64,000 bases of DNA, from positions 62,001 to 126,000 of the forward strand of contig LGRX02035493.1 of the NCBI GenBank assembly GCA_001247695.2, read 5' to 3'. Below the pieces are notes generated by a model that was given only the letters and a program-made list of their open reading frames with translations, was not told the DNA's origin and did not search any database. Both the position numbers and the translations under genes were made by a program. Below, piece by piece: positions 1 through 64,000 of the stretch. The stretch comes from Cymbomonas tetramitiformis (taxonomy: Eukaryota > Chlorophyta > Pyramimonadophyceae > Pyramimonadales > Pyramimonadaceae). How positions within the stretch are numbered: the first letter of the stretch is position 1; each line of letters begins with the position of its first letter.

Positions 1-775
1 GGGGGAGGGGTCGTTATCTTCTTCCGTCCTCGGGGTGGGGGACATCTACCGTCGTCCGCGGGGGGAGAGGGTGTTACGGAGGCACCCTGCGGACATGTTT
101 GACGTTACAAGTAGAACCTCAACCTGTCCGGAGGGTCGAAAGAAGCCGGTAACATGTAACCACATTGATGATCGAAGCTCACACGCAAGCTGGCGCGGGG
201 CGCTGGCGCGGGGCGCTGGCGCGGGGCGCTGGCGCGGGGCGCTGGCGCGGATTTATATAATGATTCGTGAAGAAAATGCAAGCCCGTCCGCGGGGGGGGG
301 GCTTAAGGGCTTTTTCAATCGTTTTGGCTTAGAGTGGGGGGCTGGCCGTTATGTTCGAGAAAGGGGGGCTATCCTATTACTTTATAGCAATTTCAACCAA
401 AATTGGTGTGTATGTAAAGTCTACAGGAATAAGTGTTTCAGCATGCCGGAGTAGAGCATTACACGTATGTACCATGTGTAAGTATCACATCCCTCCCGCG
501 TCGTCGTCATGCGGAAAGATGCATATCGACGTATGTGGATGTAGCGCCATCAAGATTATTACGCACAACAAATATATTAACCTTGAATGTCCCATGGTTG
601 CGGTTAGTTCCGACTTCGATAATAAAAGTGAAATGAAGTCTGCATAATTTGCGTGTCCGGAGGGGGGAGGAGGGGCTCCGGTGATCGTGTCCTCAGGGTA
701 GGGGGGGTCGGTATGCATGGTTGTCCTCAGGGGGGGAGGGGGTTCAAGCAACGTGCCTTCCACCCCCCCCCATAG
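1..775. other. G-rich low-complexity flank without a gene
   Basis: This stretch is rich in G runs and contains several copies of phrases such as GTCCTCAGGG and CGTCCGCGGGG. No reading frame has recognisable protein features. A 13-bp tandem repeat lies inside it and is listed separately. The right edge at about 775 is abrupt: a run of C is followed immediately by chromovirus coding sequence, so this is a truncation or insertion junction. Confidence 0.6.
189..250. repeat. 13-bp tandem repeat, unit GCTGGCGCGGGGC
   Basis: The 13-bp unit is repeated about 4.8 times with no visible variation. It is a GC-only minisatellite with no gene around it. Confidence 0.9.
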
Positions 776-3075
776 GACAATAAATGGAACAGCCCTAAAG
801 ATGGCAAGTCATCCCTTCGGTCATTCTTGGGCATGGTCGGTCAATTTAGGAGATTCATACCAAAATTCTCCAAGATTGCCGAGCCGCTGAATCGTCTCCT
901 TAAAGATAATGCAGAGTTTGTCTGGGAATCTGAGCAGCAGAAAGCATTTGATAACCTCAAAAGTGCCATTTGCAATGCTCCAGTACTACAGCTTCCAGAT
1001 CAGAAACTGCCATCTATTATGGAGGTCGATGGATCAGGCACACACGTTGGTCAAGTGGTACTACAGGACCAAGGAAAAGGTATGAAGCCATGTGGCTATC
1101 ACAGCGTCACTCTCTCCGATACACAGAGACGTTGGCCTATTCCTGAGATCGAGCTATTTGCCATTGTGGAGGGCTTCCGATTCTTTCGCCACATCTTGCT
1201 GGGAGCTCCTGAGACTATTGTACGCTCAGATCATCAGCCACTGGTTTATTTCCAGTCTAAATCCACACTAAGCCCAAAACAGGCGAGGTGGTTGGATGAG
1301 CTCTCCGAGTACAACTTCCGAATAGAGCACATTTCTGGCGAGAAGAATAAGGTTGCAGACGCACTCACTCGTATCTCTACACTCTTTGAACTCACTGATT
1401 GTCTGAAACACATAGACATCACCGAGGTTCCAGTCATGCCACCTACAGATCCTACATTCATTGCTCTTATATCTTCTTCATCAGCTCATCAGCTTCACGA
1501 CATCATTATATCCCAGTATGATCGTGACACATTTGCACAGACTATATTGGCTAAGCTGACATCATCGACTTCATCACAGTCAGTCAGCAGCTTCGAGCTC
1601 ATTCAGGGGTTGATCTATCGCAAGACCATATATGGCAGACAGCTGTACATTCCACCTACCGCCAAGGTCCCTACAGATGACGGTGAAATCACACAGCTTC
1701 GCCACATTCTCCTTCATGAGTGCCACTCAGCCACTATTTCTGGTCATGTAGGCAAAAATCGCATGCTTCATCTACTGCGTAGCCGATATTATTGGCCAGG
1801 AATGACGACGGCAGCCATCCAGTACATTCGGGAGTGCCCCGTTTGTCAACGCCAAAAAACGAGGCGACACAAACCTTATGGTCAGTCACATATACGATAT
1901 TGTGTGCCTAAGACAAAATGGCTTGATGTATCTCTTGACTGGATTACTGACCTGCCTATCACCACTGATGGGCACGACAATATATTTGTGGTAATGTGCC
2001 AGTTCTCTCATCGCTGTCATCTCATTCCCTTCAGCATGACCTGGACTGCTCAGCATACTGCTTCGATATATATGCAGCATATCTTCAAGCTCCATGGTCT
2101 TCAGAGGAACATCATCTCAGATCGAGACCCCAGATTCACCTCTACATTCTGGCAAACACTGTGGAAATCTACTGGTACGAGATTGTCTATGACGTCTTCA
2201 CACCATCCACAGTCGAATGCAGCCAATGAGAGGAGCCATGCCTTCATTGAGGATATCCTCAGGTACTTTTCAATTTGTTGATTCGATATTCACCATCCTC
2301 TGGTTTATAAACTGATTAGATAGTACTTTTTCATCCACAGGTGTTGTTGCAATGATACTTCAGCCAATTCGTGGGAGGACAAGTTGCCTCTGGTGGAGTT
2401 TGCAATTAACAACACAGTTTCTGCATCTACTGGTTATTCACCATTCTATCTCGACTCGATGGCGCAGCCACTTTCGCCTCATGACCTGGCAATCATCATT
2501 CCGCCAGAAGCTCCTGTTCCAATACAGAATGCTATTCGAGATCATTTTGACCAGTACTCGGCTGTACATGCCGCCAACGCGGTAGACAACATTTCCCGAG
2601 CAGCAGAAATTAGCCAAGCCAGATTCAATAAGACTCACATGCCCCGGCAATATGCAGTAGGGCAGAAAGTTCTTTTACGGACCGAGTTTATCCAATGGAC
2701 TGGTTTGACAGAGGCAGGCAGACACTTTAAGCAGCCATATATTGGGCCGTTTACCATATCCAAAGTGCTAAGCCATGGGCGTGCATACGAGTTAGATTTC
2801 GGAGACCTCGATATCCGTATCCATCCGGTACAGCCTGTATCCAGAATAGAGCTGTATAACGACTCGATCCAAGCACCTTTGCCTCTGCCACAGATGATCC
2901 GACCGAAGAAGGGCAACCACTGTTTGAGATATCACATATACTCTCAGATAAGATCACTAGAGGTGTCAAGTACTACTTAGTGCGATATGCAGGCTACGGC
3001 CCTGAGCATGACACCTGGGTCAAAGCCACAGAGCTGACCAATGCAGCAGACATGATAGCTGCCTATGAAGGCTAA
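776..3075 (+). pseudogene. Chromovirus pol: RT end, RNase H, integrase, chromodomain
   Basis: The reading frame opens at 776 in the RT connection region (FLGMVGQFRRFIPKFS). Next comes RNase H with DGSG, an E in ELFAIVEG, and the SDHQPLVYF block. The integrase zinc finger follows (H..H and CPVCQ, around 1700-1850), then the integrase core: a D in SLDWITDLP, a D in SDRDPRF and an E in NER near 2230. A 78-bp GT-AG segment with in-frame stops breaks the core after ILR (2263-2340); skipping it gives the expected family sequence. The integrase tail follows, then a one-base frameshift near 2911, after which a chromodomain is read to the stop at 3075 (YYLVRYAGYGPEHDTW). The chromodomain places it among chromoviruses. 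No start codon of the original gene is present. It is 5'-truncated and frameshifted, so non-functional as it stands. Confidence 0.88.
2263..2340 (+). other. Probable spliceosomal intron inside integrase, 78 bp
   Basis: The segment starts GTACTT and ends CATCCACAG, is AT-rich compared with the exons, and is a multiple of three but contains in-frame TGA and TAG. Joining CTCAG to GTGTTG restores an uninterrupted integrase frame with an LRC motif followed by a W and LPLVEFAINN, as expected after the catalytic glutamate. Alternative: a chance insertion that happens to carry splice-like ends. Confidence 0.7.
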
Positions 3076-3474
3076 ACATTATATTAAGCCTGATGCCCTT
3101 ACTTCTTGTAATATATACTAATACATGTCGATCATCTATATACCTTGCTCTTAATGTTTTATCATTATGTTGCATAGAAGCGGGAAATTGATCCTTCCTT
3201 GCTAAAGGTGTAGTGAGCCTTGTACAAAATCATACCCTTGCACAGATACGCACACATGCGAGATATCATATATGTGGATAAATAAAAACTGCTAAATGCT
3301 ACCTTTGCCAAGACCGTGGTTAGTCATCGGATTCTGTGGCCAGTCATCCGAAGCTACCGGAGACATCGACTGAGGTAGACGGATTTGTGATCCTAAGTTA
3401 TGCCTGACAAACATAACTAAAATAAAGTTCACATTCGTACGTGGCAAATCCACTCTGAATCGACAGATGTTCGT
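3076..3474 (+). other. Chromovirus 3' untranslated region, first half
   Basis: No coding potential is visible. From about 3180 the sequence matches 59850-60134 of the plus-strand element and, reversed, 4745-5040 inside the interrupting element. It ends at TTCGT, the target duplicated by that insertion. Confidence 0.75.
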
Positions 3475-4105
3475 TGATAAGGACGCTGACGCGAGCCTTA
3501 AGAAATATATGATATAATAAGATAGTGCAGTGTTATTGAACAGTAACACGCGCACAGCTTATGAGCGGGTTGTGAGTTGCAGTCTCCGTAGAAGATCTGC
3601 TGAAGCACAACGCTTCCTCACTTTTATACCTACGTCACCCATCATCTTAGATGGTACCGCCATTGGGTTGTGAACCCGAGACGTAGGTTGAACGACCAGC
3701 ATGGTAATAACGACTAGTTCGTTCATGCTGCACATGCGAGTTCCGCGCATGCTGAAAGCTAAAGATGGTTCTTGGTTTGTTTCCAAGATGTATCTTTGCT
3801 TTGCCATCTTTGAGTTCGACATACGAACTCTCGATGACAGGGATGCCTGATGATATGACATAATCATCTGGCGACATGTACAGTCATCGTCGACCGTACT
3901 GACGACTGTCATAAATGTATGACGCGACTCGACCTGTACAGTCATGATCGACCATACTGTCGACTGTCATAATAATATATGACATGACCGACTGTCATAA
4001 TAATATATGACATGACATGACATGACATGACATGTATGACATGGTATGACAGGTATGACACGTATGACATGTATGACACATATGTCATCGGTCATAACCC
4101 TGACA
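3475..4105 (-). repeat. LTR (3' copy) of the minus-strand LARD
   Basis: This 631-bp repeat is matched by 12950-13571. It ends in a (GACAT)n microsatellite tract followed by CATAACCCTGACA. The 9-bp length difference between the two copies lies in that microsatellite. It contains a 60-80 codon frame shared with other copies of this LTR. Confidence 0.88.
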
Positions 4106-4118
4106 GATCTCCCCTCTT
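4106..4118 (-). promoter_or_regulatory. Polypurine tract of the minus-strand LARD
   Basis: Read on the minus strand this is AAGAGGGGAGATC directly against the LTR start TGTCAGGG. The same sequence stands before the LTRs at 14264 and 60844. Confidence 0.75.
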
Positions 4119-7100
4119 AAGAGAGTTGTGACCTCACAACGGGCATACCTTTGTATATGTCTTTGATGTCTTTGTTGTTGTCGCTTCTTGCTGGTACCAG
4201 TCTTCTTACACCGATTTGAGGCGTCCCTCATGGTGTTTTTAGGTTATTGGGGGGAACTGAGTCCACTTTAGTCCCTCACCTTAGGCATTTAGCCATACAG
4301 TCCTTAGGATGCAGCCCACCTTTCCGGAAATCGTATCGTTGAGTGACGTTCCAAGGTTCAATGAAGAGCGTTTTCGCGATACAATCCTACGCTGGATTAC
4401 TGATTGATCCACACGTTATCATGTATGTGCTAGACGATTCAAAGCATCCGAAGTCTACGTTACGGATTATTTGCGCTAGCCGTCGTCGCCTTTGCGCGAT
4501 CGATGATCCCACGATTATAACGAATTATATTCGAACGATTCTCGGCCTGATATAGTGCACCCAACTCTTCCTCCCCTCCTTAAGCTACTTTGGAGGATCC
4601 TAGGCGGTGATGGGGAGCCCGATTTCGATAATAAACGAACAAAGGGGCTTGTTTTAATGCAAACGGAGCGGCCCTGCTTAACGGAATTGGACTTATAATC
4701 CTTAACCGGTCTGCTCAACTCCTCAATATTTTTGATTAGTACGCACGCTTTGACGAACATCTATCGCGATGAGTGAGAATGAATTCGCCACGTACTAATG
4801 TGAAATTTATTTAGTCATGTTTGTCAAGCACAACTTAGGATCACAACTCCTTCTACCTCAGTCATTATCTCCGGTAGCTTCGGATGACTGGCCAAGAATC
4901 CGATGACAAACCACGGTTTTGGCAAAGGTAGCATTTAGCAGTTTTTTTCACAGATATTGGTACCCGCATATGCGTATCTGTGTAAGGGTATGATTTATAC
5001 AAGGCTCACTACACCTTAGCAAGGAAGGATCAATTCCTGCTCCTGTCATATCAATTTGATGCAGGGTAAAAAATGTTAGGGATATAACCCTGCAGTTCTC
5101 GGGTTGCAGCCCATTGCACCGAAGGTGCATCGCAGTCTTTGGGATGCAGCCCTGCAGTTCTTGGGATGCAGCCTTGCAGTTCTTGGGATGCAGCCCTGAT
5201 ATATATATGTGACCGATGGACGAAAACCTCTTGGGTACATGTTTCCACGGCCTGATTTTTATATGGTCGGCAATTTTTGGCAAAAAGTCATTGGCTATCA
5301 GCTTTTGACTTAGAAGCCACAATGTTATAGAAGCTGCGATCTATTGTAACCATATGCGGTAGTTATGCCTTCAGCATACGTAGACAATATGATTATGTGG
5401 AACTTATAATCCCACTTAAGTTGCATCATGATAAATTTATCCAGGTGTTAACAAGTGTTCAGGATTTGATAAGGGGTTGACGCCCCACAAGCCAAAGGTC
5501 ACTGTCTCATAAGGCTCGCCTCAAGTGTGCGGCTTTGAGGATTAGTGTCCTGGCGAGGCACAGTCATGATGCTTCCTAGTCCATAATGGAACTGGAAATG
5601 AGAATGCTCAAGATATCCGAAGACAGGAAGGCTTTTGGTTGGCCAGAGTTACTGTCAAGATGCTTAACCTTGATGGAATGGCATTCGGATACAAACTGTG
5701 CAACCATGCATGTGACTTATGTATTGGTGTATGACTTTGATGAATTGTCTCTTGTCGTGAACCTGGAAGGAATGACGGACAAATAGCTAGAGTGGCGGAT
5801 TTACTCACTCGGCTTTTCTGTTATGGAATTCGATGCCTGATGGCACAACTAGCAATCCTTTGCTCAGATGCTTTCCTCAAGACATTGGCAACAACTTGTG
5901 TGCCAGCTCCTCAAGATTTGGGGAGAAACCATGGATCAACAATTCATCAATCAAAACACATGTATCAAGGTTGATTCATCGAATCCTTCAACTCTTGAAT
6001 TTTGACAATCAGCATCTCAGGCTGTTGACGTCAAAGTGATGGTCGTAAGCTTACAGTATAGCTTATTCACCCGTTTGAAAAACCATCGTTCTCCAGTATC
6101 AGTGCCCTTCATATAATATGATAGAGCCGGAGAAATATGCATCTATGATTTCTTCATAATGAACTTCATGTGTTAGTAAGTCAAATAAGACTTCATTTGA
6201 TGTTTCAATCGGCATGATGTACCGTGTCATCAATTTTATGGCTGCTATACACAGATGCTGGAACTTTTGATAAGATCTTTGATTTTCCAAGCAAAATCAC
6301 AATGATGTAAGGTGTGGCAGCTGTATGAAAATGAATGAATCTATACTCTTCCTCCCCCTCGCAAAAAGAGATGTATCAAACCAATCAGATGGTGATGGAG
6401 GATGTTATTCAATCATTATGTTATGTGAAAAATGATTTGATAGAGAATCAGACTGAGATTACTCATCGAATGCTTTAGAGGTAACAATGTCAATCTGAAC
6501 ATTGATTCTCTCTACGTCATATTGGCAATATGCCTGACGTTTTTGAATGTGGCAAATGCCAGATGATGTCAAATGCAGTCGTTGGGTTGCAGCCCACATA
6601 CTTTGTCAGTTTAGGGTCAATATAGTGTACCCAATTTTAGACAATGGTTCTGGAAAATGATTGTCATGATGAACAAAGAAATCAGTGATGGTACCGAAGT
6701 TAACTTTGGTATCGAAGCTAATGGAGAGTCAATCAAGAAGTGTCCGTAATGACAACAAATTACTACGAGTTATATTTTCGTAGTTGATGGATGGCTGACA
6801 TGTCATTTCATTATGAATAGAACATGGCATTGCCTAGTGATATGTGTATATTCTTCAGCACATGATCACTTATCTCAATGGTGCCCATTTTATTTTTGGG
6901 CAAACACTATTCAGAGACTTGTTATGATAAAGAAGTATGAATGGTGAATGTGTCTTTCAATCCGATAGAATTGTGACTTGTTTTATGACTATAAAATTTC
7001 TGTCACTTTCCAGAATGAGGATGAACTGTGCTTGGAGACCGTATGCAGATTGCGGGTTTTCCAAGACTTCGTGGCCTAATGGATGAGGCAACAAATTTCT

Positions 7101-10100
7101 AAACATTCCAGAATGAACTTTCAAAGAGTTTTCATTTCTTAATGAAGCATGCTTGTCTTATGTGCCAAAATGTTATGAAATTACAAATATGGTGTCAATC
7201 TATATGTGGATGGTTTATACCATTGTATGCTATTCCACAATAAGTAATGATGTCAGAGTGAAAACTTTGGACAATTGCAACTCAGTACAAACATGTACAT
7301 ACAACTCATCCAAAAGCAAAACTGGCTTCAACATGTCTTGTTCTTTCATCGAGGACGAATCACACAGGGATGCAGCAGACCTGCAGCATGAGAAGAAAAT
7401 AAACAGCAAGAAAGTCACTATGCAAAATCACCACTGAAGGAGATGACTTTCATCATAGGGTGGTATATTGGTTGTTTCATATGACACATAGAAGATATGA
7501 ATAATTCGTAGAGAATTTTGGGATAAACATCCTGGATTGGCTGTGCTTGATTGCTCTATGCCCAAGAATGACCGAAGAGATTGCTTGCCATTTTTCAGCC
7601 ATATAGCGTAGAGGCTGCTTAACAACGGTTGGGACCATAAGCTAAATAGCTATGCAGCTATGTCGGAGGCTGAATAGCCATGATTGCACAGACTCTGTCT
7701 TTTATGATGAATAGACCTCTGAGAAATGGTGTCTAAAAAATCAATTGACAACAACTCAACCTTTTGGTATGATGCAGAGCTGATGATCTTTGTTGCACTT
7801 CAATTGTTTAATGTGCACTAATGAAATGTTTCGTGATATATAATCTCACAGAATAGGCTTTGCTCAATGGCGATATGATCAGATATGTAATGATCAATGA
7901 AGACAAGATGGTTGGTATGGCTCATTCAGTAGGCATAATTACCTCAAAGAGATGCCAATACACGGATACATATCAAGACATAAGGGCAATAGGCTTATTG
8001 TATAGCCTTTAAGGTAGCTAGCATTTATGCTGCATTGGTCAGCTCAGTGGCTTTGACCTTTTTAGGTGTTGTACTCAGGCTGTAGCCTGCATATTGCATT
8101 GAGTACTCTTGACACCTTTAATGATACAATCAGATGATATGTATGAAATATCAAGAATGGTTGCCCTTTTTCAATGATCATCGGTGGCAGAGGCTATAGT
8201 GCTTGCACCGTGTCAGTATACAATTCTAGTCTGGATACATGCTAGACCAGATGTATACAATGTCTAGGTCTTCAAAATCAAGCTCATATGTATGTCATGG
8301 CTGATGACCTTAGAAATGTTTGATACTTATATGTGTCAACTTCATGGAGTTCTGCATGGTTTGACTGTATATAGTCAGGCTTACCAAAGCAAAAACGATG
8401 ATGCAACTTAATTGTTTTATTTTATTATTTGTCTTTATTATTTATTTGGGTTTTAGTTGTATTTTTAGCTTACCATCTTCCCCCCTCAAGGAAGTGTATT
8501 GCTAGGCGGTTGTCAAGCGCCGTTTAAATACAACAGAGGTCCGACCTCTATGTGATGACGTGATAGCTTACTATGAAGCTGGATAGCAGTTCTCGGGATG
8601 CAGCCCCTTGCACCGAAGGTGCATTGCAGTTCTTGGGATGCAGCCCGAATTCACGTCATCAGCGTGGGTCATATAGTGCCCATGCATGTGCTGTATAAAA
8701 TACAACACTACCCTCCAGCAGCGAAGTGGTTTGCTATTACCATTATCGTATGCTGTGGGATGTCAATATATGATCAGAGAGCATGGATATATATATATAT
8801 GTACCATGTTTGTCAATATCGGAGAGACTATGTCTTCTTTAAAATCCTCATGACTATATATATAATGGTGGTATACTGATGTCAACACCTTCTCTCTGAG
8901 TGATTCATTGATTTCAGATGTGATGTCGTGGCAAAAAATATGTCCACGTCATTGGCACGAGTCATGTTGTGTCCATGCATACACGATCTTAGCGCAGGTC
9001 ACAATACAGTGCCCGAGCATACGCGATTTTAGCGTAGGTCACATTGTGCCTCTGTTTATTACATCTGAGAATATATGTTACTCATCTTTGTGAGTCTAGA
9101 CAGCATTGTGCTGATTGCAATGCTTTCTCTGGTGACTTATATATCACAGATTATACCAATGTGGTGATCGGTCCAGTGCAATATTTTGTCACCGGAATGT
9201 ACAGGGATTGTGAATGATTGCAATCCAGCCGGAGAATAATCTCAACTACAGCTTATTCTGTACTAATGAATTCATCGGAGTTATACTTATTTCGACGATT
9301 CAAAAACCCATGTCATTGTAGTGACGACATCTCATATGAATATATAGGGTTTTTATCAGAATGCTTTTATGTGATGTCAACATTTATGAACAATTCTCTT
9401 GCATCTTAGGATCAAAGGAGTTACGCTTGGAAGGTCTTGCATGATGGTCACCAACAGTTATCAGCTGTTATTCAGGTGCCAAATTCTGCCTTCAGCACTG
9501 GGACTACATCAACCAGTCTTACAGCGATGCACTTGTCCTTCCCACTCTTATATACAGCTATAGTGCCAAAGTATATCTGGTGGGATATATATATATAACT
9601 ATCATCTTCTGATCCAGGAAATGCAATTAAGCATGGTATCAGGTTATATGTTATGTATATAGTTCAGCATTCCAAACTTACTCGAGAATGTAAATGCTGA
9701 GCAAGAGTCAACTTATAGTCATTGGGATATAGTTTCCCATCCAAGTTTACACTTTATTAGTGATAGTGGATTTAACGTTGTACAGATTTCAACGTTATTT
9801 GTGGATGCAGTGATTTTATCAAAAGCAATCTATCAGAAATCACCAGATCGGAATATGAAATGGATATGTGTGAATCCTATCCACCTTCTTCCCCCCTTGA
9901 GGAAGTGTGAATACATAGGCATTCAGTTGTTTATATAGCTTATAGCTTATAGCTTATAGCTTGCAGTCCTTATAGAAAGCAGCTCATACAGTTTTAGGGT
10001 TGCAGCCCTACAGTCCTTGGGTTGTAGCCCTGCAGTTTTTGGGTTGTTGCCCACAGTATTATCATGTCTGTGATGATTTAGCATGATATAATAATGCCAA

Positions 10101-12936
10101 AAAACGAAGTTTTACGAAATAAAACTGGCATTTTAGAGCATATATAGTTACAGTGGCCCTGTTACTCAATACAGTGTTTAGGGTGTTACTTGATATCAGT
10201 AACCCTAATACAGGTAAAAAATAAGCAGTATGACGTTTTTGCAAAGTTTTTTAAGCAAAACTGCGTTTAATACCCACATAAACGTAAAGTGTGTTTTAGG
10301 AGGTACGTTACACCCCTGTTACACACATTTAATTTTAGGGTTGTTACAGGGCGTTACACATGCTGCATAAATCAGGGATTGATATTTGATATATAAACAT
10401 TCATTTTATCAAAAAAAAATCAATTTGAAAATTTCAAAATGTGTTTTACGTACAGCATTTTGAGCGATTTATTGCCATAGCAATAGCGTTACCCATATAT
10501 ATTCAACACCTAATATTTTAGGGTGTCACACTGATATGACATGTGTCATTATGATTTTCTGATACCTTAATAGGTATAAAATCATAATCTTACATAAAAT
10601 GGGCACACATTTTTCATTTTGAAATTAAACGTGGAGCTTTTTCACCTATTTTACAGCTTTTTTCAGCTGTCTGAAATATTGCTGTGGTGACATATTTCAG
10701 TGTAAATGTGAAATGTAAGTACAGAATCATTACAAGGAACTTCACTTTTGCATATGACATTTTTTCATAGCAAATAAGTGAGTTGTGCTGTATATCAACA
10801 TTTACAGTTGACAGCATTCTGGGTTTTACTGATTTAAACCCATGCACAGCAAATGTACTTTTCTGGTTATGTATATATTAATCAACTTAAGTGGAAACAG
10901 CCACTTTAGCGATATTTCTCAACCTATGATTTGTTTGAGCATAGGTCTGTGCTCTTAAGATTTATCAAAGTGATATATCTCATTTGGAACAAATCTGGAC
11001 TTTGCTGGATACAATCACAGCAACTTCACACAACACATTTATGTGTGTGTGAATGTCCTTTACACTATTGTCAGAAATCATGTGAAAACTGATCTGTATG
11101 TTACATGCAAATTGAGCTGATCAATTCTGAATCAACTATCATAATGCAATGTACTTGTTGTAGTTGCTCCAGCTGATATGAGAGACGAATGGACAATGCT
11201 CAGCAGTGACCAGCTGCTTATTTGAGCATTGTATAATGCCTTCGGGTCTGGAGATATTCTCCACCCAGCCCTTCAGCATGTAGTTTTATCCTGTTTACCT
11301 TAGCTATCGCCATCACTGACATCCAACACGCACATGTGTTTGTCGGATGGTATCTATATTATCATACACATAGTTGACATTATAGTTGATCATTTCACTT
11401 ACTGAGTCAGTGAATGTCATTATATATACCATAGTCAGTGGTGTGTGCATTGTGCAGGTACTTGTTGATTTAGTACTTGTAAGTGTGTGTGTGAATTATT
11501 TACTATACACACTTGTATGTAGGTGACTTCTGGTATTACAATACACCAAGATGATTTATCATGCAGGATGATCTGTATACCAAGTACTGAATAAATCTAG
11601 CATGATATATATATCAGCTTAGGGGTTATTGTAATCCTGTATACTCTCATTTACAATAATGAGTTGCTTGATTTATTTCACATGTAGTTCCGGTGAGCAT
11701 TCCATTCAGTGATCCACCATAGAACGAACATGCTCATCCCAAATCCTTCGTCAGAGCATGTCGAGCTAATTATGGTGGTAAGATCACCTTCAGGCACCTT
11801 ACACTTACATGGGTTCCAATATAGCTTACATGCACTGCAGTATGCTTTGTGCATTGTATAATGTATTGTGATGTGATGCCATGTGTCCCAGTTGTTAACG
11901 TGATCAAACTGGTATGTACATTACAGCTGGTATCGTGATCAAGCTGTATGAATAATGCATACACAATCACAGTGATGCTCAGTATAATAATGTACAGGTG
12001 GTGAAATGCACATCTGCTGCATGCACTCAGTATATACTCATGATAGTGTATACTGCAAGTATGTGTGTGTGTGTGTGTTGCTGCAGGTGTTATTATCTCC
12101 ACACACTCGACTTTTTGCACACACTATGATGTTGCTGCAGAGTATTCAATGATCTGTCATGTTGAGCGTGTGTGTGTGTGTAAGCTATTCACACAGCATT
12201 TATGCAGTTCACACTCATGATTGTAGGTTGATATAATCTGACAGTGAATAGAGTATAGTATCTCAGCAAACATTAGAGTATTATATGGCATGCTGCAGTA
12301 TATTGTCATCATGCGTCCGTTCAGGATAATCCCGGATAGTATACATATATTCTGTCAGGACACCGTGACGCGCGCAGATGATGAATCAGAGATTATTGCA
12401 AGTATCGATAATGACGGTATGTTGATGACACTTCGCATACTGACATCGTCATAAAAAATTGCAAAATAATCATCGTGTACAGTAAGCGATTTGCTGCGAT
12501 CATGAAAATCACGATGGTGCGCGCTGATGATTAAGAGCACATCTCGTCGCAGTATGTCTAGCACATGATACGAGTGCTAATTTTCGCGCGGATACTGATT
12601 CCGCTGATGATTTCTGCGTCCGCATCTCATTTGCGAATTTTTGTACAGCTGCGAATCGTATATGCGCATACATATGATCATTGCGCGCATGTATGCCGCA
12701 TGCACACCTTGTCGCGCAGTATAGGTGACGATCAGCTGCTGTATACGATCTGCGAATGCGAATGCGTCGATATATCCTCGCGCACTATCTTCGCTTATAC
12801 AGCGGTCAGTATATGCAGTATATCAATGTTTATGCGATCGCGACGCCAGATATTACTCGCGCTCCGCAACCTGCATACACAAAATTATTGATATCTACGC
12901 TGCACTCACACTTGAGTTCTCGTTTCTCGCCTTAAC
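4119..12936 (-). other. LARD interior, non-coding
   Basis: I see no protein gene. The interior contains scattered copies of a phrase like GCAGTTCTTGGGATGCAGCC (for example 5095-5195, 6570-6595, 8588-8645 and 9990-10060), runs of TATAGCT (9938-9975), TG/CA microsatellites (12060-12180) and the chromovirus relics. It is collinear, reversed, with 51530-60830. Confidence 0.75.
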
Positions 12937-12949
12937 GATCGAATACCAA
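12937..12949 (-). promoter_or_regulatory. Candidate primer-binding site of the minus-strand LARD
   Basis: Read on the minus strand, TTGGTATTCGATC starts immediately after the LTR; the plus-strand relative has GATGGTATTC in the same place. TGG would pair with the CCA end of a tRNA. The tRNA is not identified. Confidence 0.45.
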
Positions 12950-13571
12950 TGATAAGGACGCTGACGCGAGCCTTAAGAAATATATGATATAATAAGATAG
13001 TGCAGTGTTATTGAACAGTAACACGCGCACAGCTTATGAGCGGGTTGTGAGTTGCAGTCTCCGTAGAAGATCTGCTGAAGCACAACGCTTCCTCACTTTT
13101 ATACCTACGTCACCCATCATCTTAGATGGTACCGCCATTGGGTTGTGAACCCGAGACGTAGGTTGAACGACCAGCATGGTAATAACGACTAGTTCGTTCA
13201 TGCTGCACATGCGAGTTCCGCGCATGCTGAAAGCTAAAGATGGTTCTTGGTTTGTTTCCAAGATGTATCTTTGCTTTGCCATCTTTGAGTTCGACATACG
13301 AACTCTCGATGACAGGGATGCCTGATGATATGACATAATCATCTGGCGACATGTACAGTCATCGTCGACCGTACTGACGACTGTCATAAATGTATGACGC
13401 GACTCGACCTGTACAGTCATGATCGACCATACTGTCGACTGTCATAATAATATATGACATGACCGACTGTCATAATAATATATGACATGACATGACATGG
13501 TATGACATGGTATGACAGGTATGACACGTATGACATGTATGACACATATGTCATCGGTCATAACCCTGACA
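12950..13571 (-). repeat. LTR (5' copy) of the minus-strand LARD
   Basis: This 622-bp copy of 3475-4105 differs mainly in the number of GACAT units. It is followed by the TSD TTCGT at 13572. Confidence 0.88.
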
Positions 13572-13576
13572 TTCGT

Positions 13577-14263
13577 CAAAGCGTGCGTACTGGACTAAAA
13601 AAATTGAGGAGTTGAGCAGACCGGTTAAGGATTATAAGTCCAATTCCGTTAAGCAGGGCCACTCCGTTTGCATTAAAACAAGCCCCCGGTGAAATAACTC
13701 CGGAAACATCGGGCCCCCGAACCGCCTGTGAACCTCCAAAGTAGCTTCAGGAGGGGAGGAAGGGTTGGGTGCACTATATATAATAACTGTGGAAACATGT
13801 ACCTAAGGGTTTTCTTCGATCAGTTGTATATATAAGGCCGAGAATCGTTCGATTAATGAGAAATTGTTGATTCGTGGGATCATCGTTCGCAAAGGCGTCG
13901 ACGGCTAGCGCAAATAATCCGTAACGTAAACCTCGGATACCTTGAATCGTCACTCTGAAACACGATACGCAGTTCCAGCGTCAATCTGTATCACGAAACG
14001 CAATTCATTGAACCTTGAATCGTCACGCTGCAATACGATACGCAATTCAAACGGGACTACATCCTAAGAACTGTAAGGCTAATGCCTAAGGTGAGGGTTT
14101 AAAGTGGACTCAGTTCCCCCCAATATCCTAAAAACACCATGAGGGACGCCTCAAATCGGTGTAAGAAGACTGGTACCAGCAGAAGCAACAACAACAAAGA
14201 CGTCAAAGACATATACAAAGGTATGCCCGTTGTGAGGTCACAACTCTTTTAAGAGGGGAGATC
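13577..14263 (+). other. Chromovirus 3' untranslated region, second half
   Basis: This continues the sequence cut at 3474 and matches 60139-60843. It ends with AAGAGGGGAGATC, the polypurine tract. No gene is seen. Confidence 0.75.
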
Positions 14264-14832
14264 TGTCAGGGTTATGACCGATGACACATGTGTCATACAT
14301 GTCATACGTGTCATACCTGTCATACATGTCATACCATGTCATGTCATGTCATGTCGAGTCATGTCATATATTATAATGACAGACAGTCGTCAGTACGGTC
14401 GACTATGACTGTACATATCATTTATTCAAGGTAAGACTTGAATGACACATGTCATCGAGAGGCCAGTATGTCGGACTCGAGATGGCGAAGCAAGATGCTA
14501 TCTTGAAGTACCGAATGGTTCGGAGAAGAAATCATCTTCGCTTCTAGCATGTTCTGAACAAGCATGCGAGTATCATATGGCGAACGCATTATTCGTTCAG
14601 CCGATACTAGTCGTTCAACCAATGCCTTGGGTTCACAACCCAATAGCGGTGCCATCTATGAGATGGGAGGCATTCGGTATAGATGAGGTAGCGTTGTGCT
14701 ACAGCAGTATCTTCGGACGAAGCACTGCACTCATCACCCGCTCTTACGCTGCCCGAGTGTTACTGTTCAATAACACCGTGCTATCTTATCATATCATATT
14801 ATATCTTAAGGCTCGCTTGTGAGACCTTAACA
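14264..14832 (+). repeat. 3' LTR of the chromovirus
   Basis: The sequence starts TGTCAGGGTTATGACCG and ends CCTTAACA. It is clearly related to the LTRs at 50945, 60844, 3475 and 12950, but more diverged from the plus-strand pair than those two are from each other. No second LTR of this element is in the window. Confidence 0.82.
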
Positions 14833-15208
14833 CCCCCCGCTATCAATCCTCGGAAGCTCAAACACGCAAGTGCGCACCACCTCTTCAAGCGTCGCTTAGC
14901 CAATCATGGCCAAGATAGCAAGTGGAATAAAAGCGTGGATGGGGCCACGACCCTACCGGAATATCCTAGTTCACTAGATATCAGAGGTCCCGAACTGTGT
15001 GTGGATAAACTGTGTCAAGATAAATAAACCCTAAGCTAGATATACCCGGAACGGTCTCGGACGGTCTCGGAGTCTAGCCTACCTGTGACACAGCGTGTGT
15101 CACAGCACGAACCTATAGATCAGTTAGCAGTCCAGTGTTGGCCTAGGAGTCTGTCATAGGGGCCTGCACCGGGACTCCCGGTCAGGGCTGCCTATACAGA
15201 TTTCAGCA
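14833..15208 (-). mobile_element. 5' end of a Gag-only LTR element: LTR, primer site and leader
   Basis: The minus strand from 15208 to 14954 is a 255-bp LTR (TGCTGAAATC...ATTCCGGTA) nearly the same as those of the element at 41377-44940. It is followed by GGTCGTGGCCCCATCCACG and about 100 bp of leader. It is cut at about 14833 where the chromovirus LTR ends, so one may have inserted into the other. No TSD is visible because the other end is missing. Confidence 0.8.
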
Positions 15209-15228
15209 GTTTGCTCCACCCAGCAACA

Positions 15229-15860
15229 TCTTCAAGATTTTCATGAACGTGTTGAAGTGCGAGTCTGTCCACTGTTGCCGCCGTTTCATGTCCAACAAAT
15301 ATCACATGGCTTCCTGCAACGCGTCACCCCGTGGGGGCTCCTCGTCCATCATGGTTGAGCACTGTGATGTCGGGCTTCCAATCAGGCGAATACCAATGAT
15401 GATTGCGATCCTCCACGATGCCAAAGGTTGGATTAAAGACTTGCTTCATCATAGATGCCAAGACATCACGAACGGCATGATGTGCCGTGATAGCCCATCC
15501 TGTCCACGCCGGTTACAGACAAGGTAGTGGTAGCCAAAGGGGTCAATAGAAGCACCACATACACATGTATGCACACCGACTAGAATAGGCATCGGGGCAC
15601 CCAATTGCAAAGCCAAGGCGACAACTGCCTGAGTGGCAGAGTGGGTGGAAGCCGATAACGAGAAGGCGACGCGGGAATGGCTGCCAAGTGAACATCGGCG
15701 CCACGTTGGGAAAGGGAAAACAACCGAGCTCGAAAGGCAAGCGCGACGACTTGGTCAAATAAATCAAGCCAGTCGGATCCGTTCAAGACCGCACGAGAAA
15801 GGTCCTTCTGCGACTTAATTTTTGGCTGTGCAAAGAGACCTCAACCAAGCTCTGAATCCA
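15229..15860 (-). pseudogene. Decayed retroelement-type Cys/His domain
   Basis: Read on the minus strand in at least three frames, there is a chain of motifs: SQKDLSRAV, then RGADVHLAAIPASPSRY, then a Cys/His cluster CVCG..D.FGYH.LVC, then RH.AVRDVLASMMKQ and WKPDITVLNH. This order is one I know from large uncharacterised proteins of algae and some animals that accompany reverse transcriptases or end in a nuclease-like domain. Frameshifts and stops separate the motifs, so the gene is dead. The motif chain is seen; the family assignment is from memory of the pattern and is uncertain. Confidence 0.4.
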
Positions 15861-17411
15861 ACTCGGGCCAACCCATTGACGGGAAGGGTGATCATCTCTC
15901 CGGGCCTCAACCACTCGGTTGTGCGAAGTGCCAAGCGCCTGTGTATATCTCTCCAGTCGATTGTATAGGTATCGACAAGATAACGAAGTTATACATAAAA
16001 AATTGTGGTAGCTCGGTTACTCGAGCGACTGCGCTAGTAAGCGCGTGAGGGTCGCTGATTCTAATTTCGCTCGGAGCGCGTATATGCTCCAACGCATGTC
16101 AGTGATCCGATTCTAATCAAAGTCGAAAGTATGACTTCCGCTCAAGCGAAAGGTTAGACTCTAACACCAAGTTATATGTGCACTTCTAACAATGCCATAA
16201 CCAAGTCGGAGAGGCAAGCAAGACTCGCTTCCTCTCTTTGGTATTTAAGGTCATCTACTCATCTTAGTCCCAACGAGCAATCCCCGAATACGGTAGTCCG
16301 TCACCTATATGGTCAGATTAAATCATCAGTTTCCCTAAGGCAAGGTTGGCAATCGAATGTGCAATCAATCTTCTCGTCTGATAATCAGCCCGAACGTCGG
16401 GTTTGATCATCTAATCACCTGATCGTGTGATACATCACTCGTACTTGGTATCTGATTATCCTATGTGATCTGATCGTCCGATAAGTATTTTGTCGCATTG
16501 CCATTATTCTTGCTCAACAGGTCATTCATCGGACATTTTGAAACTCCTATTGATATCCACATCATATCCCATGGATTCGGGCCACGTTCTCCAAGGTCTC
16601 GGATCCGTCGTGCCGCCAGGCACAACTACAATATTTTATGAAATCGTAGAATTGCGTTCATCCTGAGGAAAATGTAAACTACAAGGAACACTCTTCATAA
16701 TAGTCAGATGAGTCGAGCAGACATTCATTCAAAGATGAATTGATTTTGAACAGAATACGCTTTGCAATCGAACCAATGGTGTTTAAGTTTGGATCAGTCG
16801 ATTACAGCATTGCACTTGGTGCGTCGCGTAGCTGGTGAGTTGAGTGACATATATGTACAACAAATTCACGCAGACCATACCATGTATGTATCATACAAGA
16901 ACACAAAACGCCTGCCGCACTCTCTATGTCCGTTTCTGAAGATGGTTATAGTGATATTGCTTGCTCCTCAGCTCATTCGTCTAGCATAACGCTTAATTCT
17001 TTAGCAGTATGCGAGACAGTCCTGACTCCGAAAAACATTCATAACTCAGATTCTGGTGATAAAGCAGCTAGAGCCAGTTTTCATTTGCACAACAATTCAG
17101 GATGTCATTTTGAAGACACCGTCGACAAGAATGTACCTAGCTTTCAGCTTACACAGTTTGTTCGAGAAGACCCAACGCTGTCCTTCCAAAGCGTATAACA
17201 AGAATTAGACAAGTAGGACACCGTGAGCATACTTCCATCTATCATGGCGAAGTAGTGTAGCTATGGACAACGTAGCTACAACGTACATCGTTGTTTCCTG
17301 TGCAAGCCCGGGAAATCGGTCTGCGGTTGCGGTGGTCCCATCGTACCACAAGCAGAGTCAGAATTCCCTACTGTGCAGACACAGGTACAAGTGCTACATT
17401 TCGTTGACCAT
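15861..17411. other. Stretch with no recognisable gene
   Basis: Apart from the tRNA-like relic near 16002-16085, I see only short unconvincing frames. Base composition is mixed and there are no long repeats with the rest of the window. It may hold decayed host or transposon sequence. Confidence 0.5.
16002..16085 (+). pseudogene. tRNA-like relic (decayed)
   Basis: The text reads like a tRNA: an A-box-like GTAGCTCGGTTACTCGAGC, an anticodon-arm-like GCGCTAGTAAGCGC, then GGTCGCTGATTCTAATTTC where a B box (GGTTCGAATCC) would stand. The T-arm is mutated and no clean 7-bp acceptor stem closes it. AGT in the loop would hint at threonine, but the stem does not fold properly. Best seen as a degenerate tRNA or SINE head. 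Confidence 0.3.
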
Positions 17412-18143
17412 TTAAAATAATACTTTGATGACGTACAAATGCCAGCCGACTACAAGTCCAGCAGTTGCAGGGGAAAATGTCAGGAGGGAAGCCACGCCAA
17501 TACTCAGCTGACGTGCTTCCAATTCGGTTGTTGAGGCTGTTATGTGATGGGCGAGAGTCAGCAACCGTGTAGATATATCCTTCAAGGATTCACTTTTTTT
17601 CGCCAGCGAGCCACCCCTGTACACTGGAATATAACGTCGTAGTGGAAACAAAGGTCGCATGCACGGACTGACTTTTTTCAGCTTTAGTGACAGGTTACGC
17701 GTGAGAGAGTCCAGATTGGACGGTATGTCTGCAACCAAGGGATGGCCGGGTCACTCTTCCTGGTCCGGAATAGGTTGTACTGATGAGTAGTGTCCCGGAA
17801 GTGTCTGGCAACCTTCGATAACCGCAAGCCCCGTGTCACAAAGCCAAAGCCACCAGGCCCAAGAGACTATGGCGCCAACTAGTAACAAAGGGGTGTCGGC
17901 GGACCTTAAAGCCAATGTTGTTGTAAAGGGCAGAATATCGGAATAGTCTGTGGTAATAACAGGCGAGGTTCCCTCCCAACGGAGTGCCGAGGAAAGCACT
18001 GGGTTGTGCACGCCTGGAGAGGATTCAGGAGCGCACACGGACTCCTCCTGAAATAGAAGTGTGCCTTTTGACTCCGGAACAGTAGGTGTGGATGGTACGT
18101 AAAAAGCCAAAAGTTCCCATATTGGGTGGTGTAAATTTAACAC
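17412..18143 (-). CDS. Doubtful ORF beside H1, one in-frame TGA
   Basis: A minus-strand frame of about 244 codons runs from near the H1 3' hairpin to 17412 with one in-frame TGA at about 17748-17750. The first part has a hydrophobic segment (LLLVGAIVSWAWWLWL). The second has a basic region and another hydrophobic end. I recognise no family. There is no ATG near the upstream end, since it opens at a GTG inside the H1 hairpin. It could be a decayed gene, a gene with an unseen intron, or chance. Confidence 0.2.
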
Positions 18144-18144
18144 C
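18128..18144 (-). terminator. Histone-type 3' hairpin of H1
   Basis: In the sense of H1 it reads GGTGTTAAATTTACACC, 51 bp after the stop codon, giving a 5-bp GGTGT/ACACC stem. Similar hairpins follow H2A and H2B. Confidence 0.65.
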
Positions 18145-18194
18145 TTAGTAAAACTGTGTAGGGAACCGAGAGGATGTACACTGGAAGTGTGAGC

Positions 18195-18719
18195 TTATGC
18201 CTTCTTCTTGGGGGTAGCCTTCTTCTTGGGGGCAGCCTTCTTGGGGGTTGCCTTCTTCTTGGGAGCAGTGGCCTTCTTGGGAGCGGCAGATTTCTTGGGA
18301 GCTGCGGCCTTCTTGGGCGCGGCGGCCTTCTTGGGAGCAGCAGCCTTCTTGGGCGCGGCGGCCTTCTTGGGGGCAGCGGCCTTCTTCTTGGGGGCAGCAG
18401 CCTTCTTCTTGGGGGCAGCGGCCTTCTTTTTCGGAGCGGCGGCCTTCTTCTTAGGCTCGGGTTTCTTGAATTCATCGCTAAGCTTGTAGCTCGCCTTCAC
18501 CTTCAAGAGCTTGCCAGAGGCGGCAAGCTTCTTGAGCTGGGTGAAGAGGGTCTTCTTGTAGTTGTCAGGAAGAGTGTAGTTGGCACCAAGGTACTTGGTA
18601 ATGGCAGGAACAGACGAGCCGGTGCGCTCCTTGAGAGCTACAATGGCTGCCTTGACCATCACATCATACTTGGGATGGGCAGGTGCGGCCTTGGGCTTGG
18701 CAGCGGCTTTTGGAGGCAT
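18195..18719 (-). CDS. Linker histone H1
   Basis: The protein has 174 residues and binds linker DNA at the nucleosome entry and exit in the nucleus. A short N-terminal PKAAAKPK segment leads into the winged-helix globular domain (about residues 11-85), including HPKYDVMVKAAIVALKERTG, SVPAITKYL, YKKTLFTQLKKL and a basic wing. The tail (about 95-174) is an almost pure Pro-Lys-Ala repeat of PKKAAA units, as expected for H1. The ATG at 18719 is chosen because it gives the usual MPPKA start; a 10-codon upstream extension would need a TTG start. There is no intron. It stands alone: H2A/H2B are 29 kb away, with transposons between. A TTTTGATTGG box lies about 160 bp upstream and a GGTGTT hairpin lies downstream. 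Certain by composition and fold pattern. Confidence 0.95.
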   Translation of the reverse strand: MPPKAAAKPKAAPAHPKYDVMVKAAIVALKERTGSSVPAITKYLGANYTLPDNYKKTLFTQLKKLAASGKLLKVKASYKLSDEFKKPEPKKKAAAPKKKAAAPKKKAAAPKKKAAAPKKAAAPKKAAAPKKAAAPKKAAAPKKSAAPKKATAPKKKATPKKAAPKKKATPKKKA

Positions 18720-18874
18720 GGTTTCTGAGGAGGTAAGTGAGGGTTGCAAATGAAGAAAGTTGACGGAGAGTAAGTGATCACCGGAGACTTCACGTCTTTT
18801 CTAGGGTACTGCTCAATCGCTAGGGTCAAGACAATATTCGGTTGACATCCATATCTACTATGTAATTTCAAATG

Positions 18875-18888
18875 GACCAATCAAAATA
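18875..18888 (-). promoter_or_regulatory. Shared histone promoter box (TATTTTGATTGG), H1
   Basis: On the plus strand it is CCAATCAAAATA at 18877-18888, about 158 bp before the H1 start codon. The identical 12-mer stands about 140 bp before H2A and a variant stands before H2B. It contains a CCAAT box. Confidence 0.65.
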
Positions 18889-20036
18889 CATTATAAGTGT
18901 TGTGAAGGATCGAGGGGTGTCGGTTACCCCTACCCCTCTGCCAAGTCAAATGCGGAAGTGGTGACACCCTCACCCCAATCCTAATCCTTTAAACCAATAT
19001 GTAAGATCGATAGGCATAGGGTCACAGAACGACAAGAAACGACTGCGACTTCGCAGGTCGCCCTCCGCGCCGCCCCGCGCGGCCGCGCCATAGTGATAGA
19101 GTCCATGAGATCGCGATCGGTAGACGGTGCGGTGTCACGAGCGCTCACGCTGCGAGGTATCGGGACAAGGGGAGTAACTACTGTGACACTGTATAGTGTC
19201 ACTGTAGTCACAGCGTCACAGCTCCTTGGTATGGAGCTGGTATCAGGTATCGTATGGAGTGACACCGTGCTATTTTTAAAAGTAAAATCGAATATCGCGC
19301 GCGCAGATCGATATTCGCGCGCTCGATATCGAGGGCTATCAAAAACCGCGATCAGCGCGCGATTTTGATGATGAATTCGAGGTTCCTTAATGATAAGTCC
19401 TCGCTAGTAATACGGAAGCCTTGCCGCGTGATCTAATGATATTGGTGTGACGACAGTAATAATAATAATAAAACATTTACGCTAGCAAAGGGGACAAAGT
19501 CCTGAGAGTGCGGTATCCCTGCAAAGCAGGCTAGTGAAAACACCAGGGGCTACTCCCTCTGCTATAGCGCGCCCACAAAGGGGCTCAACCCACTTTTCAG
19601 CAGGGTGACATCTAGAGAAAAAGCTAGGTGCCGCTAAGCAAAAAACTCTAGAAGATGGAGAAACAACCATGGCCGGGTGAGTGGAGGGGCGGCTGAATCT
19701 GAGCGGTGGGGAGGGAAGTCGAAGAATTAAGGGTATTTGGAGACGTTGAGGAAGGGGGTCGGGTGGGCGGGGAGAGGGGGGTGGTGGGGGAGGGGAGGGG
19801 GGGGAGGGCCCCTCCCCTATAGGACAGAGAGCCATCTTATATTGCAAGACTTTTGAAAATTATTGCAGGAGGGTTTGAAGAAAGTCGTTTGATTGCTGCA
19901 CAGCTTCTGTTTCTGTCATGGTCTCACTGCTCGGGATGTCAATTGCATGCGGGTCAGTGTTCAAGGTGGTGGTGGTGTTTAACAGAAACACGTCTCGTCT
20001 ATTTTTAGTGTGTTGCCTACAGATTCTTGAGAGTTT
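18889..20036. other. Intergenic DNA and likely LINE 3' tail
   Basis: No gene is seen. It contains a perfect inverted repeat TGTGACACTGTATAGTGTCAC near 19180-19210, CG-rich palindromic text with GATCGATATTCGCGCGCTCG around 19300, and a purine-rich stretch near 19730-19800. The portion just left of 20037 follows the LINE stop codon and is probably its 3' untranslated region. No poly(A) tract or duplicated target is evident. Confidence 0.5.
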
Positions 20037-20568
20037 TTAAAGGAGAGGTTTAATCTTGCCACGGGGAACACCTATCGTGTTGAGGACAGTACCAAAAAGA
20101 GGAGGAAGGTACCCCATGAGCGTAAGTACTTTGGGCCATTTCACAGTGCTTATGAAGGGCTTGGAATTTGCATTGGTAATTGTCGTGTCATGGTGACCAC
20201 CATAATAATGCTCAGCATCATTCTGATGATAGGGAGGGTCTTGAGTGGGCCATGGGCACAGCGAAGAAGGAAGTACTTTGTCGCTTTCGTTCAGAACTTC
20301 ATTCCAAATATCAGGGTTGACTCCCGTGTATTCTAGCCTCTTCTCCGTGACTCTGGACTTAGGAAGGACATTGAGGAACCATCTGGCAATTTTTTTCTGT
20401 GTAGGCCTCCAGTCAAAGGCTGGTTGAGTATCACTGGGTGCACTGTCTATAGCTATGATAACGACATCCGAAAAATCATCCTTATAGCATCCGCCACCTG
20501 GAAGAACGTAGGGGTCATCACCCGTCCAATAACCATGTGGGATAAATGGAATAGTGTTATGCGGGAAT

Positions 20569-20815
20569 TCACAAAAGAGAGGATATATATATATATGTCG
20601 TGGGTATATATATATCTCGAGATAAGCAGTGAAACAGAATGGCAGGGGGCAGAGGTTCACCGTGTGCTAAGATGATATAAAATACTGAGCATAGTGTTTT
20701 ATGAGTCGGAACGCGGTGACACGGTGACTGGTGACAACACATGTCGAGGGGTGAATGACAGGTGACCCACCGTCCCCCCCCTTACAGTGGGGGGGAAAGA
20801 TTGGGCTCCCCGTGA
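20569..20815 (-). repeat. LTR (3') of Gag-only element
   Basis: Near-identical to 22754-22998. It contains TATATATA runs and GGGGGGG/CCCCCCC inverted text. Confidence 0.88.
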
Positions 20816-20982
20816 CACCACCTCACCCCGTGGGGATGAGGTGTCACCAGGCAAGCCGGCTAGCATGCAGAGACAAGGAGCCACACCGGCTCGGCTAGAA
20901 TGGCAAGTCCAAGTCCAATCTACACGGCAGTGCTAACTTGCAGTTGCCACGGCTAATTCTGCTGTTCAAATGGATAATCTCT

Positions 20983-22500
20983 TCAGTCAATCTTGCTGGA
21001 AGTTGAGCCCTGGAAGGGCGGGATCCACGGCACGGTGCGCAGCGCCGGCCAATCGTCGTCATCGTGGTCCGCAGAGTCGTCGGGCTCCGGTCCAGGGGGA
21101 TCGTGATCGAGAGGCACGCGAAGGGTGAAAGCCGATGCGTCAGAGCTGTCAGCCGGAGCAAACTGCGGCGAGGGAGACCCCTCAGCAAAATGCACGGCGG
21201 CCGCAGCAGCGGGAGCAGGAGGTGCGGAGGTCCATGCGGAGGTCCATGCGTCAATCGTGGGACGGGGCGGCGCAGCCGGCGCGCCCGCTGGTGCCTGCCC
21301 GGGGGCAAACGACGCCGCGCACGAGTAAGGGCACACACCACGGGTGGGGAGATGAGCGTCAGTGAGCCCCCAAAGGCGGAAGCATGTGACACACGGGTAG
21401 CCGACACCTTCCCACACGAGGTAGTAGCCGCGGCGGGGCGACGGCTTCCAATCGCCGACGGGCTTCACGACGTTGATGCGCTGCACGGAGTTGAATGACG
21501 CGGAGGTGGGGGCGTGCTTGCCACCACCGGACCCCGTGGACGGGGAACGGAGACGAGCGAGGTGGCCCTCGCTCTGCCAGACGGTCCTGAGGCGGAGCAG
21601 CAAGGCCGAGAACGTGAATGCGTGGCCGGCAGCCAGCTCACGTAGCACCACCAGATACAGTGGCGACACATGGGGGGAGCTGGCTGCCGACCTGCCAAGC
21701 ACGTGGTGCAGGTCCTGCACCCTGCCGGCATCGTCGTAAGATGGGTGTAGTCGTTGGTGCTTGTCCCCCAGAACACGAAACACCGCGAGCTGGGGGGCAG
21801 GGTCAGCGGTCTCGTCGAGCGTGGTAGACCGCAACTTCGTCCAGAATCGGAAGGTGTCGGGGTCAGTGGTGGCCTCGACGTGAAACCGAAGGCGCCGTAG
21901 AGCGCAGCGCCCATCACGAGGGTGGACACGGGCGGACTCCTGGAAGAGGGCCAGTGCCGTACCCTGAAGGACGCCCTTGAGGATGTTGAAGAGGAGCTCG
22001 TTGAGGGACCAGTGGTAGACGAGGTACTCGTGCTCCAAGTCAAAAAGCTTGTCGTACTCGAAGTGCGAAATGGGGGATAAAACGTGTCGAAGGTTGCTGA
22101 GCAAAATGGCGAAGTCAGCCTCAGCGTCGGAACCGTCGAGCGTGAAACCCTTTTGGGGTTTGAAGCCATGGGCGCGGAGTAACTTGACCAGTTCCTCCCC
22201 ATAGCTGAAGGCGTAGTCCATGCGGTCGCCGTACTCGTGCTGCTGAGAAGCTCGGACCGGTGTAGAAACCCAGACCGAGGCGTCGCGATGGAAGTCAGCA
22301 GACGTGGCAGCGGCCGAAATGAAGCTGGGCTTGTTGATGAGGGTGTTCATACGCACCACCGGGGCAAGGCCGGCAGTGCGAGAATGCGGCGAAGGAGCCT
22401 GGGAACCAGACCCCGGTGATGATGCAGGCGTGGGCGAAGCTGATGCCGCACGCGCGGAGCGGAGCACGTCCCCAAGACTGCGGCGGCTAGCTGATGCCAT
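20983..22500 (-). CDS. Gag-like protein of Gag-only element
   Basis: The 505-residue protein starts at the first ATG after the leader (MASASRRSLGDVL). A low-complexity Ala/Ser/Pro N-terminus is followed by a helical core (about 100-330) with LNELLFNILKGVLQGTALAL and a DGRCALRRLR segment that resembles the capsid region of copia-type Gag (UBN2-like) by reading. Around residue 385 there is a knuckle-like CVTC...H...C (CX2CX9HX6C). The C-terminus is Pro/Ala-rich and then acidic (DDSADHDDDDW). It would form the particle that packages element RNA in the cytoplasm. No frameshift and no pol frame. Its function depends on enzymes from elsewhere. Confidence 0.72.
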   Translation of the reverse strand: MASASRRSLGDVLRSARAASASPTPASSPGSGSQAPSPHSRTAGLAPVVRMNTLINKPSFISAAATSADFHRDASVWVSTPVRASQQHEYGDRMDYAFSYGEELVKLLRAHGFKPQKGFTLDGSDAEADFAILLSNLRHVLSPISHFEYDKLFDLEHEYLVYHWSLNELLFNILKGVLQGTALALFQESARVHPRDGRCALRRLRFHVEATTDPDTFRFWTKLRSTTLDETADPAPQLAVFRVLGDKHQRLHPSYDDAGRVQDLHHVLGRSAASSPHVSPLYLVVLRELAAGHAFTFSALLLRLRTVWQSEGHLARLRSPSTGSGGGKHAPTSASFNSVQRINVVKPVGDWKPSPRRGYYLVWEGVGYPCVTCFRLWGLTDAHLPTRGVCPYSCAASFAPGQAPAGAPAAPPRPTIDAWTSAWTSAPPAPAAAAAVHFAEGSPSPQFAPADSSDASAFTLRVPLDHDPPGPEPDDSADHDDDDWPALRTVPWIPPFQGSTSSKID

Positions 22501-22733
22501 GGCAGGTAAGATGTAAGGCGGAGTGCTCAGCGTGAATGTGAATGAGGGCGCTGGTGCGACCCTGCCTCAGATGGTTCAACAAGGCGAAAAAGACTCCCAG
22601 CGAACGGTAACGCCGGAAAAAGAATGTGCTGCGAGACTGGTGTCGACGCGAGACAAGACGAAGCTGGTGCGGACGTCGAAGTCGTTGTACGAGAGGAGCT
22701 GGTGCGGCCTCAAGGATCCCAGTGAAGACCTCC

Positions 22734-22753
22734 CCAAGTGGTGGCCGATAACC
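22734..22753 (-). promoter_or_regulatory. Primer-binding site, half-tRNA-Met type
   Basis: On the minus strand GGTTATCGGCC follows the LTR directly. GGTTATGGGCC would be the perfect complement of the initiator tRNA-Met anticodon loop and stem. Confidence 0.6.
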
Positions 22754-22998
22754 TCACAAAAGAGAGGATATATATATATGTCGTGGGTATATATATATCT
22801 CGAGATAAGCAGTGAAACAGAATGGCAGGGGGCAGAGGTTCACTGTGTGCTAAGATGATATAAAATACTGAGCATAGTGTTTTATGAGTCGGAACGCGGT
22901 GACACGGTGACTGGTGACAACACATGTCGAGGGGTGAATGACAGGTGACCCACCGTCCCCCCCCTTACAGTGGGGGGGAAAGATTGGGCTCCCCGTGA
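22754..22998 (-). repeat. LTR (5') of Gag-only element
   Basis: A 245-bp copy of 20569-20815, followed on the right by the TSD GGAAT. Confidence 0.88.
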
Positions 22999-24235
22999 GG
23001 AATCTGAAAACAAGTTTAAAGCCTTTATCAAACCATCTTTTTTGGTTTTTGGGAGACAGCGGAAGAATCCATGTTCCTGAAAATCCAGGGACGGTGTTGG
23101 CCGCTTTATGTCCCATTTCCAAGGTAGTCATAACCGCCGAAGATTTGCCCTTATCCTTCCCATCAAAGGGGGGGATTTCCGTAAACGATTCTGCCAATGC
23201 CTGTTAACGGGTCCACGTAGGCATCCCAAGCGAGACCATCAAAGCCGATTTTCCCATGATGGCAGAAGGGCCTGAGGGCTTTTTTCATTCTTGTGGTGGG
23301 TATGCATCTTCTCGAGTAAATTCTAGGGTGGGCATTTAGTGGGTTGGAGAAAAGTTCACAGCCGTTTTTGTCAAGGTTTCTGTCATCCACCAAAATATCT
23401 AAGAGGCTTCTTCTTATTGCGTAGCAGTTTTTAGGATCTCCCGATTCAAACTTACATGCATTGAGTGCTTCATGAATGGCGTGTGCCCTATTCGAGTACT
23501 CCGCAAGTGAGCATGGGACTGCTTTGTTGGAAAGGCGGTGCCAAGCCAAAAGTTTCCAAAACTCTTTCTTTTGGACATATTAGAGTTCGGGATATTTGAT
23601 TGTTCCCGTAGCATGGTCCACTTCGGGCTTAGCGGTCACAGCAATGGTATTCTTTTTTGAACTTGATGGACGGTACATGCTAGCTTCCGGGAGAGCGTGT
23701 AAGTATAATTCCTCATTCATTTCCTGTCTTAGGTCAGCAAGTGGAAAACGTTTCGATGGCTGTGTTTTGATGTATGTGGTACCTTTTCCAGGGTTTAGCA
23801 GTTTAGGCTTTTCTGAGATTTCTTCAGCGATGGTTTTCCTTAGTTCGCTATCTTGGGTTGTTCTAAGACTATACAAACTATTACTATGTCCTGGGCATTC
23901 AAGTTGGATGTGTTCGAAGGTGCATTTTGTATTCTGTTGGCAGTAGGGGCAGTTTTCAGTCCCGATTTTCCCCAGTTTAAATAAACGTCCCTACGAATTT
24001 AGGAATCGTAGGTAGGGCCATGTTTGCCTTGTATCTACCTTGTGTCTGGAATGGCCAAAAACCACGACCAGACATGGCCATGTTTAGTCAGTTTTTCAGC
24101 GGCGCAACACAACCCAAGTAAGGCCATGTTTGGTCGTGGTTTTTGGCCTTACTTACCCCTTACTTACCTTGTACCTACCCAATGTCTAACGCACCATACG
24201 TACGCCCGTGAATGCATGAATCACTTAGAAAATGG

Positions 24236-24520
24236 GTAGATACAAGGTAAGTATGGCCATGTCTATACATAAACAAGGGTAAGTAGGGCCCTACCTATCA
24301 TGTATCTATACTCAAGTACTGGGTAAGTATGGCCATGTCTATACATAAACAAGGGTAAGTAGGGCCCTACCTATCATGTATCTGTACTCAAGTACAGGGT
24401 AAGTATGGCCATGTCTATACATAAACAAGGGTAAGTAGGGCCCTACCTATCATGTATCTGTACTCAAGTACAGGGTAAGTATGGCCATGTCTATACATAA
24501 ACAAGGGTAAGTAGGGCCCC
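24236..24520. repeat. 76-bp tandem array, left copy
   Basis: Nearly four units are spaced exactly 76 bp apart (ATGGCCATGTCTATACATAA at 24253, 24329, 24405 and 24481). Each has GTAGGGCCCTAC at its centre. The array runs into the gap, so its length is unknown. Confidence 0.92.
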
Positions 24521-24540
24521 NNNNNNNNNNNNNNNNNNNN
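24521..24540. other. Assembly gap of 20 N
   Basis: The gap falls inside the 76-bp array and probably marks a collapsed repeat. Confidence 0.99.
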
Positions 24541-25902
24541 TATTCTCAAGTAATGATCAAACATGGCCATGTATATATCTACCGCATATCGAATACGATG
24601 TAAACATGGCCATATCTACCGAGATATTCGGTCTTTCAACGAATAACAAACACATATTAATGATATGCTTTAACACACACATATTGGATATGCTATGTAT
24701 GCGTTGCATACTAAGTTTCAATATGTTGCATGCACAACATATTGAAACTTAGTATGAATACCGCAAGTTGGGATGCACTATACTTCCTAGTTGATGCTTT
24801 CGTGCTTTGAAAAGTATGCATGTGATATGTGAAAATGCGACAAGGCAATAGCAATTGCTATTCGAAACTATTTTTTACTCGCTACGTAACTACATGCTCA
24901 ATACGATAGGACACACGAATGCAAACAAGCATGGGTTCTAACGCACAAATGAATACATTATGCAATACAGTTAATACAAACCAATATCGCGTAAGTACTA
25001 TATTTTCTAATCTACTCCCTAAATATTCACTACATTACAAATCCTACTTGAAAACTATTTCGTAAAATACAAACAATAAGCCTATCTACAATCTACAACG
25101 CGAGTGTTGGCGTCGTTGATGAGCACGTGCCTTGCTCCTCATAAATTTTCAGCCATCCTATATCAAAGGACAAGGAACCAATCGTTAATAAATCTGGAGA
25201 AAAAAAAACAAGCACGCAAACGAAAACAATTCAAAGACAAGGGGTCAAAGGAGAATAGAAGTCGAAGGCGATGGAGTCGTTCGTGGGTTGAATCGCGTTT
25301 TCGCCGGTCCAACTCACGAGTCAATCTGAAAAATAGCGCCAACGAAAAAGAGGTTAGTAACGAGGGAAAAAAGGGGAAAAAAATAAGAAGAAAGTTAAGG
25401 AGAGTGAAAGTTTAGAGGGGGTGAGTTGGAATAGAACCAACCAAATCTAGTCCAAAGGACTAGCGGGAAAAATCTCCCGTTCACCCCATGTAAACGTTCA
25501 ATACGCGCAGATCTAACTACATCTGCGCGTAAAAAACACTACGGCACTAGTACTTGCACGCAGGAGAAAATATGAAAAAGCAAGAATGAATTCAGAAGCA
25601 ACGCATGGAAACAAAAGCAAAAGCGCAAGCAGAAATTTGTACAGTGCAGACAGGCACTGCACTGTACAGATGGTCAACGAGAAGAGGAGGAATTTCGAAC
25701 TCCAACGTTTACAAGTACCGTGACTGACAACTCGAACCGTGCACTGTACAAGTATGGTGACATGACATGACATGACGTCTACGGTGACACGCGGTCACCT
25801 CTGCCATCGGCTATCGCAATGTCGCATGTCAACGTGCTATCAGATATCGAGCTATCGATGCCGTGTCTCTCACCCGATCGCGCGACGTTGTCTTTTGTGT
25901 CA
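24541..25902. other. Transposon interior, AT-rich, no gene seen
   Basis: This includes inverted text around TTTCAATATGTTGCATGCACAACATATTGAAA (24715-24746) and a 10-bp-stem hairpin GTACAGTGCA..TGCACTGTAC at 25639-25667. A Lys-rich 103-codon frame at 25104-25415 has no recognisable feature. Confidence 0.5.
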
Positions 25903-26388
25903 TCACTCGAGTAATGTGTAATCGCCTGGCATCTTCTGGGATAAACGGAAGACTCTCGATTTTCGAACGCCGCGATCTGAACGGTCTGAACCTGTCCGCG
26001 AACGGTCGGCGATCTGAACCTGCGCGAGTGGCGATTCCGGGTCATGGGACCCATGTTTTTTCTGTTGCGCTTTCTTTTGTGCATATTTTTTTTCAAGGGT
26101 TTCCCACTTCTGGACCATTCCTGAATGGCCCATAGAATATTTGAGCAAGCCGTTTTCACCATCGTATTTTGCGAGCAAGCCCCTTTCTTTTGAGCTCAAC
26201 TTGTTTTTTTCATGAAAATGACCGATTTTTGTCCACGCTTGCCCCTGCACCCTAAGGTATGGTCTAGACATGACCATGTTTGGGTCGTTTCCCCATTGGG
26301 TTTTGCATTTGGGGCATTGATTTGGGCTATGTGCGCCGCTGAAGATGTCCACCTTGTGTTCGCGTGAATGCTGTTCGAACCGGGCCAT
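25903..26388 (-). CDS. Small ORF with CPKC motif inside the transposon
   Basis: The 161-codon frame starts MARFEQHSREHKVD. It has a CPKCKTQWG segment that could be half of a zinc finger and a Lys/Gln-rich stretch (KKYAQKKAQQKKHG), and loses character after about residue 115. I do not recognise a family. It may be a fragment of the transposon's own gene. Confidence 0.25.
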   Translation of the reverse strand: MARFEQHSREHKVDIFSGAHSPNQCPKCKTQWGNDPNMVMSRPYLRVQGQAWTKIGHFHEKNKLSSKERGLLAKYDGENGLLKYSMGHSGMVQKWETLEKKYAQKKAQQKKHGSHDPESPLAQVQIADRSRTGSDRSDRGVRKSRVFRLSQKMPGDYTLLE

Positions 26389-27062
26389 ACCAGGGCAATT
26401 CTACTCAGGTACAAGGTAAACATCTTCAGCGGCGCAACACAACGTGGTTTGCCTTGTTTTACTGCCAACATTGCCCAAAAATGGCCAAGTTTGCCACGTG
26501 TTTTTAAACACGGATCAAACATGGTCCGTTTTATGTACGTCTTGCCCAATGTTGGCAGTAAAACAAGGCTAACAAGGCCGTGTTTCACCATCTCGGCTGT
26601 TGAAACTGCTTAGGTAGGGCCATGTTTACGCCATACTTATGATGGTACAACAGGTTACGTACGTGGGCAAAAGCGGTTTGCAGGCACAATAGGCGATGAC
26701 ATCCCGCGCACAGAGATTGGCGCAAGGTGGGATTCCGGAGGAGAGACGGAGGGTCAATCCCGCGAAAAGAGCCACTGTTGCATATCGCTTGGCAAATTCT
26801 CCGGGTGAGGGCGATGGGTTGACGACGCCGCCGCGTGCGGACGATGCCTTCAAGAGGCAACGTGTCCTCGAATGGCGGATGCCAATCCCACGAATGGGTT
26901 TATAGATTTAGTTGAGGAACTCTTTTGGGATGGAATCATTCTGACGGAAGAATACGACAATCATCCGGCACGCGCCACCTTCACTGACATTGAACGCGAC
27001 GGCATGACCGGGTAGGGCCCTACCTGCCTTGCTCTCGGGACGAACCCGGGGCGAGCATTGCC
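26389..27062 (+). other. Transposon interior with short coding-like pieces
   Basis: The stretch is full of GTAGGGCC/GGCCATGTTT phrases. A 47-codon frame at 26872-27015 reads FIDLVEELFWDGIILTEEYD, which looks protein-like, and ends at a GGGTAGGGCCC repeat. It may be the upstream part of the ORF at 28218-28518, separated by the retroelement piece 27063-28217. This is speculative. Confidence 0.25.
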
Positions 27063-27616
27063 CTACCTGCAATGGGAAGGGGCCAAGTATGGCCGTGTTT
27101 TGACGTGTTCGTTGTAGGTCGAACCGAAAAGCACGGAAATTCCTCCCGTCACCCTCCCGTCACCCATCCAGTCCGCTGCTGGCGACGCGGGGTCAACCAT
27201 GAGCTCGAGCGTGGAGAACAATAAGGCGTTAGCCTCCACGCGGATGGGGAGGGTAGCATCGTCCAGCAGGAAAAGGGGTGCGAAACCAATGTCCTCCGCG
27301 GTGACAAATGTTGTCTGCTGCGCAGAGACCATCCTGGCGAAGAGCGCGGACGCGTGGCACTCAGTCCCGGAAAATCGCCCGTTCTTGTCCTCGAATAACT
27401 TTTGGCGAACGGACTTGGAGACCTTCACGTCGAAGTGTTCCCGTTGCAGCGTCCGCACCGAGGCCAGGAACGCAGCACTTGCTGAATTGGCAGCCGGCTG
27501 AGCTGCCGGCGGCGTGGCTGGAGTGTTGGCGTGTCTCGCAGCTGCCGAATCAAAAATCGTGGATAGCGCGCGTCGGCGATTCGCCATGCTAGCGGTGGCT
27601 CGAGTAGAAGCAACCA
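27063..27616 (-). pseudogene. Truncated Gag of a Gag-only element
   Basis: Starting at the ATG at 27616 (MVASTRATASMANRRRAL), the frame has an N-terminus like that of the Gag at 42030 (MATSTRARKR). It also has a core segment NALLFSTLELMVD matching in style NGLLYDVLALVVE there and NELLFNILKGVL at 22 kb. It stops after about 185 codons where 76-bp-array-like text resumes, so the knuckle and C-terminus are lost. Its own 5' LTR is at 28000-28217. Confidence 0.55.
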
Positions 27617-27999
27617 TCTTGAGAAGGACTGAAGGGGCGGAGTGAGGCAACGGAACGCGAGATGTGCGGCAGTTCCGGGCGGCCAAGAAACGCGTGGGTC
27701 GCCGATACGGCAGCCGTGAGAGATCAAATAATTCAGGGAAGTCGTGTGGTAGCGGCGGCCAATACGCAACGGTGTGGGATCCAACCAGAAAACGTAAACC
27801 AATCCAACGTTAAGACCCGTAGAAAACCGTTCTCCAACCGGTGCGGCGTGCCGTAAATCAACCCATAAAATTTAGGCCATACCCGTGACTGCCGGCACTC
27901 TCACGCGCGGAGCGCCTCACCCCATCCCAGGCGTCCGAGCTTAGCCACTCATGGTGGCAATCTCGCAGTGGCTAAATAAAACGCAAGTGGGGCCAACCC

Positions 28000-28217
28000 T
28001 GGTAGATATATGGTTCGGCGGTGATATATATCTAACTGTTGAGATAAACCCTGAGTTAAGGGTTACGGAATCAGAACGGTAAAAGTGAGATAGATAAATC
28101 AGAGGCATACATAAATACCTAACGGGTGTTTCCCGTCTACTGGTGACGGTCACCCAGCCTACCATAGGAAGTGACATGTGACAGTTTTGAGTGTCACACA
28201 CAGTGTCAAATCCAGCA
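28000..28217 (-). repeat. 5' LTR of the truncated Gag-only element
   Basis: Read on the minus strand it runs from TGCTGGATTTGACAC to TATATCTACCA, then GGGTTGGCCCCACTTGCG where the related elements have their primer site. The TGCTGGATT start is shared with the LTR at 34453. No partner LTR is in the window. Confidence 0.6.
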
Positions 28218-28518
28218 AAAAGCGAAGATCGCCATGTATAACCGGATGAACTCCATAGTTGGCCCGGACAGCGTCACTGGCTGTTTCTTTTGCGATGACC
28301 CCAAGAACCCTGACACCGTGTTCGATACCAAAGAGCCATTCATGCTCGCAGATCAGATCGCGTCGCAAGTAGTAATTGTGAAGCATCCTTGCATGCAAAC
28401 TGCGGTGGTTCTTGACCCTCGAGCTGATTTCTTCAAGCAGAATGTCCAGGATGAAAATCCTAGCGAGGACGAGCTTGCTAAGTACTTAGGCCTGCAGTAC
28501 GACATGGCATTTGTGTAG
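28218..28518 (+). CDS. ORF fragment, unknown, in transposon
   Basis: About 100 codons continue from the LTR border to a TAG at 28516-28518. The protein is well balanced in composition (GCFFCDDPKNPDTVF, QVVIVKHPCMQTAVVLDP, EDELAKYLGLQYD). It looks like the C-terminal end of a real protein cut by the retroelement on its left. I cannot name it. Confidence 0.35.
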
Positions 28519-28544
28519 TGTAAATAGATAGCACCAGTTTGTGT

Positions 28545-28990
28545 ATATACATAAACAAGGGTAAGTATGGCCCTACCTATCATGTATCTATGCTCAGGTA
28601 CTGATCGGAAATGGCCATGTTTATACATAAACAAGGGTAAGTAGGGCCCTACCTATCATGTATATATACTCAAGTACTAGTCAGGTAAGGCCATGTTTAT
28701 ACATAAACAAGGGTAAGTAGGGCCCTACCTATCATGTATCTATACTCAAGTACTAGTCAGGTAAGGCCATGCTTATACATAAACAAGGGTAAGTAGGGCC
28801 CTACCTATCATGTATCTATACTCAAGTACTAGTCTGGTATGGCCATGTTTATACATAAACAAGGGTAAGTAGGGCCCTACCTATCATGTATCTATACTCA
28901 AGTACAGGGTAAGTATGGCCATGTTTAGACATAAACAAGGGTAAGTAGGGCCCTACCTATCATGCATCTATACTCAAGTACTGAGGATCA
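28545..28990. repeat. 76-bp tandem array, right copy
   Basis: Six units are spaced exactly 76 bp apart (ATAAACAAGG at 28551, 28627, 28703, 28779, 28855 and 28931), the same unit as at 24236-24520 with GTAGGGCCCTAC centres. Confidence 0.92.
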
Positions 28991-29007
28991 GACATTGCCA
29001 TGTACAT

Positions 29008-29600
29008 CTTTGGAGACTGTCCATAGTAAGGACTAAATAAGCGTAATAGCCCAAAAAAAACCGATTCTGAAAATATTTTTTTTCCAATGTTTTCAAGTAC
29101 GTACAACCCAGGTACAGCCCAGGTACAGGGTAGGTATTGCCCCCTACCTACCCCTTACCTACCCAATGCCCATACTGACCTAACTTTGAGGTGCTGTAAC
29201 AGGAAGTGTAAAATGTTTTTTCAGTTAAATCTTTGGAGACTGTCCATAGTAAGGACTAAATAAGCGTAATAGCCCAAAAAAAACAGATTCTGAAAATATT
29301 TTTTTCCAATGTTTTCAAGTACAGCCCAGGTACAGCCCAGGTACAGCCCAGGTACAGGGTAGGTATTGCCCCCTACTTACCCCTTACCTACCCAATGCCC
29401 ATACTGACCTAACTTTGAGGTGCTGTAACAGGAAGTGTAAAATGTTTTTTCAGTTAAATCTTTGGAGACTGTCCATAGTAAGGACTAAATAAGCGTAATA
29501 GCCCAAAAAAAACAGATTCCAAAAATATTTTTTTCCAATGTTTTCAAGTACAGCCCAGGTACAGCCCCAAGTACAGGGCAGGTACCGAGTAGCACAACTT
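29008..29600. repeat. 225-bp tandem repeat
   Basis: About two and a half units begin CTTTGGAGACTGTCCATAG at 29008, 29231 and 29460. Inside each, CCCAGGTACAG is itself repeated two to four times. Confidence 0.9.
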
Positions 29601-29838
29601 TGAGGCCTCAAAAGGTGAGGTTACCAAAGCCATTCCACCCAAAACTTCGCTCCATATGTCTTACATCGACCCAAACCATCGATATCAACAATAAAAAACA
29701 AACTATCGGAAACTTCATTTCACCCGATTTTGGCTGGTTTTGCCATTTTACTGCCGACATTGCCCAAGTAGGGCCCTACTTGGCTCGAAACACAAGGTAA
29801 ACACAAGGTAGACACAATGTTCTAAATTTGTAGGGCGT

Positions 29839-32800
29839 GCTGGAGAGGCTTGAAGACCCAGTAGTTCTCTACTTCTAGAAGCGGTGAAAGCTTTAGGTGT
29901 TATTTTGGAAATGTCTTTAGTGGGGGCGGTGTTATTCTCGTTGAGCATTCTCAGGTACTTCCCTTGGGACTGCAGAGTTCTCCAATTATGTTAGTGTGAG
30001 AGTCGTTGAATTCTTCTGATGTGACTACGGATATCGCCTAAAATAGGGACCTCAAAAAAGAATAATGAGAAGGGTAGTTCCTCGGCAGGGTCGTAGCGGG
30101 AGATGTCTAAACAGCCCCCTCTGAATGAGGCTCTTTTAGCAGTACGGTCCACTCTGTCATGGACTTTGTCATTATTGTGACCCCTGATCCATTTAAGGAT
30201 GATTTTACTGTGGTCTCCTTCACTGTAGAAGCCAAGTTCTTCTAGCAGTGGGCGAACAGCCTGCACATCTCTGCTATTAGCTTCACGTAGTTTGTCCCGA
30301 GCACTCATGAATCTGCCATCCTTTGTTACAGCAGATATTGCAGCCATGGAGTCAATGGCATGTACCATTGGAGTCATGGATTTGAGGAGTTTCTCTTTTT
30401 GTTCTGTGAGTAGAAATCGCAGTCCCGCAATTTCAGCAGATGTACTACTCGGGTTTTGGATATCTTCCTTGATAAGAAGCCCAGGTGCGGAGAAAGTTCT
30501 TGAGGGGGGGATATTCATCTTCCGAACAAGTGGCATTCCGTTGTCAAAGTTTTTTATGGCATATGCTGCACCACTGCATGCTGTTTTCTTGCCAGCAAAT
30601 AGAGAACCATCGCTTGCCATATCATAATCTTCCATTTGTTTGCTCTTTTCGGCGTTGGGGGTAGATTCTTCTTCCGAGTCGCTAGGACAACTATATTTGC
30701 TGGAATTGGCACTACGACTAGTTCGTACAGTCTAGTGTCATTCCCAGTGTGTCATCTTCGGTGGTCAGCCTGTGACACTCAGCTCGGGTATATCTTGTGT
30801 TTTACCCAAGCTTAGTGATCCGTTGTTTCACCGTCGGCAGCGGGTCCCCACTGCCTGTTCAGCTGTTTCCAGCAGGTTATGGGCCCACCACGCTTCCACT
30901 GCGCTGGGACACTGGGACACTGGGAATGACACTAGACTGTACGAACTAGTCGTAGTGCCAATTCCAGCAATATTCACTTTCTTCCTCCGCAGTTTTGTTT
31001 TTCATTCTGGCAATAATGGTCTCATACTGTCTGTATGAGATGTAATCATAGTGTGAGTTAATATCACTGACTTTAGCAAGGACAGAAGAGGGCGGGTCCA
31101 TATGGTCATTATATTCGAAAATAGAACCTGCGGGAATTAGGATGCAACCGTCATTGGTGATGCTATATTCAAAGTCGTATTGAAAACTGTTGGTTCCTTC
31201 GATTCTGACAAAGACATTAGGGTTTATGGCATTGTTACTGTATTCTGTATATTGTATTGACATGGCCTCTAAGTCAATATTGGTAATGTGAATAAGAGAG
31301 ATGGAATTTCGGTCACCATTTCCTTTCCAATGAAACTCTCCCGTATCAGGGGGTACTATGTTGTCTCTATATTGTTTCTTGACATATCTGGCCTGTGGGT
31401 CCAAATCTACAGGGTTTTGAAGCATTTCCTTTTCGATTTCGGTTAGCCATCCAGGGGGTCTATTACCGTTCAGCCTGAAAAAGACTTTACTTTCTTGCCA
31501 GTTTTTTAACATTCCACCACAGGGAGTCAGAAAGGAACCTGTGTGCTTGAGGTCATATTTTTGTATTGCGGAGGTAACATTCCTCGACATGTAGAGTTGT
31601 CTGGGAAGGGTGGTGATTAATGTGGTTTCACCCGCTTCATTTTCAGGGTAATTTTTAGAGTCGATAGCGTATCCAAGTTTTGCCATAATGTGACCTATAC
31701 GCCTAAACCAGTTAAAGCGTTTGTCTTTTGTGTGACTGTAGGTTGCATAGTGTGATAGGGGGAAGCCCGAGATGGCATTTTTACCCATTTCGTTGTTCAT
31801 GTTTTGAATTATTATTTTAAGCCATAGATTGCTGTTTCTACGGTATAGTGAGATGAGGTGGGGATCAGTGATACGGTCCGTGTGGTTGTGTTGCCAATAT
31901 TCGTGTTCATCTGCAGAACACAGGGTGTTCATAGTTTCAGTAATATACACGACGCGGTTACAATATCGAAGACACTATCAATACCGTACCCGCCTTGGCA
32001 GACTGCTGTCCAGATTATTTGGTGATTAGTGTCAACTGGGCAGCCCAAATATTTAATTATAAACGAAGCTATCAATTTGTCTAATTCAATTGCGACATTC
32101 TTTGAGGAGTTGGCAATTGCTGAGGTAACTTTAAGGGGGTACGCCATCCTCGGAACTACAACCGCATTTATAACATATCTTAGCTGGTGTAGAGTCATGT
32201 GTTGCAGTTGGATGGATATTAGAGTAGATTTAAGTCTGTCAATAAGGATTTCCGCCTGTTTGTCCCATTCCCCATTTAGTGCAAACCATACTCCGAGGTA
32301 TCTGTTTACCTCTTTGCTGTTGGAGAAATCGAGAAAATCTGGTGACTCAGGGGGTATCCATTTCGAATCAATGGAAGGACTTGAGGCATTTGTATTGGGC
32401 TCCAGATGACCCCCTGAGATGAGTAAATCATCGGACAGGTCATATCGCGTTACCATTTTGCCCTGAAATTTGATGCGCTTTCTGTAAGAGTATTTGGATT
32501 TCTTAACATTGATGGGAATGCCGATGAAGCTCATAAATTCATTAACTATACCTAGCATGTCTTGAACTTCGTCTTTAGTTTTCCCCACGAGAATGATGTC
32601 ATCACAGAAGAACCGTGCAAAGATATTTAAAGGGGTGTCCTTTTCTAATAGGTTTTGAGAGGGAGGAATAACATTATTCCCTGGTTTGTCTGGTCTATGG
32701 CGTTCCGAGTTCAGTTCATATCCATATGTGGTTCCTGTCGGGTTTGCACCGTTTGCTCTTTTTGCTAACCAAATTGCCAGAATGTCCATAATGGCTACAA

Positions 32801-34452
32801 ACCTTAGTGGGCTCAAAACTTCTCCCTGAGCTCCACATTCGAGGGACCATTCATCCGTGAGGCCTTCTTCAGTAAGTACCATTCTAGAGGCATCACTGGT
32901 GATGTCTGAGATGATGTTAATTATTTGTGATGGGAGTCCTAACTTTCTGAGCGCTAAATTGCTCATCCAGAATTCGGCTCTGTCAAATGCTTGTTTGAGG
33001 TCCAGGTAAACTACGTGGAGGTCTTTGTCGTATCTATTGGCATCCGAAATTACTTCATTCAAAATTTGGAGTGAGTCATCTATGTTTTTATTCGGAAGAA
33101 AGGCATCTTGAATGGGAAAGAGAATGGGGTGGGTGTTGAGTATTGTTTTGAGACGGTTTGCAATTATTGTGTTAAATAGTTTAAGACCCGTTTCCAACAT
33201 TGCAAGAGGTCTGGAATTTTCTATTGTACATGGTGCAGAGGGGTTTTTAGGGATTGGAAGGATGACTCCAGATTTTGCACTCTTAGGAAATCTCCCAGTT
33301 ATAAGAATGTGGTTAAAAAGTGAGACAGTAACTTCTTGAAAATTCTCTGGGCCCTTGATCCACTGCGAGTATCCGTCATTCCTGAGGGTCCTGGTGCTGT
33401 GGAGATACCACAGTCCGAGTATGCTTGTTGAAGTTCTTTGTGCGTGATTTCTGTCAATAGTCTCGCGCGGCGGCCGTATCGGGGATTTTAGGGCTATCCT
33501 TGAGAATGTCATTGAGCCACTGTGGGAGTTCATCTGGCTCATTCGGGTTTGTAGAAAATAATTTTTTATTTTTGTATTCATCTAGTGTTGTGTTTAGTCT
33601 TTCTGTTTTTGTCTCACTCAGGTATATTTCCATCACCTCCTGGGGTTGCGGCTGCACCTTTTTCAGTAGGTTTCATCTTTCCCATGACTGTGTCTAGAAA
33701 CCTCGAAAGGTTAGTTGAGAAAAGATGCTGCAGGGTTTCTTTTTCTCGGAGTTTGCGTCGTTCAATGTCTGTGTCTCTGCTTTTCTGAAAGGCATTTCTG
33801 ATTATTACATAATTTTCATGCAATCGTAATCTCCATGTGGCTGCTGCTTCATTATGTTTGGGTTGGAGCGAGGCAAACGGTAGTGTGCGGGCAGCCTTTT
33901 TGGCTTGCTTTGGAATGTTGCTATCATGAGTACTTGTATCCAAATATTTGATGGTGCGGCGTACTGTGTTTAGCCATTTGTATATATAGTTAGATACTGC
34001 TGATGGTTTTTCGGACCTCCCAGTTTTGTTCAGATTCTTGGTGCCAAAGGCGTCACTTGCCGCCTGATGTGCCAATTTGTGCAGGGTATCCCATGTCGCG
34101 TCAGGGTGCATTTCCTTGAGGCCAGTGCCGCCGTTTCTAGCTGCTTCAGATCCATTTTCCATTTCGAGTGTCCTATGTAGTCTTTCAGTGTAAGACACCC
34201 AGCCTTTAGCGTATTGGAATAAATGGGCAGTGCAGTCTATTTTTTCCGAATGTATCTCAGATCCGTACAGGTTCCAGAATTTAGCAGGCATATGAGGTTG
34301 TAGAAGAATATCCCAGCTGGTCATGTGATCATCTGTGCTGGATTTCGTGATTTTCTTAACTTCCAGTGAGCTGAATGAAAGGTGTCGTTTGAGATAGGCA
34401 TTTACATCTTTCTTATTTAGAAGGTGAGGCGAACCTATATGCCAGATGTTAT
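29839..34452 (-). pseudogene. LINE ORF: endonuclease end, RT, RNase H
   Basis: The frame is open at 34452 and enters near the end of an endonuclease (STDDHMTSWDILL, the place of the SDH motif). A linker follows, then STAPGPSG, then RT: SGVILPIPKNP, RPLAML, DLKQAFDRAEFW, a GAQGEVLSP block and FCDDIIL in place of the usual YADD. RNase H lies at 30635-30050 with DGS, an E after SS.SAEIAGL, D in IDSMAA and D in HDRVDR. There are frameshifts near 33625, 33460 and 33385, and an in-frame TAA at about 29991. A 272-bp insertion separates the RT-distal part from RNase H. It copies its RNA by target-primed reverse transcription when intact; this copy is dead. Confidence 0.85.
30698..30969. mobile_element. 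272-bp fold-back LTR product with 48-bp inverted ends
   Basis: It is flanked by ATATT at 30693-30697 and 30970-30974. Bases 30698-30874 are a full 177-bp LTR like that at 41201-41376. Next comes GGTTATGGGCCCACCACG, a primer site (30875-30892), then about 30 bp of leader, and then 30922-30969, the inverted first 48 bp of the same LTR. It is therefore not a solo LTR, which would lack the primer site and the inverted end. It sits in the LINE ORF, and removing it restores the frame. Confidence 0.85.
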
Positions 34453-34645
34453 TGCTGGATTCAGTGACCCGTAGGTCATAACTTACTCTGACTCCCGATA
34501 GTTGTACCAGTACTCGTACAGTACTAGGTGACAGATACCTAGGTCACAGACCGCCTTATATTCGTTTATCTCTTATAATCAGTTTACACTTGTATGAAAA
34601 GTATTCAGTGACCACCCGATATAATACGGTATATTATATCTCACA
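34453..34645 (+). repeat. Left LTR of short Gag-only element
   Basis: Starts TGCTGGATTCAGTGACC and ends ATATCTCACA before the primer site. The first 160 bp recur at 35761-35922. Confidence 0.85.
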
Positions 34646-34663
34646 GGTTATGGGCCCACCACG
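34646..34663 (+). promoter_or_regulatory. Primer-binding site GGTTATGGGCCCACCACG
   Basis: The first 13 bases are the complement of TGGGCCCATAACC, the anticodon arm of initiator tRNA-Met. This half-tRNA priming mode is known for copia and Ty5. Confidence 0.75.
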
Positions 34664-34805
34664 CTTCCACTGCGCCAGTGTCCCAGGACGATTGTAACAC
34701 GGCGCAAAGTCCCTGCGGTCTGCGGCTACGGCTGCACAGGTCCGTGGTGCTACCGCCGCAGGTAAGCAACCACCGCTGCACATCGGTACTCTGTCTGTAC
34801 CGCAG

Positions 34806-35459
34806 GTGGTATGCGATGCGCCACCACCTGTCAATCACGAGATCGACACTGTGCTATACCCTGTTTCGGCATCGGACCCCGCTTCTTTCGGGTCTCCTTT
34901 CGAGGAGCCACTACGTGTCTCTTTTATGGACCGTATAATGCCAACATGCCCTGACACGTCTCTTAAATTGTGCTCGATTGACTCGGTTCACGAGTCGATT
35001 CACCCGGGAGAGCTTTCCGTGATCGACGATGACTACGACTCCGACGGCTTTTCTTATTCCGGAGACGAGATTCCCTCGGCCACACCGGCTACACGGTCAC
35101 GTGTCGGTGTGGCAACATTGCCGAGGGTCTTCTCTTTCGCATCTCTGGCCCTGCCCGCACTCATGTGTCTTGCATGTGTGTCAGCGGTTCAGGGTTCGGT
35201 GGTGCTCGATCGAGCCGCTGAATTCACCGCAGCAGTACATCCCACTGGGGTGACTGCCAACAGTCTGTCTGCCTTGCCGTACACTTTCCCTTTCGGCAGG
35301 CCTTTTCCTTTTGAAGTTTCGGCAGGCTTGGACTCGGATTTTCACTTTTGTGGATTCCTGAATTTGCTCTACGAGTCTTCTTCTGGACTCTGGCTTCTGG
35401 ATTATGGTTCTGGCTTCTGGTTCTGGACTCTGGTTCTGGACTCTGGTTCTGGATTATGA
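34806..35459 (+). CDS. Reduced Gag-like protein with hydrophobic module
   Basis: A frame of 217 codons; the first ATG is at 34926 and the earlier part may be reached by splicing, since GTAAG at 34761 and CCGCAG at 34805 are present. It lacks capsid core and knuckle. What remains is an acidic stretch (DDDYDSDGFSYSGDE), then RVGVATLPRVF and a hydrophobic segment (ASLALPALMCLACVSAV), then a tail ending in Gly/Trp/Phe-rich repeats from CTGGTTCTGGA units (35380-35480). The acidic-plus-hydrophobic order matches the C-terminus of the Gag at 42030-44357, so this looks like an internally deleted element that kept only that module. Confidence 0.5.
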   Translation: MVCDAPPPVNHEIDTVLYPVSASDPASFGSPFEEPLRVSFMDRIMPTCPDTSLKLCSIDSVHESIHPGELSVIDDDYDSDGFSYSGDEIPSATPATRSRVGVATLPRVFSFASLALPALMCLACVSAVQGSVVLDRAAEFTAAVHPTGVTANSLSALPYTFPFGRPFPFEVSAGLDSDFHFCGFLNLLYESSSGLWLLDYGSGFWFWTLVLDSGSGL

Positions 35460-35760
35460 CTTCTGGACTCTGGTTCTGGTTGAACATCTTTGACACTGAC
35501 AACTTCTTCAACTCTGGTGAACTCTGCAACTTTGTAGACCACTTTGAAAGTGGCTGAGTATCTGCAAATTGAGCTGTAGGAACTTAGCTTGAAAGCAGTA
35601 TCCTAGCAGCAGTTTTAGAAAGGGACCGCCCTGGCTAAAGCACAGGCCTCCCTCTAGCAGTTTCCAGCTCCTAGCTGTTTGTTGTTTCGGAACAATTTGC
35701 TTTGTCTGTGCTCCGCTCTCTGCCACCTGTAACAGCACTATGTACAGTCACAGGGTGGTG

Positions 35761-36160
35761 TGCTGGATTCAGTGACCCGTAGGTCATAACTTACTCTGAC
35801 TCCCGATAGCTGTACCAGTACTCGTACAGTACTAGGTGACAGATACCTAGGTCACAGACCGCCTTATATTCGTTTATCTCTTATAATCAGTTTACACTTG
35901 TATGAAAAGTATTCAGTGACCATCGAGGTTCTAGGTTTAGGTTCAACAATCTGTCTTCGTTATTATCTTTTATCACAAGTTATCTATCGGAAATACCGCG
36001 CTCTGACTGTTAACTGAATTATCACACCCGAGATATACCGGTAGTATATCAGTAGGTCGTGGCCCCATCCACGTTTTATTTTCCACTTCGGATCGTTTGG
36101 CCATGATTGGCTAAGCTTGAGTGGGTGGTGCGCCCCATGAGGACAACGTGTTGAACGCCG
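35761..36160 (+). mobile_element. LTR plus leader of a further Gag-only element
   Basis: 35761-35922 matches the short element's LTR. 35923-36050 is different sequence ending CACCCGAGATATACCGGTAG. GGTCGTGGCCCCATCCACG and a leader like that at 41631-41725 follow, including GGCCATGATTGGCTAAGC. The leader stops near 36160, so only the start of the element is left. Confidence 0.65.
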
Positions 36161-36451
36161 GGAGTTTGGGGTTGAAGCTGCGTTTACGAATTTGTTTTGG
36201 CGAGGCGACGCGTTCTCGTTGAAAATGAGGTTCTCCCTGGATTTACATCGTCGAAATTAGCTACTTCGACGCCTTGCAGGACCATGTGCCGGCCGACGTT
36301 TACATCGACATCTCCGCCGACGCCTAACTATTTTTCAGTGCAAGCTTTAAATCCCTGCGGACTCCGCATTTCATGAACAAGTTGTTCTCCACCTAGCATG
36401 CTAGCGGCTACCTTCTTATTTTTACAGGATCACTGTCGTGTGTAGAAACTT
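36161..36451. other. Short stretch without a gene
   Basis: Mixed sequence, with a TTATTTTTACAG at about 36417-36430 that could be a splice acceptor for the downstream ORF. Confidence 0.4.
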
Positions 36452-37833
36452 CTAGGTTTTCCGAATAACGAACGCTGATACAAAAGCGTTCCTAAAACTA
36501 TTAAAAACGCTGGCAGACGAGCATGTCCTGTCAGCTATTGACTTTAAGCATGAAAAGGCTAAGGCACTTGGGCAGGATGGTTCGCGCTACCAACTTTCAT
36601 CCGAAGTAGTACACGAACTCCGAGATTTAAAGACGTTCTATGATGAGGAGATTTTAGATGAGGGAGACTACACGGAACAGGAGCGCGTATTGCTCGATAA
36701 GTCAGTCAAAGTACCAACTCCTGATATCCTCGTCGCACATAAAGAGGTTGTCCAAGATGCAGATGAGCCCGAGTCTCCGCCTCCAGTTGTTGAAATACCC
36801 GCCGAGAAAGAGTCTGTCGTTCCGGGTTCGCCTCCTCGTATGTCTGTCGCTAACTTGACTCCCCCAGTTCAGCTTATTCAGAAGCCAACGAAGCAGGTCA
36901 ACTTTTTCGACTTAGATAGGTTTCAAGGTGTCCATTACAACAAAAACAGGGACACGCTACACTGCCACGATCTGCGACAAACAGAAACCAGGGAATGAGA
37001 AGCAGTTTTTTCGCTGTGAATTTTGCTCTATGAAAAGTACGCATGCGCCTGCAGTCGCTCAGCACGAAAAACTCAAGCATCCGATGGGTCTCAGTCAGCA
37101 GCTGCGTGCTCAGACCGATTTCTTCGGGTTGAAGCATGGTATCGAGGTGAAGTTCTGTGATTGTGAGGCTGCCGATACTCTCGACAACGAGGAGTGGGTC
37201 ATTGTAGACGTCGTTCCTGCGCTTGCCCTTGGCGCTGTAGGGCAGAGAGACAAATCGGGTCGTCCACGGCAGCAGAAGGTCTCAACTACGCGAGACAACG
37301 ACTCCACTGGCAACATCGGTCGGCGCGGTGCAGCTAAGAGGAAGTCTTATGAAGCCTTCACGAAAGTGGAGGTTCTTGAGGTGTTCGATCGCTGTGTGAG
37401 CAATGGGAGCTTGGCTCCTAAGGAGGATGTTGCTGGGTTGACAGGCGTTCATGCCTCTTTGATATCAAAGTGGGCTGTTCCAAAGACCCGGCAAGAGATT
37501 TATACGCGGGCCGGATCCGACAAACAGAAGCACCTGCGTAAGAAGGCTCGGATTTTTACTGGTACCGACGCCTTTTACTTTTTTATGTTTTTACGTTTAT
37601 TCTCGCTAAGTATCATTCTCTTCAAGTGGTTTAAGGTGGGCTGGCAGTTGGGGCGCGTCCGTAAAAAGCTGCCGGCGAACAAGGATGGCTTCAATTTTCA
37701 GGTCTACTACCCTTGCGAGGATAGGATCGCGAAGCACACCTTGACCCCACAGACATATGTGGGGAACTTGACTGGCGGCCAACTTGTTGAGTGCAAAGAC
37801 GGGTCTTGGATAGCATTTGCTTGTGTTAACTGA
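36452..37833 (+). pseudogene. Transposase-like protein: C2H2 finger, HTH, C-terminal fold
   Basis: The frame from about 36452 reads an acidic helical region (ALADEHVLSAIDFKHEK-like text, then Pro/Glu-rich) and runs into a frameshift near 36930. The next frame holds a C2H2 finger, CEFC...HEKLKH (CX2CX12HX4H, 37015-37080). A helix-turn-helix-like KRKSYEAFTKVEVLEVFDRC...ISKW lies around 37340-37480, as in pogo/CENP-B-type DNA-binding domains. After a T-rich hydrophobic stretch (37562-37635, possibly an unspliced intron), a short domain GWQLGRVRKKL...VYYP...HTL....Y follows to the stop at 37833. No catalytic DDE core is visible. It is probably an internally deleted or derived transposase gene. 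Confidence 0.45.
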
Positions 37834-39022
37834 GCATCGACCGCGGGAACGCCTTGTGCAGCGAGCACGCAGCCCGACAGTACAGTAGCACTATAGTCAT
37901 ATGTAATAGTAGGAACATAATCATACTGTATGTTGTAAGCGCGGTGGGAGTAAATAGTCTTAAGTGTCCTATAGCTCGATATGAAATAGTTGTAAATCGA
38001 TGACGAGAGAGTAAGGGATGGACATACATATTTACTGCAGAACAACACACATTTTAAAGCATATACTTGTTGCCACACATCATATAGCACACAATGTTGT
38101 GCAGTGTATATTGCCCTAATAACAGTGTATATTATTCTTACAGTGTATGCCATCTGGTAGTGTATACGTCACCCCTGAAGTGTGTATCATCTTACGATGT
38201 ATATCAAAATATAATAACTCCCTCGGAATATAGTAATTATTTGGATATTAGGTGTCGTTGTATATGGTACCCGCCAGCGACGAATCTTCTTAATTCTAGG
38301 TGCCCCGCCCGTTTTTTTAGCGACTATAAAATCTTCTAACTCTTAACTTTTGAAAAATTTCCTAGCGGTTATCTTCTTATAGGTGGGTCTTCTTATATAT
38401 GGGTTCTTACTGTATATCAACTAGCTAGATATATTACAGCTAACCTATATATATAACAGGTTGTGTGATGCTCACTCCTCGGTGGTTGTGTTGTGTGCCC
38501 TCTCGGGAGTGTTCGTGCACACCAGATTTTTGCTAGCAAGATGAAAGAGTACCGGTCACTATTTGGAACACGGGATGATGTGGTCTTGCCCACAATATTA
38601 CTTAATACAAACTCTCCCTCTCTGTGTAGCTTTGTTCTTTTTTCGAAAGTAGCAGGGCACTTTTTCAGCTCTTTTACACAGGTTGCAAGGCCGGCCTCGG
38701 CTCGGTCGGGCTTGCTTGCAGTGATGCTCTACTTACTCATTGTTGCGGCTTCTCCGCTCTCTCGTCTGCCCGCGGGCTGTGCTCCCGGGTTTAGCCCCGT
38801 CGACTTCCTCCCGATTTTCCCCCCGCAGATCCACTTCCTTTGCCTGCAGCCCCTTTCCCTTCTCTTTACTCCCGCGCGTGTTTTTCGATGGGTTCTGCTT
38901 TCTTTCTACAGTTGAGGCATATTGATGTGCAATTGATAGGCAGAGGTTGTAACTTTTTCCCCGCGTGTTTTTCGATGGGTTCTGTTTTTTTTTTCTGCGG
39001 TCGAGGTTTATTGATGTATAGC
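37834..39022. other. Stretch without a recognisable gene
   Basis: 37834-38480 is AT-rich with several CAGTGTATA phrases. 38480-39020 is GC-richer, with a roughly 88-bp imperfect duplication around CCGCGTGTTTTTCGATGGG (38875 and 38960). A 140-codon plus-strand frame (38493-38915) has no features. Confidence 0.5.
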
Positions 39023-39170
39023 GTGATGGTGGTATCCGCGCGTGGGGCACTCCCGCCCCCGCGCGTGTGATGGTGGCATCCGCGCGTGGGGCACTCCCGC
39101 CCCCGCGCGCGTGATGGTGGTATCCGTGCGTGGGGCACTCCCGCCCCTGCGCGCGTGATGGTGGTATATG
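39023..39170. repeat. 44-bp tandem repeat, GC-rich
   Basis: GTGATGGTGG starts units at 39023, 39067, 39111 and 39155, exactly 44 bp apart, each with GCGTGGGGCACTCCCGCCCC. Confidence 0.92.
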
Positions 39171-39433
39171 CGTGTTACCCCGACTGCACGATGTGGAAGT
39201 ATGGGGGATTACCCCCTGACAAACAGTATTGAAGTCGGGGGAGGGGTTCAACCCCCAAGTCAAAAATTGAGGGTTTGGGGAGGGTTACCCCCAAGACCCA
39301 AAAAGCAGGTCTAGGGAGGGGTAGAAAAATGTCTCGTGTTGGGGGGGCTAGGGCAAAGTGTGGGCACAGCCGTGCTTTCACAGATTTAGTGATTTACCTC
39401 GCATCTCTCGCTCGGGTGGCATGCGTATGTGTA
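39171..39433. other. Short stretch, nothing recognised
   Basis: It contains repeated GGGGTTA/ACCCCC phrases (39230-39300). It ends in GTGTA, the target duplication of the next element. Confidence 0.4.
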
Positions 39434-39608
39434 TGCGGAGGAACAGCTCGGCAAGTGGGGACCCGCTGCCGACGGTGAAACAACGGATCACTAAACTCGG
39501 ATATACAAACGATATATACCCGAGATGAGTGACACAGGCTGACCACCGAAGATGACATACAGGAATGACACTAGACTGTACGAACTAGTCGTAGTGTCAA
39601 TTCCAGCA
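39434..39608 (-). repeat. 3' LTR of minus-strand Gag-only element
   Basis: A 175-bp match to 41201-41376. The distal end (TGCGGAGG) has diverged from TGCTGGAA. Confidence 0.88.
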
Positions 39609-40055
39609 CACCACCTCATCTGAGGTGGACCAGCTAGTGACACTCACCACCCTAGCTACTAGAGTTTACAGAGAAATGTCAAGATGTTAACTCTAGGGAG
39701 CTAGTCAAAGTCACAGGTGGCAAGATGAATGTACAGGCTAGCAAAATAATACTGCTAAGCCTAGGAAATTGCTAGGACCATTCTGGTCTGCTAAAATTAA
39801 TGCTCTGCCAGCTAGTGGTGGGTGTTCCCACAAATCTCGCCTGTCTGCATGTGATGGAGAATGCTAAAAGAATTCCGCCTGTCGGTTTAGCTTTGATATC
39901 TCTGCGAACTGTAAGGTCTCTTGCCATAAAAAAATGTTCGTCTCAATCGGTAAAGCTGCCCGCTAGTGGTGGGAATTTCAACAACATCCTCTGCCCAAAA
40001 CTACAGCAAGTGGTGGAGAAATGCCGAAAGGAACACCGCCTGTCTGTTTAAAGAA
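39609..40055 (-). other. 3' untranslated part of minus-strand Gag-only element
   Basis: No frame is seen. GCTAGTGGTGGG..TTC phrases are repeated three times at about 40-170 bp spacing. The CACCTCA/TGAGGTG hairpin adjoins the LTR. Confidence 0.55.
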
Positions 40056-40964
40056 CTAATAGTAGTCATCATCAGAATCGTAACTAGCATCATCCTCACA
40101 ATAAGAATCTTCATCATAAAATTCTGCACCACCAGTTCCAACGGAATCGTGGGCTCCTGCCTCCCAGGCAGCCCACTCCTCTGCGGTGTAGACATCCTCT
40201 TCGTCCACAATAGGCTCACCCTCAAAAGAAAGTGTGCCCACATGAAACTCACTCTGCGGTAAAAACTCTTCCCCAAGTGGGGCCTCGAAACTTCCGCCAT
40301 AAGAATTCTACTGAAAACCCGTGTCCAGCTCGAAATCCCGTTCCAATCGATCGGACGAAAAATGCGGAGCGGCCAAGTGGCCATTGTGCTCTTCCTCTTC
40401 CTCACAACTGCCATCGGAATCGTCGAAATACCCAAGTGGGTACTCCGATTCATCCTCATCCTCACTAGGCAAATACTCCTCATAACTGTGAACAACCCCA
40501 GAGCCCATATAGGGAGGTACAATGGGAGGCGCATGGACATAGTGAACTTCGGTTACCACAGGAGGGGCCTGTGGCACCATCTCGCTTGCCCTAGTGGCAC
40601 TAGGCAAGGGTCTAGTGGTGGAAACCTGAGTCGAAACTGATTTTGTCGCCAAAAGAGCCGGCGATTCCCCCACTCCAACATCGCAAAACTTTCCGTTCGA
40701 AATTCCAGAAACAGCGGTCTCGGCCGAAACACCACCAACTTGTGGCTCACTAGCCACCAAGATGTTCAAAACTATCGGAGAATTCTCGGTCGAAACTGCC
40801 GAAATCTGAGCCGCCTCACGGAAATGCGAAATAGCTAAATGCATGGAAGAGCATAAAGAGGTGAGTTGAGATCTCTTGAGAGTTGAGACTCTCGCAAAAC
40901 CAGTGTCGATAGATCCCAAAAGAGCTAGGAGCTCTCCACTCTCCAAAATCTGCGCTGAATTCAT
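40056..40964 (-). pseudogene. Acidic Gag-related protein with one in-frame TAG
   Basis: From the ATG at 40964 (MNSAQILESGELLALL) a single frame of 302 codons runs to 40056, broken only by TAG at 40308-40310. The N-terminus is helical. The middle is Ser/Thr/Pro-rich with VHYVHAPPIV, comparable with VHYTHASFVPGS in the Gag at 42030. The rest is very acidic (SEDEDESEY, CEEEEEH) and ends YDSDDDYY. No zinc knuckle is present. The lone stop could be a mutation or a readthrough site. Confidence 0.5.
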
Positions 40965-41182
40965 AATCGAACAAAGAAGCGAATACAAATCCAAATAAAG
41001 ATCGCAAACGAAAAATCGTCGGAGAGCACCACCTCGTCGAAATCACCCAAAGCCGTAAGCAGCCGCCTCCAGAAAATACGTAGAATCTGTTCTAAAGCGT
41101 CCCACAAGGCGTGGAGACGCTTAACCGAAAGATAGGGCGGAAATAAAATAAAATTCTACGCTAAAATTCAGTTCACGCGAAC

Positions 41183-41200
41183 GTGAGAGGGACCATAACC
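41183..41200 (-). promoter_or_regulatory. Primer-binding site GGTTATGGTCCC
   Basis: On the minus strand, directly after the LTR. The first eight bases match the initiator tRNA-Met anticodon-arm complement. Confidence 0.6.
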
Positions 41201-41376
41201 TGCTGGAAACAGCAGCTCAGGCAGTGGGGACCCGCTGCCGACGGTGAAACAACGGATCACTAAACTCGGATATACAAACGATATATACCCGAGATGAGTG
41301 ACACAGGCTGACCACCGAAGATGACATACAGGAATGACACTAGACTGTACGAACTAGTCGTAGTGTCAATTCCAGC
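41201..41376 (-). repeat. 5' LTR of minus-strand Gag-only element
   Basis: Runs from TGCTGGAA (41201) to TTCCAGC (41376), with the last base displaced to 44946 by the nested insertion. The ends form an 8-bp inverted repeat TGCTGGAA/TTCCAGCA. Confidence 0.88.
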
Positions 41377-41631
41377 TGCTGAAATCTGTATAGGCAGCCC
41401 TGACCGGGAGTCCCGGTGCAGGCCCCTATGACAGATTCCTAGGACCAACACTGGACTGCTGACTGATCTGTAGGTTCGTACTGTGACACACGCTGTGTCA
41501 CAGGTAGGCTAGACTCCGAGACCGTCCGAGACCGTTCCGGGTATATCTAGCTTAGGGTTTATTTATCTTATACAGTTTATCCACACGAGTACGGGACTTT
41601 CTGATATCTAGTGTACTTGGATATTCCGGTA
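41377..41631 (+). repeat. Left LTR
   Basis: 255 bp, TGCTGAAATC...ATTCCGGTA, same length as 44686-44940. Confidence 0.92.
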
Positions 41632-42029
41632 GGTCGTGGCCCCATCCACGTTTTCATTCCACTTGCTATCTTGGCCATGATTGGCTAAGCAGCCGCTTGA
41701 AGAGGTGGTGCGCACTTGCGCGTTTGGGTGCGACTAGGATTCGGACATGATTTTACGGTAGACGTCCTTTGCGGCTGCGAGTCATGGGCACCGCGCGTTG
41801 CTATTGCTCGGTTGTGGCAATGTTCATTTACGTTGTTTTACCTGCCCTGATCCCGCTGGTTTACGTATTTTGGGCTGGTGCTCCGGACGCCTTCGACCAC
41901 ATCGACATTTGCAAGTGCCCCACGCTCTTTTCGCCGCTCCGCACGTTCTGCCGTTACGTCATCCCTCCATTTCCGCCACAACACCCAAACGTGCTACCGC
42001 GCATCATCTTTTCTCTGGCTTTCAGAAGA

Positions 42030-44357
42030 ATGGCGACATCTACACGAGCTCGCAAACGCCTATTGAAGGACTCCGACTTGGACGCCTCTATACGGCTTTT
42101 GGATGCGGTTCGGGACACTCCGACCGCTAGCACTCCACCTGTGGTGCCCCCTGCTGTTTCCAGCAACTCCGACACCGCTGTCGCGTTGCGGAAACATCTT
42201 GTTGACCAGCACGCCGCTGTTGACGTGGTCTACAAGGGGAGGTTGCATCGGGCTTGGGCCAAGGGTATCCGCGAGGATATCCTTGGTTCCAAGAAACATC
42301 ATTATCGTGGTACTGACGACACCGACCGCCTCTCCGAGTTGGTGGTGCAGCTTCGGACCGAGTTTGAGTCCGCTGGACTGGACTTGACCCCCTTTGACCT
42401 CGACGACCCAACCTCTCTGGTTATCGAGAAGGTGAATGGGCTTCTCTATGACGTCTTGGCCCTCGTCGTGGAGCGGAACTCTGTGGCCGACACCTGGCTT
42501 CGGGGTACGGACTCTTCGGCTGACCGAGATGGGCGTCGAGCTCTCATCGACATCATCAAGGGGAGCGTGCCGGCGTTCTTACGCGAGAGCCACCAGCAGG
42601 AGCACGCAGCGCTTCGTTATCCCGCAGGCGTTGACCCGCAGCCGATCTTGGCTCGTGAGCAACGTCTGGTGCGGGATAACCGCGCTCCTGACTGGCGGCC
42701 CACTGACGAGACCCGCAAGCTCTCGTTGTACAACCGCCTCGACCCGGTCTTCTACGCGGCTGTGAAGGTGCGATATCCGCTTGCGGGTGACCTCGGCGGA
42801 GTTACTCTCCGCTCGCTGCAAGCTCTCGTCGTGGCCATCTTCCAGGCATGGGCACAGTCGGACGAGGGGGCGTCGGCACGTGAGAAGCAGGTGCTGGGGG
42901 TGGACGGTAAGCCCTCCGCTCTGGTCACGTCGTCGGAGTACACGGTACTCCTCGAGGAGATCGCGGCCTTAAAGGCCTTGGTGCGAGGTGGCCGTGCGGG
43001 CGGGGGACAGCAGCCGCAGCCGCAGCATCGGGGGAAGCAGCATCCGAGGGGGTTTCGCGTGGGTGCAGGCAACCCCCCCGCGGTCGGCTTTGACCGCGAC
43101 AGCATGAGAGCGAAGCCGCTGTGCCACCGCTGCCGCAAGGCCGGTAAAGGTGAGGTATATCACCCGTATCGCGACTGCCCGCTTGGCGGTCGCCAGCACT
43201 CACCAGCCACGGCCGCGGCTTTCTGCATTCCCATTGAGCAGGAGGACGCGGAGGGCCTGCACGCATTGGCGCTCGTGCAGGTCTTCCAGGACGCGGCGGA
43301 CAGTGGACCGGAGGCCTTCTCGCATGCGGCGTTGGCGTATGGTCCACCCGCGGTGCTCTCCGCGGACGGCGTCGGTGGGATCGACGTAGCGGCCTACGGG
43401 TTCAGCGTGCCGCCTCCGCCTTCTGGCGGGACCGACGACGAGGACATCTTGCGGCGGCTTGATGCCCTCACCTCTGAGGTTCAGGCCGCCCAAGAAAAGG
43501 TACATTACACTCACGCATCCTTTGTTCCTGGGAGTGCGGTTGAGGAGCATGCGTCGGCTCTGGTGTGTGGCCCTGCCGCTGCGGCGGGGATCACACCGGA
43601 GGGGCAGGTTCCGGCAGGTGGTGCGGCGGCATCGGCGTCCGCCGTGCCGGCCCCTGCTATGCCTGTTTCGCAGGCGAAGGATGTACGGCCCGCGCCAGTT
43701 CAATCGGCGCGGGTGACCACCACAGAGGCGACATGCGGTGAGTTCGGAGGCTTCGTGCAGACGGTGAATCACGCCGCCGTCCACCCCTCTGACCTGACAG
43801 GCTATGACACGGACGACTACGAGGATTACGCCGACGGTACTTTCGCGGTTAAGCCGCGGGCTCCGTCCGGTGCTGTCGGATGCGGTGTGCCGCCTTTCGG
43901 CTTCGGCACTCCGGCGATCGGCGCTCTCGCGGTGCTCTCTCTGTTGTGCATTTCTTTTGCAGGTGTATCTGCTTCGGCGTCCACAGCTTCTGCTGTGTCG
44001 GCATGTGCACCGGCTACGGAGGTGCCTTCGCCTGGTGGTGATCTCGATTGGGAGGCTCCGTCATTTTTCTCTACGAATGATTTTCTTGATCCGGTGATGA
44101 CGGCTCAGGGTCTCCTGTTGCTTGACGATGTGCCACAGCTTCAGCCGCCCGAGCCTCCTGACACTTTGAGCTTTTTAGCATTTCAGGATTTGGCTCAAGC
44201 GGATTTGGGTATTGACATGGCATTCTACTACGGCATGGCCTTACATGAGAGCGGACCTCTGGATGTTCAGCACTACTACGGTGCTGGTTACTTTACTTCC
44301 TACTATGGGATGGACTTCCGTGAGGCCACCGCTGACTACTTTGATACTGTCGATTGA
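42030..44357 (+). CDS. Gag protein with zinc knuckle and C-terminal hydrophobic module
   Basis: A 775-residue protein from the ATG at 42030 (MATSTRARKRLL). The frame is open 87 codons further upstream, but the sequence TTTTCTCTGGCTTTCAG just before suggests a leader splice acceptor, and the related Gag at 22500 starts in the same way. A capsid-like helical core (about 60-300) has NGLLYDVLALVVE and RDGRRALIDI. A coiled-coil-like EEIAALKAL is followed by a basic region. The knuckle CHRC..H..RDC (CX2CX9HX4C, about 365-385) binds RNA in this family. Then come an Ala/Pro-rich stretch, an acidic TDDYEDYADG patch, GCGVPPFGFGTP, a hydrophobic segment (IGALAVLSLLCISFAGV, about 627-645) and a Tyr/Asp-rich end. 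There is no protease or RT. The hydrophobic segment is unusual for Gag. Confidence 0.8.
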   Translation: MATSTRARKRLLKDSDLDASIRLLDAVRDTPTASTPPVVPPAVSSNSDTAVALRKHLVDQHAAVDVVYKGRLHRAWAKGIREDILGSKKHHYRGTDDTDRLSELVVQLRTEFESAGLDLTPFDLDDPTSLVIEKVNGLLYDVLALVVERNSVADTWLRGTDSSADRDGRRALIDIIKGSVPAFLRESHQQEHAALRYPAGVDPQPILAREQRLVRDNRAPDWRPTDETRKLSLYNRLDPVFYAAVKVRYPLAGDLGGVTLRSLQALVVAIFQAWAQSDEGASAREKQVLGVDGKPSALVTSSEYTVLLEEIAALKALVRGGRAGGGQQPQPQHRGKQHPRGFRVGAGNPPAVGFDRDSMRAKPLCHRCRKAGKGEVYHPYRDCPLGGRQHSPATAAAFCIPIEQEDAEGLHALALVQVFQDAADSGPEAFSHAALAYGPPAVLSADGVGGIDVAAYGFSVPPPPSGGTDDEDILRRLDALTSEVQAAQEKVHYTHASFVPGSAVEEHASALVCGPAAAAGITPEGQVPAGGAAASASAVPAPAMPVSQAKDVRPAPVQSARVTTTEATCGEFGGFVQTVNHAAVHPSDLTGYDTDDYEDYADGTFAVKPRAPSGAVGCGVPPFGFGTPAIGALAVLSLLCISFAGVSASASTASAVSACAPATEVPSPGGDLDWEAPSFFSTNDFLDPVMTAQGLLLLDDVPQLQPPEPPDTLSFLAFQDLAQADLGIDMAFYYGMALHESGPLDVQHYYGAGYFTSYYGMDFREATADYFDTVD

Positions 44358-44685
44358 CTTCTTGCTCACTCTGGAGGCACACCAACATGGTGGTGTGCAG
44401 AACTCCTGTGACTTCAAAGACTTCTTCAATCTGGTTTATGTTTTGCTTTGACACCTTTGAAATCTTCACTTTGACTTGCTGGCACAGAGCCTTTCAGTGG
44501 TTTAGCAGGACCTTAATTGCCTGTGAGTTTCTGCTCTTGTGCTAGCTAGAGGGTTCTAATTTGTGTATCAGAATTGCACAGTTGGATTAGCAGTTGGACT
44601 TGTCACCTAGCTCCTGCCCTAACACTAACAGCCTTACATTTTCTGACTCTCCTAGCCAGTCACCACCCACAGTGCTGGGGTGGTG
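44358..44685 (+). other. 3' untranslated region and polypurine hairpin
   Basis: Contains GACTTC/CTTTGAC-rich text without coding features. CACCACCCACAGTGCTGGGGTGGTG ends at the LTR and forms a CCACCC/GGGGTGG hairpin. Confidence 0.55.
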
Positions 44686-44940
44686 TGCTGAAATCTGTAT
44701 AGGCAGCCCTGACTGGGAGTCCCGGTGCAGGCCCCTATGACAGATTCCTAGGACCAACACTGGACTACTGACTGATCTGTAGGTTCGTACTGTGACACAC
44801 GCTGTGTCACAGGTAGGCTAGACACCGAGACCGTCCGAGACCGTTCCGGGTATATCTAGCTTAGGGTTTATTTATCTTATACAGTTTATCCTCACGAGTA
44901 CGGGACTTTCTGATATCTAGTGTACTTGGATATTCCGGTA
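44686..44940 (+). repeat. Right LTR
   Basis: 255-bp partner of 41377-41631. Confidence 0.92.
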
Positions 44941-44951
44941 CCAGCAGTGTA

Positions 44952-47590
44952 TGTCGCATTTTCCATTTTCCATTATATGTAGTTTTCGACAGTTTCCCGC
45001 ACGCTAAACCGTCATTTGTTAAATATGCAATTTTAACTTAAGGCAGAACGCTTTCTCTCTTGCGGTGTGCCCCAGCAACGAATTCTAAGATCATGGATTC
45101 GGATCTAAGTAGCGTGTGGCTATAACATATCATCATATATTCCTGTCGAGTACGTGGGTACCCGCTTCGCGTAGAATTCTAAACTATATATCGCATAACG
45201 ATCGCAACTATTGGAGGTTTCAAAATCCCGAAATTCCACCTACTATACCCAAATGAACGCGTCAACCCACACCGAGATGTGTGGCTGACCGTTACGTTTG
45301 GTGCTATTCGTTTTGGAAAGAATCCATGTATAAACAACTATTTTTTATAACGCTTCCCTCGCCCGCGATGCGCATGCTCGCTTGGAAGCGAGCGCTCGGT
45401 TGAGGGAAGAAACCCTAGCGGAATGCGGACGCGTGGACGCGGTTGACACCTGCGTTTCAGCTAGATAGAGGTGACAATGCACTGCCAGACCCTCAGTATA
45501 ATTTCCTCATATATATGCGTATATGATACAATATGCGTGATATGCTCATGCCGTGCAGTATGCGTCCATGTCGGGCGTGAGCACCGCTAAATACTGTACT
45601 CCTACTGACTAGTCACTATCTCAGGATGGACTCATCTGACTCAGGGGTCATGACCGTTTGCACCGGTCAGAGCGGCCCGAGGAGTACACTGCCGGATGCT
45701 CAATATGATTTTGGTATGCTTATATGACATGCGCGATATTCTCATGTTGTGCACTATGTGTCCCTACTGGGTGTGAGTCGAGATGATGGCTGGCTCGAAT
45801 CACGCCCATTACCCGGCCCTCCCTCACAACGGTATAAACCGCCCAACATCCTGATTCCGGATGAATCTTACTCTCGTGAAAAATATGTTGTTCCCGCTAA
45901 CACTAATTATAATGTATATGCAAAGGTGTGTCGTGTTTGGTATACGCACTTACGCGGTAGTATACCGAACACATGGGAGAGTGAAAGGAGGCGTGCGTGC
46001 ATGAGTGACATACTTGCACGCCGCTCCACATCGCGAACCTGCTCCATGATTTCCCCGAGCTCACCTAGAACGCCATCGTCGTCGTCCTCCGCAACGAAGC
46101 CTTAGGCGGAGCCATTCACGTCCCCCGTCGCTCCGCGCCAAGCCATCACCACCGCTGGCGCACTATACTGCCGCACTGCGGCCGCCCCGCAATGGGCAAC
46201 CTGCTGGAAAACGTGGCAGAGGGTTGCCACTCGGTTCCTCGGTAACGTGGGAAATTTGTCGCCATAGGGGTTTTTTGTCGTCAATAGGGAAATTTGCCAC
46301 CACGACCAACAAAAACTCGCCTACGATTTAGGTTCGTGACGACACACAATGTCACATGCCGATTCGGACTAGAACGGCTGTGGCCTGAGTCGTGCGGCTA
46401 GTTAACATTATCCTAACACAATGATCCATATATGAAAAGTGATATTTACATACTAGTTCTTGTTTCGTGACCCAAGTGACAGTGACACGGGTTGGAATCC
46501 GGGAGTACGCTGTGAAACACTGTGACTGTTGAGTGCAGTGACACTATCACGGTAAAGATTCCGGCAGGAAATACCCTGTGGAACCATTTTCACGCACGCA
46601 AAGGAAAGAGTGCCCCACGGTCGAGACCCGGCCTTTACGCGTGTTACAGATCTATAGATAGGGACGAGAGATGATCCTCGAACCCTTTAACGTGCAGATA
46701 AGGGACAGAAGTGAACAAACCCTTTGATGCAAGGGGCCGTGGGAGAATCAACATCTTGTGTTATGAGCGCTATTGTAGGAAACGATTACCATGCATAGCG
46801 CCACAAATGCTCAAGCTTACAATTTTGGGTCTCCGAGATGGACCTCAAGTGCATACGGCCGTCAGTCTATCGGTAGGCGATAGTAGGCTCCAAAATCCCA
46901 CAACAGACTTGGTTTTCAGGTCGTGAGAGGGGCCGCACCCCCCCCAGGCCGTGGAACCATGAGGTCAAAGGAGAGTTCAGATTCCCCGAGGAACAAAGCG
47001 TCGGCAGCCTATCTGTGGTTACTAGTTTCTAACACATAACTTGGCGGATTATGTACAGACCGTGCACCTCTCCTTGCTCGCTAAGTCAAGAAGCATCCGC
47101 TACGCAGCTGCAGGTGATTGCTACCCCAATTCATGTTTTCGAACGTCCTTGGCAAGGTATCTGCGAACGCGGGTTGCAGAAAATAAGACAGGCTCCTCAA
47201 ACCATCCCGTCATCCGGATGCTACAAGCCTGGCACGTCTCGAGTTGAAAAGAAAGAGCTCGGATAGGCGAGACGCCCTCTCAGCCGCCGGCACTCTCGCT
47301 CGGATTCAACCCCGTGGTCTCGTGGCTACCGTCTGAAAACTTGCCAAGCCAACTTTGACCGACTATCCAAACATACCTGGTGGGTTTTGGTACCATCTGC
47401 GAAGGCACACCCCTGGCCGAGCCTATAGTGCCACGTTATATTTGAGGCGGCCATCGGACTGCCATCACGGGGGCAACTCACCGAGCTCGAGGGCTAAAAA
47501 ACGCAGGAAGACACCACTCTTTCGGTCGGAGACCAACAGCTCCGCCGGAAGGCCCAGGGCTCTCAAGGTAAAATAACTACACAGATTGAT
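44952..47590. other. Stretch without a recognisable gene
   Basis: Many short frames, none convincing. A diverged internal duplication is visible: a phrase with CACTGCC..CTCAGTATAATTT..GATATGCTCATG at 45478-45590 recurs at 45690-45780. 46340-46600 has GTGACA/TGTCAC-rich, LTR-like text, but no partner copy or target duplication was found. Confidence 0.45.
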
Positions 47591-47607
47591 GGTGTTTAAA
47601 CAACACC
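47591..47607 (-). terminator. Histone-type 3' hairpin of H2A
   Basis: In the sense of H2A it reads GGTGTTGTTTAAACACC, 29 bp after the stop: a 6-bp stem GGTGTT/AACACC with a 5-base loop. Confidence 0.75.
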
Positions 47608-47635
47608 AGTTTTGTTAGAGGGCTCAGCCGACTGT

Positions 47636-48010
47636 TTATTCGGCCTTCTTGCCGGTTTTCTTAGGGAGAAGCACCTGATGGATGTTGGGAAGCACGCCAC
47701 CACCGGAAATGGTGACCTGGCCAAGAAGCTTGGAGAGCTCCTCGTCATTGCGCACGGCCAACTGGATATGACGGGGGACGATGCGGGTCTTCTTGTTGTC
47801 ACGAGAGGCGTTACCAGCCAACTCGAGGACCTCTGCAGTCAAATACTCAAGCACTGCGGCAAGGTACACGGGGGCACCCGCGCCCACACGAGTGGCATAC
47901 TTGCCTGCCTTGAGATACCTGGCAATACGGCCGACAGGGAACTGGAGTCCCGCCTTCGCCGAGCGAGTCACGGACTTCTTCCCAGACTTTCCCTTTCCGC
48001 GGCCAGACAT
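47636..48010 (-). CDS. Histone H2A
   Basis: A core nucleosome protein of 124 residues. It starts [12 protein letters not shown] and has the H2A signature AGLQFPVGR, the histone fold with the [20 protein letters not shown] helix, the acidic-patch region [10 protein letters not shown], and the docking segment GGVLPNIH. It ends KKTGKKAE, without the SQ motif of H2A.X, so a replication-type canonical H2A. No intron. It is divergent with H2B over a 400-bp shared promoter, as common for H2A/H2B pairs. A TTTTGATTGG box lies about 140 bp upstream and a GGTGTT hairpin lies downstream, consistent with S-phase, possibly non-polyadenylated, mRNA. Length and sequence are complete. Confidence 0.97.
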
Positions 48011-48410
48011 GTTTGATTAGTAACTTGAAGTTGAGAGAACTGGTGTGAATTCCTGAGAGTTGTGATTAAAACGAACTCCTTGCCAACGCTTTAAAAGCTT
48101 CCTGAGCTGGTGACTTGAAATCTGGGACGGACAGGGCCAGTTCGAATGGCCAATCAAAATATCTCAAGGTTATTTCCAAAGATCGATGTTGGCAATCGAC
48201 AGGGTTTGTCAAAGATTACTGATCCTGCACTCTTGTATAAATTACTTTTCATTGGTCGATGAAGACCTCACTCTCAGCTTGCGTAATGATCCGGAAGTCG
48301 TCACTTTTACGACCGCTCTCTCGGCTATAATATGAACCCGAATTCAAGCTATCATTCAAAACATACACTTTACTCCCTGCAATACCACACCCAATCTCTC
48401 ATACCTGAAA
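48011..48410. promoter_or_regulatory. Divergent H2A/H2B promoter
   Basis: 400 bp lie between the start codons. The TATTTTGATTGG box for H2A is at 48150-48161 (plus-strand CCAATCAAAATA). The related TTTTCATTGGTC for H2B is at 48246-48257, 154 bp before its ATG. A TATA-like CTATAATATG is at 48325-48334, about 80 bp before the H2B start. Another AT box, GTATAAATTA, is at 48236. Confidence 0.65.
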
Positions 48411-48776
48411 ATGGCTCCCCCGAAGAAGGCTGAGAAGACCCCTGCGAAGAAGACTGTCGCCAAGTCTACTGATGGCAAGAAGAAAAAGTCGAAGAAGTCT
48501 GTGGAGTCCTATAAGATTTACATCTACAAGGTGCTCAAGCAGGTGCACCCTGACACTGGGATCTCTAGCAAGGCTATGAGTATCATGAACTCTTTCATCA
48601 ACGATATTTTCGAGAAGATTGCTGGTGAGTCTGCCAAGTTGGCGAGGTACAATAAGAAGCCAACCATCACTTCCCGCGAGATTCAGACCGGTGTGCGCCT
48701 GATCCTTCCCGGCGAGCTCGCGAAGCATGCGGTGTCTGAGGGCACCAAGGCAGTGACCAAGTTTACCAGTGCTTAA
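48411..48776 (+). CDS. Histone H2B
   Basis: A core nucleosome protein of 121 residues. A Lys/Ala/Pro N-terminal tail ([12 protein letters not shown], about 1-28) leads into the H2B fold: [68 protein letters not shown], ending AVTKFTSA with the conserved C-terminal lysine used for ubiquitylation in this family. No intron. It pairs with the divergent H2A. The hairpin GGTGTT...AACACC starts 34 bp after the stop. The sequence resembles plant H2B in its last residues. Complete. Confidence 0.97.
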
Positions 48777-48809
48777 GCGCTTTCCCACCGTCACAACGCG
48801 TCATCAAAT

Positions 48810-48827
48810 GGTGTTTGAATTAACACC
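48810..48827 (+). terminator. Histone-type 3' hairpin of H2B
   Basis: GGTGTTTGAATTAACACC, a perfect 6-bp stem GGTGTT/AACACC with a 6-base loop, 34 bp downstream of the stop codon. Confidence 0.78.
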
Positions 48828-50366
48828 ACCTTTTCATTGATTTTTTCTCTCTCTTCTGTGTTGGCGGTCGGGTCACATACACTCTATGAGCTGCCGGCAC
48901 GACTTCGGCGACAGCACTGATCTCCAGTCTCCTTTGAAGCCACTTAAGCCTAACGGTGAAGTGACACTCCGGGTGGCACGCGTCTGTTTTGAGCCAGAAG
49001 GGAGGTCGGCCAACCGGGCATGAGCGTGTGCGTTGCTGAGCACGGCCGGAGCGTATTGCGTATACTGAGCAACCTGCGTGTTTTGAGAGCACGTGCCACA
49101 AGCGCAACGGTTGCGGTGCAACAGTAGTTGGAGAGAGTTTGCCCCTGTGGAGCTCTGTCCTGCTGCATGGGTGCCGGCGTAAAATCACGCTCATGAGGTA
49201 AAACAGACCTCCGCTAAGCCTCGTTGGAACGCCTGTCAAGGCTCCCGTTCGCAGCAACGATATCTGTAGAGTGTTGTAAGCACTTTCATATGTGGTAGGC
49301 AAGGTCCTGGCATGGGCATCTGCTTGCGTGTGCGGTGTTTTTGACAATCTGCGAGCAACTAGCGGTAGGGACATACTGGGGTGCTGATTACTCAGCTACG
49401 CGCCAAGATATACGTGGTGGTTCAGCCTTATCATATTTCTCTTATGAACCACCCACTCAACTGGTTTCTTTTAAATGCCTTGTCTGCATTGGCGCATGCT
49501 TGCCTCACTTTTTGGGGTTGCTCTGTAAACTCTCCTAAATCCTGATGTTGACCCCGGTTGAAGCCAATTGTCAGTAGCTTGGTTTCAGAAAACAAGCGCT
49601 GCATACCAATGGTTTTCCCCCAACTCTTTCAAATTATCCTTGGTATTAGCCAAACCGTGGATTCCGGTTGACCCATTAAACTCTTAAATTGGCCTGTCTT
49701 CGAGCTGAGGACATAAGTATCTTGTCCGGGTGCCCAACATACTCGATCAACTCAGTAGCCAGTAGCAATTCATGGAACTTGTCTAACGTATGGCACTTCA
49801 CTACCGTTAGGTTGAAATAACTCACTCACCCCGAGGTATTTTTGTGAAAACACCTCTGTGTGCGGTCGTATATAAAACAAAAAGTAGAACATTGCCAGCT
49901 CGATAGCTTGCTCACAATACAATCTTCAAGTATGATTCTGGTTTCTATAAAGACACCTGCATATTCGTGTTACTATATATCTGTATTTGACACTGGGATC
50001 ATAAGGGAAACCGTAGTGCTGGGGAATACGGTAGTGCTAACAGTATATATAAACGAATGCTTTATCGAAAAGTCTACAAAACTATCGGGGATGTATGAGT
50101 TGCAAGGGCTTTAAGCATACAGTATCATGGTAGGTATGAACTTCGCACCTCGGTAGTGGGGAAGCTGGGGATGTTTCAACGGTGTGAGCAGTCATTGAAG
50201 TGGCGCTCATTCGCGCGAGGAAAAAGTCATCGATATGTACCTAGTTGTTTGATCCAATCCCCATTATCGAGAAGTATATAATATGCACTCCGATGGAGTT
50301 ATGTACCACAAGGGTCGCGGGCGTGCTTCTAGTTTCACAATGATTAGGCATGAAAGTCGCGCTGTA
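48828..50366. other. Stretch without a recognisable gene
   Basis: A 184-codon minus-strand frame (48820-49374) and smaller ones have no recognisable features. Composition is neutral, and no long repeats with other parts of the window were noticed. Confidence 0.45.
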
Positions 50367-50429
50367 GGATGTTGGGAATCGAACCCAAACCGGCGGGCTG
50401 TAAAGAAGCCCGCCGGTCTCCGAGCATCC
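50367..50429 (-). ncRNA. tRNA-like small structure, copy 1
   Basis: On the minus strand a 63-nt segment begins GGATGCT and ends AACATCC, which pair as an acceptor stem with one mismatch. Inside are a 10-bp hairpin (ACCGGCGGGC/GCCCGCCGGT, 9-base loop) and a T-arm-like TTGGGTTCGATTCCCAA with the B-box consensus GGTTCGATTCC. There is no room for a normal D-arm or A box, so it is not an ordinary tRNA gene. It could be a tRNA-like 3' processing signal, a SINE head or a tRNA relic. Confidence 0.4.
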
Positions 50430-50561
50430 CGTCAATTTAGAATGGCTAGTGGAAAAGACGGATGCCGCCAGGAGCATTGATGGCGGCTTCAGAAAAGGCA
50501 CTGCATATACGGCAACCTGCAAAAGAAAATCACTGCTCAGGAATAAAGAAGAATTCCTCTT

Positions 50562-50621
50562 CGGAATTGAACCCAAACCGTCAGGCGGGATATAAGGACG
50601 CCCGACGGTCTCCAAGCATCC
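50562..50621 (-). ncRNA. tRNA-like small structure, copy 2
   Basis: A related minus-strand segment: GGATGCTTGGAGACCG..., a hairpin ACCGTCGGGCG/CGCCTGACGGT, then TTGGGTTCAATTCC. One stem pair differs from copy 1 on both sides (G:C versus T:A), which keeps the stem. The 3' acceptor half is not conserved, so this copy is probably decayed. Confidence 0.35.
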
Positions 50622-50939
50622 CTATATCGCAGGAAATCATAATCGGCTGCTGGCGGGATGCGGCTCATGTGAGAACTATCGCAGGATTCGAAGGCCATGC
50701 ACACAAAAACAAGGTCAATATGAAATATCGACAAAGAAAAGTAGCGCGCAAAAATCATTGGTCAAACAAAAATGCAAGCCGCTCAGACAGCAGGTAGGCG
50801 CAAGATGAGAGCTTGAAGAATAATGAAGACGTTGCCGACCAGGGTCATGCCATATCCATTTGTGTCGCGGGGCCGCGCCGCGCGTCTCCCGATAGGAGTG
50901 GTGAGATGATCTTGAATCACGAGATGCGTAAACATCTGA
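50622..50939. other. Short stretch before the LARD, nothing recognised
   Basis: No gene is seen. It ends next to the TSD TGTTC (50940-50944). Confidence 0.4.
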
Positions 50940-50944
50940 TGTTC

Positions 50945-51516
50945 TGTCAGGGTTATGACCGATGACACATGTGTCATACATGTCATACGTGTCATACCTG
51001 TCAGACATGTCATACCATGTCATGTCATGTCAAGTCATGTCATATATTATAATCACAGACAGTCGTCAGTACGGTCGACTATGACTGTACATGTCGTCAG
51101 ATGATAAGTCACATCATCTGTCATTATTCAAGGAAAGACTTGAATGACACCTGTCATCAAGAGTTCGTATGTCGAACTCGAAGATGGCAAAGCAAGATAC
51201 AATCTTGAAGTAACAAACAAGAAATCATCTTCGCTTCAAGCATGTGCGGAACAAGCATGCGCAGTATTATGGGGCGAACACATTATTCGTTCTGACGATA
51301 CTGGTCGTTCAACCAATGTCTCGGGTTCACAACCCAATGGCGGTACCATCTATGCGATGGGAGACATCTGGTTAAGATGAGCTAGCATTGAGCTAGAGCA
51401 GTATCTTCTGTTGAAGCCTGCACTCATCACCCGCTCATACGTTGCATGCGTGTTTACTGTTCAATAAACACCAGCTTTATATCAATATACTGAGGGCTCG
51501 CTTATCAGCCCTAATA
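50945..51516 (+). repeat. Left LTR of the plus-strand LARD
   Basis: 572 bp. It includes TGTCATACATGTCATACG repeats near its start and a 78-codon frame at 51144-51380 conserved in the other LTR. Confidence 0.92.
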
Positions 51517-51530
51517 GATGGTATTCTAAA
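51517..51530 (+). promoter_or_regulatory. Candidate primer-binding site
   Basis: GATGGTATTCTAAA follows the LTR; TGGTATTC is shared with the minus-strand relative. tRNA not identified. Confidence 0.4.
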
Positions 51531-54529
51531 CTCGTCCAGGCACGAGAACGAGAACTCAAGTGAGTGCAGCGTCAGATATAGCATATATTGTATTGTTCGC
51601 AGGTTGCAGGTTCGCGCATACAGGCGACAACGTTCGCAATCATATTGAATATCTGCACAGCGAATAATAATATCTGCACGCTCGAATATCGACAGCACAC
51701 GGATCGTGCGAGGATTTATCATCGCGGACATATTCGCAGCTGATAGCATTCGGAGAGAAATCGTCTTGACACTATAAACGACAAGGTGTGCGCACAGTGT
51801 ACGGATCGTATACATATGATGTCAAAATTCGCAGGGTTGTCACGGTATGCGAGATGCAGATGCGCGAACGAAAAATGATCGTCAGTACATATGATTTACA
51901 TCAACTGCGACTGGACGTACGAAATTTCGTTTAACAGCGCGATCGCATGCATTCATGCGACAATACACCGGCGACAATGATATACTTTGTGAAATAATTG
52001 GCAACATCGATTTTCGCAAATGATCTGCTCGAACCGTCCACAATAATCCGCTCGTACGATGATTTTTAGCTCGTCAGCGCGATGTGCACCTGTCATGAAT
52101 TCATCGGATGCAATAAACGCACGATTTTAGGGCGCATGATTCCTGATGCATCGACATGCAGCGAGATATACACATGTCTACAATGTCCGCCGTCCGTACA
52201 TACGCCATGTTACGCACGTCAATATCCTCTGCACAACATTTGTATACTCGCAGGGATATTTTGGATGGACGCATGATGGACACATGATTACTATACTGCA
52301 GCATTTCACACTATATATTGATGACTGCAGAAATATTTCAAACCGTCAGCATTTGTATGCTTATTTGCAATATAGTGTGCAAGAGATGTGTATACTGAGC
52401 TTGCAATGATTGCATTGGACACCAACATGCAGCACATGCGTATATGCAGCACACACCAACATGCAGCACATAGTACATGCAGTATTACATCATGTATACA
52501 TTCTATACTGAGTGACTGCAATATTGTAAACTATGCATGCATCACCAAAACAGCTTGATCACGATATCAGCTGTAGTATATATACCAGTTTGATCACGTT
52601 AGCAACTGGAACATTAGCATCATTTTGCAATGTACTGAACATTCCACAAGCATATTGCAATGCATGCTAGATTATATTAGAACTCATGTTAGCATAAGGT
52701 GCCTGAAAGTAGTCTTAACATCATAATTAGCTCGTTATGTCCCGGTGGAGCCGAGATGCTCTTCGGATCACATACCGTTCTATGGTGGATTACTGGAAGG
52801 AATACTCACCAGAGCTACATGTAAAATCAACCAGCAACTCATTATTATGAATGAGATTATCTCAGGATTACAATAACTCCTAACCTGATATATATCATGC
52901 TAGATTCATTCAGTACATGGTATGCTGATCATCATCCTGCATGATAAACTGTCTGGGAATATTATAATACCAGAAGTTATCTTCCTGTAAGTGTGTAAAA
53001 GTGAGCACACACACACACTGGCAAAAGTACTAATCAATAAGTACTACACATTGCACACACACTGGCATTACTGTATATATTGACATTCACTGACTCAGAG
53101 TGAATTGATCAACTATAATGTCTATTATGTGCATGATAATATGGATACCATTCCACAAACACATGTGCGTGTGGAATGTCAGAGATGGCGATACATATGG
53201 GAGCAGGATAAGACAACATGCTGTAGGGCTGGATGGAGTTATCTCCAGACCCGAAGGCAGAATACTGTGCTCATTACAACAGCTGGTAACTGTTGAGCAC
53301 AGTCCATTCACTCTCACATATCGCTGGAGCAACAACAACCACTATACTGCATTCTGACAAATGACTCCGTATTGATCAGCACAAAAGCATGTACCTAACC
53401 AGATCAGTACATACATATATTGAGCTGACATAGGTTGTTGTGGACACACACACATATATATATATGTGTTGTGCTAAACTGCTTTGATTATAATCAAGCT
53501 ATCTCCAGATATGTTTGAAATTTAGAGATATCATTTTGATATACTCTTAGAGCACAGTCATATGCTCAAACATATCATAGGTTGATAAGTTATCACTAAA
53601 GTGGATAATCCGCTTATAGTTGGTACACTTAAATATCATCAGGGAGTGCATTTACTTCCATGGGTTTCAAATCAGTAAAACCCACAAATATGATCAACCA
53701 CAGATGTTGACATATAGGAATATTCACTTTTATGCCATGAAAATTGCCATGTGCAAAGGTGAAGTAAGTTGCAGTACTTCTGTACTTTGCAGCTTACACA
53801 CACAAAGAGATATATTACTATGGAAAACAATAAATAGCCGAAAAACGGCCAAAATGGGTGAAATTCGTCTACGATAGATTTCAACCGTCCGGTTTATTGA
53901 AATCTCTACCCTATTTTATTTGATATTATGATTTTATACCTATTAAGGTATCATAAAATCAGGACGGCCATAGTCATATCTCGTGTAACACCCTAGATAG
54001 CAGGTGTGGAATATATAGGGGTATACATATTGGCTGTAACGCCATGCGTGAAAATGCTCCACGCATGATTTCAAAATGAAAAAATCGAGATGATTTTTTT
54101 TGCTGATCTGATTATTCAGTTATCAACAAATATTCCTTGATTTATGCAGCACTTGTAACACCCTGTAACACCCCTAAAATTAAATGTGTATGTCAGGGGT
54201 GTAACGTACCTCTGGAAAACCACGCGTAACATACAGTGTGCAGTTAAATGCAGTTTTGCTTAAACATGTTTGCAAAATATTTATACTGCTTTAATTTTAC
54301 CTATTTTAGGGTTACTGATACCAAGTAGCACCCTAAACACACTGTAGGGGATATGGGCCACTGTAACGTGATATGCCCTAAATGCCACCTGAATATTGGA
54401 TACACTTCGTGTTTGGCATAAATATATCATGCTGTAATCAGCACAGACATGATAATATTTTGGGCAACAACCCAAGAACTGTTGGGCAACAACCCTAAAA
54501 CTGTATGAGCTGCTTCCTACAAGGACTGC

Positions 54530-54712
54530 AAGCTATAAGCTATAAGTTGTAAGCTATAAGCTATAAGTTGTAAGCTATAAGCTGTAAGCTATAAGCTGTA
54601 AGCTATAAGCTGTAAGCTATAAGCTATAAGCTATAAGTTGTAAGCTATAAGCTGTAAGCTATAAGCTATAAGCTGTAAGCTATAAGCTGTAAGCTATAAG
54701 CTAAAAAATATA
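54530..54712. repeat. CTATAAG(CT/TT)GTAAG array
   Basis: 7-bp half units CTATAAG and CTGTAAG alternate irregularly about 25 times. The minus-strand relative has only four TATAGCT units at 9938-9975, so this copy has expanded. Confidence 0.88.
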
Positions 54713-56544
54713 TAAGCAACTGACCTGCCTATATGTTCACACTTCCTCAAGGAGGGAAGAAGGTGGATAGGATCACACACATATCCATTTTATATTCCGA
54801 TCTGGTGATTTCTGATGGATTGCTTTTGATAAAATCACTGCATCCACAAGTAACGTTAAAATCTGTACAACGTTAAATCCACCATCACTAACAAAGTGTA
54901 AACTCGGATGGGAAACTATATCCCAATGACTATAAGTTGACTCTTGCTCAGCATTTACATCCTCGAGTAAGTTTGGAATGCTGAACTATATACATAACAT
55001 ATAACCTGATACCATGCTTAATTGCATATCCTGGATCATAAGATGATAGTTATATAATGTATATATATATATATCCCACCTGATACACTTTGGCACTATA
55101 GCCGTACATAAGAGTGGGAAGGACAAGTGCATCGCTGTAAGACTGGTTGATATAGTCCCAGTGCTGAAGGCAGAATGTGGCACCCGAATAACAGCTGATA
55201 ACTGTTGGGAGACCACCATGCAAGACCTTCTAAGCGTAACTCCTTTGTCCTAAGATGCAAGTGAATTGTTCATAATATGTTGACATCACATAAAAGCATT
55301 CTGATAAAAACCCTATATATTCACATGAGTTGTCATCATTACAAATGACATGGGTTTTGAATCGTCGAAATGAGTATAACTCCGATGAATTCATTAGTAC
55401 AGAATAGCTGTTGAGATTATTCCTCCGGCTGGATTGCAATCATTCACAATCCCTGTACATTCCGGTGACAAAATATTGCACTGGACTGATCACCACATTT
55501 GGTACAATCTGTGATATATAAGTCACCAGAGAAAGCATTGCAATCAGCACAATGCTGTCTAGACTCACAAAGATGAGTAACAGATATTCTCATATGTAAT
55601 AAATAGAGGCACAATGTGACCTACGCTAAAATCGCGTATGCTCGGGCACTGTATTGTGACCTGCGCTTAGATCGCGTATGCATGGACACAATATGGCTCG
55701 TGCCAATGACGTGGACACAATTCATACAACCTCCGGTACAATCGGACAAGGTTGACTGCCACGACATCACATCTGAAATCAATAAATCACTCAGAGAGAA
55801 GGTGTTGACATCAGTATAGCACCATTATACATATAGTCATGAGGATTTCAAAGAAGACACAGTCTCTCCGATATTAACAAACATGGTACACATATTAGCA
55901 TGCTCTCTGATTATATATTGATATCCCACAGCATACGATGATGGTAATAGCGAAACCACTTCGCCGCTGGAGGGTAGTGTTGTATATATACAGCACATGC
56001 TTGGGCACTATATGACCCACGCAGATGACGTGAATTCGGGCTGCATCCCAACGACTGCAATGCACCTTCGGTGCAATGGGCTGCATCCCGAGAACTGCTA
56101 TCCAGCTTCATAGTAAGCTATCACGTCATCACATAGAGGTCGGACCTCTGATGTATTTAAACGGCGCTTGACAACCGCCTAGCAATACACTTCCTTGAGG
56201 GGGGAAGATGATAAGCTAAAAATACAACTAAAAACCAAATAAATAATAAAGACAAATAATAAAATAAAACAATTAAGTTGCATCATCGTTTTTGCTTTGG
56301 TAAGCCTGACTATATACAGTCAAACCATGCAGAACTCCATGAAGTTGACACATATATGTATCAAACATTTCTAAGGTCATCAGCCATGACATACATATGA
56401 GCTTGATTTTGAAGACCTAGACATTGTATACATCTGGTCTAGCGTGTATCCAGACAAGAATTGTATATTGACACGGTGCAAGCACTATAGCCTCTGCCAC
56501 CGATGATCATTGAAAAAGGGCAACCATTCTTGATATTTCATCTG

Positions 56545-56700
56545 ATTGGATCATTAAAGGTGTCAAGATTACTCAATGCAATATGCAGGCTACGGCCTGA
56601 GTACAACACCTAGAAAGGTCAAAGCCACTGAGCTGACCAATGCAGCATAAATGCTAGCTGCCTTTGAAGGCTACATAATAAGCCTATTGCCCTTATGTCT
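56545..56700 (+). pseudogene. Chromodomain relic of chromovirus
   Basis: AGGTGTCAAG...CAATATGCAGGCTACGGCC..GAGCTGACCAATGCAGCA matches 2955-3090 by eye, with stops and indels. It lies upstream of the RT relic, the reverse of the order in the functional gene. Confidence 0.7.
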
Positions 56701-57049
56701 TGAAATGTATCCGTGTATTGGCATCTCTTTGAGGTAATCATACCTGCTGAATGAGCCATACCAATCATCTTGTCTTCATTGATCATTACATATCTGATCA
56801 TACCGCCATTGAACAATGCCTATTCTGTGAGATTATTATATCACGAGGCATTTCAGGAGTGCACATTAAACAATTGTAGTGCAGCAAAGATCATCAGCTC
56901 TTCATCATACCTAAAGGTTGAGTTGTTGTCAAAAGCATTGATTCATCAGACACCATATCTCAGAGGTCTACTCATCATGGAAGACAGAATCTGTGCAATC
57001 ATGGCTATTCAGCCTTCAACATAGCTAACATAGCTATACAGTCTATGAC

Positions 57050-57245
57050 CCAACCGTTGTTAAGCAGCCTCCACGCCATATGGCTAAAAGATGGCAAGCA
57101 ATCTCTTCGGTCATTCTTGGTCATAGAGCAATCAAGCACAGCCAATTCAAGATGTTTATCCCGAGATTCTCCAAGAATTACTCATGTTTTCCATGTGTCA
57201 TTTGAAAACAGCCAATATACCGCCCTATGATGGGAGTCATCTCCT
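57050..57245 (+). pseudogene. RT-region relic of chromovirus
   Basis: AAAGATGGCAAGCAATCTCTTCGG..TCATTCTTGG matches 796-880, including the ATTCTCCAAGA segment. It is interrupted by substitutions and a stop. The same relic, reversed, is at about 7450-7630. Confidence 0.7.
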
Positions 57246-58194
57246 TCAGCGAGGGGAAGTGGTTATGCTGTAAAGTTGACCAATCTGATCATCATAAAAG
57301 TGACAGATTTGAGAAAATCGATTGAAACTTGTATTGAAAATGAATTCCTTACAATAAGGTATTGCACCTAAAGGAATAAAGGTTTCATCGTCTGAAATAG
57401 GAAAAGAGTTTTACATTGACTCTAGTTCCTGAATCCAGAATCACATAGAAAATATGTTCTATCCTGTGCATATAAAAAGTACATTAGATTCAGATTCTGA
57501 GTATACAAGTGGACTTGAATGCACTCGGGTTTGTACTGAGTTGCAATTGTCCAAAGTTTTTATTCTGACATCACTACTTATTTGTGGAATAGCATACAAT
57601 GGTATAAACCATCCACATATAGATTGACACCATACTTGTGGTTTCATATCATATTGGCACATAAGACAAGCATGCTTCATTGAGGAATAAAGACTCTTTG
57701 AAAGCTCATTCTGGAATGTTTAGAAATTTGTTGCCTCGTCCATTAGGCCACGAAGTCTTGGGAAAAGCCATGGCGGAACTCGAACCCGCAATCTACAGAT
57801 GGTTTCCAAGCGCAATTCATCCTCATTCTGGAAAGTGACAGAAATTTTATAGTCATCAACAAGTCACAATTCTATCGGATTGAAATGACACATTCATCAT
57901 TTATACTTCCTTATCATAACAAGTCTCTGAATAGTGTTTGCCCAAAAATAAAATGGGCGCCATTGAGATAAGCGATCATGTACTAAAGAAGATACACATA
58001 TCACTAGGCAATGCCATGTTCTAATCATAATGAAATGACATGCCAGCCATCCATCAACTACGGAAATACAACTCGTAGTAAGTTGTTGTCATTACAGACA
58101 CTTCTTGATTGACTCTTCATTAGCTTCGATACCAAAGTTAACTTCGGTACCATCACTGATTTCGTTGTTCATCATGACAATCATTATCCAGAAA

Positions 58195-58262
58195 CATTGT
58201 CTAAGTTGGGCACACCATTGTCTAAGTTGGGCACACCATTGTCTAAGTTGGGCACACTATAG
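58195..58262. repeat. 21-bp triplication (CATTGTCTAAGTTGGGCACAC)
   Basis: Three exact 21-bp units; the minus-strand relative has one diverged copy at about 6625-6650. Confidence 0.85.
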
Positions 58263-60830
58263 TGACCCTGAACTGACAATGTATGTGGGCTGCAACCCAA
58301 AAACTGCATATTAATTCATAGTGAATTGACATTGGATATTTGACATCATCTGGCATTTGCCACATTCAAAAACGTCAGGCATATTGCCGGTATGACGTAG
58401 AGACATCGGTGTTCATATTGACATTGTTACCTCGAAAGCATTCGATAAGTCATCTCATTCTGATTACTGAGACCATTTTCACATGACATATAATGATTGA
58501 ATAGCATTCTCCATCACCATCTGATTGGTTTGATGCACCTCTTTTTAAAAGGGGGAGGAAGGAGTATAGATTCATTCATTCTTCATACAGCTGCTTGCCA
58601 CATATTGATTTACATCATTGTAATTTTGCATGGAAGATTAAAAATCTTATCAAAAGTTCCAGCATCTGTATATAGCAGCCATAAAGTTGATGACACGGTA
58701 CATCATGCCGACTGAAGACATCAAATGAAGTCTTATTTGACTTACTGACACATAAAGTTCATTATGAAGAAATCATAGATGCATATTTCTCCGGCTCTAT
58801 CATATTATATGAAGGGCACTGACATAGGAGAACGATGGTTTTTCAAATGTGAATAAGCTATATTGTAAGCTTACGACCATTACTTTGACGTCAACAGCCT
58901 AAGATGCTGATTGTCGAAATTCAAGAGTTGAAGGATTCGTTGAATCAACCTTGGTAACATGTGTTTTAATTGATGAATTGTTGATCCATGGTTTCTCCCC
59001 AAATCTAGAGAAGCTGGCACACAAGTTGTTGCCAATGTCTTAAGGAAAGCATCTGAGCAAAGGATTGCCAGTTGTGCCATCAGGCATCGAATTCCATAAC
59101 AGCAAAGCCGAGTGAGTAAATCCGCCACTCTAGCTATTTGCCGTCATTCCTTCCAGGTTCATGACAAGAGACAATTCATCAAAGTCATACACCAATGTAT
59201 AAGTCACATGCATACATGGTTGCACAGTTTGTATCCGAATGCAACCCCATCGAGGTTAAGCATCTAGACAGCAACAAAAAGCCTTCCTGTCTTCGGATAT
59301 CTTGAGCATTCTCATTTCCAGCTCCATTATGGACTAGGAAGCATCATGACTGTGCCTCGCCAGGACTCTGATCCTCAAAGCTGCACACTTGAGGCGAGCC
59401 TTATGAGACAATGACCTTTGGCCTGTGGGGCGTCAACCCCTTATCAAATCCTGAACACTTGTTAACACCTGGATAAAATTATCATGATGCAACTTAAGTG
59501 GGATTATAAGTTCCACATAATCATATTGTCTACGTATGCTGAAGGCATAACCGCCGCATATGGTTACAATAGGTCGCAGCTTCTATAACATTGTGGCTTC
59601 TGAGTCAAAAGCTGATAGCCGATGACTTTTTGCCAATAATTGCCGACCAAATAATAATAAGGCCGTGGAAACATGTACCCAAGGGTTTTCGTCGATCGGT
59701 CGTATATATATCAGGGCTGCATCCCAAAAACTGCAGGGCTGCATAAAAAAAAACTGCAGGGCTGCATCCCAAAAACTGCAGGGTTGCATCCCGAGAACTG
59801 CAGGGTTACATCCCTAACATTTTTACCCTGCATCAAATTGATATGACAGGAGCAGGAATTGATCCTTCCTTGCTAAGGTGTAGTGAGCCTTGTATAAATC
59901 ATACCCTTACACAGATACGCATATGCGGGTACCAATATCTGTGAAAAACTGCTAATGCTACCTTTGCCAAGACCGTGGTTAGTCATCGGATTCTGTGGCC
60001 AGTCATCCGAAGCTACCGGAGACATCGACTGAGGTAGACGGAGTTGTGATCCTAAGTTATGCTTGACACACATAACTAAAATAAATTTCACATTAGTACG
60101 TGGCGAATCCATTCTCACTCATCGCGATAGATGTTCGTCAAAGCGTGCGTACTGGACCAATAATCAAGAGTGAGCAGACCGGGTAAAGGATTATAAGTCC
60201 AATCCCGTTAAGCAGGGCCACTCTGTTTGCATTAAAACAAGCCCCCGGTGAAATAACTCCGGAAACATCCAAAGGGCTCCCCATGACCGCCTGTGAACCT
60301 CCGAAGTTGCTTCAAGAGGGGAGGAAGGGTTGGGTGCATAATATATAACAACTGTGGAAACGAACAGCAAACGATCAGTTGTATATATAAGGCCGAGAAT
60401 CGTGCGATTATAAATCGTTAAATCGTGGGATCATCGTCCGCTAAAGCGACGACGGCTAGCGCAAATAATCCGTAACGTACACCTCGGATACTTTGAATCG
60501 TCACTCTGACGCACGATACGTGTGGATCAATCAGTAATCCAGCGTCAATCTGTATCACGAAACGCAATTCATTGAACCTTGAATCGTCACTCTGAAATAC
60601 GATACGCAATTCAAAGGGGGTTACATCCTAAGAACTGTAAGGCATTAGCCTATAAGGCATCATGCTAAGGTGAGGGACTAAAGTGGACTCAGTTCCCCCC
60701 AATAACCTAAAAACACCATGAGGGACGCCTCAAATCGGCGTAAGAAGACTGGTACCAGCAAGAAGCAACAACAACAAAGACATCATAGACATATACAAAG
60801 GTATGCCCGTTGTGAGGTCACAACTCTTTT

Positions 60831-60843
60831 AAGAGGGGAGATC
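60831..60843 (+). promoter_or_regulatory. Polypurine tract of the plus-strand LARD
   Basis: AAGAGGGGAGATC immediately before the LTR start TGTCAGGG. Identical at 14251-14263 and reversed at 4106-4118. Confidence 0.78.
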
Positions 60844-61415
60844 TGTCAGGGTTATGACCGATGACACATGTGTCATACATGTCATACGTGTCATACCTGT
60901 CAGACATGTCATACCATGTCATGTCATGTCAAGTCATGTCATATATTATAATGACAGACAGTCGTCAGTACGGTCGACTATGACTGTACATGTCGTCAGA
61001 TGATAAGTCACATCATCTGTCATTATTCAAGGAAAGACTTGAATGACACCTGTCATCAAGAGTTCGTATGTCGAACTCGAAGATGGCAAAGCAAGATACA
61101 ATCTTGAAGTAACAAACAAGAAATCATCTTCGCTTCAAGCATGTGCGGAACAAGCATGCGCAGTATTATGGGGCGAACGCATTATTCGTTCTGACGATAC
61201 TGGTCGTTCAACCAATGTCTCGGGTTCACAACCCAATGGCGGTACCATCTATGCGATGGGAGACATCTGGTTAAGATGAGCTAGCATTGAGCTAGAGCAG
61301 TATCTTCTGTTGAAGCCTGCACTCATCACCCGCTCATACGTTGCATGCGTGTTTACTGTTCAATAAACACCAGCTTTATATCAATATACTGAGGGCTCGC
61401 TTATCAGCCCTAATA
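60844..61415 (+). repeat. Right LTR of the plus-strand LARD
   Basis: 572-bp partner of 50945-51516, followed by TSD TGTTC. Confidence 0.92.
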
Positions 61416-61420
61416 TGTTC

Positions 61421-61881
61421 CGATCGAAAACTGCTACGACGTGACTAGCGATCGAACGGCCAGTGAGTCAATCTCTCGGTCCCTCGATGTTTCGATCCGG
61501 CGGTCCGAACGGTCGACATAAGACATACAGTTGAGGTAAGAATGAGCGTTATGGTCGACGAAGATTTCATGAATGATAGAAGCTGTTTTTCAGAAATTGG
61601 AAAAATCTGAAATTTGTCTTACCTGGACTGCCACTGAACCGCAGGATGCGTTGGGTGGTGTAGCTACAAAAGTATGAGAGCGTTGTGTGGTGATGCAGCC
61701 GTGTGCAGGCTGGAACGCTTGGGTCTGAGTGAGGATGGTGGAAGATTTCTTCAGAATTTTCCCTTTTCTCCTATAAGGGAGAGCAGGAAATCCGGGAATT
61801 TTCAGAGGATCTTCTTGGCGAATTCTAAAAGAGCTACAAAAAGGCACCGAAGCTACAAAATGTCCGGGGGGTAGCTACAAA
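61421..61881. other. Short stretch, possible leader of decayed Gag element
   Basis: No gene is seen. The phrase (GTA)GCTACAAAA occurs four times between 61660 and 61880. No LTR like those of the other Gag elements was found. Confidence 0.4.
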
Positions 61882-63005
61882 ATGGTGAAGTTGTCACCGA
61901 CACCGGCATGGCCTCCGCCCTACGCTATTCACACGGTCGGCATTTCATGGAGCGTGACGAGGAACGCCACCGGTGAGTCCGACTCCGCCATCGAGGACTT
62001 GCGGACCATGGTGCTCGACCTCAGGAGGCAACTCGCCGCCCTTACCGCCTCCGACGGGTCCACGCCTTCGCCCCGCGGCTGCACCCCGCGTGCGAACAAG
62101 CCAGACCGCAAGATGAAGCAGTTCAGGTTTGCTGCCAAACCCCTTGCCGTTGCGGAGGGAATTGGCCGCAGGGGACTTCGAAGAAGGTGGCATTTCACCG
62201 CGACACCGGCGCCACCATCCCCCATTGCCAAATTGCGGTGTGCGCTAAGGGGCGCGCGCGCCACTGGCACCGTGACTGCCCGAACGGCGGGAAGGGAGGA
62301 TTATCAGTTTACTCGTTCTGCTCCAGCGAGGCGTTCTCCGTCCTCGCCGCTCGTTTTCAGCAGGCCATTGATTGACGAGAGCAACGCCGAAGAGTTTGAC
62401 GCGCTCTGTGTTATTGCGGGTGGCAAGCCCGACATCATCGCTGGCATCTCCGCATGTTCTTTCTGCGAGGACGACGGGGAGTTCCTGGTGTCCGCCGTCA
62501 CGGAGTACACGGACATCGCGAGGCACGCCGACACCGCCGCCCTCGGCGTCAACACCTTCATTCACCGCCAACATGCCGGTAGTGTCCGCGGCGGCTAAGC
62601 CTTCACCCGCCGCATCTGTGAGGTCCGGGGAGGAGTGGACGGGTCCGCCCGACTCCCACCCTTTCATGCCGCCACCCGTCACTCGTACTTTCGCAGATGT
62701 CATCGGCAGTACGGGCTTCACGGTGGAGGCACCCGGGACCCGACCCCGAGCCGCATATTGGCATGAACATGTTGTCCGCCGTCGATCAACACGCGGACGG
62801 TAACGGATGCGCCACCGAGGACACGGACGACGAGGACATCGCACCTACGCAGCCGCCGACCAGGCTCGGATGTGGGGTGCCCGTCCCTGGCTTCGGCCGC
62901 TCTTTTCTCACAACTTCGATTCATTGGTGTGTGCACTGTTCATCGTATGTGCTGCTGCCGCACCACTCACCGCCTCCGGTGTCGGTGGTGCTAGTGGAGA
63001 TATGA
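61882..63005 (+). pseudogene. Decayed Gag of a Gag-only element
   Basis: Across three plus-strand frames the order of the Gag at 42030-44357 is recognisable: a coiled-coil-like EDLRTMVLDLRRQLAAL, basic text, a knuckle-like C....C......HWHRDCPNGG (62200-62290), then EEFDALCVIAGGKPDIIAG. Next come an acidic TDDEDIAP patch, GCGVPVPGFGRSF, and (after a frameshift) a hydrophobic segment LVCALFIVCAAAAPLTA. At least two frameshifts and stops, so no single protein. The capsid core appears missing at the 5' side. Confidence 0.6.
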
Positions 63006-63353
63006 TAGTGGGACGGAAAGTCGGACGGTGGGCCGGGGGGCGGGGCGGCCGGGCGGCCGGGACACGGTCCAATCCAATGGCCGCCCGGCCCACCGGCCCC
63101 GTTATATCAAGTTGCGCAAAAAACCAAAATAGACGCAGGATTAGGGTCGCCATACTTAAGCCCACATTTAAGGATGTAACGCGATAAAATAAGTTTTCCC
63201 ATACTTGGCACATGACGCCTTGTCAAGGTCGCCGCCCCCACGAATTTCCTAGGATGGACCGATGGGACGGACCATAATGGCCCCCCCTCGCTCCGTTCGG
63301 CGTTCCGACGCCCGTTAGGCGCGAGGGGGGGCACCTAACTACGTTGATCAAAA
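63006..63353. other. GC-rich stretch with an inverted repeat, no gene
   Basis: GGCCCCCCCTCGC and GCGAGGGGGGGC (63280-63332) can pair into a hairpin around GTTCGGCG..CGTTAGGCG. GGCCGGGCGGCC-type text lies at 63030-63100. Confidence 0.5.
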
Positions 63354-63950
63354 GACAGACGCGCGAGCCACGTCGGACGATACAGTCGAATTGCCCATAT
63401 ATGTATGCTATTTGCCAAATCTGTAACGCTTGTCATGTTACGCATGACATGTTACGCATGACATGTCACGCATTACATGTAATGCATGACATGTTACGCA
63501 TGACATGTTACGCTATCCCGTGACACAGTAAAATAGTCTCGATCGAAGACAGACGCGCGAGCCACGTCGGACGATACAGTCGAATTGCCCATATATGTAT
63601 GCTATTTGCCAAATCTGTAACGCTTGTCATGTTACGCATGACATGTTACGCATGACATGTCACGCATTACATGTAATGCATGACATGTTACGCATGACAT
63701 GTTACGCTATCCCGTGACACAGTAAAATAGTCTCGATCGAAGACAGACGCGCGAGCCACGTCGGACGATACAGTCGAATTGCCCATATATGTATGCTATT
63801 TGCCAAATCTGTAACGCTTGTCATGTTACGCATGACATGTTACGCATGATATGTCACGCATTACATGTAATGCATGACATGTTACGCATGACATGTTACG
63901 CTATCCCGTGACACAGTAAAATAGTCTCGATCGAAGACAGGCGCGCGGTA
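63354..63950. repeat. 194-bp satellite, three units
   Basis: Units start GACAGACGCGCGAGCC at 63354, 63548 and 63742 (194 bp apart), and a fourth begins at 63936 then diverges. Almost no differences are seen. Each unit is built of GTTACGCATGACAT modules around a perfect palindrome CATTACATGTAATG. Confidence 0.93.
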
Positions 63951-64000
63951 TATTTGTTGTTGACACTGTTAAGAACTGCAAAAACGGACAGATTTTGCAA

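Follow-up and report, generated by a model that had tools for sequence, protein, structure and literature searches.

A 272-bp LTR insert with an inverted U3 end in a Cymbomonas tetramitiformis LINE: a probable product of strong-stop DNA

A 272-bp insert (positions 30698-30969) in the 64-kb window, i.e. the whole stretch of Cymbomonas tetramitiformis DNA that was analyzed, starts with TGCTGG, ends with CCAGCA, and has ATATT on either side. It consists of a complete LTR, a primer-binding site (PBS), a short filler, and the inverted start of the same LTR. We consider the insert to be probably a strong-stop-derived product that was inverted before it integrated; our working verdict is a one-off copying accident and not a proven new mobile element. 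For the updated assembly of this species, GCA_001247695.2, an excerpt of its description gives a size of 914.3 Mb, with 15.3% LTR elements (PMC10675990).

Anatomy of the insert and its target site

The coordinates proposed in an earlier, sequence-only reading are exact, with the TSD copies at 30693-30697 and 30970-30974. When the insert and one TSD copy are removed, a 568-aa LINE frame is open across the junction, whereas with the insert present this frame runs into a stop inside the insert. Restoration of the frame fixes the edges, and the frame around the target must therefore have been open at the time of insertion. The LINE overall is already divided among several ORFs; its reverse transcriptase is recognized in the adjacent ORF at 31932-33581 (RVT_1, PF00078; E 8.7e-20), and a weak RNase H match, below the curated cut-off, lies within 29994-30635 (E 0.0022).

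The inverted LTR start reported earlier is present, but it measures 53 bp instead of 48 bp: the arms at 30698-30750 and 30917-30969 are identical at 53 of 53 positions (54 nt if the flanking T/A, which belongs to the TSD, is included). We listed the perfect inverted repeats of at least 14 nt in the 64-kb window whose starts are separated by less than 400 bp; there are eight, and the arms of the insert are the longest, the runner-up having 23 nt. Pairing TGCTG starts (85) with CAGCA ends (99) at a spacing of 100-5000 bp gave 6 pairs with arms scoring at least 10, and a perfect 5-bp TSD was found only for the insert among these 6. No second copy of the insert was detected in the 64-kb window, and the insert itself has neither a PPT nor a direct second LTR.

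Because the right arm is inverted U3 at 53 of 53 positions and lies flush with the TSD, the inversion predates integration; the flush position also points to the inverted U3 end itself as the integrase substrate. The earlier proposal that integration used two LTR termini agrees with the TSD and the exact edges. Identical inverted termini extend over 8 bp in the LTR family of the insert (TGCTGGAA); in the two other LTR families of the window that were compared, they extend over 2 and 1 bp. With termini of 8 bp, the integrase of the family may fail to distinguish U3 from U5 ends, a U3-U3 pair then passing as U3-U5.

Table 1 Coordinates of the insert, its target, and related elements in the window.
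Feature	Position	Strand	Remarks
TSD, left copy	30693..30697	.	ATATT
Complete LTR of the insert	30698..30874	+	177 bp, TGCTGGAA...TTCCAGCA; 8-bp perfect terminal inverted identity
PBS of the insert	30875..30904	+	Reverse complement of initiator tRNA-Met (iMet) nt 10-39; half-tRNA, copia-like priming
Filler	30905..30916	+	12 nt, TGGGACACTGGG, within a GGGACACT repeat
Inverted LTR bases 1-53 (U3 start)	30917..30969	-	53/53 identical
TSD, right copy	30970..30974	.	ATATT
LINE frame broken by the insert	29991..31950	-	568 aa, open at the empty site
Second small LTR element	34453..35922	+	Same 30-nt PBS at 34646-34675; CCAGTGTCCCA at 34675-34685
Related small LTR element	39434..41376	-	Two LTRs, PBS-like site, ORF, PPT-like tract, TSD
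Its 5' LTR	41201-41376	-	Outermost base shifted to 44946 by nested element
Its PBS-like site	from 41200	-	Directly after the 5' LTR
Its ORF	40308-40994	-
Its PPT-like tract	39609-39617	-	GAGGTGGTG, just before the 3' LTR
Its 3' LTR	39434-39608	-
Its TSD	39429-39433 and 44947-44951		GTGTA (plus strand)
Gag-only LTR element nested in the small element	41377-44940		LTRs 41377-41631 and 44686-44940; TSD CCAGC

The LTR, its relatives, and the primer-binding site

The 177-bp part is an LTR, as had been claimed. It is 90.4% identical to 41201-41376, and its bases 1-155 are 91.0% identical to 39454-39608; both regions are LTR sequence of a single small element. It has TG...CA ends, a PBS abuts it, and the related repeat flanks the TSD-bounded internal region of that element. 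The sequence-only reading had named two outcomes that would speak against it, namely that the 177-bp part is not an LTR or that the repeat is that of an ordinary MITE without relation to an LTR, and neither was found.

The two LTRs of the related small element are 98% identical overall (39444-39607 vs 41213-41376), with strong divergence in their last ~22 bp (39434-39455 vs 41201-41222), and close to the integration joint its 3' LTR appears to have a changed U5 end. A gag-only element landed just inside the outer end of its 5' LTR, leaving two LTRs back to back, and one GTGTA copy is displaced because of this insertion. The 862-aa ORF product of the gag-only element (41769-44354) has 57 C. tetramitiformis relatives among the matches listed, the best with 93% identity, from 7992 candidates scored. 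For the ORF product of the small element itself, 15 relatives were retrieved, 12 of them from C. tetramitiformis; three relatives (P0059, P0060, and P0061; 44-54% identity) are on contigs of 1.7-2.1 kb, about the element's own size. Patterns made from this product and from P0059 matched 34 and 33 viral stretches, respectively, none of which was confirmed by tblastn. In the second small LTR element, at 34453, just 162 of the 193 bp in the 5' LTR have a counterpart in the 3' LTR, and no matching TSD was seen at the right end.

Directly after the LTR of the insert, GGTTATGGGCCCACCACG adjoins at 30875, as had been read before. The 30-nt PBS agrees with the reverse complement of iMet nt 10-39 at 29 of 30 positions for the plant tRNA and 28 of 30 for the human one, both being working sequences, not that of this alga; ARAGORN recognized both as tRNA-Met. 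The tRNA homology ends at nt 10/9, and the PBS complements the plant iMet inward from the anticodon loop, not from the 3' CCA end. Such half-tRNA priming is the mode of copia. The window gave no Rfam match at gathering thresholds, and positions 30600-31070 gave none with E up to 5, so that the derivation of the PBS from a tRNA is based on the comparison with these two working iMet sequences. No iMet gene was found in the window by ARAGORN, which detected one tRNA, for Lys.

The position of this boundary has a possible explanation in the modification of the primer. The base m1G prevents Watson-Crick pairing and commonly halts reverse transcriptase. Mouse iMet has m1G9 according to an excerpt of PMC11347157, and half-tRNA priming by iMet is mentioned in an excerpt of PMC5371799. 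Copying of the primer could stop at nt 9, the position of m1G9 and the next base past the PBS. Given such a stop and the end of tRNA homology at nt 10, the length of LTR plus PBS is as expected for plus-strand strong-stop DNA, and the strong-stop origin suggested by the sequence-only reading gains support from a PBS that ends where the tRNA homology ends.

The PBS of the element at 34453 agrees with that of the insert at 30 of 30 positions. At four other PBS-like sites in the window, ungapped matches to iMet cover 14-18 of 30 positions. It counts against the favored explanation that the full-length element most similar to the insert carries another PBS (18/30 vs iMet) and that in a study of Ty1 the primer tRNA sequence was reportedly not inherited, as does the lack of an Rfam tRNA match at 30600-31070. 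The primer sites of the small elements (41182-41200, 34646-34675, 41632-41650, 36055-36073, and 14934-14952) range from a near-perfect iMet complement to GGTCGTGGCCCCATCCACG (14-15/30), the latter common to three loci, which suggests that in some families the PBS is inherited despite mismatches with the primer. Searches with the PBS, a 26-mer of the LTR arm, and an iMet pattern gave 0 matches in the viral contigs scanned, and the PBS gave 0 in the GTDB genome contigs scanned, sets from which near genomes may be left out. An autonomous partner (copia-type pol, integrase before reverse transcriptase) was not identified in the window.

Origin of the inverted joint

We favor an explanation in which reverse transcription of a small LTR element, primed in the manner of copia by half an initiator tRNA-Met, went astray. 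Plus-strand strong-stop DNA, comprising the LTR and a tRNA copy to nt 10, would have failed to move onto the minus strand at the PBS complement. Instead, its 3' end would have joined the U3 start of a plus strand through short imperfect pairing and a 12-nt templated filler. The best candidate for this partner is another nascent plus strand that had stalled at ~53 nt; the molecule's own 5' part is less likely. Extension of both 3' ends would give a short linear duplex with the PPT-defined U3 end TGCTGGAA at both termini, and integrase may have taken U3-U3 as a normal end pair and inserted it into the LINE with a 5-bp TSD.

The partner is the point at which this explanation departs from the sequence-only reading, in which the copying strand snapped back on itself. 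An inversion before integration holds, but self-folding of a single strand is not established, as a hairpin offers one duplex terminus. Two plus strands joined 3'-to-3' and copying each other would give the identical sequence as a blunt duplex with two termini. Since a hairpin gives one duplex end and insertion with a TSD needs two, we lean modestly towards this 3'-to-3' joining over self-folding. Both the intramolecular route and the second alternative considered below overlap with the favored explanation, and the probabilities that we attach to them do not sum to one.

In the intramolecular route, the 3' end would fold onto its own U3 and form a 53-bp hairpin that is later opened and copied. 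It yields the same sequence, and the 53/53 identity of the arms is expected from self-copying. Among 173 sites in its own LTR, the strong-stop 3' end (...CTGCGC) pairs best at base 50 (GTGTG), a position that falls within the inverted arm (bases 1-53); a strand extended from this point would read TGGGAATG..., the inverted arm. This pairing, which counts for the favored explanation as well as for self-folding, is weak, with two G-C and three G-T pairs, and 4.0% of random 12-mers equal it at base 50; of 58 3' ends tried at this base, one (insert base 196) scored better (9 vs 7). Against the route stand the further opening and copying that a hairpin needs for two-ended insertion and the filler itself: pairing at base 50 predicts none, whereas the real joint has two more 8-nt GGGACACT units, a difficulty that the favored explanation shares. 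We regard self-folding as possible but doubtful.

Neither the exact parent nor its leader was found, and the filler could therefore derive from the parent's own leader, which counts against the favored explanation. The earlier statement that its sequence is the complement of a related leader proved correct: in the element at 34453, CCAGTGTCCCA spans the border between PBS and leader, starting with a C that is the final PBS base, and in the window it occurs on the other strand only at 30905 and 30913, both within the insert. Read as reverse complement, the filler agrees with this border at 11 of 12 positions, compared with 8 of 12 when read directly; among 5000 shuffled leaders, one equalled the inverted match. 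The match supports the favored explanation, in a comparison that was picked post hoc. The repeat can be explained by copying that alternated between leader and LTR. As a source of the filler, slippage within the LTR by itself was judged weak by eye, with the bases beside CCCAGTGT pairing poorly with TGGG.

A second alternative takes the filler as ordinary, not inverted, leader. The plus strand would have run past the PBS into a parental leader ...CTGCGCTGGGACACTGGGACACTGGG, set its 3' end ACACTGGG on CCCAGTGT, and copied U3 back. Here no filler mechanism is necessary, and the repeat unit is a perfect complement of LTR bases 46-53, so that a native leader ending in ACACTGGG would prime there with 8 perfect pairs. 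However, the only related leader with the same PBS fits the filler better in inverted orientation, by the counts given above, and the break at tRNA nt 10/9 would be due to chance. This reading appears unlikely. The two readings of the filler differ in what they predict after the PBS of the parent, namely a leader CAGTGTCCCA... if the filler is inverted leader and TGGGACACTGGG... if it is plain leader.

We think it very unlikely that the insert belongs to a replicating miniature family with inverted LTR ends mobilized in trans. Both termini are of the integrase type and come with a TSD, and LTR elements down to 292 bp occur across grasses, as stated in an excerpt of PMC3281118. On the other side, the window holds the insert in a single copy, and a transcript with neither direct 3' LTR nor PPT should not finish a normal cycle.

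Inversion and deletion after integration, of one normal element or of two, is highly improbable and was rejected: nested and truncated elements are found nearby, but a breakpoint exactly at the LTR/TSD border would be needed, and the flanks and the TSD are intact. Inverted chimeras occur in nanopore- and Illumina-type reads. A fold-back chimera of assembly or long reads is nevertheless the least credible origin and was likewise rejected, even though the updated assembly is a nanopore/Illumina hybrid (PMC10675990), as neither TG...CA termini with a TSD nor a passage from inverted U3 into a different right flank, in frame with the left one, would be expected from it.

If the favored explanation is correct, the insert has captured in the chromosome a step that genomes seldom show, namely the 3' end of plus-strand strong-stop DNA, and this end lies where a modified tRNA base is expected to halt copying. 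A U3-U3 end pair would then have been integrated in vivo, and a signature searchable in any genome would follow, i.e. an LTR, a PBS that breaks off at tRNA nt 10, and U3 in inverted orientation behind it. Some short inverted-repeat insertions labelled MITEs may be aborted LTR cDNAs. It is a long shot that, in LTR families whose LTRs have an identical inverted sequence at both ends, failed plus-strand transfer regularly gives U3-U3 strong-stop molecules accepted by integrase, which would form a whole unrecognized genomic class, some members maybe remobilized in trans.

Comparison with known systems

Like a solo LTR, the insert contains one complete LTR within a TSD. Solo LTRs, which arise by LTR-LTR recombination, end in U5 and have no PBS or inverted U3. 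This assignment was rejected for the insert, in which a PBS, a filler, and an inverted arm come after the LTR. With MITEs it shares short length, terminal inverted repeats, and a TSD; an ordinary MITE was rejected too, given that the ends are the U3 end of an LTR, not those of a DNA transposon, and the core is LTR plus PBS.

The resemblance to copia and Ty5 lies in the PBS, which directly follows the LTR and is complementary to the 5' side of iMet, beginning at the anticodon loop, whereas the insert is an incomplete product for which the window has no identified autonomous partner. TRIM and SMART elements are similar in size class, in having an LTR, a PBS, and a 5-bp TSD, and in that no coding capacity is seen. 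These classes are defined by two LTRs in direct orientation that enclose a PBS and a PPT; the insert, in contrast, has no direct second LTR and no PPT, and its second arm is inverted and 53 bp long.

The sequence-only reading had known of no named class with this structure, a view that needs qualification. An excerpt of Gao et al. 2016 (PMC4717578) describes a Zma-SMART array in maize with two inverted TRIM units within one 5-bp TSD, and the combination of inverted LTRs with a shared TSD is thus already published and not new. The literature matches listed contained no account of a partial strong-stop product in which a single LTR and a PBS bounded by the tRNA are followed by a short piece of inverted U3; this argues weakly that none has been described. 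The maize array and the insert have in common short non-autonomous LTR elements, an inverted arrangement, and a single 5-bp TSD. In the array, however, TRIM units are inverted, over 559 bp by the printed coordinates (PMC4717578), whereas in the insert the inverted part is just 53 bp of U3, joined to one LTR and its PBS, and the break falls where the tRNA sets the end of the PBS.
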